Of a DNA stretch of 64,000 bases, positions 1 to 64,000 are shown piece after piece; the stretch's first letter is position 1, and every line of letters starts with the position of its first letter. The position numbers and the translations under genes were made by a program. The notes under the pieces are model-generated. The model did not search any database. It was not told the DNA's origin and worked only from the letters and a program-made list of their open reading frames with translations. This DNA comes from Mesoplasma tabanidae (lineage in GTDB: Bacteria > Bacillota_I > Bacilli_A > Mycoplasmatales > Mycoplasmataceae). The stretch is taken from contig NZ_CP024969.1 of assembly GCF_002804025.1 (NCBI RefSeq), positions 372,001-436,000 on the forward strand. Direction: 5' to 3'.

Positions 1-1935
1 CAAAATACTGATAGAATAAAAGAATTATTTGGAAATCTAAAAAGTGAAAGAGGATTAAAAACAAAACTTGTCAATATTTATAATAGTTCATCATTAAACG
101 AAGAAAATGAATTAAATGAAATAAAAATAAAAATGAATTCAAATAAACCTCTTATTTTTTCAGTTCTAAAAGAAACAAAAAATTTAGAAAATTTTTCTAA
201 ATTTATAAGAGATGAAATTCCATGTGATGAAAAAATATTAGTAATTGATGATGAAGGTGATCAAGGTAGTTTGGATAATAATAAAACTAAAAAAAATAAT
301 TCTAAAAAAACTAGATGAAACAATATAATTAGTCAAACTTTAAAATCTAGATCAAATATTCTATTTTTAACTGTTACTGGTACACCATATGCTAATATGC
401 TAATTCCTGCTGATGAAGATTTATCTCCAGATTTTTTTCAATCAACAAAAACTGGAAAAGGATATATGGGATTGGATTTTTTTCATAATAGTGAAGATGT
501 AAATAATGTCTTAGAAATAATATCTGAGACTGAAAAAGATGTTTTTAAAATAGACTCTGAAGATACATTAGGTGATATATATAATACAAAATTAGCTGAA
601 GCTATTTCATATTATATAAATGCATCGATTAAATTAATAAATGATGATTCTGAAAATTTTCAAAAAACTGAAATGCTTGTTCATGCGGAAAGAAAGAAAA
701 GTGATCATCAACATATATTAAATTTAATAAATAAATTAAAAAATGATGTTCTAAATGAGTCATCTGAGGATTTTAATTCTTATTCATACACTTATTTTTT
801 AGATTTTATTAACAAAGGATATAAAAAAATTTATGGAACAGAGTACTTATGAGAAAGCGACAAAGGAGAATATACAGAAATATTTAAAGAAGCATTGCAA
901 GAACTAAGCATAATAGCTAATAATAGTTCAGATTATGGTAAAAATCTTGAAGAAATTAAGAATAATAATTCATGCTTATCTATAATTGTTGGGGCAGATC
1001 TTTTAGAACGAGGAATAACAATTGAAAATTTATTGACTGTATATTTTTCTAGATTTGCTAAATCAACTAACAATGCAGACACTACTTTGCAAAGAGCAAG
1101 ATGATTTGGATACAGACAAAAAATAAAACATTTAATTAAAGTTTATCTGACAGAGGAAATAGCTGATGCATTTTTTGCTTTAAAATGTCTTGAAGACAAT
1201 TTATGAGAATGAATTGAAGAAGTTGAATTGAAAGAAAATGTTAATTTTAAAGAAGAATTAAATGATTTGAAAATAAATTTACCGTTTAATAATGATAAAA
1301 AACATAAAACAACGCTAATCCCAACAAGAAAAACTGTAGCATTTGTTCAAAAAGATAATATTTCAAGAAATTTAAGTCAAAAAAAATATATAGATAGAGA
1401 AATTAGTTCATTTGAATATAGTTATATTGATAAAATAAATGATGAAGGTTCATTAGAAATTTATGGAACAGAAAATAAAATGACATTGTGATATAAAAAT
1501 TGAGAAGATTTTAAAAAGGAAAATATTTATATTTATCTATTAAAAAACTTAGATATTTCAGAAAAAGATTTACAAAGATTTGAAAACTTTGAAAATTTAT
1601 CTGTAAAAATAGTTTTAATGAATAATTTTAAAGACAAAAATTACAGAACAGTTTATAGTGATGGAAAAATTCAATTAGAAGGAACTGGTTCTGATATAAG
1701 TTTAGAAAAAATAAAAGCTAATAAAAATTTATTTAAAACAAAATACCTAGGTGATAGAAACGTTAAGTTCTATCCTTCAAATAATGGTAAAATTGTAATT
1801 CAGATATATTGTTACAATTTTAAATTAAACAAATTTTTGAATAGTGAAGAAGAATTAAATAAAAAAAGTATAGGTTATTCAATATATGTGCCTTCTGAAG
1901 CTTCAACAGTTTTTTCTAGACAAAATACTAATTAA
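1..1935 (+). CDS. Z1 domain protein (helicase-like ATPase), 5' end outside window
   Basis: This is the C-terminal 644 residues of a Z1-domain protein, open in frame 1 from the first base to TAA at 1933-1935 with TGA read as Trp. Visible motifs are a Walker B-like VIDDEGDQGS (about residues 80-90), TGTPYANML (about 126-134, equivalent to the TATP motif of SF2 helicases), and the family hallmark GADLLERGITIE (from about 331) followed by LQRARWFGYR (about 363-372). Z1 proteins are known mainly as companions of restriction-modification and other phage-defence modules, where they are thought to act as ATP-dependent DNA translocases. The N-terminus with Walker A, and any partner genes, lie upstream of the window. 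No frameshift is seen, so the visible part looks functional. Family assignment is firm; the defence role is inferred. Confidence 0.85.
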
Positions 1936-1956
1936 AAGCGCATTTTGTGCTTTTTT
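1934..1956 (+). terminator. Terminator after the Z1 gene
   Basis: Short stem of AAAAGCGCA pairing with TGTGCTTTT (one mismatch), running into TTTTTTCTTTT. It overlaps the stop codon of the Z1 gene and separates it from parE. Confidence 0.7.
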
Positions 1957-1994
1957 CTTTTATTAAAAGCAAAAAAACACTTATTAATTTATAA

Positions 1995-3977
<1,983 letters not shown>

Positions 3978-3992
3978 AAAGGAGAAATATAC

Positions 3993-6719
3993 ATGGCAAA
4001 AAAAATAGATAATTCAAATATTGAATCTGAAAAAGGAATAATTAGTTATGCTTTAGAAGACTTAATGGGTGAACGTTTTGGTAGATATGCTAAATACATT
4101 ATTCAAGAACGTGCATTACCAGATGCTAGAGATGGTTTAAAACCAGTTCAAAGACGTATTTTATATGCAATGAATGAGTTAAACCTAACTTATGATAAAC
4201 CATATAAAAAATCAGCTAGAGTAGTTGGAGAAGTTATTGGTAAGTACCACCCACATGGTGATACATCAATTTATGATGCAATGGTTCGTATGAGTCAATG
4301 ATGAAAACTAGGAATGCCTTTAATTGACATGCAAGGAAATAATGGATCTATTGATGGTGATAGTGCAGCTGCAATGCGTTATACTGAAACTCGTTTAGCT
4401 AAAATTAGTGATTTAATGTTAGATGATTTAAACAAAAATACAGTTAAGTTTGCACCTAACTTTGATGATAGTGAAAAAGAACCAACTGTTTTACCAAGTT
4501 ATTTTCCTAACATTCTAGTTAATGGATCAACAGGGATTGCTGCTGGTTATGCTACAAATATGCCTCCACACAACCTTGGTGAAATTATTGATGCAACTAT
4601 TAAATTAATTAGAACTCCAAACACTAGAATAGATACTATTTTAGAAATTGTTAAAGGACCAGATTTTCCAACTGGAGGAACTGTTCAAGGACGTAATGGT
4701 ATTAAAGATGCATTTACAACAGGTAAAGGTAAAGTTATTGTTAATTCAAAATGACATGAAGAAGATAATAATATCATTATTGATGAAATTCCTTATGAAG
4801 TTGTTAAACAAGATTTAGTTAAAAAAATTGGAGATGTTATTGATGCTAATCCCGGTTTAGGAATCTTAGAAGTAAGAGATGAAACTGATCGAAATGGATT
4901 AAGAATAGCAATTGATTTAAGTGATAAAGCTAATTTAGATACAGTTAGAAAGTTCTTATTTAAATCAACTCCATTAAGTATTTCTTATAATTATAACAAT
5001 GTGGCTATTGTTGATTTACAACCAAAACAATTAGGAATTATTGAATTAATCCATGCATATATTGCTCACTATAAAGAAGTATTTACATTTAGAACTCAAT
5101 TTGATTTAAATAAAGCTGAAAAACGTTTAGAAATCATTTTAGGTTTAATTAAGGCAATGAGCATTTTAGAACAAGTTATCTCAGTAATTAGAAGTTCAAC
5201 AAATAGAAGCGATGCTATTGAAAACTTAATTTCTAAATTTGTATTCTCTCAACCTCAAGCAGCAGCCATTGTTGATATGAGACTATATCGTTTAACTTCA
5301 ACTGATGTTGTTAAATTAAAAAATGAAAAAGAAGAGTTAGACATAAATATTGCTAACTTAAGATCAATTTTAAATAGTGAAGAAGTAATGGATAATGAAA
5401 TTATTAACCGTTTAAGAGAAGTTAAAAAACAATTCCCAACTCCAAGAAGATCAATTGTTGAAGATAGTATTGAAAACTTAGATGTTGAACAAAAAGAAGT
5501 GTTAGTTGAACATGAATATAACTTATGAATTTCAAAAGATGGATACTTAAAAGCCATTGAATCAAAATTAATTAGTAAAAATGATCCTGCTGTATTTGGA
5601 AGAAAACCAAATGATATGTGAATTGCAGCTGGTGAAGTAAGTAACTTACAACATTTAATCTTAGTTACTAACAAAGGAACATACTATTCAATTCCTTTAT
5701 ATAAATTACCAATGAGTAAATGAAGAGATATGGGAGTTCACGTTAACACTATTGCTACAATGGATCCAAATGAACATATTGTTAGTGCATTTGTAGTTAA
5801 AGATTTTGTAGAAGCTTTACAACAAATCTTAATTACAAGTAAAAACGGAAATATTAAACGTATTCCAGTTAAAGATTTAGAAACAAAAATCTTTACTCGT
5901 GCTTTTAGAATTATGAAATTAGATGCAGCTGATGAAATTGTTAGTGCTAGTCTAATTACTTCAAAAACTAGAACTTGTGGAATTATTACAAGAAATGGTT
6001 ATGGAGTAAGATACCATATTGAAGATATTCCAGTTCAAGGAACTAATTCAAAAGGAGTTAAAGCAGCTAATTTAAAAGAAGATTATATAGTTGCAGGTTT
6101 AGGATTAACTAGTGAAGATACTATTATGTATTTAACTGAAAAAGATGGAGTTAAAAAATTCAGAAATGAAGATTTACCAATCTATATTAGACCAAAACGT
6201 GGAATAAGAGTATTACCAGAACGTAAACGTGGAACTGAATATATTACATTTGCATTTAACTTTAATGCAAATAATGAAAACATTATTAAAGCAATTGATA
6301 CTCAAGATATGTATCAAGAAATTAACGTAAATAAATATCGTCATATTGAATTAACTAGTGTAACTGGAGATTTTGATATTAAAGATGTTGCATTTGCTAG
6401 TTTAAGTGAAATTAATATGGTTAAACCAAATGATATGCCCCCAGGTGCTTTAAATGCTGATGATGATGCTGAAGGATATGTATCTAAAGAAGAAATTAGA
6501 GCACGTCAAGAAGCCAATAAAGGTAAAGTGTCAGCTAAAGTAGTGGTAAGCAAAAATGTTAAAGAAGAAAGTGAAAAACGTATTCAATCATTAACTGGTG
6601 GTTTAAGCGATTTACTAGGAGATATTTCTTCAGTATTAGGAACTCCAAGTAAACCAAAACCTAAAAAAGAAGTTAAAGATGAATTTCAGTTAGATCTAAG
6701 TGATCTATTAGAGGAGTAA
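3993..6719 (+). CDS. parC: DNA topoisomerase IV subunit A (ParC)
   Basis: DNA-cleaving subunit of topoisomerase IV, 908 residues. The start follows AAAGGAG. The N-terminal breakage-reunion domain contains [21 protein letters not shown], then the quinolone-pocket motif [12 protein letters not shown], and the catalytic tyrosine is Y130 in [10 protein letters not shown] beta-pinwheel C-terminal domain follows (from about residue 500), ending in an acidic Lys/Asp-rich tail. At the positions equivalent to S. aureus GrlA S80 and E84 this protein has T91 and D95; this is what the sequence shows, and its effect on drug response is not predictable from here. It overlaps nothing and is followed 5 bases later by the start of a degraded ATPase gene, which therefore lies in the same transcription unit. 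Confidence 0.95.
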
Positions 6720-6724
6720 AACAA

Positions 6725-7373
6725 ATGAAATTAGTACAAATAAAAAACTATAGATCTTTTGAAAACGTTGTTTTTGATTTATCAACAATTAATTTTTTTG
6801 TTGGTGAAAATAATGTGGGTAAGACATCTATAATGAAAATTTTGAATTCAATATCAAATTCGAATAATTTAATTTTTGAAAATGAGTGATTAAGTAAAAT
6901 AAATCCAGAGAGATGTTTTAATAATAATTTCAAAAATATAGATATATTCATTGGTTTATGTGATTTAGATAAACAAATGGATGGTAAAGAAGAAATATTT
7001 GAAAAATTTAAAATTTTTGAATTACATGGTTATGATAAATTTGTAATAGGTGAAATTATAACAACAGATATTTTTGGAAATATTATAAAGTTTGAAATTG
7101 AGTATAAAAATTTTGTAAAATATAAAAGGGTTTTAATTCAATCTATTAAAATTTCTAAAATAAATCCAAATTTATTTTATAAGGGAATTGATTTTCAAAA
7201 CTTAGAAAATAGAAGAAATTGATTTTTTATTAACTACCGATGAGAAACTTGAAAAACCATTAAATCTTGATTTGATTGAAAGCTTATTTGATCAAGAAAA
7301 AAAATCAATAATTATTGGAAGAAAAATTTTACATGATAAAAATTCAAAAATTATTGATTTAATGCAAAAATAA
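6725..7373 (+). pseudogene. Remnant of an AAA/OLD-like ATPase
   Basis: Starts MKLVQIKNYRSFENVVF and has a P-loop GENNVGKTS at about residues 29-37, the N-terminal pattern of OLD-type and RecF-like AAA ATPases (AAA_15/AAA_21). After LENR near 7208 the frame is lost. The sequence continues in the +1 frame from about 7209 as IEEIDFLLTTDEKLEKP and stops at TAA 7371-7373. Only about 215 residues remain; no signature motif, Walker B or TOPRIM domain is visible, whereas intact family members usually have 400-700. It lies 5 bases behind parC, which suggests an insertion into the topoisomerase operon that later decayed. Calling it OLD-like rests only on the first 40 residues. Confidence 0.65.
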
Positions 7374-7621
7374 TATAAAATAATATTAATTATAATTAAA
7401 GGAGATTAATTATGAAAACAGAAAATAACAAAAATTACCCAGATTATTCTAAAAAATAAAATATAAATAATTAAATAATGTAAAACATATTTTAGTTTAA
7501 AATTTTTAAACGTATTTTAATAAAATTTAATTGAATAAGAAAGATTAAACTTAATATACATAAAAAAGCCAAAATATTGGCTTTTTTATGTATATTAAAG
7601 AATTTTTTTTCTTATCACTTT
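7374..7621. other. Intergenic stretch
   Basis: This 248-base AT-rich stretch carries one strong start signal (AAAGGAG, then ATG at 7412) that opens only 15 codons, and a perfect bidirectional hairpin at 7555-7594. No other gene is visible. Confidence 0.5.
7555..7594. terminator. Bidirectional terminator
   Basis: Perfect inverted repeat whose core is AAAAAAGCCAA-AATA-TTGGCTTTTTT, extended outward by TATACAT/ATGTATA. It has T-runs on both strands and serves the parE-parC side and the converging GH18 pseudogene. Confidence 0.85.
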
Positions 7622-8755
7622 TTAAACTAATTCTCAGTCACCTGACAATACTCTTGTAAAGTCATATTCATTAAGATATAAAAGTTCATGCGAAGTTTGT
7701 GATTTATTTGCTGGTTTTCCTCCAACTACTACTCCTGGATAATTAGTATCATCATAAATTGGATAATTTAAACCTCTATCTTCATTAATTGATTACATAG
7801 AAATATAATCAACACCAATTATATGACTTTAATTTTAGAAATCTTTAGCGTCTTCTAGAGTAAAAACACCTTTTCAGTATCATTTATACCAACATTGAAG
7901 TTGATCCCATCATGGCATAAGTTTGAGCATCAGTTATTGTTTGATTAAATTCTGTTTTAATAATTGATTGAACTTGTTGCATTGTTGATTCATTTGCTTG
8001 TTTAGCTAAATCAAAGTTTAGCTATTGCTGTTTCATAAATATCATAATCCATAACCATTGAATTAAATTTAGGTAAATCATTAACACTTAAACCAGCTTT
8101 AGCATATTCTTGAATAAATGTTTCAACAACTTGCATTCTTTTATTAGGACCGCTTACTAATCCATCATTTAATACAGTTACAGTTGCTGAAAAGTCTCAT
8201 TCTTTATCAGCTTTTTTCATTGCAGCTATTATTCTAGATAATAAAACAGTCTCATCTTTATACTTATTATCTTGAGCTCTACCTTCAATATCAAAGTCTA
8301 TCTTTTTAACCATTTTTTTGACCAACTAAATTAGCTAATTCTTGTTGGAAATCAATAAATGCTTGTTCTAACATTTTTTTGTGCTTTAGCTTCATCACCT
8401 TCAGCTAGTTTTCATGCTAAAATTCAAGGTAAGTTTTTTTCAGGATCTTCTCCAGCGTTATAACCTCCATAAGAAACTTTTGAATTTTTAAATAAGCCCC
8501 TACTTGCTAAAGGTTTTAAAAAGTCAGGCAATAATTTATGTTCAATATATCATTTATATCCTTCAGTAGTTTTGTCTAAACCAGCAAAATGATATTGATA
8601 ATTTATTTTGATTTTTATTATCTTGATTTGCAAAAGTAAAAGTCAAACTATCTATATTTTTGTTTTGTTGTAGAATATCTTCAACTTTATCACCATTGTA
8701 TAAAGCAGCATCAATATAAGGAATAAACTTTGCCTTACTATTAATTTTAATTTGT
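7622..8755 (-). pseudogene. Decayed GH18 chitinase-like gene (single module)
   Basis: Read on the minus strand this stretch is homologous to the second GH18 module of the gene at 11692-15013. Matching pairs include FIPYIDAALYNGD and YFSPYLDAGLYEGN, VSYGGYNAGEDPEKN and VAYGGATTGGYTEKN, and KKIDFDIEGRA and KSIDFDIEGNA. The DFDIE catalytic signature is therefore still present (near 8290), but the reading frame shifts at least three times (near 8605, 8380 and 8315) and again toward the 3' end. The conserved tail SMWSINEDRG has its Trp codon UGA changed to UAA at 7793-7795. No signal peptide or start codon is recognisable, so the 5' end is lost. It ends in ELV-stop at 7622. GH18 enzymes hydrolyse chitin-like polymers. 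Confidence 0.8.
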
Positions 8756-8812
8756 TGTATGTCTTTTTCTTTTCTATTTGTTCACTATAGTATGAATTTT
8801 ACAAAAAAAATG

Positions 8813-8834
8813 AAAAATGAAACGTTTCATTTTT
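8813..8834. promoter_or_regulatory. LacI-family-type operator, perfect palindrome
   Basis: A perfect 22-base palindrome, AAAAA-TGAAACGTTTCA-TTTTT, with the central CG step typical of LacI/CcpA-type operators. It sits between the GH18 pseudogene (minus) and the SF1 helicase-nuclease gene (plus), about 60 bases upstream of the visible GH18 coding remnant. A near-identical half (TGAAACGTTTAA) lies upstream of the other GH18 gene at 11657-11668, so the site probably belonged to the chitinase genes. Confidence 0.6.
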
Positions 8835-8983
8835 TGAATTGTGATTTTTTATTTTATACTATGTATAACTTTTTAAGTGTTTTAAAATTAAACTTAAAAG
8901 CATTAAATATTTTTCAAAAAATAAAACGTTATAAGTGTTAAAATTAAATAAATTTATTTTTTATAAATCTTTAAGGAGTTAAT

Positions 8984-11572
8984 ATGTTAAAGGCAAAAGA
9001 AAAATTTAATTATTGAGTTAGAGTTGCAAATGATCTTTATAACATTACAGAGCAAAACGATATAAGTATGGACTTACAAGAACAATGAGAAGAATCTGAT
9101 TCTAGTGATGAAGAAAATAAAGAAGAGAAACAAAAGAAGCAAAAAATAAATCCTTATTCAAAGATTGAATACTTTATAAATAAAACTTTATTAAGAAAAT
9201 ATGAATATATAAATAAAGAATCAATTCTTTATTATTTTTTAAATGCAGACCATAAAGAATATAAAAATTGAAATGAAAAAACATTTATTTATCCATTTGG
9301 AATTAATAATAGCCAAAAAAAAGCAGTTGAAAACGCATTTAAATCAAATATTTCAATAATTCAAGGACCTCCAGGAACAGGTAAAGCTCAAACAATTTTA
9401 AACATATTAGCAAATATCTTAATGGAGAATAAAACAGCAGCTGTCGTTTCTAATAATAATTCAGCAATTGATAATGTGGTAGAAAAAATGCATGCAAAGA
9501 TTAATAAACAAGGTAAAAAACAAAATGAGATTGATGATATTTGATTTTTAACTAGTTTTTTGGGTAAAAAACAAAATAATGAAAAATATTTTTCAGAAAA
9601 ATATCAAGCTGAAATTTTTAATGCTTAGGAATCATGAAAAAATTGTTTAGAAAACTCTGATTATTGAGTTAACAAAAAAGATTTTGCTAAAAATAAATTT
9701 AAAATTCATCAATTAGTTTTTGAGATCGAAGAAGTTCAGAGACTAAATGAAGTTATTCTAAAAAATAAAAATGAGCTAAGTAAAGTAATAAAAGAATTAG
9801 AATTATTCAAACTAAATGTTCAATTAAGTATGCAAAATGATAAGGATTTAAAAAAACTTTCACTTAAAAAACTTAAAAAACTTCATTTAAATTTAAAAAT
9901 GTATAGAAAAGAAAAATTCACTAGATGATTTAAATTTAAAATCTGATTTACTTATAAACTAAAAAAAGATTTTTTCGAAAGTGATTTTATTGTCGAATTG
10001 TATTTTCATATTTTAAAGAAAAAGCAAGAGAAATTAGAATTTGCAATTAAAAATGATAGTAAAAATTTAAAAAAAATAGGAAAGAATAAAGTTGAAAATT
10101 TAATAAAATTATCAAAACAAAATTTATTAACTCATATTTATAAAAATTTTATGTTAGAAGATGAAATAAAATTAACTTATAATAATTTTAATAGGTTTGA
10201 AAAAGTTTCTGACTTTAAAAACTTTATTAAAAAAAGACCTATAGTATTAAGCACCATATATTCTGTAATAAATTCAAAAAATAGTTCAGTTTTATATGAT
10301 TATTTAATTATTGATGAATCTTCACAAACAGATATGTTAGCTTGCATTGGGGCTATGGCATGTGCAAAAAATATAATAGTTGTCGGAGATCTTAAGCAAT
10401 TACCGCAAGTTGACAATAAACTATTTAAAAAATATTTTGAAATGAATAATTTTGAAATTGAAGAGGGCTATGAATATTTCGGAAATAATATTTTAAAATC
10501 TTTATCAACAATATATAAAAACAAAGTGCCAACTCAACTGCTAAGAGAACATTATAGATGCCATCCAGGAATCATTGGATTTTGTAATGAAAAGTATTAT
10601 GATAATCAACTAATTATCATGACAGAAAATAATAAAAACACAAATCCTTTTGAAACAATTGTAGGAGAATCATTGCATTATAATGACACTTCAAAAACAA
10701 CTAGAAAAGAAATTCAAAATATAAAAGAATATTTGAATAAAAATGAAGTAAATGAAATTGGTATTATTAGCCCATTCAGAAATCAAGCAAATTTATTAGC
10801 AAAAAACTTTGGATCTGAAAAAATAATTGCTAACACAATTCATAAGTTTCAAGGACAAGAAAAAGAGTCAATTTTATTTGCAGTAACAAAAGCTAAAATA
10901 AATGGTAGAAAAGATTTTGTTTCTAATGCCCAACTTATTAATGTTGCAGTTTCAAGAGCAAAAAGCAAATTTATCTTAGCATATGCTGGTAATCTTGAAC
11001 AAACAGCTGACAATGATATTAAAGATTTATTAAAATATATTAATTATAATTTTCCTAATACTATAAAAAACATTGCTAAAAATTCTGAGTTTTATATACT
11101 GTCAAAAGAATTTAATAACGATCTTTTAGAAGCAATAGAAGAGTATAATTTATCTCATAATAATGGCACAAGTGAACCTAGTGAAATTATTGTGCATAAT
11201 ATTTTAGAAGAAATTATAAAAGAAGAATATTATGAACACTTAGATATAACTTTATTTAAAAAACTTAGCTTATTAGTTCCTGACGCAATTGATTCAAAAG
11301 AATTTAATGAAAGAGAATTAAAATTTTTAAAACATCATTGAGCTCATGTAGATTTTTTACTTTATGATAAATTTAGTCATGCACCTATTTTAGTTATTGA
11401 AGTAGATGGTTTAACATTTCATAAAAGACAAAAGCAAGTTTGAAGGGATGAAATAAAAGATAAAGCTCTAAAAATGCAGAATATTCCAATTATTAGAATT
11501 TTAACATCAACAACAGAAAACATAAAATCAAATATAAAAAATGAACTTTTTAAAATCAAAGAAAAGGAATAA
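8984..11572 (+). pseudogene. SF1 helicase with C-terminal PD-(D/E)XK-like nuclease, inactivated
   Basis: One frame from ATG 8984 (after AAGGAG) to TAA 11570-11572, 863 codons, with a TAG at 9626-9628 that would end translation after 214 residues. Motifs are Walker A GPPGTGKA (about 128-135), DESSQTD (about 443), GDLKQLPQ (about 468), REHYRCHPG (about 522), HKFQGQEKE (about 619) and NVAVSRAKS (about 653). The C-terminal nuclease-like part has VDFLLYD and IEVDG near residues 789-809. The Walker A residue that normally binds Mg2+ (Thr/Ser after GK) is Ala135, so two independent lesions hit the same gene. It is a paralogue of the intact protein at 38879-42013. Related helicase-nuclease fusions (for example DUF4011-helicase-Vsr, Hhe) are phage-defence proteins; that role is an inference here. 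Confidence 0.85.
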
Positions 11573-11599
11573 AATGAAAGAGATAATATAATAATAAAT

Positions 11600-11630
11600 A
11601 AAAATGTTAGCCTATAAAGTTAGCATTTTT
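11600..11630 (+). terminator. Terminator after the helicase pseudogene
   Basis: Stem AAAAATGTTAGC pairing (with two G-U pairs) to GTTAGCATTTTT, followed by T-rich sequence. Confidence 0.65.
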
Positions 11631-11656
11631 ATTTTGTCTATTAATTATTGACTTTT

Positions 11657-11668
11657 TGAAACGTTTAA
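11657..11668. promoter_or_regulatory. LacI-family-type operator upstream of the GH18 lipoprotein gene
   Basis: TGAAACGTTTAA matches the palindrome at 8818-8829 in 11 of 12 positions. It lies directly after a possible -35 box (TTGACT, 11648-11653) and just upstream of the ribosome binding site AAAGAAAGGA (11671-11680), where a bound repressor would block transcription. Confidence 0.55.
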
Positions 11669-11691
11669 AAAAAGAAAGGATATAAAATATA

Positions 11692-14600
11692 ATGAAAAAT
11701 TATTAAGTCTTTTGGCACCTGTTACACTTACCGTTACTTCAGCTTCAGCTGTAATTTCATGTAGAACAGATAAACCAGGTAAGACAAATTTGGTAGACTT
11801 AGCAACTATTGAATTAGATATTCAAATATCAAATAAAATTAATGAAATGATATTTTAAATTCAATGAAAAAAATTGAAGGATTAGAAAATATTGAATTAA
11901 ATATGGATGTTACTATAAAAATTGAATCATCAGATTAATGAAAAGAAGGTTTAATTATAATTAAACCTATAGATGTTTCAAAATATATTAAAAATAATTC
12001 TTCAAAAGAAATAATTATTAAAAAAGTAAGAGAAGAATTGAATTTAGGTGAACTTAATGATAATAATGATGAAACAATTATTATATCTATTAAGAAAAAA
12101 AGTTACAAACTTAGATTCTGACAGCTTAAGAATTTTAAATAAAACCTCAACTTTAGCTATTATTTTAAATGAAAATATAGAAGTTGAATATAAAGTTTTC
12201 TTTATACTTAAAAATGATAACCAAGCCGCTGAATCTAAAACAAAATCAGTTAAAAATCAAGATTGACAAACAGTTTTAAAAACTGACTATTTAAATTCGG
12301 CAACTAAGTATTGTTTTTACTCATTGTTAGGTAAAGATCAATGAACATTAGGTTCAAAAGATGTAATTAATACTCACTTATCAGAAAATTTACAATTTAC
12401 ACCATATGCTGATATTGGTATTGTAGAAGACACATCTGAATATTTATTAAAAAATAAAGGCGTAAGTCAAGCATGAACACAAAAAGCAACTGAATCTTTA
12501 AAAGACACAAACGCAGTTTATAATGATTTGGGTGAATTGGAAGGTAATCAAAACATTTTTACGCAAGATACTGAGATAACTTTAGGTTTGATGCAAAATG
12601 CAAGTTATACAGGCGAATTAGTTCCAATGTGAAATGCTGCTCCTTCAAAACGTGGTAATGGTATTTTAGATGAAAAAGATTCAGAAACAGAATACGTAAT
12701 GATAGATGCAGAAATTGAACTTCTAAATCAAATGCAAATCAATCAAGATGAAAAGGAAATGAAAAAACAGGTAATTTAAATCCTGAAGATGTCAGAATAT
12801 CATTTGGCCCATTTGCAAATTCATTTTGACATACAGCATGACAAAATAATAAAACTCCTGAAGAATTAGCTTCTGTATTTAAAAAAAATGGAGAAAAATA
12901 TCAAACTAAAAAATTAGATTTTTATTTTGCTGCCCCATATTTATCTGCATCAGGACAATATGCTGATTCTCAAAGACTTTTAGCTTCAGCATTAAAGATT
13001 TTAATAGAACGTGATTCTGCATTAGATATTCAATTATCATTAGTTACTTATTCAAAAGATGGAGTTTCAATTAAAAGCGGTTTTTTTAGTAATAATCCAA
13101 ATGAAAAAGGAAACTTAAAACTAATTGGCGATGAGGCTTTTCCACAATATAACTTTACAAAATATTTAGGAACGAATTTTAGATTAAATATGGTTTATGG
13201 CTATTCTGAAAAAGAAAAAAGTAATGTTTAAAATTGAGAATTAAAACTAATTGAAGAAGCTTCAGTTAAAACAAGAGATAATTGAATTAAACTTAACAAT
13301 GTTTTAAATCCAAATGCTAAAATTACAGCAAATGCTACATGAGAACAAGATGGTTCAGGTGTTGTTAATGGGATTTCTGAAGAAGATAAAAAATCAGTTT
13401 CAAAGAGAATGAAAATTACTCCTTGAATTGGTAGAAGAGCAGAAGTTCCAAATTGAAGTTTTACTACTAAAGATGCTCAAAACTTAAGAAAATTTGCTAG
13501 TGAAGAAAATTTTGGAGCAGTTGGTATGTTTTATTTATCAAGAGATATTCCAAGTGAATATAAAGCTAATGGTAACAATACAGGAGATTTAAATGCTCTT
13601 TATCAAAACATTAGATCAGAAATGGGATTTTCAAAATATTCATTTGCGGGTGCTTTAAACGGAACAAAAACAAATATTAATGAAAAGGACACTAATGATA
13701 TAAATGAAATTATCAAGCGTGGTGGAATTGATTATGATATACGAATTAGAAATAATAATGGTTTAGATGAAGCAAATCAACAACCTGGAGAAAACGGTGG
13801 TTGAGAAGGGCCAAGCATTGGTGGAGAAAACGGTGTTTCTGGTGCTGGTGGTTCTGAAAGTGGAGAAAACATAGTTTCACCACCACCAACTGGTAAAGGG
13901 AAAAGCGCTTATGCAACATGAGAGGAAGCCAATCCAAACAGAAAAGGCATTAAAATTAAAGATAAACATAAAGCAAATAATAATACATATTTTTCACCTT
14001 ATTTAGATGCTGGTTTATATGAAGGAAATAATATTTCAGAAATGAAGCATTTAGATCATTTAACTTTAGCTTTTGTTCAACAAGTTAATGAACATAATGA
14101 CTATTTAGAATTATCAGTTGCTGGACAATCTAAGGACAATGCATCGTACCAATGATGAGAAGAAACTCAATTATGAGGTAAAATGCTAAAACCTATTGCA
14201 GATGCTGGAAATTTTAAAAATATTAAAGTAGCTTATGGTGGGGCAACTACTGGCGGATATACTGAAAAAAACCCTTGAACATTAGCCAATACATTAAATC
14301 AAAATAATTCTAAAAAAGCTCAAGAAGATTTAGAAAAAGGTTTAATAGACTATCATGAAGAATTAGTTCAAGTTGCTAAAAAATATGGTGGTAGTAAAAA
14401 ATACGAAATGCCTAAATCAATTGATTTTGATATTGAAGGAAATGCACAGAACTTAAATGCTGATAATATTTTATTAGCTAAAACTTTGGCTAAAATGAAA
14501 AGCGAAGATCCAACATGAGATTTTTCAGTAACTTTACCTGTTTTACCATCAGGTTTAACAAGTGTAGGATATAATGTAATTAATATATTTGTGAAAGAAT

Positions 14601-15013
14601 ATGAAGCAGCAGGGCTTTCAATATCAGATTTACCTGTAGTTAATTTAATGTTAATGGATTATGGTGACCCTATTTATTTAACAGCTTTAAGTCAAGGAAA
14701 AACTAATTTTGATTTAGCAAAAGAAGCTATTGATAATACTGTAATTAATTTAAAAAGATCAATTTTAGAAAATTTTAAAGAATCAGTTAATGAAAATGAA
14801 TTATATAGTTTAATTGGTGCAACTCCAATGATTGGGGTTAATGATACAGTCGAAGGTGTGTTTACTGATGAAGATGTTAAAGAACTATATAACTGAGCAC
14901 AAGAAAAATGACTTGCTTATTTATCAATGTGATCAATGAATGATGATAGAGGAAAATCATTAGATGGAAAAGAAGTTAATAAATCTTTATTAGCTCATGG
15001 TCTATGATACTAA
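11692..15013 (+). pseudogene. Lipoprotein with two GH18 chitinase-like modules, multiply disrupted
   Basis: Begins as a lipoprotein: after ATG 11692 one A is missing from an A5 run, and in the corrected frame it reads LLSLLAPVTLTVTSASAVISC with a lipobox. Further lesions are a frameshift near 11852, TAA at 11936-11938, frameshifts near 12100 and 12770, and TAA at 13229-13231. From 13232 to 15013 the frame is open. The first module ends with a GH18-like tail (TPWIGRRAEVP, FGAVGMFYLSRDIP), but I find no DxDxE signature in it. A Gly/Pro-rich linker (about 13785-13900) leads to a second, complete module with SIDFDIEG and YLSMWSMNDDRG. An intact version would be a surface-anchored double GH18 enzyme for chitin-like polymers. 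The reading is firm for GH18 and for the disruptions. Confidence 0.85.
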
Positions 15014-15073
15014 AATCAATATGATTTTAGTAAAATATTTGTTGGTGATTGATCATCAATTCAAAAATAACTT

Positions 15074-15107
15074 AAAAAAACTAATCAGGTCAATGATTAG
15101 TTTTTTT
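15074..15107. terminator. Bidirectional terminator
   Basis: Perfect stem AAAAAAACTAATCA-GGTCAA-TGATTAGTTTTTTT between two converging pseudogenes. The stop codon of the minus-strand gene lies at its right edge. Confidence 0.85.
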
Positions 15108-16141
15108 ATTCATATAAAGAAAGTTTTTGAAAAATTAGTTCAATGTCAAAAGCAGTAAAATTATTTACTATTTTATTTACTTTTACAATTCTCTTTTCAT
15201 CCTTATCCTCAAAATTTATAATAGCATATAATAATTGTGAAATAATTTCGCTATCTTTATCAGTTAGATAACAAAAATGAAAATAATTATTTCTTATTAT
15301 TTTCAAATTTTTATCATTTATTTTTAAATTATATTTTTTATAAAAGTTATTACAATTTATTTTTCTAGAGTTTAATTTTAAAATATTTTTGTTTTTTTTA
15401 CTTTGAAATTGATGAATAAGTGTATTATATTCTTCAATTGTGAATTCTTTTTTATTTTGAAATATATGTTTATTAAGTCCATAAGGTTTATTTTTTTTAT
15501 ATCTGTTATTTTATTTAATATAATAAATATATTTTTGTTTTCTCAGTTCTTAAAATTAAAACAAACTTTCATTTTTTCATAATCAAAAGTTATTTTTAAA
15601 TTATTTTTTTGATTTAAATTAAATTTAATTTTAAAAAAATAATTTATTATAATTGATATTTGTTCATTTTTTGCTAAATCTCAAATATTTTTGCTTGTTG
15701 ATAGTTCTTCAGAGAATGAAAACATTTCTTTTAGTCCATTATCATTGTTATTGTTAAGTCATCTAAAAAAAACAATTAAATATCTATTTAAAAATTCATC
15801 ATTTAAACTTGAAGTTAATTGAGTGTGTTTTTTATTTAAAAAAAGTCTCAAATATTCGCTTTCATTAGTAGATTTATCTAAATTTTCAATTAATAAAAGA
15901 AGTTGTTCTTTGTATAAAAATAAAGATAATAGTTCAATTAAATTACTTTCACTATAATTATTTAAATTTCTTTTTTCTTTCAGGGTGAAAAATTAAATGC
16001 CTTAATTCTATAATATTATCGATTTTATTTTTAATTTCATTTTCTGAAATTTCATATAATGAATTAATTAAAATGAATTCTTTTAAAGCTTTAGAAAAAT
16101 CTAAGTTTTTTATTATTTTAAAGGGAGTAAATCAAAAGTGG
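15106..16141 (-). pseudogene. Abi/HEPN-like protein remnant
   Basis: Minus-strand coding sequence of about 340 residues in three frames, with breaks near 15975 and 15495, both next to A/T homopolymers. It ends at TAA 15106-15108. Readable pieces run from FTPFKIIKNLDFSKALKEF through IDNIIELRHLIFHPERKKK to the C-terminal FDIELIFQKLSLYE. The RHLIFH element fits the Rx4H signature of HEPN-type ribonucleases and resembles RNQISH in the Abi-like protein at 43165-43719, but I cannot confirm a family. Coding similarity stops abruptly at about 16141, where a different sequence begins, so the 5' end has probably been cut off by a rearrangement. Confidence 0.45.
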
Positions 16142-16150
16142 GGGGTCTAG

Positions 16151-16175
16151 AAAAAGTGGGCAATCCCACTTTTTT
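16151..16175. terminator. Hairpin with T-run
   Basis: Perfect stem AAAAAGTGGG-CAAT-CCCACTTTTT followed by further T. It lies at the truncated 5' edge of a pseudogene, where no gene needs it, so it was probably carried in with foreign sequence. Confidence 0.6.
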
Positions 16176-16315
16176 ATTTGTTGATTGACATAGATATAGT
16201 GTCCTCTAATTTTGTATACATGCAAAATACATATATTATTTAAGGCACATTTGATGAAAGGGATAAATCTATGTCATTTTGTCATTTTAAAGCCTATTTT
16301 CTATTTAACATACGC

Positions 16316-16350
16316 AAAAAAAGGATCCTTTTTAGTTCAGAGATCCTTTT
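16316..16350 (-). terminator. Terminator of the lipoprotein-ABC operon
   Basis: On the minus strand AAAAGGATC pairs with GATCCTTTT across a 15-base loop and is followed by a T7 run. It lies about 40 bases past the permease stop codon. Confidence 0.75.
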
Positions 16351-16391
16351 GTACATTATTATAATAACTTTTAAAAAATGATAAGTCAAGT

Positions 16392-18533
16392 TTATTTTAT
16401 AATTTTTTTATTAAAAAATGTAAAACTTATAAAAATGGATAATACTATTACAAATATGAATTCAAAATAATATATTATTGCGGAAAAATTAGATCCACTT
16501 TTTTGAATAAAATTATAAATCTTTCCATTTTTTAAATTTATGAAATGTTTTGAATAGCCAATATATTCATCTGTAAAACTTTTTAAAAGTTGAACTTTTT
16601 GATCTTCAATATTATTTACATCTTTAATTTTAAATAATATTTTCATTTCAACTATTCCTGTATAGTTAATCATGTTTTTTTCAGATACATATAAACTAAC
16701 AATTAACTTATCCCCTTCTCTTTCAACGGGCACTTTTTTATTTGAATCTATTAAGATATCAATATTTTTAATTTTACTTTCAAAAACATTATTTATTTTT
16801 TCTACTAATTCTTCTTTTGAAAATGAATTATTTGAATCTGAATTAAATTCATATGCTCCATTAGTATCTATTTTAATTGTTTCGCCAGAGTTAGTATTAA
16901 CAATATCTTGTATTTGTTTCCTATTATTTTCGACTATGAAAGTATTACTTTTTCATTCATCAATAACATTGACTTGATTATTTAATGACGAATGAAAAAA
17001 AGATCTAGTAAACCCTACAAAAGGATTAAAGTAAGAATTATATTTACTTATATTATTATATTTATCATTTGAAAAATAATTATCATTTTTTGTTAAAAAT
17101 TCATTTTTTAATTCACAGTTACTTATTATTAAGTCTGCAAATATTTTTGAAAAAGTTCTCATTCCATCAGAAATTGTAAAATCCATTGATAGTTCATTAT
17201 TGTATTCAGTTTTTTTATTATCATATTTTCAAATACTAATATCTTCATTATTTTCAAACTCTTTTGAAGCATAATCGATTTTATTGACCTGATTTGATTC
17301 GTATTTTTGCGTATAAGAATATTTTGCGACATCTTCAACAAGACATGCAATTTCAATAATTTCATTATCTTTAGATTCTTTTTTAATTAAATCAATTAAA
17401 CTGAAAAAACCATTTGTTCCATTTAAAAACGAATCTGATTTATTTTCAAATTTATCATATGCTCTAAAAAGTGAAGATTCATAATTAGCTACAGGTTGAG
17501 TGCTATATGAATTAATATTGAATAAAAAATTCAAAAATTCATTATTCTCAATATTTTCAAGATTTATATTCAATTGTTCACTTGTTGAATTAAAAGAACG
17601 ATAAACTTTTAAATTATTTAGTTCTAATATTAATCCATTTTTTAATAATTCAAAAATGTATTTATCTAATGATTTAAAAGATTCATTTTTAAAATTATAA
17701 TTGTAATGATTATTTAAACTATATTGGTAGTGTGAATAAAAACCATTTTCAAATTCTAAATCATCTTTGAAAATAATTTGTAAATTATAAATATCCTTTG
17801 TTGATCTTCCAATAATAGATTTTTCATTTCCATATTTTTTTTCAATTTCATTCAGTCTATACAAAAAATTATATTTTAAATTTATATCTTTATTTTTATT
17901 TATATCAATTGGTACAAAAATATTACTAATTAAAAATGAAACAATAAAAACTGTTCCCATTAACATTCCGATGATTCCATTAAAAGAAGGAGAAAAGAAT
18001 AAAAACATTGATAAAATTGAATGAATAAATAGGCTAAAGAAAAATAATAATAAAAAACCAGGTGCAACACTTAAAATTAAAGTTTTTGAATATATATTTG
18101 GAGAAGTTAATCCAAATAAACAATAAATAAAAATAGTTAATAAAATTACAAAAAAAGTAATTAATTCATTAGCTATAAATCTTTCAAAGAAAATCTTGTG
18201 TTTTTTTATACCTGCTCTTATCTCAATAAAAAAAACAGATGATTTTACTTCACTATTATTAATTATATTTGTTACTACAATTTGATGTATAGTTAAAAAG
18301 ACAATTGAAATACTAAAGGGCAATCAAGTTATATAAAAAGCATTTTGATTAAAATCATTATGTTTTAATAAAAATATTGATAAAGACAATACTGAAATAA
18401 ATAAAAGAAAATAGAAAAAAGAACTAATTATAAAAAAACTTGAAGTTAATATTTTTAAAAATATTCTTCTAAAAATAGGAAAGTTTAATTCAATTTTTTC
18501 AAAATTTAAATATTTTTTAAGATTTATTTTCAT
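16392..18533 (-). CDS. ABC-2-like transporter permease with large extracytoplasmic domain
   Basis: One 713-residue frame on the minus strand with several TGA-encoded Trp residues. After MKINLKKYLNFEK come hydrophobic segments at about residues 27-60, then several more between about 70 and 215 (FVILLTIFIYCLFGL, FLLLFFFSLFIHSILSMFLF, GMLMGTVFIVSFLISNIF). A long hydrophilic region (about 220-670) follows, then a final membrane segment (IIYYFEFIFVIVLSIFISF) and a short basic tail. This is the layout of a Mollicutes ABC exporter-type permease with a large loop outside the membrane. Its start overlaps the 3' end of the ATPase gene by 17 bases, so the two are translationally coupled. The substrate is unknown; the two lipoproteins upstream may be partners. 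Confidence 0.75.
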
Positions 18534-19314
18534 TTTTAATCTCCTTTAATAAAATTTTCTTTATTTTTGTATAATTTAAACTTTTTTGTTTAGTTAAACT
18601 AACATAAATTTCTTTTAAATTTTGCTTATTTTTATCAAAGTCTTTATCATAAACAATATGACCTTTATTTTTTATTTTTTTTATGAAAATAGCTCTTGTA
18701 ATAAAATCATTTAATTCATCTATTATATGAGAAGTTATAATTATTGTTGTTTTAAATTCTTTAACCAAAAATAATAAAACTTCAATAAACTCAATTCTTG
18801 ATTGCACATCTAGGTTTGCAGTTGGTTCATCTAAAATAATAATTTTTGGATTAGTTACAAGAATTGATAAAAGTAATGCTCTTTTTTGCATACCAGCTGA
18901 TAATTCATCAAATTTATTATTTTTATGATTAAAAAGATTTAATGCCTTTAAAAGATTATCAATTTTAACTTTAATTTCTTTTCTAGATATTCCTTTCAGA
19001 TTTGCACAATAATTTGCAAATTCAACAATGTTAAAATGTTTAGGATAATTATTTTGATCAGGAAAAAATGCTATTTCTTTTAAATAATTTAAATCCTTGC
19101 TCCCTTTAAAAGAGATAAAACCTGTATCATTTTTGTATTGATTAAAAATTAACTTAATTATTGTTGTTTTTCCTACACCGTTATCTCCGATTAATCCAAC
19201 TATATCTCCTTGACTAATATTAAAATTAATATTTTCAACTCCAGCGTTATTCTTAAAACTTTTAGACATATTTTGAACTGAAAAAAAAGTTTCTTTATTT
19301 TTTTTGTTTATCAT
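18517..19314 (-). CDS. ABC transporter ATP-binding protein
   Basis: A 265-residue nucleotide-binding subunit. Walker A is GDNGVGKTT at residues 43-51, the signature is LSAGMQKR, Walker B is IIILDEPTANLD, and the switch histidine lies in IITSHIIDEL. The LSxGMxxR form is typical of ABC-2 and drug-export type ATPases. The gene precedes and overlaps its permease. It is preceded on the same strand by two lipoprotein genes, the nearer ending 77 bases upstream. No strong ribosome binding site is seen (AAGAAAG only). Confidence 0.88.
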   Translation of the reverse strand: MINKKNKETFFSVQNMSKSFKNNAGVENINFNISQGDIVGLIGDNGVGKTTIIKLIFNQYKNDTGFISFKGSKDLNYLKEIAFFPDQNNYPKHFNIVEFANYCANLKGISRKEIKVKIDNLLKALNLFNHKNNKFDELSAGMQKRALLLSILVTNPKIIILDEPTANLDVQSRIEFIEVLLFLVKEFKTTIIITSHIIDELNDFITRAIFIKKIKNKGHIVYDKDFDKNKQNLKEIYVSLTKQKSLNYTKIKKILLKEIKNENKS

Positions 19315-19391
19315 AAATATTTGTTGTTCTTTCTTAGTTAAAATAATATTTTTATGATTAAAATATCGATTAAAAATAAATAAAAAATTTA

Positions 19392-19934
19392 CTATTTATT
19401 TGGTAGATAGTTTTCAAGTGCTCAGTCATATCATTGAATTATTAAAATATTATAATTTAATTTACTATTTTTTGAATCTAATAAACTTTGTTTACGAAAA
19501 ATTAAAGAATTTTTATCTTTTTCTTTTAAATTATTTGAAAAATAAATTCTGATATATAAATTTACATTTTTATTTATTGAATTGCATATTAATCACACTT
19601 GATAATTGAAATTTTCGTCTTGTCATTTTCTATGACTTTCAATATCATTTGCTCGTCAATATTCTCTGTGTTGGTATCCACGTTTAATTGCTTCTTCGTA
19701 TTCTTCTTTATTAAAAACTTGGTTATAATGTTTTTCTTTTATTAAATTATTTGTTGAATAGTCATTTCATTCTTCTTCATCCATTTTTTCGCCTGGTACT
19801 GCTAAGCCTAAATTAATGAACTCTTACATGTCAAAATCTTGTTTTCCTTTGTTTTTATTATCACAAGAAATGACAAGACTTGTAACTGGTGTTATTACTG
19901 TTAGTGATGATAACATTAGTAATATTTTTTTCAT
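19392..19934 (-). pseudogene. Lipoprotein, tandem copy A, with one nonsense codon
   Basis: Same length (543 bases) and almost the same sequence as the gene immediately upstream (19952-20494). The signal peptide MKKILLMLSSLTVITPVTS is followed by the lipobox LVISC with Cys24. Codon 37, CAA (Gln) in the sister copy, is TAA here (19824-19826), leaving a 36-residue peptide. The rest of the frame remains fully open through EEYEEAIKRGYQHREYWRAN to the conserved C-terminus YDWALENYLPNK, so the mutation looks recent. The ribosome binding site AAAAGGA is intact. The function of the family is unknown. Confidence 0.8.
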
Positions 19935-19951
19935 AATTGTTTTCCTTTTAT

Positions 19952-20494
19952 TTAATTATTTGGTAGATAGTTTTCAAGTGCTCAGTCATATCATTGAATT
20001 ATTAAAATATTATAATTTAATTTACTATATTCTGAACTTAATATGATATTTTTATCAGATATTAATATATCTTTATCTGCTTCCTTTAAATTATTTAAAA
20101 AATAAATTCTGATATATGAATTTACATTTTTATTTATTGAATTGCATATTAATCACACTTGATAATTGAAATTTTCGTATTTTCATTTTCTATAGCTTTC
20201 AATATCATTTGCTCGTCAATTTTCTGCGCGTTGGTATCCACGTTTAATTGCTTCTTCATATTCTTCTTTATCAAAAACTTCGCCGTAGTATTTTTCTTTT
20301 TTAATAATACTATTTCAATAAACATCTCATTCTTCTTCATTCATTTTTTCACCTGGTACTGCTAAGCCTAAATTAATGAATTCTTGCATGTCAAAATCTT
20401 GTTTGTCTTCGTTTTTATTATCACAAGAAATGACAAGACTTGTAACTGGTGTTATTAATGTTAGTGATGATAACATTAGTAATATTTTTTTCAT
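19952..20494 (-). CDS. Lipoprotein, tandem copy B, intact
   Basis: Encodes 180 residues: signal peptide MKKILLMLSSLTLITPVTS, lipobox LVISC (Cys24), an acidic linker, and a domain with EEYEEAIKRGYQRAENWRAN and a C-terminus YDWALENYLPNN. I do not recognise the domain. It is the first gene of a minus-strand run, copy B, copy A, ABC ATPase, permease, that ends at the terminator at 16316-16350. A surface lipoprotein serving the ABC transporter is a reasonable inference. The two copies arose by a 560-base tandem duplication; their N- and C-terminal ends are nearly identical and a segment near the C-terminus has diverged. Confidence 0.8.
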
Positions 20495-20587
20495 AATTGT
20501 TTTCCTTTCTTTATTATAAAATATTTATATTTTAATTATATATTTATTTGTTATTAAAATATATACTAATTTTGTAAGGAGGCAAAA

Positions 20588-23353
20588 ATGCACAAAAAAG
20601 GAAAAATTATTTTATGTAGTCTTAGTGGTACGTTATTAATATCAGGAATAACAAGTTCAATTTTAGTACCAATTTTAGGCAAAAATGGAAATTATAAAAT
20701 TAAATATAAATTTGATGATTTAGTTTTTTATAATAAAGAAGAAATTTATCAATATTTATATCAAAATTCAACTACAAATAATTATAAATTTGATAATACA
20801 AAATTTATAATTGATGATTTAGTTTTTGATAATAAAAATGAATTTATGGATTATATCAACAGTAATTTTTTAATTTCAAAAACATATACTAAAAGAAATC
20901 CATCTGATTATCTAATTAATAATGCAGGAGAACTTTCAAATTTAGTAGAATTAGATGCAAAAGAGAAAATAATAGATGTATATAAAGGAAACAATGGAAG
21001 TTCATATTTAGAACGTGATCAAGCTATGGAAAGCTATTTAAAGACTTATAATGAAGGCTTTACTATAGATGGACAAATATTTGATAATCTTTACAATGCT
21101 CAACAGTATTACAAAGATTCAAAACTAAAGCAATTAGAAGAATCCACATCAAAAGTTAAAGCATATTCAAATGGTGGGATTGAACAAACAAAAGAAGAAA
21201 TTATTTCTTGGTTAAGAAATAATACATATCGTGGATTTGAATATAAAGGAAAATCATTTTCAGATTTAAATTATGAAGAATTTTTACTCGCTATGAATAA
21301 TTTGGATTTTGCAATTATAGATAAAAACATTAAATCTATATCTAATGCAAATAAATCTGCATATTGAATAAATCAATCATCAACTACAAGTAATTTAAAT
21401 TACTTTAGCGGTCCAAAATATTTGGAAAGTTCTGAAAGAATAGAATCAATAATAAATTTAAAAGCAATAAGCAATAGTGATATTAATGCACTTTTTGGAA
21501 TTAATTCATACTATATAGCTAGCATAATTAATGCTACTAAATTACTAATAATGAAAGATTTAGGAAATGAAACAATAGAAAATCAAAATTTTAATTTAAT
21601 TGGTTTTTTATCGAGTTCTTTTAAAAAATTAAAAGAAAATAAAGAAACTATTAATTTAAGTAATATTGAAAAATTAAAAGAAAAATATATTCAAATAAAT
21701 GAATATGATAAAGAAAAGCCAATAAGTCATAGAAAAATGCAAGATTTTAATTCAGGTTTTGAAAATATTCATTCTTCAAATGGAAATACAATGACAGAGT
21801 TTGATAAAGCTTTAATAGTATTTAAAAGATTAATTAATTATGCAAAAACTTTTAATGTTCCTGGTATTTCAGGTGATGATTTTCCTGAATTTGAAAGAAC
21901 AATAAAAAGCGTAATAGTTGATTTGTTAAAATATGCAGATGATGAAAATAAAAACTTTTTAAGATTGAACCTTTCTAATGGAGAAATTGTTGAAGGCGCT
22001 GAAGTTTTTATGAATGATGGTGTATCATTTGATGATTTATATTCTATTTTTTTAAATGAGGATGCTTTTTATAATGATGGTGGTTTTGATAAAATAGTTT
22101 TTAAAATTTTTGAAAATTCAATTGAGCAAATTCAAAATCTTGTTGATAAAACATTAAAACTTTCAAGCAATTTATCAGATATCAACAAAGAAATTATTGA
22201 TTTAAAGAAAACCGAAACAAAAACACAGGAAAATTTAGTTGAAAAAACTAACAAAATTCAAAGTGATGTTGCTGATGCTTTAATGCAAGATAAAACATTT
22301 AATGAGATATTAAAAATAGACAATTCTAAATATACTCCTGTTCATGCTGTTATTGCAATTTGTTCAGCTGTATGAAGTATTGGAGAAATGGCAAGTTTTT
22401 TATCGTTTGTAAATTATGAAGCAGTTATTGACTCTACTCATTCTGTACATTATGGAGAATTGCAGTGAAAAATTCCTTTCACAAATATTTATTCAAAAAC
22501 AAAAGCTAATGTTTCAACAATTCAACTTTTTAAAGCACCAATAAGTTATATGTTACCTACTAGTTCGTATAATCAGGTTACAAATGATAATCAAGTTTTT
22601 GAATTTAATAATCAATATTTCTTAAATAAAAATTATGCTATTGAAGAGTTAAAAAGACAAATATACTTAAAACCCGAAAAATATTTACCTACTAAAAAAA
22701 TATTTGCAAATATTTTAGGTGATGAAAAAATGTTAGATTTACCAGAGGTATGTGATATTAATTGTGAAATTGAACATGAACACATATCTCAAACAAAATA
22801 TAATGAAAATTTGAATAAAGAAAAAGAAATATTTTTAGAAGAAATATTTGAAAATAAGTTTGAAAAACCCGCTAATGAATATTATTTAGATGGTTTTGGA
22901 AGTGGTTTTGCTTCTAAGGAAGAAGCAATAAGCAGTATGAATGAAAAAATAGAAGATGTTCAAAATTATACAAAAGTTTATACATATAATATTAACAATC
23001 AAAAAATTATTAAATCATCAACTAAAGAAATGGAAGAATTCATTAAAAATAATCAGTTGATAGATACAAAAAAAGTAATTAGTAGTGATCTTTTAGAGAC
23101 CACAACTTTTAATAAATTAAAAGAGAATATAGGGGAAGATTATGAAATATTTGTTTTACAATTTTATAATCAAAAAAAATATTTTCAAACAAAATGAGAA
23201 GCACAAGATTACTTATTTAATAATTTAAATTACACAGAATTAGATTACATTGAAAATTTACAAACTTATCAATACAAAAATAAAGATTTTATAAGTAAAG
23301 TTGAATTTGACAAATGAATAAATTTAAATATTAAGGAGGTTGACTATGCTTAG
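20588..23353 (+). CDS. Large signal-anchored surface protein, unrecognised
   Basis: 921 residues, starting after GTAAGGAGG at ATG 20588. Residues about 7-30 form a hydrophobic N-terminal segment with no lipobox cysteine in position, so it is probably a membrane-anchored outside protein. It contains recurring short units of the form aromatic, small loop, F-x-S/N-x-x-E-x-A, for example DDLVFYNKEEIYQYL, FDNLYNAQQYY, GSGFASKEEAI and YFQTKWEAQDYL. A coiled-coil stretch lies near residue 530-570 (INKEIIDLKKTETKTQENL) and a second hydrophobic stretch near 590 (PVHAVIAICSAV). One Trp is encoded by TGG (ISWLRNN), the others by TGA. It overlaps the next gene, which has the same style of repeats, by 8 bases. 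No function is assigned. Confidence 0.75.
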
Positions 23354-25484
23354 AACATTATTTGCAAGTATTGGAGCATTTTCATTTGTAAGTGTTCCTT
23401 TTAGTCAAAATTTAGTTTCAATATCTAAAAATTTAGATTCTGAATTTGAAAAAGAAATACTTAATCAAATACAAGAAGATAAAATTTACTTGGGTAAGCA
23501 AAAATTTATTGATTATAATGGTGAAAGGTTTTCAAGTGAAGAGGCTTTCAAAAAATATTTATTAGAAAACGCAACTATTACACCAATTTTAACATCTTCT
23601 AATCCTAATAAAATTATTAAAGATACTGAAAATAAAACATTGGATAAAACAAAGATATATGATATTGATCCAAATAAATTTATTCAAATTTATAGAGATG
23701 CATATGGTAACATTGCGAAAACAATGGAAGATGCTTTAGATACATACACTAATTTGGGTCTTGTTAAAGAACAATATAGTTATGATAATGAAGGATGATT
23801 TGATTCACCTGAAGAAGCTAAACTTAATCAAAAAAAGAATATGCAAATTCATAAATCGCTTTACTATATGTATGAAAATAAATATTATAATGCTTTTAAT
23901 TCAAAAGATATTTATTTATTAACTAATAAATTTGAAGACGCATTTTATACAAACATTGAAACTAATTTAAGTGGACAAAAATTAAATAAACCACTAAATA
24001 TTTTTGGTTTAAAAGCAATTACATCATTTTCTCCATTTTATGAAAAAATGAGAAGTGAAATTGAACATGAATTTACAAATGATTATTTTTATAAAATAAG
24101 TGATTTAAAAGTTGAAAACAGTTTAGAACTTAGTATTTCAGGCAGTAATGAAGTTAGAATTGATTGATTAAATGGTTCTGCTCAAGAAATATATAAAAAA
24201 GGACAAAAACCAATTATAAAATTTAAAAAAGAATACAAATCTGAAAAGGAAATGATAGATGATTTTAAAAATGAAAGTAAATGAGAAAAAGCAAGTGAAG
24301 GTGTAGGTTGAGGTACTAGTTGAGGGAGATATTATTGAACAAGAAAATTTGAAATTTATAATCAGAATTTGAAAAAATATCAAACTGCAGTAATAAAATT
24401 GCTTCCCAAATACAAGGGAGCAGGTGGTGCAAGCAAAGCACCAAGTTTTGATTCATATAACTACAGAGATATGACAAAATCTAATATTGTAAGTTATAAA
24501 GATGTATCAAAAACTGATAAAATTTCAGAAATAAATGGTATACCATTAAGATATAATTTAGAAGGAATTGGAAATGATGAAATAAAGAAATTTTTTCATG
24601 ACTGATATACTTATTATTACAATGATGTTTTAACTAATTTTTCTAAAAATAATAAAATTGATTTTAATTATGATGAAGTTAGAAGTGAAACATTCACTAA
24701 AAACAATGTAGGTAATGTGTATAAAGACAAAATGTATAATATTGGATCAAATAATTACTATTCAGTAATTCAAAGTTATTTTGATTATAAAATAATAAAA
24801 GAAGATATTATTGAAAATAATGCTGTTCAAGAAAATGGTGAAATACGTTATAAAATGAGAGAAAATTTTAATGCAAGTAAAGATCAACTAGATAATTATT
24901 TATATTTATCTGGTCAATTTGAACCAATCTTGAAATACTCTTATGGTTCTGAAGAAAATCTTTCTAATTTAGATGGATCAAAATTAGCAAATAGTCTTCA
25001 AGAAGCTAAAGAATTGCAATGACTTAATGCTAATCCTTCTTTGAAAAAGAAATACATAGTAAGAGACGTTTTTGGTAAAAATATAACTGAAGCTTATACT
25101 GCTGAAAAAGCAGTTCAAAATTTGCAAAATCAAATTAAATTAGATTCAAAAATGGTGAATATTAATGAATATGAAACATGAGATTGAGATTATAAAATGT
25201 CATATGATAGTACTATTTCAAATGGTAAATATAAAATTTATAAAGTTTTTAATAAAAATACAAAAACAGAAATATATTTTCCAACAGAAAATGATGCAAT
25301 GAACTCAATTTTAAAAGATTCAAAAGTCAATGGTGAAAGCAATAATATTTATCTTGATAAATATATTTATACATACTATGATTCTAAAACAGAAAAACAA
25401 TATTCAACAATTTTTTACAATGATGAATATCAAAAAGCTGTTAATGATATTATGTTTAAAATTAGAAATAACTTCATTAATTAA
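23346..25484 (+). CDS. Surface protein with the same repeat style as its upstream neighbour
   Basis: 712 residues. The start chosen is ATG 23346, 7 bases after the strong AAGGAGG; a TTG at 23340 is too close to it. The N-terminus MLRTLFASIGAFSFVSVPF is a short signal-like segment without a lipobox. The units seen in the upstream gene recur (YNGERFSSEEAFKKYL, EGWFDSPEEAKL, IYFPTENDAMNSIL, TIFYNDEYQKAVNDI). A central segment rich in Gly and aromatic residues (GVGWGTSWGRYYWTRKFEIY) stands out. The 8-base overlap suggests translational coupling and perhaps a two-subunit surface complex. A terminator follows. I do not recognise a family. Confidence 0.75.
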
Positions 25485-25500
25485 AAAACAATTCTAAAAG

Positions 25501-25529
25501 AAACAGTTTCTAAAAGAATCTGTTTTTTT
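25501..25529 (+). terminator. Terminator of the surface protein pair
   Basis: AAACAGTTTC pairs with GAATCTGTTT (one mismatch) and continues into TTTTT. Confidence 0.7.
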
Positions 25530-25579
25530 ATTTTATATATTTATTAACTATGAGAAAATATTTTAAAAGGAATCAAATT

Positions 25580-28297
25580 ATGAAAGAAAAACTATTCACA
25601 AATAAAGATGAACAAAAATTATTAGAAGAAATAAATAATGAAATATTAACTTCTAATGAAGTTTATTTAATCTACCCTTTCATATCTAAAAGTATTCTTA
25701 ATAAAATATCTCCTACTTTTGAATTCTGTGCAAAAAACAATATTCAAATTAAAATAATTTCAACAACATTTGACGATCTAGCTCAATATAATAATTTAAA
25801 TGAACTTAAATTATTAGCTAATAAGTATTCTAATATCAAAATTAAAATAGAAGATAACTTAGAAAGAACTAGTGAAAGAATTCACATTAAAGCTTCAATC
25901 TTTAAGCGAGATTATGAATTTTCAACTGCAATTATGGGTTCTTCTAATTTAACTGTTAAAGGAATGATTTCTGGAAGAGAATGAAATATTAAAATAACAG
26001 AGCAAAATAATAAAGAATTAATTAATAAAATGATTAATGAATTTGATAATTTATGAAATGAAGAATTTGTTGATTTTTCAGATGAGTTTGAAAGAGAATT
26101 ATTAATTCAAAAGATTAAAGAAAATCAACAAGCAGCTATTCAATCAAAAATAGAATTATTATCAAATAACTTAACTAAAAAATATTTATATAAATTTCAA
26201 AAAGAAATTATTGATAAACTAAGTTATCGAAGACATATTAATAAAAATAAGAACTTAGTAATTATGGCCACAGGAACAGGTAAAACACTAGTTTCTGCAT
26301 TTGATTACAAAAGACAAACAGAACAAGCTAAAAAGGGTTTTAAAATCCTATTTTTAGCACATCAAAGAGAAATAGTTGACCAAGCAATTAAAACTTATCG
26401 CCATGTTCTTGAAAATAATGAATTTGGTGAAGTTATGTATGATGGAAGTATTAATAGTGATAAACCAACTCATCTATTTGCAACAATTCAAACTTTATCA
26501 ACAAGATTAGATAAATTCAAACCAAACGATTTTGACATTATTGTATATGATGAAGCTCATCATATAGCAGCAAATACTTTTGATAAAGTATTTAACTATT
26601 TTAAACCTCAACAAATTTTAGGTTTAACAGCAACACCAGAAAGAGAAGATAATAAAGATATCAAGACATATTTTGATGATGAATACGCTACTGAATTAAG
26701 ACTATGAGATGCTATTGATCAAAAACTATTATGTCCATTTGATTATTATTGTATAGATGATACTAATACTAATTTACAAGGAGTTGATTTAAACTCTGAT
26801 AAAGATATTTTTAAAGTAGTTAATACTGATTCTAGAAATGAATTATTATTTAAAACAATTGAAAAATATTTAGGTATTTATGCAAGACCAACAGCATTAA
26901 TCTTTTGTGTTACTGTTGAACATGCTATTAATATCTCAAATTACTTAAAATCAAAGAATTTAAAAGCAGAAGCTTTAACTTCTCAAAACACAAAAGATCG
27001 TAAAAGAATCTTACATGAATTTAGTACAGGAAGAATTAACTATTTATGTGTAGTTAATATTTTTAATGAAGGAGTAGATATTCCTGAGATTAATACAATT
27101 ATTTTATTAAGACCAACTAATTCAAAAACCGTATATTTACAACAACTAGGTAGAGGTTTAAGAAAAACTGAACTTAAAAATAAATTAGAAGTATATGATT
27201 TAATTTCTAATATAGATAATAAATATGATATTACTTTAGGAATTAGAAATTTATTTAATCCAGCTATTAGAAGTAGTAAGTCAATTAGTGCTAAAGAAGG
27301 TTTACCTTATAATTGCACAATTAACTTAGAAAAACATACAGAAGAAATTATTATTAATAGTATGAAGAGTTGATATTTAAATAAAAACTCAATGAAATCA
27401 TATATTGTTGAATATTATGAAAGATTTAAAGAAAAAGCCCTTAATAACATATTGAGGGATTATGATTTAACTTTAATTGATTTTTATAATAATTTAGATA
27501 ACTTATTTATACCAATTGCTAAACAAATTAATAAGTTTAAAGATAACGAAAACAACACAAATAGAAATAAGAATATTTTAAAACAGTTTTTATTTTTAAA
27601 TAACTATAAAATTATTGATTATTTTTATAAAAGATTATCAAATCAATTGACACAAAATGAGATTAATCTTGATTTAGATAATTTATTAATAACTTCATGC
27701 TTATATGAAATAACTAGCATGGAAAAATTCTTAGATGTTTATCCTAATTATTTACAAATTAGCGATTTAGTTAAAAACTTTATTAATGAACATAAAGTAA
27801 TAGTTGAAGAATTAATGATGATTCTTAAGTATAAACTTGAATTTGAAACATTAATATTTGAAAATGAAATAGAAGAAGGATTAAAATTAAATTCAACTTA
27901 TACTGTAAAACAAGTTTTATCCTTAGTTAATCGCACTAACTTTTTACATTATCGAGCAGAAATGAAAGTTTTAACATTTCAAGCAGGCTATTTGACTTTT
28001 GATAATTCAAAACAAATTATTTTAGCTGATGAAGATAGTAGTAATTATGGTAAAAAGACTAAATATGATAAAGAAAATAACTTATTTTATTGATCATTAC
28101 CTGAAAAAATGACAATTAAAAATAAAATAGTTAGTGATTTTGAAAATGAAAATATTAAAAAATACTTATTTATTCAAGATCAACAAAACTTAAGTAAAAA
28201 AAGTTTATATTTAAAGCTTTATAAATTTGTAGGTGTTGGTAAATTTGAAAAAATGTTAATAGATGATTTCCTTACAGCTGAATTTAAGAGTATATAA
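25580..28297 (+). CDS. PLD-family nuclease fused to DEAH helicase
   Basis: 905 residues, starting at ATG 25580 after AAAAGGA (an ATG at 25550 in the same frame lacks one). Residues 1-150 are a phospholipase-D-type domain with HIKAS (about 101-105) and GSSNLT (about 119-124), the half-site pattern of HxK nucleases such as BfiI/NgoFVII. An SF2 helicase core follows: ATGTGKT (about 228-234), DEAHH (about 323), TATPER (about 349), GVDIPE (about 498) and QQLGRGLRKT (about 520). The C-terminal 350 residues resemble the extension of PLD-DEAD-DUF3427 proteins, ending YKFVGVGKFEKMLIDDF. Proteins of this layout are thought to act on DNA and are often in accessory or defence contexts. All motifs are present and the frame is intact, so it should be functional. 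Confidence 0.85.
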
Positions 28298-28336
28298 TAT
28301 CGAATAATAATAAAAATACTAATTATATTTAAATTT

Positions 28337-28399
28337 AAAAAAGCAAGTGAAAGAAAATAATATTAAAAGCTAAGTGACACTTGCTTTTTTTTTTTTTTT
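28337..28399 (+). terminator. Terminator ending in a T15 tract
   Basis: AAAAAAGCAAGTG pairs with CACTTGC followed by 15 T (28385-28399). The loop is long (about 28 bases). The T tract also lies in the promoter region of the next gene. Confidence 0.7.
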
Positions 28400-28413
28400 G
28401 TTTAAATCATAAT
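28381..28413 (+). promoter_or_regulatory. Candidate promoter with homopolymer spacer
   Basis: TTGCTT (28381-28386) and CATAAT (28408-28413) could act as -35 and -10 boxes for the surface protein starting at 28443. The 21-base spacer contains most of a T15 run. Change in the run length by slippage would alter the spacing, as known for poly-A promoters of vlp lipoprotein genes in M. hyorhinis. This is a hypothesis from position alone. Confidence 0.35.
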
Positions 28414-28442
28414 AAGATAAATAACTAAGAGGGTACATTAAA

Positions 28443-31199
28443 ATGAAAAAGCCAAGTTTTTTTAAATACTTTTTTTTGACAATATTTTTAACAGGTGGAA
28501 TTATAATTGTTTCTGTTCAATTAGTTAATACTTCACAATTAAAAAATGATAAAAGAATCAAAATAAATATTTCAGATATTAAATTACTTTTAGAAAAAGA
28601 AATAAATAATGAAAAAATTGATATAAAAACAGCAATTGAAAAATTGAAAAATTTTGATTACCCAAATGTAAGAATTAAAGATGTCAAAGTTGAGCAAGCA
28701 AGCAGAATTTTTGCTGAGAAAACATTTATTGTCATAACTGAAATAACTGATAAAGAAAATTATAAGTGAGATAATGAATCTTTTGATGGTATTTTTAAAG
28801 TTAAGGCCAATCAAATAGGCGAATATTCAATTATAGATTTTAAAAAACTTAATGAAGAAATTAATAGTCTTGACTTAAATAAAATGTCTGAAAACCAAGC
28901 AATTGAAAAATTGAAAAATTTTGCTTATCCAAATGTAAGAATTAAAGATGTTAAAGTTGAGCAAGCAAGTAGAATTTTTGCTGAAAAAACATTTATTGTC
29001 ATAACTGAAATAACTGATAAAGAAAATTATAAGTGAGATAATGAATCTTTTGATGGTATTTTTAAAGTTAAAGCCAGTCAAATAGGGGAATATTTAATTA
29101 TAGAATCTGAAAAATTTAATGAAGAAATTAATAGTCTTGACTTAAATAAAATGTCTGAAAACCAAGCAATTGAAAAATTGAAAAATTTTGCTTATCCAAA
29201 TGTAAGTATTAAAGATGTTAAAGTTGATCGAGCAAGTAGAATTTTTGCAGAGAAAACATTTATTGTCATAACTGAAATAACTGATAAAGAAAATTATAAG
29301 TGAGATAATGAATCTTTTGATGGTATTTTTAAAGTTAAAGCAAGTCAGATAGGTGAATATTCAATTATAGATTCTGAAAAATTTAATGAAGAAATTAATA
29401 GTCTTGACTTAAATAAAATGTCTGAAAAGCAAGCAATTGAAAAATTGAAAGATTTTGCTTATCCAAATGTAAGTATTAAAGATGTCAAAGTTGATCGAGC
29501 AAGTAGAATTTTTGCAGAGAAAACATTTATTGTCATAACTGAAATAACTGATAAAGAAAATTATAAGTGAGATAATGAATCTTTTGACGGTATTTTTAAA
29601 GTTAAAGCAAGTCAGATAGGCGAATATTCAATTATAGATTCTAAAAAACTTAATGAAGAAATTAATAGTCTTGACCTAAATAAAATGTCTGAAGATGCAG
29701 CAATTGAAAAATTAAAAAATTTTGATTATTCAAATGTAAGTATCAAAGATGTTAAAGTTGAGCAAGCAAGTAGAATTTTTGCAGAGAAAACATTTATTGT
29801 CATAACTGAAATAACTGATAAAGAAAATTATAAGTGAGATAATGAATCTTTTGATGGTATTTTTAAAGTTAAGGCCAATCAAATAGGCGAATATTCAATT
29901 ATAGATTCTAAAAAACTTAATGAAGAAATTAATAGTCTTGACTTAAATAAAATGTCTGAAGATGCAGCAATTGAAAAATTGAAAGATTTTGCTTATCCAA
30001 ATGTAAGTATTAAAGATGTTAAAGTTGAGCAAGCAAGTAGAATTTTTGCAGAGAAAACATTTATTGTCATAACTGAAATAACTGATAAAGAAAATTATAA
30101 GTGAGATAATAAAAATTTTGATGGTATTTTTAAAGTTAAAGCAAGTCAGATAGGTGAATATTCAATTATAGATTCTGAAAAATTTAATGAAGAAATTAAT
30201 AGTCTTGACTTAAATAAAATGTCTGAAGATGCAGCAATTAAAAAATTAAAAAATTTTGATTATTCGAATGTAAGTATCAAAGATGTTAAAGTAGATCGAG
30301 CAAGTAGAATTTTTGCTGAGAAAACATTTATTGTCATAACTGAAATAACTGATAAAGAAAATTATAAGTGAAATAATGAATATTTTGATGGTATTTTTAA
30401 AGTTAAAGCCAGTCAAATAGGTGAATTAGAAAAAATGAATATTGATAAATCATTTAATCTATTAACTCAACTTGAAGAACTAAAATTTAATACTGAGGAT
30501 GTTAATTCTTTACACGAATTAATTAAATCTATTTTATATTTGAATTTAACTAATTATGAGTACAAGTCTCTAAGTCTTGAATTTAACGAAAAAGAAATTA
30601 AAATTTCACTTTCATCTGAAGGAAAAGAAGTATTTAATGATTTTGGAAATAAAATATTCAAAGTAAAAAATGTTGAATTTTCTTCTCAAAATTCTAAAAT
30701 CCTTCATGATTCTATTTTGCTTGAAAATGAAAAATTAATTGCTTATTCATATAAAGATAGTGATGATTTAATTAATAAAAATTCTAAAGAATGCTATCAA
30801 ATAGGTTATAGTCAGGTATCTAATCAAAAAAATAGTTTCTGACAAGTTGCCAGAATGCCTTATACTATTGAAAAAGTTCCTAAATGAATTAGTAAAAATA
30901 TTTTATATTTAGATTTCATGTTTAAGGACAGTAAAAATTTTAATCAAAATATTAATAGTTGAGATACATCAAATATATTGCAAATAAATTCTTTGTTTGA
31001 ATGTGCAGTTTCTTATAATCAACCTTTAAATTTATGAAATACTAGCAAAATTAGAGAAATGAATAGGACTTTTGCAAATGCTACTTCATTTAATAATGAC
31101 TTATCAAAATGAAATGTCAAAAATGTTTTAAAAGATAGACGTAATGAATTTGATCTAAATACACCATCTTGACAAACAGAAAAAAAACCTAATTTTTAA
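28443..31199 (+). CDS. BspA-like (DUF285) surface protein with seven 89-residue repeats
   Basis: 918 residues, starting after AAGAGGG. An N-terminal membrane anchor (FFKYFFLTIFLTGGIIIVSVQL) has no lipobox. Seven tandem copies of an 89-residue domain follow; copy landmarks (GCAATT of the AIEKL element) fall at 28632, 28899, 29166, 29433, 29700, 29967 and 30234, exactly 267 bases apart. Each unit carries SEDAAIEKLKNF, IKDVKVEQASRIF, FIVITEITDKENYKWDN and FDGIFKVKASQIGEY. After about residue 665 comes a different segment and a short C-terminal DUF285 region (INSWDTSNILQINSLF, SKWNVKNVLKD). DUF285/BspA proteins are surface-exposed and often antigenic or adhesive in Mollicutes. The gene is followed 14 bases later by a second protein of the same plan. 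Confidence 0.85.
28632..30500 (+). repeat. Seven tandem 267-base repeats
   Basis: Seven in-frame copies with an exact 267-base period, differing by scattered substitutions (for example VEQASR versus VDRASR, NQAIEKL versus DAAIEKL). The last copy loses identity after SQIGE near 30425. Confidence 0.9.
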
Positions 31200-31213
31200 A
31201 AGGAGTAAATAAA

Positions 31214-34200
31214 ATGAAAAAATTATTGGGACTATTATTAACACTATCAGTAACAACTAATGTAGTAGTACTAGCGGTTTCTTGTACTAATACAATTGGA
31301 ATAAATGTGGATGCACGTAAAGAAATTTCAAAAGAAAATACTGAAAATATACTTAAAGAATCAGTTAAAGATGAAATGACAGAAGCTGAAGCCATCGAAG
31401 CATTAAATAATGCTTGAAAAAAAATTGAAGGTGTAGATTCTGGAGATGTAAAAGTAATAAGCTCTAAAATATTAACTAAACCTTTAACTTTTGAAGTAAA
31501 GTTAGAAATTAATGAAACTGAATATATATGAGATCAAGCTGAATTTAATGGTATTTTTAATATTGGAATAAATGTGGATGCACGTAAAGAAATTTCAAAA
31601 GAAAATACTGAAAATATACTTAAAGAATCAATTAAAGATGAAATGACAGAAGCTGAAGCCATTGAAGCATTAAACAATGTTTGAAAAAATATTGAAGGTG
31701 TGAAAGATGGCCAAGTAAAAGTAGTAACATCGAAAATAGTAACTAAACCGATAACTTTTGAAGTAAAGTTAGAAATTAATGAAACTGAATATATATGAGA
31801 TCAAGCTGAATTTAATGGTATTTTTAATATTGGAATAAATGTGGATGCACGTAAAGAAATTTCAAAAGAAAATACTGAAAATACACTTAAAGAATCAATT
31901 AAAGATGAAATGACAGAAGCTGAAGCCATTGAAGCATTAAACAATGTTTGAAAAAATATTGAAGGTGTGAAAGATGGCCAAGTAAAAGTAGTAACATCGA
32001 AAATAGTAACTAAACCGATAACTTTTGAAGTAAAGTTAGAAATTAATGAAACTGAATATATATGAGATCAAGCTGAATTTAATGGTATTTTTAATATTGG
32101 AATAAATGTGGATGCACGTAAAGAAATTTCAAAAGAAAATACTGAAAATATACTTAAAGAATCAATTAAAGATGAAATGACAGAAGCTGAAGCCATTGAA
32201 GCATTAAACAATGTTTGAAAAAATATTGAAGGTGTGAAAGATGGCCAAGTAAAAGTAGTAACATCGAAAATAGTAACTAAACCGATAACTTTTGAAGTAA
32301 AGTTAGAAATTAATGAAACTGAATATATATGGGATCAAGCTGAATTTAATGGTATTTTTAATATTGGAATAAATGTGGATGCACGTAAAGAAATTTCAAA
32401 AGAAAATACTGAAAATACACTTAAAGAATCAGTTAAAGATGAAATGACAGAAGCTGAAGCCATCGAAGCATTAAATAATGCTTGAAAAAATATCGAAGGT
32501 GTGAAAGATGGCCAAGTAAAAGTAGTAACATCGAAAATAGTAACTAAACCGATAACTTTTGAAGTAAAGTTAGAAATTAATGAAACTGAATATATATGGG
32601 ATCAAGCTGAATTTAATGGTATTTTTAATATTGGAATAAATGTGGATGCACGTAAAGAAATTTCAAAAGAAAATACTGAAAATACACTTAAAGAATCAGT
32701 TAAAGATGAAATGACAGAAGCTGAAGCCATCGAAGCATTAAATAATGCTTGAAAAAAAATTGAAGGTGTAGATTCTGGAGATGTAAAAGTAATAAGCTCT
32801 AAAATATTAACTAAACCTTTAACTTTTGAAGTAAAGTTAGAAATTAATGAAACTGAATATATATGGGATCAAGCTGAATTTAATGGTATTTTCAATATTG
32901 AAATAAATGTAGATGCAAGAAATATAATAGAAGTAGATTTACTGAAAGAATATTTGGTTCAATTAAGTAGTATTGATAATGTTAAAGTTATAGAAAATGA
33001 ATTCATCAAAACAATAGAAGCATTTGTTTATTTAACATATGATGATGCGATGTCTGAAAGGCTAACTATTGATTTAAGTGAAAAGCACTTAGTTATTGAA
33101 TCAAAGGATAAAGAAAACTTTAAACTCTCAACTGATATAGACATAACTTTTTCAAATATTCATTTTGAAAAAAAAGAACAAGGTATTATTTATTTAAATA
33201 GTGAAAATAATCAAATTGAATATTTAGATAAACAAAATTTTAATAGTGTTGATAATTATAAAAGTTCAATAGTTTATCAAATTGGTTGATATGCTGATGA
33301 ATTTGGTACTAGTACTTCAATTTCTAAAATGCCAAAAGATATAATAAAAGTAACAAGATGACTTCCATCTCAAGTAACAACTCTAGTTGTTAATGAAAAT
33401 AAAGAAAATAATAGTGGACTTTTTGAAAATTGCTCTAATTTTAATGATATAAATGTTACCTATTGAAATACTTCAAATATTACTAATATGAAAAAATTAT
33501 TTACTAAAGCAAAAAATTTTAATCAATCTTTAAAAAATTGAGATACTACTAAAGTTACTAATATGTCATATATGTTTTCAGGTGCAAGTTCCTTTAATAG
33601 TTATATAAGTAATTTTAAAACTTTAAATGTAACAGATATGCAACAAATGTTTCAAGGCGCAAGTAAATTCGATCAAGATATTTCAAACTGAGATGTTTCT
33701 AAATGTGATTCATTTTTTAGAATGTTTATGAAAGCTAGTCAATTCAATAAAAATTTAGGAAAATGAACTGTTTTAGCAGGTAGAAACTTTTCAGAAATGT
33801 TTAATCAAGCAACTAATTTTAAAAATTTTAACGAACCACTTGATTGAAAATTTAGCGAGGATTTTATATCAAATAGTTTAAATTTTAAAGGAATGTTTCA
33901 AGGAGCAATTAGCTTTACAGGTTATGGTTTAGCAAACTGAAAAACAATTGCAGTTAAAAATATGGCAAATATGTTTGCTGGATGTGAAAAAATGACTGTA
34001 AATATAATTAATTGAAATGTATCAAATGTAGAAAAAATGGATAGCATGTTTGGATCATATACTAATTCAGGTGATAACGATAAATTTAATTATGATTTAT
34101 CAAATTGAGATGTTTCCAAAGTGAAAGCCGAAAAACCAGGAACCAATTTGAAAGATTTTTTAGAATTATTCTCAAAAGGTTTTACTGCTTGAGAAAATAC

Positions 34201-34225
34201 AAAAAAACCAAATTTTAAATTTTAA
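31214..34225 (+). CDS. BspA-like (DUF285) lipoprotein with six full 89-residue repeats
   Basis: 1003 residues, starting after AAAAGGAG. The signal peptide ends in the lipobox LAVSC (Cys24). Six 267-base repeats start at 31295, 31562, 31829, 32096, 32363 and 32630, with a seventh partial start at 32897. The unit (DARKEISKENTENILKES, MTEAEAIEALNNAWKKIEG, EINETEYIWDQAEFNGIFNI) is a distant relative of the repeat in the upstream gene. The C-terminal 330 residues are DUF285 repeats (WNTSNITNMKKLF, WDTTKVTNMSYMF, WDVSKCDSFFRMF). The lipid anchor, long repeat stalk and DUF285 tip suggest a displayed adhesin or variable antigen. The six repeats are highly similar at DNA level, so repeat number can probably change. 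Confidence 0.88.
31295..32896 (+). repeat. Six tandem 267-base repeats, nearly identical
   Basis: Exact 267-base period. Copies 1 and 6 carry the variant WKKIEGVDSGDVKVISSKILTK, while copies 2-5 carry GVKDGQVKVVTSKIVTK. The Trp codon before DQAEF is TGA in copies 1-3 and TGG in copies 4-6. This mosaic is evidence of duplication or gene conversion within the array. Confidence 0.9.
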
Positions 34226-34251
34226 AGAAAGAGTAATAGGGTAACTTAAAA

Positions 34252-35049
34252 ATGAAAAAAATAAAAAAATTTAAAGAATTTAAGTTTATAAATATTTGTT
34301 TATGATTATTGATAATGATTTTCATTATAGTAATTGGATTTATATTTAAAATAATAAATCAAAGTATATATGGAACAAATGAGTGAAAAAATATAATATC
34401 ATCATTTGATAATTTGAATAACAAAGTTATTGATAGCTGATTTAATAATTCAAAAATTACTTGATCAATGTTTATCGGACCAATAGGTTCAAGCTCATTT
34501 ATTCAATTTCAATTAGTATATAAAGTGGGAGATTCATATGGATTTATTATTCCAATTTTTTGAGATTTATTAATTAATTGATTAATTATTGCTGGAGTTT
34601 TATTCTGTTTAATAATTATAATAATAGAAATATTTAAAATTAATAAATTAGAAAAATTTTTAGATCAAAAAGAAAAAATATTATTATCTAATGTAGATAA
34701 TAAAAAAATAATTTTATTAGAAGAAGCAGAAGAATATATTCAAAAAATGGAAAACAAGTATAAAGAATACTTATCTAATGAACTAGAAATTTTGGATAAT
34801 AAAAATAATTCAACTCTATCAATTGCTGAAAGATCTAAAATTGATGGATCAAATAAAATTCAAGAAAAAAGATATGAATTACAAAAATATTCAAATAAAT
34901 TAAGAAGTCTTGCAATAGAAAACAAATTACCAATAAAATTTCAAGAGATAAACTTAAGAAATTTAACAAAAAAAGAATTAATTGAATATATGAAAAAAAC
35001 ACAATTAATTTTAAAATCAAAAAAAGAAAATACAATAAATTCTAAATAA
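34252..35049 (+). CDS. Hypothetical membrane protein with coiled-coil tail
   Basis: 265 residues. Two hydrophobic segments (about residues 14-35, INICLWLLIMIFIIVIGFIF, and about 103-125, LLINWLIIAGVLFCLIIIIIEIF) flank a short outside loop with GPIGSSSFIQF. The C-terminal half is charged and probably coiled-coil (EEAEEYIQKMENKYKEYL). It lies 26 bases behind the DUF285 lipoprotein and could be in the same transcript. No family is recognised. Confidence 0.65.
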
Positions 35050-35125
35050 AATACAATACTTTGTTTATCATTTTTATTTTTTAAGTTAAAATAATTTAAA
35101 TTAAAGTTTAAAGGCGGAAACAATA

Positions 35126-36148
35126 ATGGAAAATATAAATTACAAAAAAGCAAAAAAGCAAATTAGAAAATATAAATATACTTTTTTAAAAGTTTTAGGA
35201 ATGATTATTTTATTTCCAATAGTGTTTATTATTAGTGTCCTACTGTCAAAATTCTTTACTCCTTATTTATTTAAGTATCCAAGAGTGGGAACAAATGAAA
35301 ATGGGCAAGAAGTAAATACTTTAAATCATTATTTGACAGACATCAAAGAAAAGAAACTAAAAAATTGAGAGCTATCAAAAGATCAAATTGAAGAATTTGA
35401 AATAGGGTCAGATGAAACAAAAATCAGTTGTTTAATTTTGAGAAATAATTCTAATAAATGAGTTGTTGCATTACACGGATTTAAAAGAAACAAGTTTATG
35501 GGTGTTAGAAATGCAATTCAGTTTTATAAAAAAGGCTATAATGTTATTTCTTTTGATGCATATGCACATGGGAAAACATATGGTAAATATTCGGATCTTG
35601 GAGTAACTAATTCAAAGGTTTTAAATGAAGTTATTAACTGAGTTAAAAATAACAATCAAGTTAATGAAATTGGTGTTATTGGAGTAAGCATGGGAGCAGC
35701 TACAGCTGTTTATTGAGCACAACAATATTATCAAGTAAATAAGATTGATTGACTAATTTCAGATTGTGCTTTAACTCAACCAGTAGAACAAATTAGATTT
35801 TTCTTAAAAAAATACTTTAACTGACTGCCTTGATGAATAGCATCATTTAAAATTAATTGATTCTTTAAAAGATATTCAAAAACAAATTTGAAAGACATGA
35901 ATTTGCAGAAAAATTTAAATTCATTTAGAGATTTGCCAGTTTTATTTATTCATGGTAAATTAGATTCATTTATTGATTACAATAATTCAATAGTTATGTA
36001 TTGTGAAAAAAGTAAAGATTCAAATAATACTAAAATTAAAATATTTGAAGATTCAGAACATAGCAGTTCAATAGTTGATCATCAAGAAGAATATATTTTA
36101 ATAACAATTGATTTTGTAAGAGAAGTAATAAGAAATAAACAGAAATAA
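35126..36148 (+). CDS. Alpha/beta hydrolase, membrane-anchored
   Basis: 340 residues, starting after AAAGGCGG. An N-terminal membrane helix (about residues 23-45, LGMIILFPIVFIISVLL) precedes an alpha/beta hydrolase domain. The nucleophile elbow GVSMG has Ser188, the acid is probably Asp280 (GKLDSF), and the base His312 (DSEHSS), in the correct order and spacing. The oxyanion region ALHGFKRNK and SFDAYAHGKT is also present. Proteins of this type are common in Mollicutes as esterases or lipases of unknown substrate, with the catalytic domain anchored at the membrane. A terminator follows. Confidence 0.85.
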
Positions 36149-36159
36149 TTAAATATAAG

Positions 36160-36191
36160 AGTATTAGTAAAATAAATACTAATGCTTTTTT
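36160..36191 (+). terminator. Terminator after the hydrolase gene
   Basis: AGTATTAGTA pairs with TACTAATGCT (one G-U pair), followed by a T-run. Confidence 0.65.
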
Positions 36192-36294
36192 ATTTAATAA
36201 CTACTTTTATTTAATTTAAATATAACTTTTTATTATGAATTTTAAGGTATATTTAATTTATATAAACGAAAAATAAAGTAAAGAGGTAATGGAA

Positions 36295-37254
36295 ATGTTT
36301 TTTTTACTTACATTAGGATTAATTGTAGTTTTTGTTGTTTTTATTTCTTTAATTATTAAGAACAATAAAATGAAAAAACAAAAAAATGAGTTACATTCCG
36401 AAATAGAAAAATATAAACAAGATATTAACAAACTTAAAGAAATTAATGAAAAATTGAAAAAAAGCAATAATAAAAGTATAAGTAATTTTTATACAGAAAA
36501 AATAAATAATAAATCTAATTTTACAAATATTAATAAACATTTTGAAGAAAAAGGACAAAAAATTTACAGAGAATTTTGCCAAGAAATTAGAGATTCAGTT
36601 GATGATAAAAAGGCAGAAAGCGAAAGATGATTTAATTACAAATGGCTGGAATATCGATGCGAAATTGATGATAAAAAGTTATATGAAAAAATAAATACAC
36701 ATAATGGTATTTATGCAATGGTAATAGTTCCTAAAATGAATATTAATGAATTGGATATTAAACATGTTAGTTATTTTCCAATATACATTGGTAAAACTTC
36801 TAGAAAAGGATTTATACATAGAATTAAAGAACATATCTCAGGAATAAATGATGCTATTAATTTAATTAAAGAAGAAGACAAGAAAATAAATTGTAATTTT
36901 GAAGAACTTAAAATTTCTTTAGATTATAAAGCGAATAAAATTTATAAAAAATATTATGAGATAGCAAGATTTTTAATTGATAATCCGGTAGATAAAAATG
37001 AGATAAAGCTTAATAGTAATATTTATTTTAAAATTTTGGAATCTAAAAAATACGATAAAAGGGATATTAAAGACAGTCAAACATATGACATTATAAATTG
37101 AAATAAAATTGGAAAAAGCTTAAATGATGTTGAATCTGAATATATTAAAAAATATGATACACATATTTTAGGAATGAATAGCGAAGTTTTAATTAAAAAA
37201 AATAAACCATATAAGAAAGCAAATATGAAAAAAACTAGAAGAAACAACTTCTAG
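36295..37254 (+). CDS. Membrane-anchored GIY-YIG nuclease
   Basis: 319 residues. I choose ATG 36295, 8 bases after AAGAGG, over the in-frame ATG at 36289, which is too close. Residues 1-20 form one membrane helix (FFLLTLGLIVVFVVFISLII), followed by a Lys-rich coiled coil (about 25-60) and a linker. The GIY-YIG domain has GIYAM (G138), FPIYIGKTS (Y164) and an Arg/His pair in FIHRIKEH near 178. Membrane-tethered GIY-YIG nucleases with a domain between helix and nuclease are known as phage-entry defence (SNIPE, DUF4041 plus GIY-YIG). The layout here is similar, but I cannot show that the linker is DUF4041. The C-terminal coding sequence forms one arm of the terminator. Confidence 0.7.
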
Positions 37255-37266
37255 TTTTTTTCATAT
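37223..37266. terminator. Bidirectional terminator with 19-base perfect stem
   Basis: Perfect stem around loop AAACAA (37242-37247), with arms at 37223-37241 and 37248-37266. It lies between the converging GIY-YIG and PadR genes and contains the last codons of the nuclease gene. Confidence 0.9.
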
Positions 37267-37270
37267 TTAA

Positions 37271-37579
37271 CTACTCTGATATTAAAGAATTAACTTTATC
37301 TGAAATATCTTTTCATGCTATTTTTTGATTCATTAATTGCTCTCTACCAATAGAAGTTATTTTATAACATTTTCTCATTGGTCCACTTGATGATTCTTCA
37401 AAGAAGTGTTCACAAAAACCTTTATCAACTAATTTTTTAAATATTGCATAAGTTGTCGATTCATTAGTTTCAACAACCTCATTAAGTTTTTTATTTAATT
37501 CATAAGCATAAAAAGTTTTTTGTGATAGAAAGTTAAGCACCAACATCTCCAATATACCTTTTTTAAGTTCTTTATCCAT
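37271..37579 (-). CDS. PadR family transcriptional regulator
   Basis: 102 residues, a winged-helix PadR protein: KGILEMLVLNFLSQKTFYAYEL, then TTYAIFKKLVDKGFCEHFF and GPMRKCYKITSIGREQL, the characteristic GP-RKYY-type wing. Such regulators usually repress their own operon. It starts 4 bases after the stop of the membrane protein gene without its own clear ribosome binding site, so it is translationally coupled. It ends next to the shared 19-base-stem terminator. Confidence 0.9.
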
Positions 37580-37583
37580 AACA

Positions 37584-38723
37584 CTAAAATCTTACAATAA
37601 TATTTTCAACAGGTGTGTCATTAATTTTAAAATTGTATGCTATTTCGTATTTAATTGGTGTTATTGAAAGGAATTTAGCATTTCAAGGCGCTGAGATATG
37701 AAATTTCAAATATAATCTTCCTGTGTCATATGAGCTATTTTCATTTTTTTCTCAATAACTAGCTTCAGGTTTTTCTGTTATTTTAAATTCGTTACCTAAA
37801 CTTTCTTTAAAGTTAAAATGCTTTTGAATTGCTATTTGATTATTTGACAAATCTTTATCTTGTTTAGCTTCAAAAATTGTTCAAGGAGTTAAACCTCAAT
37901 CAAAATCAACATAAACTATTGATTTAGCACTAAACTCTGATTCTTTTCCATCAAAAGCCTTAGTAATTGTTTCATTTAATTGAAAGTTTTCAACTTCGCT
38001 ATGATTTAGATAATTTCCTGATAAAACTGATCCATATATACTATGATTTCCTACAGTTGATGTTACTGCTCCAATACCAGCCATACTTCCACCAATAATT
38101 ATCATTATAAGCATTAGTCTACTTAAAATTTTCTTTTTATCTTTAAATTCTTTAGATTTACCAAATCATTTATTGAAGATAGTTTTAACAGTTAAGTAAG
38201 AAGAACTGCTTAGAAAATAGAAGAATATTGCTAAAATTATACCAATACCCATAACCCCAATCGCTAGTGGTAGTACCACTAAGAACTCATAATTAATAAA
38301 TGCTAAAACCAATGCCACAGGAATTAAAATAATAATTGCGACAAATGATATAAAAAAGATAAAAGATAATAAGATTGCCATCACTGAATAAGTAAATCCA
38401 AAGATTTTTATAAATCCATTATTTATACTCTTTATTCAAGAAGAAGTAGCTTCAGATTTACTATTAACTATTTTAATCTTAGTTACATCTGATTTAGATT
38501 TTTTAATTACCTCAAATTCTTCATAAAGTTCCTTTGCTATTTCATCAATAGGTCTTAAACCTAACAAAATTTCATTAGCTGATTTATTTAATGATAATTC
38601 CTCATTTCATAAATCTCGATAGTTTTCAATTATATCTTTGCGATCTGATGTTTTTAAACCAGAAAGCTTTTTAGATAAAAGATTTAGTCATTTATCCATA
38701 ATTTTAGTTGTTTTTTTATTCAT
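37584..38723 (-). CDS. DUF1700/HAAS-like membrane protein
   Basis: 379 residues, starting after AAAAGGA. The N-terminal cytoplasmic domain (WLNLLSKKLSGLKTSDRKDIIENYRDLW) matches the HAAS/DUF1700 pattern found in proteins encoded with PadR regulators. Three hydrophobic segments follow at about residues 115-185 (SVMAILLSFIFFISFVAIIILI, FLVVLPLAIGVMGIGIILAIF) and about 205-225 (LMLIMIIIGGSMAGIGAV). The rest is an outside domain ending in ENIIVRF. PadR-DUF1700 pairs are thought to sense envelope state; here the membrane gene comes first and padR second. The precise role is unknown. Confidence 0.75.
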
Positions 38724-38878
38724 TTTTATATTTTCCTTTTGCTTTCAAGGATAATCGTATACTAACTATTCTACGTTATCAAGTACTCTACAATAAAAAA
38801 AATATTTTTTTCAAAAAAGCTTAGTCATTATATAAAATATAATAAAATTTAAAAAGAGTTTAAAAAAGAGAGGTATTT

Positions 38879-41800
38879 ATGTCAACTATTTCAAACAATT
38901 CAAAAAAAGGAGAAAAAAAGTATTCAAAACTTCTTAATAATCTTCTTTTAATAAAGAGTAGAGATCAGGCGCTTTTTACAAAAGTTAATAATACAGAAAT
39001 ATTCGATATTAATTCAAAGTTTGGAGAAGAAGTATCAAAAAAAATATTAGGTCAAAAAACTTTTAACTTAGAAATAAAAGAAAAAGACATACAGTCTTTA
39101 ATAAATGAAGTGTCAAGAAGTGAAGACCATAATGAAATTATTAATGCTTACGAAAAATATAAATTTAGACTTTTCAATAAGAGTAAAATTTTGCTTGAAA
39201 ATGAAAAAAGTTTTTCAGAAGAAAAAAATGAACTTTTAAAAGATTTGAAAGAAAAAAAACAAAAAGAAAAAACAAGATGAAAATTATATAGAAGAAAAGT
39301 TTATGATTTAAATGCGCAAGAAAATATTTGAGCATTGCATGTAGGAACTTTATTTATAAAGTTTGTTTCAAGTAAAAAAGAAATATATGCTCCATTAATA
39401 TTAAAAGAATGTCAATTGGAAATTAATGAAAACAATGTTAAATTAAAGAGCGAAGAAAATTGAAAAATAAATGAAAAACTTATTTTCATGCTTGAAGAGG
39501 AAGGATATATATTTGATAATTCAAAATTTGATGAAATAATTGAAATTAATGAAATTAAAAAATATTTTTTAAATTATTTTAACGTAAATGAATTGGATTT
39601 TGAAATGTCTGATGAATTTAAAAATATTAAAAGAGAAGATATTCTAAATAGAATTATAGAATTTCAACCGGGTGTTGTTTTAGGATTATTTAAACCTTCG
39701 GGTGGCCACTTGAGAAAAACAATGCAAGAAATAATTAAAAAAGATATTTTGGATGAAATTATTGATGCTAACCCTGATAAAAGTGTATATGATGAAAATG
39801 TAGAAAATTATATTTTAAATAAGTCATCAGATCTTATCAGAATTCAAAAAAGTAATTTTTCTCAAGATAAAGCTTTAATTTCTTCTTTAATCCAGAATAC
39901 CGTTATTTGAGGACCACCTGGAACCGGTAAATCACAAGTTATCGCAAATATTATTGCTAATATATTAGAAAATAATAAAACAGCTATTGTTATGTCACAA
40001 AAGAAAGCTGCTTTAGATGTGCTGAAAAAAAGGTTGAATAAAATTTCTTTTTTCGTTCTTTTTATATTAAATGACAATAAAATGGATAAGCAAGAATTTT
40101 ACACCCCACTTCAGGAATTTGTAAAACATGTAGAAAACAGAAAAACAAAAATTAATAAATCAGCTAATAAAATAATAGAAAAACAAGATATAGACATTCT
40201 TAACTTTATATCTGAAATGAAAAAAAATAATAAATATTTAAATTCTTTAAAAATTATGGAAATTTTTAAAGATAATTGGAATTTACTTTCTAATGCATTT
40301 AATTTAAGTGATAAATGAATTTATCCTGAATTTAAAGATAATGAGAAAAAATTTTTAAAAGATTTTTACGAAATTAACAAAATAATAGTTAAAAAAGTTT
40401 TAGGTTTAAAAATATATTCTAAAAAATATAAAGAATTATGCAGAAATGCTATCTCAATAATAAATGAATCAAATATTAAAATTGATAGTTTTATAGATTT
40501 AATTGGTAAAACAGATTTATCTACTTTATTAAAATTAAAAGAATGTGAGAAACTTTCAAGCAAAATATCAAACATTGAAATGGATGAGGATTACCTTGTA
40601 AACATCTTATCTGAGCGTATATTAAGTAAAATTAATTCTTGAAAATACTACAATAAATCATTATTTGATGATTATAAAAGGTTTGCAAATGCTGCTAGAG
40701 CAGCAAGGAGAATACCTTATAAATTTTTAAATGACCATATAAGTATAATAAAAGAATTATTCCCAATTATAGTAACAACACCAGAAACAACATTTATCAA
40801 TTGAGAAAGAAATTATTTTGATTTTGCAGTATTAGATGAATCATCTCAAATGTTTATTGAAATTGGTTTGCCTATTCTATATTTATCAAAAATAAAAATA
40901 TTAGCAGGTGATCCTCAACAAATGCAACCAACAAGTTGATTTGAAACAAGAGATCAGTCTGATGAAGAAGAAGACGTAGCTGAAAATGCTAATTCTCTTT
41001 TAGATTATGTAAGAAATAAAGGTGTTTATGAGATAATGTTAAACCAAAATTATAGGTCGTCATCAGCTTCATTAATGTCCTTTTCATCTAAAAATTTCTA
41101 TAACTCAGACCTTGAAGTTATAGACGATGAAGTTAAAAAAGAACAAACATCAATTGAAGTTGAGAATATTAATGGTATTTGAGAAAAAGGAATTAACATT
41201 AAAGAAGCTAAAAGAGCTATTGAAGTAGTTAATGAACAATTAACAAACTACAAAAAAATAATTTTATTAACTTTCAACTCAGACCAAAGACAAATAATCG
41301 AAAAAGAAATATTGGAAAAATGACCTAATTTATCAAAGGCAATAGAAGATGAACAATTAACGGTTAGAAATATTGAGAATATTCAAGGTGATGAAGCTGA
41401 TTTAGTTGTTGTTTCTATAGTTTACGATCCTAATACAAATATTTCATCTACATATGTTGCTAGAGCAGGCGGAAAAAATGCATTGAATGTAGCAATTTCG
41501 AGAGCTAAAGAAAAAATGATAGTGCTTAAGTCAATAGACACTAAAAACATCAAATCTGGCAAAAGCGAAGATTTCCAAACTTTTTATAAGTGATTAAATT
41601 TTTTAGATATGAGCTATGAAGAAAAAACTAAATATTCAAAAAAGGATAAGTTTCAAATAGAAGAATCATTTGGTGAAGTTGACTCAAAATTTGAAAGAGA
41701 TGTTTTGGAATTTATAAAAGAAAGAGTACAAACTCACAAAAAAACCAAAATTATTAAACAATATGAAGTAGGTAGCTATTCAATAGATCTTGCGATAGTT

Positions 41801-42013
41801 AATGAAAAGGGAAGATTTATATTAGGGATTGAAGTTGATGGTTATGCATATCATGAAGGGCAAGGTTATGATAAATATTTAAGTGATCTGTCAAGACAAA
41901 GTTTTTTAGAAACCAAAGGTTATCCTATTTTTAGAGTAAAAGAAATAGATTTTAAAATAAATAAGAAAAAGCTGGAAAGACAGTTGAATAATCTACTAGA
42001 AGAATTAATATAA
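38879..42013 (+). CDS. SF1 helicase with C-terminal PD-(D/E)XK-like nuclease, intact
   Basis: 1044 residues, starting after AGAGAGG. The N-terminal 330 residues are of unknown fold. The helicase core has GPPGTGKSQ (about 344-352), VLDESSQM (about 652), GDPQQMQPTS (about 677), QNYRS (about 723), NIQGDEADLV (about 834) and NVAISRAKEK (about 872). The last 110 residues hold a restriction-type fold with YSIDLAIVNEKGRF and IEVDGYAYHEGQ (the D and ExD motif), followed by the conserved KGYPIFRVKE. Fusions of an SF1 helicase with this small nuclease fold include phage-defence proteins such as Hhe. A divergent, independently regulated promoter region separates it from the padR operon. It is the functional counterpart of the dead paralogue at 8984-11572. 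Confidence 0.88.
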
Positions 42014-42023
42014 GTAAAAAACT

Positions 42024-42037
42024 AGAAGATTACTTCT
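42024..42037. repeat. Left target-site duplication of the IS element
   Basis: AGAAGATTACTTCT, present also at 43146-43159. It is itself a hairpin (AGAAG-ATTA-CTTCT) and was the core of the terminator of the helicase gene before insertion: the left flank ends AAAAACT and the right flank begins AGTTTTTAC, which pair when joined. Confidence 0.8.
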
Positions 42038-42053
42038 TACGAATTAAAATTGG

Positions 42054-42102
42054 AACTGCAACACTTATGAGAAAATAATCTCATAGGCATTGCAGTTTTT
42101 TT
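42054..42102 (+). terminator. Insulating terminator in the left end of the IS
   Basis: Nested hairpin: AACTGCAA (42054-42061) with TTGCAGTT (42090-42097), enclosing ATGAGA/TCTCAT, then a T-run. It lies between the terminal repeat and the transposase gene, so it would stop read-through transcription from outside. Confidence 0.7.
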
Positions 42103-42150
42103 GATACAAAAAAGCAACCCCTTGACCGACTAAAGCCCAAAGGAGTTACC

Positions 42151-43116
42151 ATGAATAATTATAAACAAATATCTTTAAAAGAAAGAACATTAATTGAATA
42201 TCTATTAAATGTTCAAAATAAATCAGTTTCTTTCATAGCTAAAGAACTAAATAGAAATAGATCAACGATTTACAGAGAAATCAAAAGAAATAAAGCAGCT
42301 GTAATTTATAAAGCTAAAGATGCGCAATTTACTAGAGACATTAATAACACCTTATCTCATCAAAATGAAATAAATAAATATAAGGAATTCTTAAGATTTC
42401 TTTATGCAAATTTTAATCCAAAAAGCTTTAGTATTGATGTTTGCGTTTTTAAGGCCAAAGAACTTGGAATCAAAACCCCAACAACTCAAACTGTTTACAA
42501 TTGAATTAAAAATAAACAAATAAAAATAAAATCAAAAGACTTGCTTAGACCTAGGTTTTGATGAAGAAAGTCTAGTAAATATAAGAAATATCTATGAGAA
42601 ATTTCAAAAATGAACTCTATTCCAATTACTTATAGACCTAAAAATATTAATAAAAGAAAAGAAGTAGGTCATTTTGAAATAGATTTAGTTGTGGGTGCAG
42701 GTAACACTTCAAAAGCAATAATTACACTTCTCGAAAGAGTTACCCGAAAGGGTTTTGCAATTAAACTAGAAAATAAAACTATGAAACATACAAATGAAAA
42801 ATTAAAAGAATTAATTGGAAAAGAAAATTTAAATATTAAATCTATCACTAAAGATAACGGTATGGAATTTAATCTTTTACATGAAGTCACACAAGAATTA
42901 AGCATGCCACTTTATACATGTAATACGTATGCTTCTTGTGAAAAAGGCACTAATGAAAACTTTAATGGATTAATCAGAAGATATTTACCTAAGAAAACTA
43001 ATTTTACAAATTTAACAGATGATAATATAATTGAAATATTAAATGAAATAAATAAAATGCCTCGTAAAATTCTGAACTACAAATCAGCTCAGGAATTTTA
43101 TGAGACATTCGGTTAG
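42151..43116 (+). CDS. IS30 family transposase
   Basis: 321 residues, starting after AAAGGAG. An N-terminal helix-turn-helix (LKERTLIEYLLNVQNKSVS, IAKELNRNRSTIYREIKRN) is followed by a DDE domain: first Asp in VGHFEIDLVVG, second in SITKDNGMEF, and the Glu in ASCEKGTNENFNGLIRRYLPK, which is the IS30 hallmark. It carries out DNA cleavage and strand transfer for its own element. The frame is intact with TGA as Trp (RPRFWWRK). Confidence 0.95.
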
Positions 43117-43145
43117 AAGTGTTGCACTTCCAATTTTAATTTATA

Positions 43146-43159
43146 AGAAGATTACTTCT
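43146..43159. repeat. Right target-site duplication of the IS element
   Basis: Second copy of AGAAGATTACTTCT, directly after the right inverted repeat. Confidence 0.8.
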
Positions 43160-43164
43160 AGTTT

Positions 43165-43719
43165 TTACTTATTAAATTTAATTTTTACTTGATCAACTAA
43201 ATTTATTTCATTTCCACACATATTTATTTCATTTTTAAAGTTTGCTTGGTAATTTTTAGTTAAATTATTATATAAAAAGTTAATATTCAATTGGTTTTCT
43301 AAGATATTATCTAAAATAATTGGTTTAAAGTGAGATATTTGATTTCTTAGTTCTCTAATACCGTCAAATTCATTTCTTAAAATGACAGGTCTGTCACTAT
43401 ACTTATTTTGGATTTTATCTAAATGCTTAAAATATAAGTTTTGTACTTCACTCATATTAACATTCTCTTTCAAAAAGAATTCTATATCTCTAATATTACA
43501 ATTCATTAATACAGCTCTAATATATTCTTCAAAAAAACATATATAGCGATAAAGAATATATTTAAGTCTTAGATCATATTGAATCACAGCGGCAATTTTA
43601 GCGTATTCATCAGTGTTTAAATATTTAGCAATATATTGATGATACTCAATACCTTTAAGCTCTTTATATTTATTGTATGAATCTATTTCATTTTGATTTT
43701 TAAATTTTATTTCAATCAT
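43165..43719 (-). CDS. Abi-like (AbiD/F type) protein
   Basis: 184 residues. ATG at 43719 is chosen because GGAGAT lies just upstream; an in-frame start at 43749 lacks a binding site. The central RNQISH (R125 to H130) within IRELRNQISHFKP fits the Rx4H signature of HEPN/Abi_2 proteins, which are abortive-infection or toxin-type RNases. The N-terminal half (YAKIAAVIQYDLRLKYILYRYICFFEEYIRAVL) resembles the helical part of that family. It is a single small gene behind the IS insertion, ending in the right half of the split hairpin, and it diverges from recD2. The activity is inferred. Confidence 0.65.
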   Translation of the reverse strand: MIEIKFKNQNEIDSYNKYKELKGIEYHQYIAKYLNTDEYAKIAAVIQYDLRLKYILYRYICFFEEYIRAVLMNCNIRDIEFFLKENVNMSEVQNLYFKHLDKIQNKYSDRPVILRNEFDGIRELRNQISHFKPIILDNILENQLNINFLYNNLTKNYQANFKNEINMCGNEINLVDQVKIKFNK

Positions 43720-43830
43720 AATATCTCCGTTATGATAATTATTACACATTAGTTTAAATTAATCTTTAAAAATAAATAATGGTAAATAAACCTATTTGTT
43801 ATAAAATATATAAATAAAAAGGATGAGAAG

Positions 43831-46062
43831 ATGAACGAATTATTAACTTTTAGAGGATATGTAGTTAAATATGGTTTTTCAAATGATGCAGGTTGAGGAA
43901 CAGGAACATTTGCTAGTGAAGACAATCTTAAACAACACATGAGCATTAAAGGATCAATAACTAGTATGGATAAAAAAACTTTATATGAAATAACTGGTTC
44001 TTTTGAAGAACATCCCCGTTATGGTAAAAGTTTTAATGTTCAAACTTATCGAAAAGCACCTATTCATTCAACAAAAGAACAAGTTAAGTTTTTAGCTGGT
44101 CCAGCATTTCCTGGAGTAGGAGATAAAACTGCTGAAATTATAATAAATCATTTAGGGGATAAAGCAATTACGCAATTGGTTAAAAATATTAGTTTATTAA
44201 ATGAAATCCCTGGACTAAATCCAATATATATTCCAATTATTAAGAAAGGTATTGAAGAAAACATAAGACAAGAAGGCCAAGAGAGACTAAGATACATCTT
44301 TTTTGAAAACAACCTTAAAACTTCAATTCTAGATTGAATGGATAATCACTTTGATCAGGATAATGACATTATTGAAAATATTTTTTCAAATTCATTTTTA
44401 TCATTTGCTAAAGACAAAGAAATTGCTTCATTTGAAGAACTAGATAAAGTGGCTGTTCATTTTGGTTTACAATTGCATTCACCAGAAAGAATTGCTTATT
44501 GAGCTTGAAAATTAGCAGATGATTTTTTATTTGCATCTGGTGATAGTTATACAAACAAAGATTATTTATCAAGAAGTTTAATGCGCAAACTAAAAATTCA
44601 AGATACTGATTTATTATTTGAGGGTATTTTATATGCTAAAGAAAAAGGCATTTTAAAATTAACTAAAAATCGTATTTATACAGAAGAATCATGAAGAGAA
44701 GAGCAAATTATCGCAGATAATATAATTAAGCTTAATATACCCACTAAAAATGCCAATAAAGATAATATTTCATGAGAAATAGATCAAATAGAGCAAGAAA
44801 TTGCTTATGAAAATAAAATTAAAGACTTTAAGTTTGACGAAAAGCAAAGAAAAGCATTGGAACTATTTGCTAATAATAAACTTTCAATTATTACTGGTGG
44901 GCCTGGAACAGGTAAAACAACATTAATTAAAGGAATAGTTAAATTATTTAGTCGTATTAGTGGAACTGAAGATTATGCAATAGCCACTCCAACAGGAAGA
45001 GCAGCGGCTAGAATTAGAGAAACTTATAAAAAATCATATGCAACAACTATTCATAAGTTATTAGAAGCTAAAGAGTTAAATAAATTTCAAATTACACAAA
45101 ATAATCCATTAAATCAAAAATTAGTAATCTTAGATGAATGTTCAATGATTGATAATAAATTATTTGCAAGTTTTATCCAATCTTGTGATCGTGTTAGAAA
45201 AGTAGTATTAGTTGGAGATGCTAATCAATTGCCAAGTGTTGGTTATGGAAATACATTTGCTGATTTATTGGAACTAGACTTTTTAAAAACAATTAAATTA
45301 GATACTGTTCACAGACAAAAAAATGGAAATGGAATTGTTGATTTAGCTTATAAAGTTTTAAATGAAACATTAGAAATTAGTGATTTAGAATCAATGAGTA
45401 ATGTTGAAATCAACTTTGATTATAATAATGAAAATACAATGAATAAAGTAACTAAAATAGTTGGTGAACATTGAGATGATTTAGAAAAGAAAGCTAATCA
45501 TTTACAAGTAATATGTCCAATGTATGGAGGTAGTTTAGGAATTGATGAAATTAATGCTCAAATTCAAAATGAATTTAATCAAAATGTTAAAGACAAAAAG
45601 AAAGTATATGATCGAGGAGACTATCGATTTGTAGTTGAAGATAAAATTATGTTTTTAAAAAATGATACTGATTTGGATTTGGCTAATGGAGATGTAGGAA
45701 AGATTATTAAAATTAACTATAATGCGATTGGTAAATTAAAAGATGTTTTAACTGAATTTAATGACAAAGAAATATTATTACAACCTAAAAACTTTAGTGA
45801 TGTAAAATTATCATATGCAACAAGTGTACACAAAACTCAAGGTAGTGAGTATAATAATGTTTTATTAGTTATTGATAATCCTAAATATAATTCAGGCTTT
45901 ATTAATAAAACTTTAATTTATACAGCTGTAACTAGAGCTAAAGATAAAATTGTAATATTAGGTGATAGTGATTTGTTCTTTAATGCAATTAAAATAACTC
46001 CACCAAGAAGAAATACAACACTAATTGAAACTATGTTAGAAAAGAGAGAAACTAATGGGTAA
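43831..46062 (+). CDS. recD2: RecD2-type ATP-dependent DNA helicase
   Basis: 743 residues. The N-terminal OB-like and helix-hairpin-helix region (FLAGPAFPGVGDKTAEII) is typical of RecD2, which works without RecBC. The SF1B core has GGPGTGKTT (about 356-364), ATPTGRAAARI, LDECSMID (about 434), VGDANQLPSVG, TVHRQ, SYATSVHKTQGSEY (about 667) and YTAVTRAKDK (about 697). It unwinds DNA 5' to 3' in repair and replication. The start follows AAAAAGGATGAG. The last 8 bases overlap the next gene. The length is close to that of Gram-positive RecD2. Confidence 0.92.
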
Positions 46063-46690
46063 AAAAGAGACATATTTAAAATACTTGGCAACAACTTCAG
46101 GATTATTTTTTTTAAGTACATTATTAATTAAATATTTTGATTTTAAAAAGAATATATTTAATGGAAATTTAACAACTTTATTAATAACAGAAATTATATT
46201 ATTATTAATCGGTGGTATCTTATTAGGTTTTTATTGATTTGTTAAATTTTATGATTTAAAAAAAGAAAAAGAATATGTGATGAGTAAGAAAGAAAAGATT
46301 TACTTTATGTCATCTTTAGGACTTTATGCATTAAGTTTCTTATTAACTCTGATATTTATTATAGTTTCTTATAACATGGTTAATGTAACAGTATTATTTT
46401 TTGTGATGCTTGTAATAATATTATTAGGTTTAATAATAGGATCAGTTTTTGAAATGATAAGTCGTTTAGGATATCAAAGTTATGTAGCAAGAAAAGAATA
46501 TGAACAAACACAAATAATTAAAAAAGAACGTATTAAGAAAATGATTTCTGAAAATGATGAGCTAACAGAAGAAGAAGCTAACGTTATAGTTAACACAAAT
46601 AAAAAAAGAACAAAAGAAGCTGAAGAACTATTAAAAGCTGATGCTGTTAAAAAGAAAAAAGAAAAAGACACTAATCCATTTAAAGATTAA
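46055..46690 (+). CDS. Four-helix membrane protein
   Basis: 211 residues, starting inside the recD2 end. Four hydrophobic segments (about residues 12-25, 43-62, 85-110 and 112-140) are followed by a charged C-terminal tail (EYEQTQIIKKERIKKMI, TEEEANVIVN, KKKKEKDTNPFKD). I recognise no family. Translational coupling to recD2 is likely; functional linkage is not shown. Confidence 0.65.
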
Positions 46691-46700
46691 TGTCTTTTTT
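46662..46700. terminator. Bidirectional terminator
   Basis: AAAAAGACACTAATC pairs with GATTAATGTCTTTTTT (one mismatch) between converging genes. It includes the last codons of the membrane protein gene. Confidence 0.8.
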
Positions 46701-46705
46701 GCTAA

Positions 46706-48733
46706 TTAATTTTTAATACTAATAGCTGAAATAGAATACTTATTTTTTACTATAACAATTTTAATAATAATAGTTTTATTATTTATAATATATTCAAAAG
46801 TATTATGATCTAATTGATTTTCATTAGTTACTTCAACTGAATTAAATTTTGCTTGCATTTGCTTTTTCAGCTCTGCTTGCATTTCTTTAAATTCTTCTGT
46901 TTTAGCATTTAATGCTTCAAATAAACCATTGCTTCCTTTTGTGTCATTTAATATTTTGTTTAAATAATCAAAGAATGAACCATTTTTAATAAAAGCTTCT
47001 TCGCCTTTTTTTGATGGTCTAATGTATCCTAATTTTGTTATCAACTCTTTAGGATTTTCTTGTGCTACTTTAACAACACCCTGTAATTGGTTAACTAAAT
47101 TACCAATATTATTAAAATCTAATTTTAAAGGATCATTCTCATTTGTTGTTGTTAAGTCAGTTAAGCGACTTAAAAATGTTTTAATAGTATAATTTCCACT
47201 AATAGGGAATCCTAAAACATTAATTGTTTTATTTTCATTAAACTTTTTGTCCATTAGTGATTTTAATAAACTATTTCAAGTTACATCTCATGGGTTTATT
47301 AAAACACCTTGATCCATTAGGCTATTAATTAAATTAGCTGTCTTTTCATCAATTGTTCCTAGTGAAACTGCAACCTTTAATGCTGTTGTAATTAATGGTT
47401 TAATTATTTTTTCACTTAGATTTCCAACAATATTGTTATTTGAACTTATTAGACCTAAACCTCCAACAAGCATACTACCAATTGGTTTTTCTGGCGTTGA
47501 AGTACCATTTAACAGTGCTTTAAATACTCCGCTTAAACCAATATCACTATAATTTTTATTAGTAAAATTTGAAATAAACCCATCTATGTCTGGAATTGGA
47601 ATGATTCCACCACCATCAATTCGTTTATAATTTTGTTGACCTCTAAATAAAAATTGCAATAAGTTTTGTAACTCATTACCAGTTTCTTCACTAACTGCTT
47701 TATTCAAATATCTTATTAGGTTTTTGACGTCTATTTCATTTTTTATATTAGAATATTTTGTGCTTCTGATAGCTTGTAATTCTTTTCATGTAAGAGTGTT
47801 AATTGTAGTAGGATTACTATCAATTACTAGTAGTCTTTGAGTTGCAAAATTATTTAAGTAAATAATCATAATTCTTGCAAAATTTATTATTCCACATAAA
47901 GCATCTCAATTATCAACTATGTTTAAATTTATGTTAGATTGCTTTGGAAGGTCTTGCATTGCTAAAACAACACCATTTAATGCTGGGTCTCTTCATTGAG
48001 TTGCTTCATTAGCTGTTGAATTTTTATATCTTTCATCTTTGTTCGCAAAAACATTTAAAGCATTTCCAAAATCAACAATAGCTGAATTTAAAGTTTGTTC
48101 AATTGTATAATTTTTATATTTAGATTGTGAAGGATTTAAAGCTTCAGCTAATTTTTTAATATTAGCATCTGGTAATAAAGCCGCTGCATAATCTAGTATT
48201 CCCTGTTCTGAAATAATTTGAGGCATTATATTTATTCCTAAATCAGCTAAATATAAAAGCATTTCAAGTATTTGACCTTTAGTTATAAAAGAAATTAAAG
48301 TTGGATAAATATTTGATAAGTTCATCAATAAATTAGGATCTTTTGGAGTTTGTCCTGATGTTATTTCTATTTTACTTTTATCTTTTAATTTACTGTTTAT
48401 TAGTTGATAACCAAAATAAACTGACTGAATATCAGAGATACGTGAAGTATTATCAATCCCATTTTGTCCAGAAGCCTCAGCAGTTTTATCTAGTTCTTTA
48501 ATTCACTTATTTTTAACCATATTTTGATAAACATAATTAAAATCATATTTTGTTGATTCACTAGAGTTTAAATAATAAACTTTAGAGACTTGCTTTAATA
48601 AAATATTTATATCTTGTTCATTATAAAGAGCTGCTTTTTTTGTAGGTGGTTGTATTTGTGCGCATGCAATAACTGATACTGAAGCTGATGCTGTTAATGT
48701 AATAGCAGAAAGCAATGAAACTAGTTTTTTCAT
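46706..48733 (-). CDS. MOLPALP-like family lipoprotein
   Basis: 675 residues. The signal peptide MKKLVSLLSAITLTASASVS ends in the lipobox VIAC (Cys24). The body contains long amphipathic helical stretches with several Asn/Leu-rich repeats (NLLMNLSNIYPTLISFI, LLPDANIKKLAEAL, LGFPISGNYTIKTFLSRL), resembling the Mollicutes MOLPALP lipoproteins. The start is preceded by GAGGAG. The upstream SGNH lipase frame runs 13 bases into this gene, so translation is coupled. It is the last gene of a three-gene operon of membrane protein, SGNH lipase and this lipoprotein. The family name is from resemblance only. Confidence 0.7.
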
Positions 48734-50048
48734 TTTTTACTCAACTCCTCTGCATGACCTAAAAGAATATCAGAAACTAATCGATGAACTTCTTTAGTTG
48801 GGTGAACAAAATCAGTAAAGAAATAATTTTTCATTGCTTGATCACGATCTGAAATTCTACTTTTATCTCTAGTTGCTGAAATGGTTATATCTAAAGTATT
48901 TTTTGCTCCAAATATAATATCACCTTTAAATTCGTTAATAACTTGACTAACGTTTTGCAATAAATCAACATTAGGATCAGTATTAAAAGTTATTTTTTCA
49001 TTATTTAATTTAACTTCAATTGCTTGTCCATTACTGTATGCTTCTTCAATGATTGCATTTTTGTTGTCTTCACCTAGAGAATCTTTAAACTGACTTACAA
49101 GTTCATCGGTTTTATTGAATAAATCATATAATTCGATTGAGCCAGGGTAATATTGTTCAACTTCTTTTAAAACGTTATTTATTTTTGAATAATATTCATT
49201 ACAAATATTAATAATAAATTCAGCTTTTGCTTTAGCTTTTTCATGTTCTTCAGATTGAATTGTTTGATCATTTGCTTTATTAAAAATATCACGATATCTT
49301 GGTGGAAAATCCATTCTTGGTGGAGTCATGAAAATAATATTTTTAACTCCATTATTTAAAAGATTAAATAATCCTGTTCTTACTCTATCAATACTGTCTT
49401 TCATAAATTCAGCTTGTTTAGCTTCGTTTCCATCAAATCCAATTAATGAAAATAAATCATTTCCTCCAATTTCAAAGAAAACTAAATCATTATTATTAAT
49501 TTTATGTTGAGATAAAATAATGCTTCTGTTTGTCTATCAATTGTTGCATCGTTTAATAATATACCTGTTGGTAAATCAAGTTTAGCAGCAGTAGCTCCTC
49601 CAACTGAATAATTTTTACCATAATTGCTTTCTTCTTTTTTAGACAAAAAGTTACTTGGTTTCATTTCTCCAAAACCTAGTTTTTCTGAAAGAATTGTTCC
49701 AGCAGTCATACCATTACTAAATGCTGAATGATGAACACCTTTACTTGTTTCATATCCATAAGCACCAGATAAACTAATATTAATATCAACCATTGAATTT
49801 GCAAATTTTGTTTTAACTAAATTTGTAATTCCATCTGTATCACTTAAGCTATCACCAACAATATAAAAATTAGTAAAGCCATATTTACCTGGTTGACTAT
49901 CATCAATTGCTTTTGATTTATCAATACCTTTACCAATTAATAATGGATTATTACGCATTGATTCTTCAGTTTCACCACAACTAACTACACTAGTAATAAC
50001 TGGTGTGATTAATGCAGTTGCTGCTAAAATTGCTAATAATTTTTTCAT
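48721..50048 (-). pseudogene. SGNH/GDSL lipase-like lipoprotein, split by one frameshift
   Basis: The lipobox is VVSC (Cys24). The SGNH blocks are YIVGDSLSDTDG (Ser67), the Gly of SLSGAYGY, FEIGGNDLF and DFVHPTKEVH, a complete set of catalytic elements. The frame is lost near 49514-49517: after RQTEALF the sequence continues in another frame as SQHKINNNDLVFFEIGGND, as if one T were missing from a run (TTATTTTATCTC on the coding strand). Everything else is intact. It could be a pseudogene, a phase-variable gene or a sequencing error. With UGA as Trp the frame ends at TAG 48721-48723, past the start of the next gene. The enzyme would hydrolyse esters at the cell surface. Confidence 0.8.
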
Positions 50049-50049
50049 A

Positions 50050-50970
50050 TTATTCACCTGTGCCTTCTTGAGCTTCAGTTTTTTCTCATTTTTTATATTT
50101 TCAGATTCCTATTCCTAAACCAGTAGGAGTTAATACAACAGCTGATAGCATAATAATAAAAGTTGCTTGTGCCATTGTTAGACCTCTTGTAAAGTTAGGG
50201 TGATATAAATCATCAATAGTTACATAATCAGCAACGTCATCAACTTTAAGATTTTTATTCATAAATGGGTTTTGTAAAGTTTGAATGTTAATTGCGTATT
50301 TAATTGAATCAATTTGCTGGTTTAAAAACCAAACTTTATTATTTACAAGTTTTGTTCCTGGTGATTGTTTAACTTTAATTCCTGTTAAACCAGGACCAGT
50401 GCTTTGAATTAGTTCCTCATATTCATCTTGATCTCAAATAGATTGTTGTTTAATTGCATTTTGTCTTAAATCACTTGAAAACATCTCTTTAATACCATTT
50501 TTATGGAATATTCATTGAGTTCCAGTATTAACATAACCATATGATTGAAATTCTGATGCAATTGCTTGATCAAATTTAATAATATCCATTGCTATATCAT
50601 AAAAGTCGATTTCTTGTTTTTGATCAATAATAGGTTGTCATTTATTAGTAAATCATTGGTTTGAAAAATCAGTATATAAAGGTGTAAACTTTTCTTTTTC
50701 TTGTGCATTGAATGAATCAATTGTAGATATTGCATCAGCTATATATGAATTTTTAATTACATTGTTCATAATGGGTTTATATAATGGGCTTGATGGATCT
50801 AAAACATATTTATTTTTAGGCATTATAATTTTTAATTGGTTTTTAACAGAAGTAATAAATCTAATTGATTCAATTCCAACTCCAGGTATTGTTGAAGCAA
50901 CAGCTACAACTCCATATAAAGAAGACAACACAATAAGTGTTATTCCTTGTTTTTTAAGTCCAAACTTCAT
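50050..50970 (-). CDS. Membrane protein preceding the SGNH lipase
   Basis: 306 residues with one N-terminal hydrophobic segment (about residues 10-30, GITLIVLSSLYGVVAVAS) and one near the C-terminus (TMAQATFIIMLSAVVLTPTGL), enclosing a large outside domain. The start follows AGGAGAC. The stop codon is one base from the SGNH lipase start, so the genes are coupled. The family is not recognised. The conserved order with an SGNH lipase and a MOLPALP-like lipoprotein suggests a shared surface complex. Confidence 0.7.
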
Positions 50971-51026
50971 AAAATGTCTCCTAAATTATTTATTTTGTTT
51001 CTTTTAATATTAAGTATGATTATACA

Positions 51027-52139
51027 TTAAATAATTATGTTTTCAAAACTTTGTTGCTTTATCAACTTATCTTTTTCAATTAAATTTGCTACTCCAATAC
51101 CTATTAATGATATTGATTCCCCATCGTAGATATCATCTAAAATAACCTTTACTGTTGAATATATTTTTTCTAAATTATCAGTGTGTTCTATAAAAGTTTC
51201 ACTATATGACTTTCGCTTTTTATGCTCTTTTTTATCAAAATTTATTTCTTGGTTATAAAACTTTATTGATAATGAAACAGTTTTTGCAAGTACATCATTG
51301 TTTTTCATTCTTATAACTACTTTTTCAGCTAAACCAAATAAAACTTCCTCAATGTCTTCAATTGACATATTTCTTTTTTCAAAAGTTTTTTCTTTAGAAA
51401 TTGATTTCATTGATGTATCTCAATAAGCTATTTCGTTATTTTTTATTCCATTTAATTTTTGATACATTTTTTGTCCCACCAATCCAAATGTATTTTCAAT
51501 AACTTTTTCATCAAGTTTAATAAAGTCATTAACAGTTTTGACTTCTAGTTTTTTCATTTTTTCTAATGATGAAGTTCCAACTCCAATAACGTCTTTGATT
51601 GGCTTGTTTCAAATTAATGTTTTGTAATTTTCTTTAGTTATAATAGTTATTCCATTTGGTTTTTTCATGTCACTGCCCATTTTTGCAAATAATCTAGTAA
51701 AGCTAACACCAATGCTGCATGTTAAACCTGTTTCTTGATAAACTGCAGTTTGAATAGCTAAACTAAGATTTTTAACATTACCATATTTTTTTCAAATGTT
51801 AGTAGCATCAATAAAGCATTCATCTATTCCTAGTATCTCAACTTTATAAGTAAACTGATCTTTAATTAAGTTAAAAATTCTTTCACTATATTCTTCATAT
51901 AAATCTCTATTACCTTCTTTTATTATTAATTCTCCATAAGCTAATTTTTTAGCTTCAAAAATAGGTGTACCAGCTTTTATCCCATATTTTCTAGCATCAT
52001 ATGAAGCAGCAACAATAATGCTTTTATCATTATTACGTGCAACAACAACTGGCTTATTTTTCAAAGTTTTATCATGTGCTTGTTCACAGCTTGCAAAAAA
52101 AGCATCCATATCAAGATGCAAAATTACTTTTTGATTCAT
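51027..52139 (-). CDS. dinB: Y-family DNA polymerase IV
   Basis: 370 residues. The catalytic carboxylates lie in ILHLDMDAFFASCEQ (Asp10) and LGIDECFID (about 107). SYDARKYGIKAG is the Y-family finger motif, and TCSIGVSFTRLFAKM and WNKPIKDVIGVGTSS (palm to helix-hairpin-helix) follow. The C-terminal little-finger domain ends with IGIGVANLIEKDKL. The start is preceded by AAAGGGAGG. It performs error-prone lesion bypass. It lies downstream of tlyA on the same strand and is probably co-transcribed with it. Confidence 0.92.
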
Positions 52140-52155
52140 GTGGATGCCTCCCTTT

Positions 52156-52959
52156 TTAAGTTAAATATTTTCAAGATTGATTAACAACCTTATTCAATTC
52201 TTCTTCTTTTCATTTTTTTTGATTTTCTGTTTTAGTTAAAAAACCTAAATACTCAATATTCTGCTTTTTATTACCAACAATTGGTGAATAAGTGAGTCTA
52301 TCTACTGAGAAACCATTTTGTTTAGCATAATGTATAAAATTCTTAATAACTTGTAGATGAGTTGATTTTAAATTTACTTTGCCATTTTTAGCTAACTCAT
52401 TTCCTGCTTCAAATTCAGGTTTAATTAACATAACACCATATGTTTGCTCTTTAATTAAATTATTTAATGCAGGCAAGATTTTGTCTACTGAAATGAAACT
52501 CACATCACAACAAAAGAAGTCAATTGTTTGATCAAAATCTTCTGGTTTTGCATATCTAAAATTATATTTTTGCATATCTTTTACTAAAGGATTATTTTTT
52601 AAAGAAAAATCTAGTTGATCAGTTCCTACATCAACTGCATACACTAAACTTGCTTTATTTTCTAAACAGACTTCTGTGAAACCACCAGTTGATGCTCCTA
52701 TATCTAAACAAACTTTATTATTTAAGTCTATTTTTCAATCTTTAATTGTTTTTTCAAGTTTTAATCCTGCTCTTGAGACAAAAGTACTTTGCTTTAATTT
52801 GATTTCTATTAAATCTGTTTCATTAACCATAAAACCAGCTTTTGTAATTAAATTATTATTTACGTATACTTCTTTTCTATTAACTATTTGTTCTTTTGCT
52901 TTGCTTCTTGTAGAAACTAAATTCTTTTCTACAAGTACTTCATCTAAACGTTTTTTCAT
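52156..52959 (-). CDS. tlyA: TlyA family rRNA methyltransferase / hemolysin A
   Basis: 267 residues. An N-terminal S4 RNA-binding domain (KKRLDEVLVEKNLVSTRSKAKEQI) is followed by FVSRAGLKLEK and the SAM-binding motif CLDIGASTGGFT (about 82-93), then DVGTDQLDF and DVSFISVDKILP. TlyA proteins methylate ribose in 16S and 23S rRNA in other bacteria; the hemolysin name is historic. The ATG overlaps the xseB stop by one base, and dinB follows 17 bases later. Confidence 0.9.
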
Positions 52960-53165
52960 TAATTAAATTCTTCGATTTTATTTTCTTCTAAAACTTTGTT
53001 AATAGTGCCTTTGTATTCAGTTAGCTTTTCTTTTGCTAATTGAATTCTTCTAATATTTTCTTCAAATATTTTCATTGCTTCTTCCATTGATATTTCACTT
53101 GAAGATAATTTTAAAGTTGCTTCTTTTAATTCAGTAATTAACTGATCGTATGTTTTATTTTCCAT
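52959..53165 (-). CDS. xseB: Exodeoxyribonuclease VII small subunit
   Basis: 68 residues, the usual size. [20 protein letters not shown] then [23 protein letters not shown] is the XseB helical pattern. It forms the complex with XseA. It overlaps the 3' end of xseA by 11 bases and the tlyA start by one base. Confidence 0.9.
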
Positions 53166-54369
53166 TTTTCTTTACTCCTTTAATAATAGTTTCAATTTCT
53201 CCATCTTTTAAGACTAATTTCAGTTCTTGATTTATAGCCACTTTATCAATTGAATTAATTATTTGCTTATCTTTACCCATAATTAGTCCAAATCCCTTAT
53301 CCATAGGCTTTTTAGGGTCTAATAATGCTGTTTTTGATTCAATGTTTTCAATAAACATTTCATTTCTAGTAATAATATTTTTTATATTATTAATAAAACT
53401 CTTTTTAATATAGTTTAAATCTAGTAATTGTATATCATATTTATTATTAATTTTTAAAACATTTTGCTTTTTCAATTCTTCTAATTTTAATTGTTGATTA
53501 TTATAAACATTTTTAAATATTCGAATTTGATTTTCATAGTTATACGCTAATTCTTTTAAAAGTTCTTCAGTACTAATTGATGCTAATTCAGCAGCAGCTG
53601 TTGGTGTTGCTGCTCTTAAATCAGCAACATAATCACTTAATGTGACATCTGGTTCATGCCCAACAGCACTTATAACTGGAATTGATGAATCAACAATTGC
53701 TTTTAAAACTTCCATTTCATTAAAAGTTCATAAGTCTTCATAACTTCCACCACCGCGACCAACAATTAAAATATCTAATTTAGGTTCAAATAGGTTAGCT
53801 TGTTGTATTTTTTTAGCTATATCAAACTGGGCAGTCTCACCTTGAACCATTGTTGGAAATAAGTAAATGTTAACTGAAGGCATTCTTCTTTTTAAAGTTG
53901 TAATCAAATCTTTAATAGCAGCACCAGAATCAGTTGTAACTAAACCAATATTTTTAGCAAATCGATTAATAGGTTTTTTTCTTGATTCATCTATTCAACC
54001 TAAAGCTGTTATTTCTTTTAGACGTTCTTCAAAAATTGCTTGAAGATCACCTTTTCCCTCAACACTCACATCAACTGCTTCAAAACTAACTCTTCCATTT
54101 GGTACATAATATGTTAATCTTCCATAACATGTTATTTCCATTCCTTCTTTTACATTTAAATTTGTAAGTTTATGTGCATTACTTTTTCATATCATTGCAC
54201 CTATAGTACTTTGATTATCTTTTAAAGAAAAATATACATGTCCTGATTTGTTAAAAGTTAGGTTACCTACTTCTCCTCTGACATATATATTTTTAAAATA
54301 ATTACTACCTTCAATTGCTTCTTTAAAAATTTGACTTATTTCAGCTACTGAAAATATTTTGTTTTCCAT
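53155..54369 (-). CDS. xseA: Exodeoxyribonuclease VII large subunit
   Basis: 404 residues. An N-terminal OB-fold ([21 protein letters not shown]) is followed by the catalytic region [33 protein letters not shown] and [29 protein letters not shown], which are the signature motifs, and then a long coiled-coil segment that binds XseB. It degrades single-stranded DNA. It overlaps nusB by one base and xseB by 11 bases, so nusB-xseA-xseB-tlyA-dinB form one operon. Confidence 0.93.
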
Positions 54370-54773
54370 TATAGTTTTATAACCTTATCTAAACATGCAT
54401 TTACAAACTTGTAATCAAAATCAACTTCATTTTCTTTCACTAAATTAACTAATTCATTAATAGTTACAGCTTTTGGAGTTGGAGTAAAGATAATTTCATA
54501 AGTACCAACAATTAAAATTGATTGAATATATGTTGGTATTCTATTTCATTTTCAATTTTCACTTAAATGTTTTTCAATTTCATTTTTCAGATCTGAAAGT
54601 TTTTCAGCGATATTATTTGCTATTAAAGTTGTTTCAACATCTAATTTTTCTTGTGTTTCATCTAGTATATCTTGTTTAATATAATTAACATCATTATTCA
54701 TTAATAAATATCTATAAAACATTTGTACTAAATATGTACGTCTTTTTACCATACTTAATTTTTGTTCACTCAT
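54369..54773 (-). CDS. nusB: Transcription antitermination factor NusB
   Basis: 134 residues. KRRTYLVQMFYRYLLMN at the N-terminus and the C-terminal half (IPTYIQSILIVGTYEI, TPKAVTINELVNLVKEN, VNACLDKVIKL) give the NusB fold. The internal hallmark for start and length is good. It binds boxA RNA with NusE in rRNA transcription. The start is preceded by AAGGTG. It opens the operon with xseA. Confidence 0.85.
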
Positions 54774-54812
54774 AATATCACCTTCCCTACTTTTATTTTA
54801 TTATCTCATATT

Positions 54813-55694
54813 TTACTTAACTTTTTTGGAAAAATTTTTATTAATTAAGTTTTCAATTTCTTCTTTATATGGAGGTTTATCTTCTACATAAGGTGTTTCT
54901 AAAATTTTTGGAATATCAATATATTCTTCATCTCAAAGTACTTTTAAAAGATTATCAAATCCTATATAACCATAACCGATATTTTCATGTCTGTCCTTAT
55001 GTGCTAATAACGGATTTTTTGAATCATTTAAATGAAAACAAATTACTTTTTCTTTTCCGATTGTATTATTAATTTCTTGCTTTATTGAATCTCAATCATT
55101 AAAGTCATATCCTGCATCATGCATATGACATGTATCTAAACAAACAGCCACTTTATTTGGTTCATCAACATTATCAATAACGTATTTAAAATCATTTAAT
55201 GATAAACCAACTTCAGTACCTTTGCCAGCCATTGTTTCTAATGCTATTATTACATTATTTTGACTTGAAGCAACAGCATTTAATCCCTTAACTAGAGCAT
55301 TTAATGCATCATTATAATTGCCTTTTAATCTAGCACCTGGATGTAAAACTAAAATCTTCACTCCAATATCTTCACAACGTTTGATTTCTTGTTTTAAAAA
55401 ATCAACTCCAAAATCTCAAGTAGTTTGATTAACAGGATTTGAAATATTGATTATATAAGGAGCGTGAACAACTAAATGATCTTTATTAATATTATTTTGC
55501 ACTAATAGCTGGTTAAATTCTTCAATATGTAATTTATCAGTTGCTGTACGTATAGAATTTTGAGGTGCGCCTGTATAAAACATGAAGGTATTAGCTTCAT
55601 AGCTCAATGCTTCATTTACACTTCCTATTAAATATTCACCATGCTTATTTGATTTGCTCATTCCAACATGACTACCTAAGATTGGTTTTTTCAT
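54813..55694 (-). CDS. nfo: Endonuclease IV
   Basis: 293 residues. The zinc-binding AP endonuclease motifs are in order: [56 protein letters not shown] and [20 protein letters not shown]. It cleaves DNA at abasic sites. It starts just downstream of ribF, its ATG 5 bases after the ribF stop, suggesting co-transcription. Confidence 0.93.
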
Positions 55695-55698
55695 TTTT

Positions 55699-56523
55699 TT
55701 ATTCTCCTTTAAAATAATTTATTGCGTATTGTTTATCTTTGTTTAATAATTCTTTTAATTCTTCTAAACTGTTTACTTTAATACTTTCACGAATGAAATC
55801 TATAATTTCAATATCGATCCCTCATCCATAAATATCCTGGTCAAAATCTAAAAGATGACTTTCAAATACATTAATACCATTTTTATTAGTTCAATAAGCG
55901 CTAATACTTGGATATGTTTTATCATCATTAGGTAGTTTAGTTGTTGTTAAATAAACAGCTTCTTTTAAAATTAATTCATCATTAATAATAATATTTGCTG
56001 TAGGGTAATTAATTGTTCTTCCAATGTGATTTCCATGTTCTACAAAACCTTTAAAACCAAAGTTAAATCCATTAAGTTTTTTATATTCTTTTATTTTTCC
56101 TTGTTTTAAAAAAACTTCACTTTTTTTAATGTCATCATTAAGTTTAAAATCATACTCAACAACCTGTTTTTGATCAAAAGCAGCATTAATTTTTTTTAAA
56201 TCTGAGTTATTACTTAGTACATAAACTTTTTTAATATTTAAATCTTGTTTTATTCTTTCATAGTTATATTCTTGACTAAAAGAGTGTCATAAAACAACTT
56301 CACAATCTAATTCACTAGCTTTTTGTTCTATTCCTTTATTAGAAATAATATTCTTAAAATTACTTGTTTCTTTTTGAATTAAAATTACTTTTAAATTGTC
56401 TTTTTTTGCTTTTTCAATTAAATTTGTCTCATTTTTATCCCACTTATCAAATTCTGCAAAAACAGCTACCGTTTTAGGTTGATTTCAAAGCATCATTAGC
56501 ATTTCATTATAATGTATAGTCAT
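55699..56523 (-). CDS. ribF: RibF-like riboflavin kinase with degenerate FAD-synthetase domain
   Basis: 274 residues, starting after AAAAGGAGA. The C-terminal riboflavin kinase domain is well conserved: FKGFVEHGNHIGRTINYPTANI, NVFESHLLDFDQDIYG and IIDFIRESIKVNSLEEL. The N-terminal half corresponds to the FMN adenylyltransferase domain, but the expected FDGxHxGH nucleotide-binding signature reads FDKWDKNE. It therefore probably phosphorylates riboflavin to FMN and cannot, or only poorly, make FAD. The loss of HxGH is seen directly; the consequence is inferred. Confidence 0.8.
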
Positions 56524-56650
56524 TTTTATCTCCTTTTCACTTATTACGAATTAATTTAATTATATTTGTAAAAATCTAATTAATGTTTAATAAATTGTTA
56601 ATTTATTTCTATTTTAGATTATAATTATAAAATGTGAAAAGGAGAAATTT

Positions 56651-57661
56651 ATGGCTGAAAAAAAACAAGCTAAAAGTAAAATTAAAATTGTCAAACCGCT
56701 AAAAAAAGAAGTCAAACAAACTAAAGAGTTACTTTCTGATTTAAATAGTAAAATTAACAATAGTGAAGTTTCTGAAAAAGAAAAAAGATTAACTTTAATC
56801 AAAACTCATAAAAAAATTACAAATCTTTTACTACAAACAATACCATATTTACTATTCTTATTTATATTGGATGTTTTTATGTTAAGCGTAATTACAATAT
56901 TATTTGTTCTTTCAGCGTTTGTACTTGAAGAAACATCAGCAGCTGTTGTTAGATATATATTATTGGGTATATCAGCATTCATGCTTGCAAAATTTACATA
57001 TATGAACTGATTTTCAAAAAACTTATATTTTAAAAAGATTATTGTATTTAAATATAAGTCAAAAGTTGATAGACAAAAGTTTAAAGCAGTTAGAGAAATT
57101 TCATTTACACCAATATGATTCTTAATTTTCTTTGTTGCTTCAAATTTTTATATAACTATTTTAGTAAACTTTGAAATTCAACAAAATTTTGTTTCAAATC
57201 AAGATAATTCTGTTTTAATTTGAGCTGTTCTAAGAACAACTATTGATATGATGCTTCTTCCATCATTCTTAAACTCATTTAACAAAATTGCTGATAGATC
57301 TAAAGCAATTGATGCAAACTATGTTAAATTGATTAAAGACCAATACTTCTCAAATAAATCTCTATTTGAAGATGTAGAGTTTGAAGAAAACTATTTAAAC
57401 TTAAAATTTAGTAAAAATAATATTACTTCAAAAAACGGATTATTTATCTTAGTTAATAAAGATGATTTAACTAGACCAGATCAAGGCAGAATGATTGAAA
57501 TTAATAATGAAATATTAGATCGCTATAAAGAAATTTGAGAGAGTTATGTTGATTTACTTGAAAATAGAATGAAAGCTAAATTCAATAAAGCAACTGTTCA
57601 TAAACTTTTCTGATTGGAAAGAATTTATGACACAATTTTCTTAGACTTATTTGAAATTTAG
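56651..57661 (+). CDS. Membrane protein of unknown function
   Basis: 336 residues, starting after AAAAGGAG. A basic N-terminus with a short coiled coil (about residues 15-50) is followed by hydrophobic segments at about 58-85, 88-112, 155-175 (WFLIFFVASNFYITILV) and 190-210. The rest is soluble and ends LERIYDTIFLDLFEI. No family is recognised. A strong bidirectional terminator follows. Confidence 0.65.
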
Positions 57662-57671
57662 TATGCAAAAT

Positions 57672-57703
57672 AAAAAACCTTATGTTGGTTCATAAGGTTT
57701 TTT
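57672..57703. terminator. Bidirectional terminator
   Basis: Perfect stem AAAAAACCTTATG-TTGGTT-CATAAGGTTTTTT between converging genes. Confidence 0.9.
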
Positions 57704-58010
57704 ATTTTTTATCTTCTATTAATTTTTCATTATAAATAACTTGAAATTCGTTACGTGCTATTTTTTCTTTAATAGGTAAGACTTGGTTTAAATATTTAGG
57801 GTTTGTTTTTCTTCCAGCCATTAAAGCGTTGTAAATAACTCAACCTAAAATGGGTATGAATCATAATAATCTCAATCAACCAGCAGTTCTACTATCAATT
57901 TTACTTACTTGTTTGTAAAATTCCTTGTTGTCTACTTTTAGTTGAGCATTTTGTTTTACTAGTTCTTCAACTGTTAAGTCTAAGTTTCTTTTTAATATTT
58001 GTTCACTCAT
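57702..58010 (-). CDS. Small membrane protein
   Basis: 102 residues. The N-terminal charged helix MSEQILKRNLDLTVEEL is followed by one hydrophobic segment (about residues 44-62, WLRLLWFIPILGWVIYNAL) and a Lys-rich end. It has its own terminator and a ribosome binding site (AGGAGAAAC). No function is assigned. Confidence 0.6.
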
Positions 58011-58113
58011 AGTTTCTCCTATATATTCAGTAATTTAACTACAATAAATTTTAACACAAAAAACTAATATACTATTTGATATAATAAATTTGTTATTGAA
58101 AGGATTTGATTAA

Positions 58114-58890
58114 ATGTTTCCCTATTTAGGAATTATTATTGCTTCAATCTTTGGTTATTTATTGGGTAGTGTTCTTTGATCAGTTCCTGTTACTAGATGA
58201 GTTAAAGGCGTAAGCATATACGAAGTTGGTTCAAACAATCCTGGAGCTACTAATACTGTTAGAATATTAGGAAAAAGATGAGGTTTAGCAGTTGCATTAC
58301 TAGATGGATTTAAAGTTTTAATAACTGCAGCATTTGCTATTGGTTTGTCAATGATACCAAATGAATTATTTAGTAAAACAAGTTATTTTATTCCGTGTAT
58401 TTTTGTTTTAATTGGGCATTGTTGACCAATTTGATTTAAATTTAGAGGTGGTAAAGCTGTTAGTTGTTTCTTAGGGTTATTAATTGTTGTAAATTACTTA
58501 TATTTCTTAATATTTTTTATTGTTTGATGAATATTTGCATTTAAATACCGTAAAGTTAGTTTATCTTCAATTATAGGAACAGCAACAATTTTATTGTTAA
58601 TGTGATTACCTTGAACCTATGGAGTAATGAACTATAGTATATTCAATGGTTATGATTCATTTATTGTCGCTTGGAATGAACATATTGTATTTAGTTTTTA
58701 CAATTTCTTTCATAAGTTTTCTTCAGAAATACATGGAACTAATTTTGCAGATGGAATGCTAACAGGTCAAATAGTGATTTTAATAGGTATGGTCATTTTA
58801 GTTCTAAGACACAAGACAAATATTATTAAATTAAAAAATAAAACAGAGGAACCAATATATCCAAAAAAACAAAAAAATACTAAAATGTAG
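58114..58890 (+). CDS. plsY: Glycerol-3-phosphate acyltransferase PlsY
   Basis: 258 residues with several membrane helices. The PlsY motifs are YLLGSVLWSVPVTRWV, VGSNNPGATNTVRILG and GHCWPIWFKFRGGKAV. It transfers acyl groups from acyl-phosphate to glycerol-3-phosphate, the first step of phospholipid synthesis at the membrane. The start follows AAAGGAT. A longer C-terminal loop than in typical 200-residue PlsY (about residues 170-215) is noted, followed by a basic tail. Confidence 0.92.
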
Positions 58891-58909
58891 CAATTTTTGC
58901 TGCATTTTT
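58882..58909 (+). terminator. Terminator after plsY
   Basis: AAAATGTAGCA pairs with TGCTGCATTTT (one G-U pair). It includes the plsY stop codon. Confidence 0.7.
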
Positions 58910-58941
58910 ATTTGCTATAATATTAAAAAGAGGTATTTTAC

Positions 58942-59433
58942 ATGAATAAAGCTTTAATAATAGTTGATTATCAATTTGATTTTGTTGATCCAAGTGGAAA
59001 ATTGTACGTACCAACTGCTGAAACTAAAAAAGAATATATAGAATCATTAATTACAGAATATAAAACTAATAATAATCTTGTTGTTGCAACTAAAGATGTT
59101 CATCCTGTTGATCATTATTCTTTTTCTGAATGAGGTGCACATTGTATTACTGGTACAAAAGGTACTAATTTATATTTTAATGATTTACAAGTTGATAAGA
59201 TTATTAAAAAAGGAACTAATAAAAATACAGAAAGTTATAGCGCATTTTTTGATGAAGCAGGAAATTCAAATAATTTAGATGAATATTTAAAAGTAAACAA
59301 TATAACTAGTTTAACAATAGTTGGAGTTGCTCTGGAAGTTTGTGTAAAAGCAACATTTGATCATGCAATTGAATTAGGTTATGAAACTATTATTGACTTG
59401 AAAGGTTGTGCAGGTTTTCAAGATAAAAAATAA
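58942..59433 (+). CDS. pncA: Nicotinamidase / isochorismatase family hydrolase
   Basis: 163 residues. The catalytic triad is present: Asp9 (LIIVDYQFDF), Lys51 (VATKDVHP) and Cys134 (GVALEVCVKAT). The Asp/His metal site is seen in DVHPVDHYSF. It converts nicotinamide to nicotinic acid for NAD salvage, which is important in organisms without de novo synthesis. The start follows AAAGAGG. It is separate from the following S1 gene by about 130 bases. Confidence 0.88.
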
Positions 59434-59561
59434 AAACTACAACATTTTGAAAGTAATTGATATAATAAAGTTAGTATTTGAACAAATTGAATCTTAAAAT
59501 TTTAACATTATAGTTCATAATTTTATCTATTTGATCAGTATTATAGAAAGTAGACGACAAA

Positions 59562-59798
59562 ATGAACAAAGTTATCTCAGTTAAAATTTCTGATATTGCT
59601 CCTTTTGGTGCATTTGCTATTTTTGAATTAGACGGTAAACAATACAAAGGTTTAATCCATATTAGTGAAATTGCTAACACTTTTGTAAACGACATTAACG
59701 ATTTCGTTAAAGTTGGTCAAGACGTTGAAGTTCTAATCTTAGAATTAAACGATGAAAAAGCTCAAGCAAAATTATCAATCAAAAAAGTTAACGCTTAA
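59562..59798 (+). CDS. S1 domain RNA-binding protein
   Basis: 78 residues, one S1 domain: MNKVISVKISDIAPFGAFAI, KGLIHISEIA, VGQDVEVLILELNDE and AKLSIKKV, the classical S1 beta-barrel sequence. It resembles the small S1 proteins (YugI/CvfD type) that bind the ribosome or mRNA. Codon use (several GTT, AAC and TTC) suggests good expression, but the ribosome binding site is weak. It has a 128-base leader in which no riboswitch is evident. Confidence 0.85.
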   Translation: MNKVISVKISDIAPFGAFAIFELDGKQYKGLIHISEIANTFVNDINDFVKVGQDVEVLILELNDEKAQAKLSIKKVNA

Positions 59799-59868
59799 TT
59801 AATAATTAACAAACTATGAAACCTAATTACGAAAAATCAAAATAATGATTAGAGTTTAAAATATTTAC

Positions 59869-59905
59869 AAAAAGACACAGTTATTTTACTAATTGTGTCT
59901 TTTTT
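59869..59905 (+). terminator. Terminator of the S1 gene
   Basis: AAAAAGACACA pairs with TGTGTCTTTTT. Confidence 0.8.
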
Positions 59906-60008
59906 ATATTTGTTAAATTACTTTTTAACTAATAATTTAACTTTTTAATTACAATTATAAACATGTTTAATAAACTTTTGAAAATTTAATATTTTTTTAA
60001 CTTTAATT

Positions 60009-60035
60009 AGTAAGCATATATTGCTTACTTTTTTT
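60009..60035 (+). terminator. Second hairpin with T-run
   Basis: AGTAAGC pairs with GCTTACT, then T6. Confidence 0.65.
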
Positions 60036-60065
60036 CTTATTATACTTACTGGCTGAATAAGAATT

Positions 60066-60116
60066 TAAGTGTTTTTCAACAAAATTATTGAAAGACTTGC
60101 TTTTTTTTTTTTTTTT
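60066..60116 (+). terminator. Third hairpin ending in T16
   Basis: AAGTGTTTTTCAA pairs imperfectly with TTGAAAGACTTG, followed by 16 T (60101-60116). Confidence 0.55.
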
Positions 60117-60198
60117 AGATAATTAACTCTAAGGTTTGAAAAATAAAAGTCAAAAGTCAAACCAGCAAAATATTAAAAATGATGTAGGAGAAAACAAA

Positions 60199-63087
60199 AT
60201 GGAAAAAAATATTTCAAAATCAAAGAGTGTTATGTTAAAAAATTTTAACAATAGCGCCGTGATAGTAGACCATTTTCATAAAAAATTTAAAGATATAAAT
60301 ATAGGACCATTTTCTTTTAATATAGAAAAAGGAAAAGTTACAGCATTGCTTGGAAGTAGTGGATCAGGTAAGAGTGTATTTTTAAACTCATTACTTGGTG
60401 CTACTTTGAACTATGATGGAAATATCTATATTAATGGTAAGGAACGCAAGAAAAGCAGTTCAATTGAAAATAACTCTAATGTAGGGTTTTACTCTCAAAT
60501 GGATTTCTCTTTATATTCAATTACAGCTTATGACTTTTTATACAATATGTGTAATGTTATGGGTTTAAATAAAAATTTAGTAAAGTCAAGAATTGAATAC
60601 TGATTAAAAAAGTTTGACTTATGAAATTCTAAGGATAAACCTTTAAATGCATTTTCATGAGGAATGAAAAATCGTATGAATTTAATTTTGTGTTTCATAA
60701 AAGAGCCAGAAATTCTTATTTTGGATGAACCAGGTGCAAATTTAGACTCTAAATGAAGAGGGCAGTCTTACAAAATACTAAAGGAGTTCAAAGAACAATT
60801 TAATAGCACAATTATATTAACAGTTCACAACATTGATGAAGTATATAATATAATTGAAAATTTTGTAATTCTAGAAAAAGGTAAACTATTATTCTCAGGA
60901 TCAAAAAATGAATTAAATTTATACAAGAAAATAAATGTTTCATTCGAGAAAGATGTTGTATTAGCAGAAGTTGAAAAGCTGTTAAATCAACATAATATTT
61001 TAACGTTTAATTTTGATTTAGTTACTAACTCGTTAGTTATTGGTTTAAAAGAACATCAAACATTTAATGATGCCTTAGCTATTCTAGAAAAGCATCATGT
61101 ACAACCAAAAGATGTAATAGCACAAGCTATTAATATGGATGCTATTTTAAAAGCTTTAGAAGATAAAGACAAACCACATAAACCAAAATATGAAGCGCTA
61201 AAAGAATATACAATTGATAGTTCAAATAATAAATCAGTTGATTTAGATAACGCAATGGACTTTTTAAGCAAAATAGAAGACAAATATAAAAATATTTTAA
61301 ATTTAAGTGAAGATGAAATTAAAGTTGGTTTATCAAATGATCATGTCTTAATAAGCGATGATTCAAGTACTTCAGCATCTGATAGTTATCAATCTTTAGT
61401 TTTAAGCGATACAATCTATGTTAGTGAAAAAGTCTTATCACCAGCTGAAATAAATACGATAAAAACTGATTTTTTTGATAAAGTACAAGAACTTAAAAAT
61501 TTAAAAACAGAAATAAATCAAATAATAGCTGAACAAAAAACTGAAATTGATTTAAATATCGATGATTTAAAAGATTACTTTGCAAAAGTTAAATTAGAGT
61601 CAGAAATAATTCATCAAGCAAAAAGAACATTTGAAGATGAAGCAGCTAATTTAAAAGTTCTTTTACAACAAACAGAAGCTGAAACTCAAAATTTAGAATT
61701 TAAAAAAACAGATTTACAAATTAAAATCGATGAATTAAAAGAACTACAAGATGAAATTATTTTAACTTCAGCTAATGAATATCAACAATTTGATTCAATA
61801 AAAACTGAATTTTCACTTAAGCTTGAAGATTTAAAAAAATATATTGAAAAAGTTAAGATTGAATCAGAAAATTCATTAACTTCTGAAATTGAATTAAAAA
61901 TGAATGAATTTAAAGAGTTCGAAAATCAATTCAAGGATTTAGTTGCTGTTCAAAAAGAAATTATTCAAGAGGAGATCAAAGACTTTAAGAGCTATTTAAC
62001 TCAAGTTCAAATTGAATCTGATGAAATTAATAATTCAAGAGATGTTTTAGATAAAGACTTAAGTGCGTTAAAACAAAGTAGAGAAGAATTCTTAGTTGAA
62101 ATTGAATTAGAACAAGAAGATATTGAAATTCAAAGACTTGATTTAAATTTAAAATTTGATGAATTGAAAAAATTACAAGCAGATATTGCTGTTGCAACAA
62201 TTAGTGAATATAAAGAAATTGATTCAATTAAAGCTGAATTCTCAAATAAACTTATAGATTTAAAATCTTATGTTGAAAGCATTAATGCAGAAACACAAAT
62301 TGTTCAACAATCAAAATCTGAATACTTGGAAAAAATTAAAGAATTTAAAGAATATCATGATGAATTTAATAAGACAGCTTTTGCAGAAAAAGAATCAATT
62401 AAAAATAGTATTTCAGAATTAAAAGAATTTATGCATCAAATTCAAATTGAATCAAGCGAAATTAATCAATCAAAAACTGAACTTGAAGAAGAAATAAAAA
62501 AATTGAAAGAAGCACAAAGCAATGTATTAGACAAAATTGAAATTGAAAATATTTCAACTCAATCAAGACGAAAAGAATTAGAAAGTCAATACAGTGAAAT
62601 CAATGCACTTCAAAGCAATATAACTTCAAAAGTTAATTTAATTAATGAAGGTTCATCAAGTATTAATGAATCTAATTTTGAAATTTTAAAATTGAAAGAA
62701 GAATTAGAAAAATTAAAATATCAAATGAGTGAACAACAAAATTTAAAGAGATATGCAAGTACACCACAAACATGAAATAATGGTTTTGATAATCTTAATA
62801 TGCAACAAGAAATGTGACAAAAACAAAGTGCAGCTTTATTTAAGGATCAAGAATTAGAAAAAATTAAATCGGATTTATACAAAGAAAAGAAATACTTTGA
62901 AGAATTAAGAAAAGAAATGATTTTTGAAAAAGAAATGAATCAAAAGTTAGCTAAATTTGATAATGAAATGAAACAACGTGAAAATGTTTTAGAACTTGAA
63001 AGAGTTAGACGTGAAATCCAAGAAGAAAAAAACAAATTAAACGAAGTATTGATGATGCAAAATTTATCAAGTAAATTCTTAAAATAA
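60199..63087 (+). CDS. ABC ATPase fused to a very long coiled-coil domain
   Basis: 962 residues from ATG 60199 (8 bases after TAGGAG); an upstream TTG at 60136 lacks a binding site. Residues about 20-235 are an ABC-2-type ATPase: Walker A LLGSSGSGKS (about 51-60), Q-loop GFYSQMD, signature FSWGMKNR (about 151), Walker B ILILDEPGANLD (about 172-183) and switch His in TVHNIDEV. A Ser/Asp-rich linker (about 300-420) follows, then about 540 residues of coiled coil. In the coil, units xELKxL...DLKxY...VxIES recur, starting near residues 428, 511, 568, 654 and 714, alternating about 57 and 85 residues. ABC exporter ATPases normally end near 300 residues; a tail like this suggests tethering to another complex or the cytoskeleton. 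A lipoprotein gene starts one base after its stop. No named family is claimed. Confidence 0.85.
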
Positions 63088-63088
63088 A

Positions 63089-64000
63089 ATGTTTAAAAAG
63101 ATACTATCATTAGGTTCTGCATTTATTGTAGGGTTTGCTTTAATAACTACTGGTTGTGGTCAAAAACCAAAAGAAAATAAACAAGAATATAAAGCAATAT
63201 ATGACTACTACATTCTTGGTGAATCTTTTAAGCAAGAAGTTGAAACAATATTTCATAATGCATTAGTTGAAAACCAAAATAAAATCATTTATATTGACCA
63301 AGTTATGCAACAAAGTGAAAATTTTGACTTTTTTACTCAGTTTAATTTACAAGAAATTAATCAACGCAAACAAAATCAAAATGTAACTTCTAATTATGAA
63401 CTTTTATCTAAAATAGAAAAAGATGCATTAACTAATGATTTAAATAAAATTACAAAAAATAGTAAACTAGATGAAACAATTTTAAATTCAATGAAACCGG
63501 AATTAAATTTTTATTCTATTATTTTGGATTTTAAAGAAGAAGATCAAAATTGATTTAAAGGATTAACTTATGATTTTAACAACATAGATTTTGGATACTT
63601 AAGTTTTGATAAAGAAAATAAAAATTATATTGCAAATGTTAATTTAGATTTAGTATTTACTTATCAATATATTGATATCAACAGCAATATAATTAATAAC
63701 AATTATCAAGAAGATATTGTTATAACAATTTCAAATCAAAATGACATAATTGAAAATTTAATGTTTGCAACTAATGAGTTAAGAGAAAATCTTATTAAAA
63801 ATAAATTTCAATGAGCATGATTTGATGCTTATGATCTCAGAATAAATGACTATGCTAGATTATTTAATTTAAAAAACAGTGATTTTGAAAATCTTTTTAG
63901 ATTTGATAAATTTGAAAAAAGCTTATTAAATTATATTTCTCAGCATAATACTAATTTAACTAAAACAACTCAAAATTATAATTTTGCTTTTAAAAATGAA
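63089..64000 (+). CDS. Lipoprotein, 3' end beyond window
   Basis: At least 304 residues. The signal peptide FKKILSLGSAFIVGFALIT ends in the lipobox TTGC (Cys23). The rest is hydrophilic, rich in Asn and aromatic residues (NFDFFTQFNLQEINQRK, WFKGLTYDFNNIDFGYL, FQWAWFDAYDLRINDYARL), with no known domain visible. It has no ribosome binding site of its own; ATG 63089 follows the stop codon of the ABC-coiled-coil gene by one base, so it depends on translational coupling. It is probably the surface component of that system, with a permease expected downstream. Confidence 0.75.

What the first reader, a model, noticed from the sequence alone, without database searches (positions are those of the whole stretch)
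60199..64000. ABC ATPase with a 540-residue coiled-coil tail, coupled to a lipoprotein
A complete ABC-2-type nucleotide-binding domain continues in one frame into a linker and a long periodic coiled coil. Repeating units in the coil (starts near residues 428, 511, 568, 654 and 714) alternate short and long, suggesting growth by duplication. The next gene is a lipoprotein started one base later without its own ribosome binding site, so the products are made in fixed ratio. A cytoplasmic stalk on an ABC ATPase could couple transport to a cytoskeleton, to cell shape or to a neighbouring complex. I know no described system with this plan.
Basis: partly seen in the sequence, partly recalled or inferred. 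Interest (0 to 1): 0.75.

Follow-up and report, generated by a model that had tools for sequence, protein, structure and literature searches.

The report
Transporter ATPase with long coiled-coil tail
In the Mesoplasma florum group of tiny wall-less bacteria, the motor protein of a surface-protein-linked membrane transporter has gained, apparently once in evolution, a long rod-like tail inside the cell that its relatives lack, while some relatives encode a separate rod protein in the same operon.

Summary
Window 60199-63087 (code 4) encodes 962 residues: a complete ABC ATPase domain, an ABCA/NosF-like C-terminal domain, a disordered linker and a 535-residue helical tail.

Past base 64000, one predicted transcript encodes the rest of lipoprotein A, a probable ABC-2-type permease with a ~370-residue extracellular region, two more lipoproteins, a small protein, a two-TM protein ending in an HU/IHF domain, and an HTH protein.

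The lipoprotein-permease-ATPase module is widespread in Mesoplasma/Spiroplasma relatives (up to 17 permease matches per genome), otherwise without this tail. Tailed ATPases form one clade (9 copies, 8 genomes; coil dN/dS about 0.1-0.26), so the tail was probably gained once. At six loci in four untailed genomes a separate coiled-coil protein is encoded in the module, with no detectable sequence homology to the tail. Spiroplasma modules have neither.

Most likely it is a transporter with a built-in cytoplasmic scaffold. Its substrate and the tail's partner are unknown. New variant of a known kind.

The parts
59869..59904 (+). terminator-like hairpin closing the upstream transcript (a second one at 60009-60029)
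   Evidence: L003 1869-1904 and 2009-2029; window = L003 + 58000
60096..60123 (+). putative promoter element: CTTGC, T16 tract, then GATAAT; the tract is conserved upstream of most related operons
   Evidence: inferred, no transcription data
60186..60190 (+). AGGAG ribosome binding site of the fused gene
60199..63087 (+). fused ABC ATPase-coil gene, 962 aa, code 4
   Evidence: nine intact copies in eight genomes
60262..60918 (+). ABC ATPase domain (residues 22-240), signature FSWGMKNR, catalytic E177 present
60919..61173 (+). C-terminal alpha/beta domain of the ATPase (residues 241-325), resembles the R-domain region of NosF/ABCA structures
61174..61479 (+). linker (residues 326-427), mostly predicted disordered, fastest-evolving part; helix begins near residue 415
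61480..61896 (+). coil repeat unit 1 (residues 428-566)
61897..62331 (+). coil repeat unit 2 (residues 567-711)
62332..62622 (+). coil repeat unit 3, partial (residues 712-808)
62800..63081 (+). conserved charged C-terminal helix (residues 868-961), found only in the tailed clade apart from one marginal match
63089..64000 (+). lipoprotein A (623 aa), 5' part; gene runs on past the window edge to the equivalent of 64960

Best explanation
This is the ATPase subunit of a transporter module particular to Mesoplasma/Spiroplasma-type Mollicutes: an ABC ATPase with an ABCA/NosF-like C-terminal domain, a probable ABC-2-type permease with six or more TM segments and a ~370-residue extracellular region before the last TM, and two or three large lipoproteins. 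In the M. florum clade the ATPase gained, by one fusion or extension, a 535-residue coiled-coil tail built from ~143-residue repeats. Proposed mechanism: ATP-driven closure of an ATPase dimer works through the permease on the outer-face lipoproteins (export, release or mechanical activation), while the two tails pair into a cytoplasmic rod of roughly 57 nm (385 residues at 0.1485 nm each) that scaffolds the machine or ties it to another cell component. SHOWN by sequence: domain order, repeats, helical periodicity, gene neighbourhood, single tailed clade, purifying selection. INFERRED: complex formation, direction of transport, pairing of tails, scaffold role.
For: ABC_tran E 2e-24; invariant Walker A, Q, E177, H210; nearest folds TM_1403, NosF of NosDFY, ABCA. 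Downstream permease and lipoproteins with no + strand terminator-like hairpin until 14135 of L003. Permease present in 36 of 60 family genomes, with the ATPase gene within a few genes of it in the modules read, except L071. Tailed ATPases form one clade, support 1.000, nested in untailed ones. Coil dN/dS 0.08-0.26, linker 0.16-0.42, ATPase 0.04-0.07. Separate coiled-coil genes in six untailed modules suggest that a coil in the module is useful whether fused or not.
Against: The permease matches no Pfam or NCBIfam ABC-2 model and its shallow-alignment model finds no fold. The separate coils are not detectably homologous to the tail. Spiroplasma modules and L069 work without any evident coil, and G012 lacks the module entirely. 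The AlphaFold model is a monomer of modest confidence, so pairing is untested.
Confidence: 0.55

Rival explanations
1. The tail is a regulatory or dimerisation device for the ATPase itself (for example an autoinhibitory or stabilising helix bundle), with no long-range scaffold role.
For: Coils often drive dimerisation, and the family's other members carry shorter variable extensions (419-539 aa proteins in G054, G055, G058). The fast-evolving disordered linker would allow fold-back.
Against: About 540 residues with repeat-number variation is far more than dimerisation needs; separate coil genes elsewhere argue for a distinct component.
Confidence: 0.2
2. The tail tethers the transporter to the nucleoid or chromosome, perhaps with the two-TM HU/IHF-domain protein of the same transcript.
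For: The HU-domain membrane protein (PF00216 E 6e-18) is found once for every tailed copy that can be read: own, G007 x2, G008, G009 x2, G011, and a copy lacking the HU domain in G059; it is absent or only distantly matched elsewhere.
Against: Co-occurrence may only reflect operon inheritance; the G059 copy lost its HU domain while keeping a tailed ATPase; no contact between the proteins is shown.
Confidence: 0.08
3. The tail links the transporter to a cytoskeleton or to cell shape.
For: Length and repetitive coil.
Against: No cytoskeletal gene in the module; G012 of the same genus lacks the module.
Confidence: 0.07
4. A tolerated extension without function on an ordinary transporter.
For: Repeat number and length vary (896-1024 aa), and the family works without a tail elsewhere.
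Against: Coil dN/dS 0.08-0.26 and a strongly conserved C-terminal helix in all nine copies.
Confidence: 0.1

Closest known systems
ABC-2-type exporters with NosF/ABCA-like ATPases (NosDFYL; ABCA; TM_1403; PmtCD)
   Same: ATPase fold with a C-terminal alpha/beta domain; M or L near the signature position as in many ABC-2 ATPases; paired with a membrane protein and a lipoprotein gene, as NosDFY is with NosL.
   Different: 535-residue coiled-coil tail; permease unmatched by any ABC-2 model; large Mollicutes-specific lipoproteins; no NosD-like partner found in the operon.
SMC / Rad50 ABC ATPases
   Same: ABC ATPase and long coiled coil in one chain.
   Different: There the coil is inserted between Walker A and signature/Walker B with a hinge or hook (established knowledge); here the ATPase domain is contiguous (residues 22-240) and the coil is purely C-terminal.
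Untailed lipoprotein-permease-ATPase cassettes of Spiroplasma and Mesoplasma seiffertii
   Same: Homologous ATPase (about 41-70% identity over the aligned region) and homologous permease in the same operon.
   Different: No fused tail; a separate coil gene in some, none in Spiroplasma modules read.
ABC-F proteins with a C-terminal coiled coil (such as Uup)
   Same: C-terminal coil on an ABC ATPase (from general knowledge, not tested here).
   Different: ABC-F proteins have two ABC domains and no permease; here there is one ABC domain and a permease gene in the operon.

Membership tests
ABC ATPase (Pfam ABC_tran) | family model match | tested here: met
   87 bits against cut-off 25, E 2e-24
ABC ATPase (Pfam ABC_tran) | Walker A, Q-loop, Walker B with catalytic Glu, H-loop | tested here: met
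   invariant across 12 relatives: GSSGSGKS 52-59, Q100, D176 E177, H210
ABC ATPase (Pfam ABC_tran) | canonical LSGGQ signature | tested here: not met
   FSWGM in the family; non-canonical signatures with M are common in ABC-2 ATPases by general knowledge, so this does not exclude membership
ABC-2-type transporter | ATPase of the NosF/ABCA/DrrA kind with a C-terminal regulatory-type domain | tested here: met
   drrA, GldA and others among NCBIfam hits below their cut-offs; Foldseek top hits TM_1403, PmtCD, NosF
ABC-2-type transporter | permease matches an ABC-2 membrane family model | tested here: not met
   no Pfam/NCBIfam match in any scanned member
ABC-2-type transporter | permease with about six TM segments, partner of the ATPase | tested here: inconclusive
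   hydropathy gives 6-8 TM segments, the last one after a ~370-residue hydrophilic region; structure model too weak
SMC/Rad50 | coil inserted inside the ATPase domain with hinge or hook | tested here: not met
   ATPase domain contiguous at residues 22-240, coil C-terminal
NosDFYL | NosD-type periplasmic partner and NosL-type lipoprotein | tested here: not met
   no Pfam/NCBIfam hit to such families among the operon proteins
ABC exporter or mechanotransmitter | transport or mechanical work shown | not testable with these tools
   needs experiment

The most novel reading that the evidence does not exclude
The tail is a cytoplasmic cable that physically joins a surface-lipoprotein transporter to the chromosome, working with the co-transcribed membrane-anchored HU/IHF-domain protein, so that surface remodelling and nucleoid position are linked in a near-minimal cell.
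Probability: 0.07. Interest if true: 0.85.

Novelty: new variant of a known kind. Interest (0 to 1): 0.5.

Why it matters
Few if any bacterial transporter ATPases are known to carry a cytoplasmic rod this long, and M. florum L1, which has it (G010, 793,224 bp, matches the published L1 size, PMC10884336), is a genetically tractable near-minimal model. The natural series of no coil, separate coil and fused coil in one transporter family makes it directly testable what a coil adds to an ABC machine. The module is also a widespread, uncharacterised surface system of insect- and plant-associated Mollicutes.

Tried and rejected
Homology between tail and separate coils: hhalign and hmmsearch both negative; coils are hard to compare, so common origin is unproven rather than excluded. 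Sequencing artefact or frame error: rejected by nine intact copies. Fold of the permease: no PDB match from a five-sequence alignment model, uninformative. Tail-end homologues on other proteins: only a marginal match in G037 (E 0.003). A duplicate of the fused gene in the own genome: none; the 29-bp match at G000:C1:75089 is a chance AT-rich match. Paper searches for a described coil-tailed ABC ATPase or this Mollicutes module found nothing relevant; the library is partial. Essentiality of the operon in M. florum could not be read (supplements not available).

Full report
What is there. The window lies in a Mesoplasma-type genome (846,907 bp; same-genus genome G011 is M. grammopterae by name, and G010 has the published size of M. 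florum L1, 793,224 bp, PMC10884336). Window 60199-63087 encodes 962 residues under code 4, with a good ribosome binding site. Residues 22-240 are a complete ABC ATPase, 241-325 an alpha/beta domain, about 326-414 disordered, and 415-961 helical in the AlphaFold model apart from short breaks. Foldseek places the ATPase part next to TM_1403, PmtCD, NosF and ABCA.

The tail. Hydrophobic residues follow a 3.55-residue period over 373 residues, with power 21.4 against a shuffle maximum of 9.1, and there is no Pro or Gly from 428 to 817. Self-comparison gives units starting at 428, 567 and 712 (offsets 139, 143-145, 284), scoring up to 179 against a null maximum of 110 that keeps the hydrophobic pattern. 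Orthologues gained or lost blocks of about 50-62 residues. The coil is under purifying selection (dN/dS 0.08-0.26), less strict than the ATPase (0.04-0.07), while the linker is loosest. The C-terminal helix is nearly invariant and essentially confined to this clade.

The operon. Beyond base 64000 (L003; window coordinate = L003 + 58000) follow lipoprotein A (623 aa), a 604-611 aa permease, lipoprotein B (665 aa, weakly homologous to A), lipoprotein C (530 aa), a 78-aa protein, a 361-aa protein with two TM segments and a C-terminal HU/IHF domain (PF00216 E 6e-18), and a 76-aa HTH protein, then guaA and guaB. Terminator-like hairpins flank this block and none lies inside on the + strand, so one transcript is predicted, not shown. 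Lipoprotein A lacks an obvious Shine-Dalgarno in all eight copies read, while the permease gene has AAAGGAGGT.

Relatives. The ATPase family and the permease family travel together across Mesoplasma, Spiroplasma and allies: permease in 36 of 60 family genomes, 17 matches in one Spiroplasma-type genome, and only weak matches outside the family among 298 genomes of the order. Modules were read in 21 regions and in named Spiroplasma ixodetis and M. seiffertii loci. The tail occurs only in six of seven genomes of the own genus and in G059 of another genus; these nine copies are one clade with support 1.000 nested in untailed proteins. A single gain is the simplest reading; whether G059 got it by descent or transfer is open.

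Split relatives. In G054, G055, G057 and G058, six modules contain a separate cytoplasmic protein of 298-776 aa rich in coil-like periodicity (z 2.4 to 6.2), directly after the ATPase gene at four loci. It is not detectably homologous to the tail. The tail may descend from such a neighbour or may be an independent solution. Either way a coil recurs as a component of this transporter, though Spiroplasma modules show none.

How it probably works. By analogy with ABC-2 exporters and NosDFY-type machines, ATP binding closes the ATPase dimer and moves the permease, whose extracellular region could act on the lipoproteins (inference). Two tails would pair into a rod of about 57 nm, roughly a tenth of the ~0.55 um cell diameter that follows from the published M. 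florum cell volume of 0.082-0.097 um3 (PMC7745072). The rod's partner is unknown. The HU-domain membrane protein is a candidate because it accompanies every readable tailed copy, but G059 has lost its HU domain.

Limits. No experiment supports transport, complex formation or tail pairing. The permease is called ABC-2-like from topology, operon position and an ABC-2-like motif (FEDKT..VSR), not from a family model. Kinship groups (g1, g12 and so on) are unnamed.

Noticed in passing
L003:12799-13884 (equivalent to window + 58000, beyond the edge): A two-TM protein with a C-terminal HU/IHF DNA-binding domain, one per readable tailed operon: a possible membrane anchor for DNA. The G059 copy lacks the HU domain.
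   Followed up: partly
60096-60123 and L099-L120: A CTTG-T16-17 tract just before a -10-like box upstream of this operon is conserved across species; 2-4 such tracts per genome in the Mesoplasma and G003 genomes that have them, several before lipoprotein, PTS-EIIA-like or surface genes; a candidate slippage-controlled promoter.
   Followed up: partly
L061:12525, L062:8978, L063:13403, L064:11112, L070:9571, L072:9392 (gene starts): Separate coil proteins share a ~50-residue N-terminal domain (FFIEK..NYFYIK...) that also seems, by eye, to begin a one-TM, large-ectodomain protein next to a Spiroplasma-type module.
   Followed up: no
L062:12501-12986, L075:7511-8002: A stand-alone EIIA-type PTS protein is encoded next to the second type of module, which could link it to sugar status (PF00358 E 2e-16 for the L062 protein).
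   Followed up: no
L136:5878-8390 (G007): A decayed extra copy of the operon: fused ATPase and permease remnants beside an intact lipoprotein B gene; G008 also has a permease remnant.
   Followed up: partly
L068 (G043:C1:226001-246000): Tandem near-identical lipoprotein-permease-ATPase cassettes in a Spiroplasma-type genome, 17 permease matches in that genome.
   Followed up: partly
L053:3-9104 (G010): The downstream part of the operon in the genome of M. florum L1 size is withheld (reads N), so its permease could not be checked.
   Followed up: no
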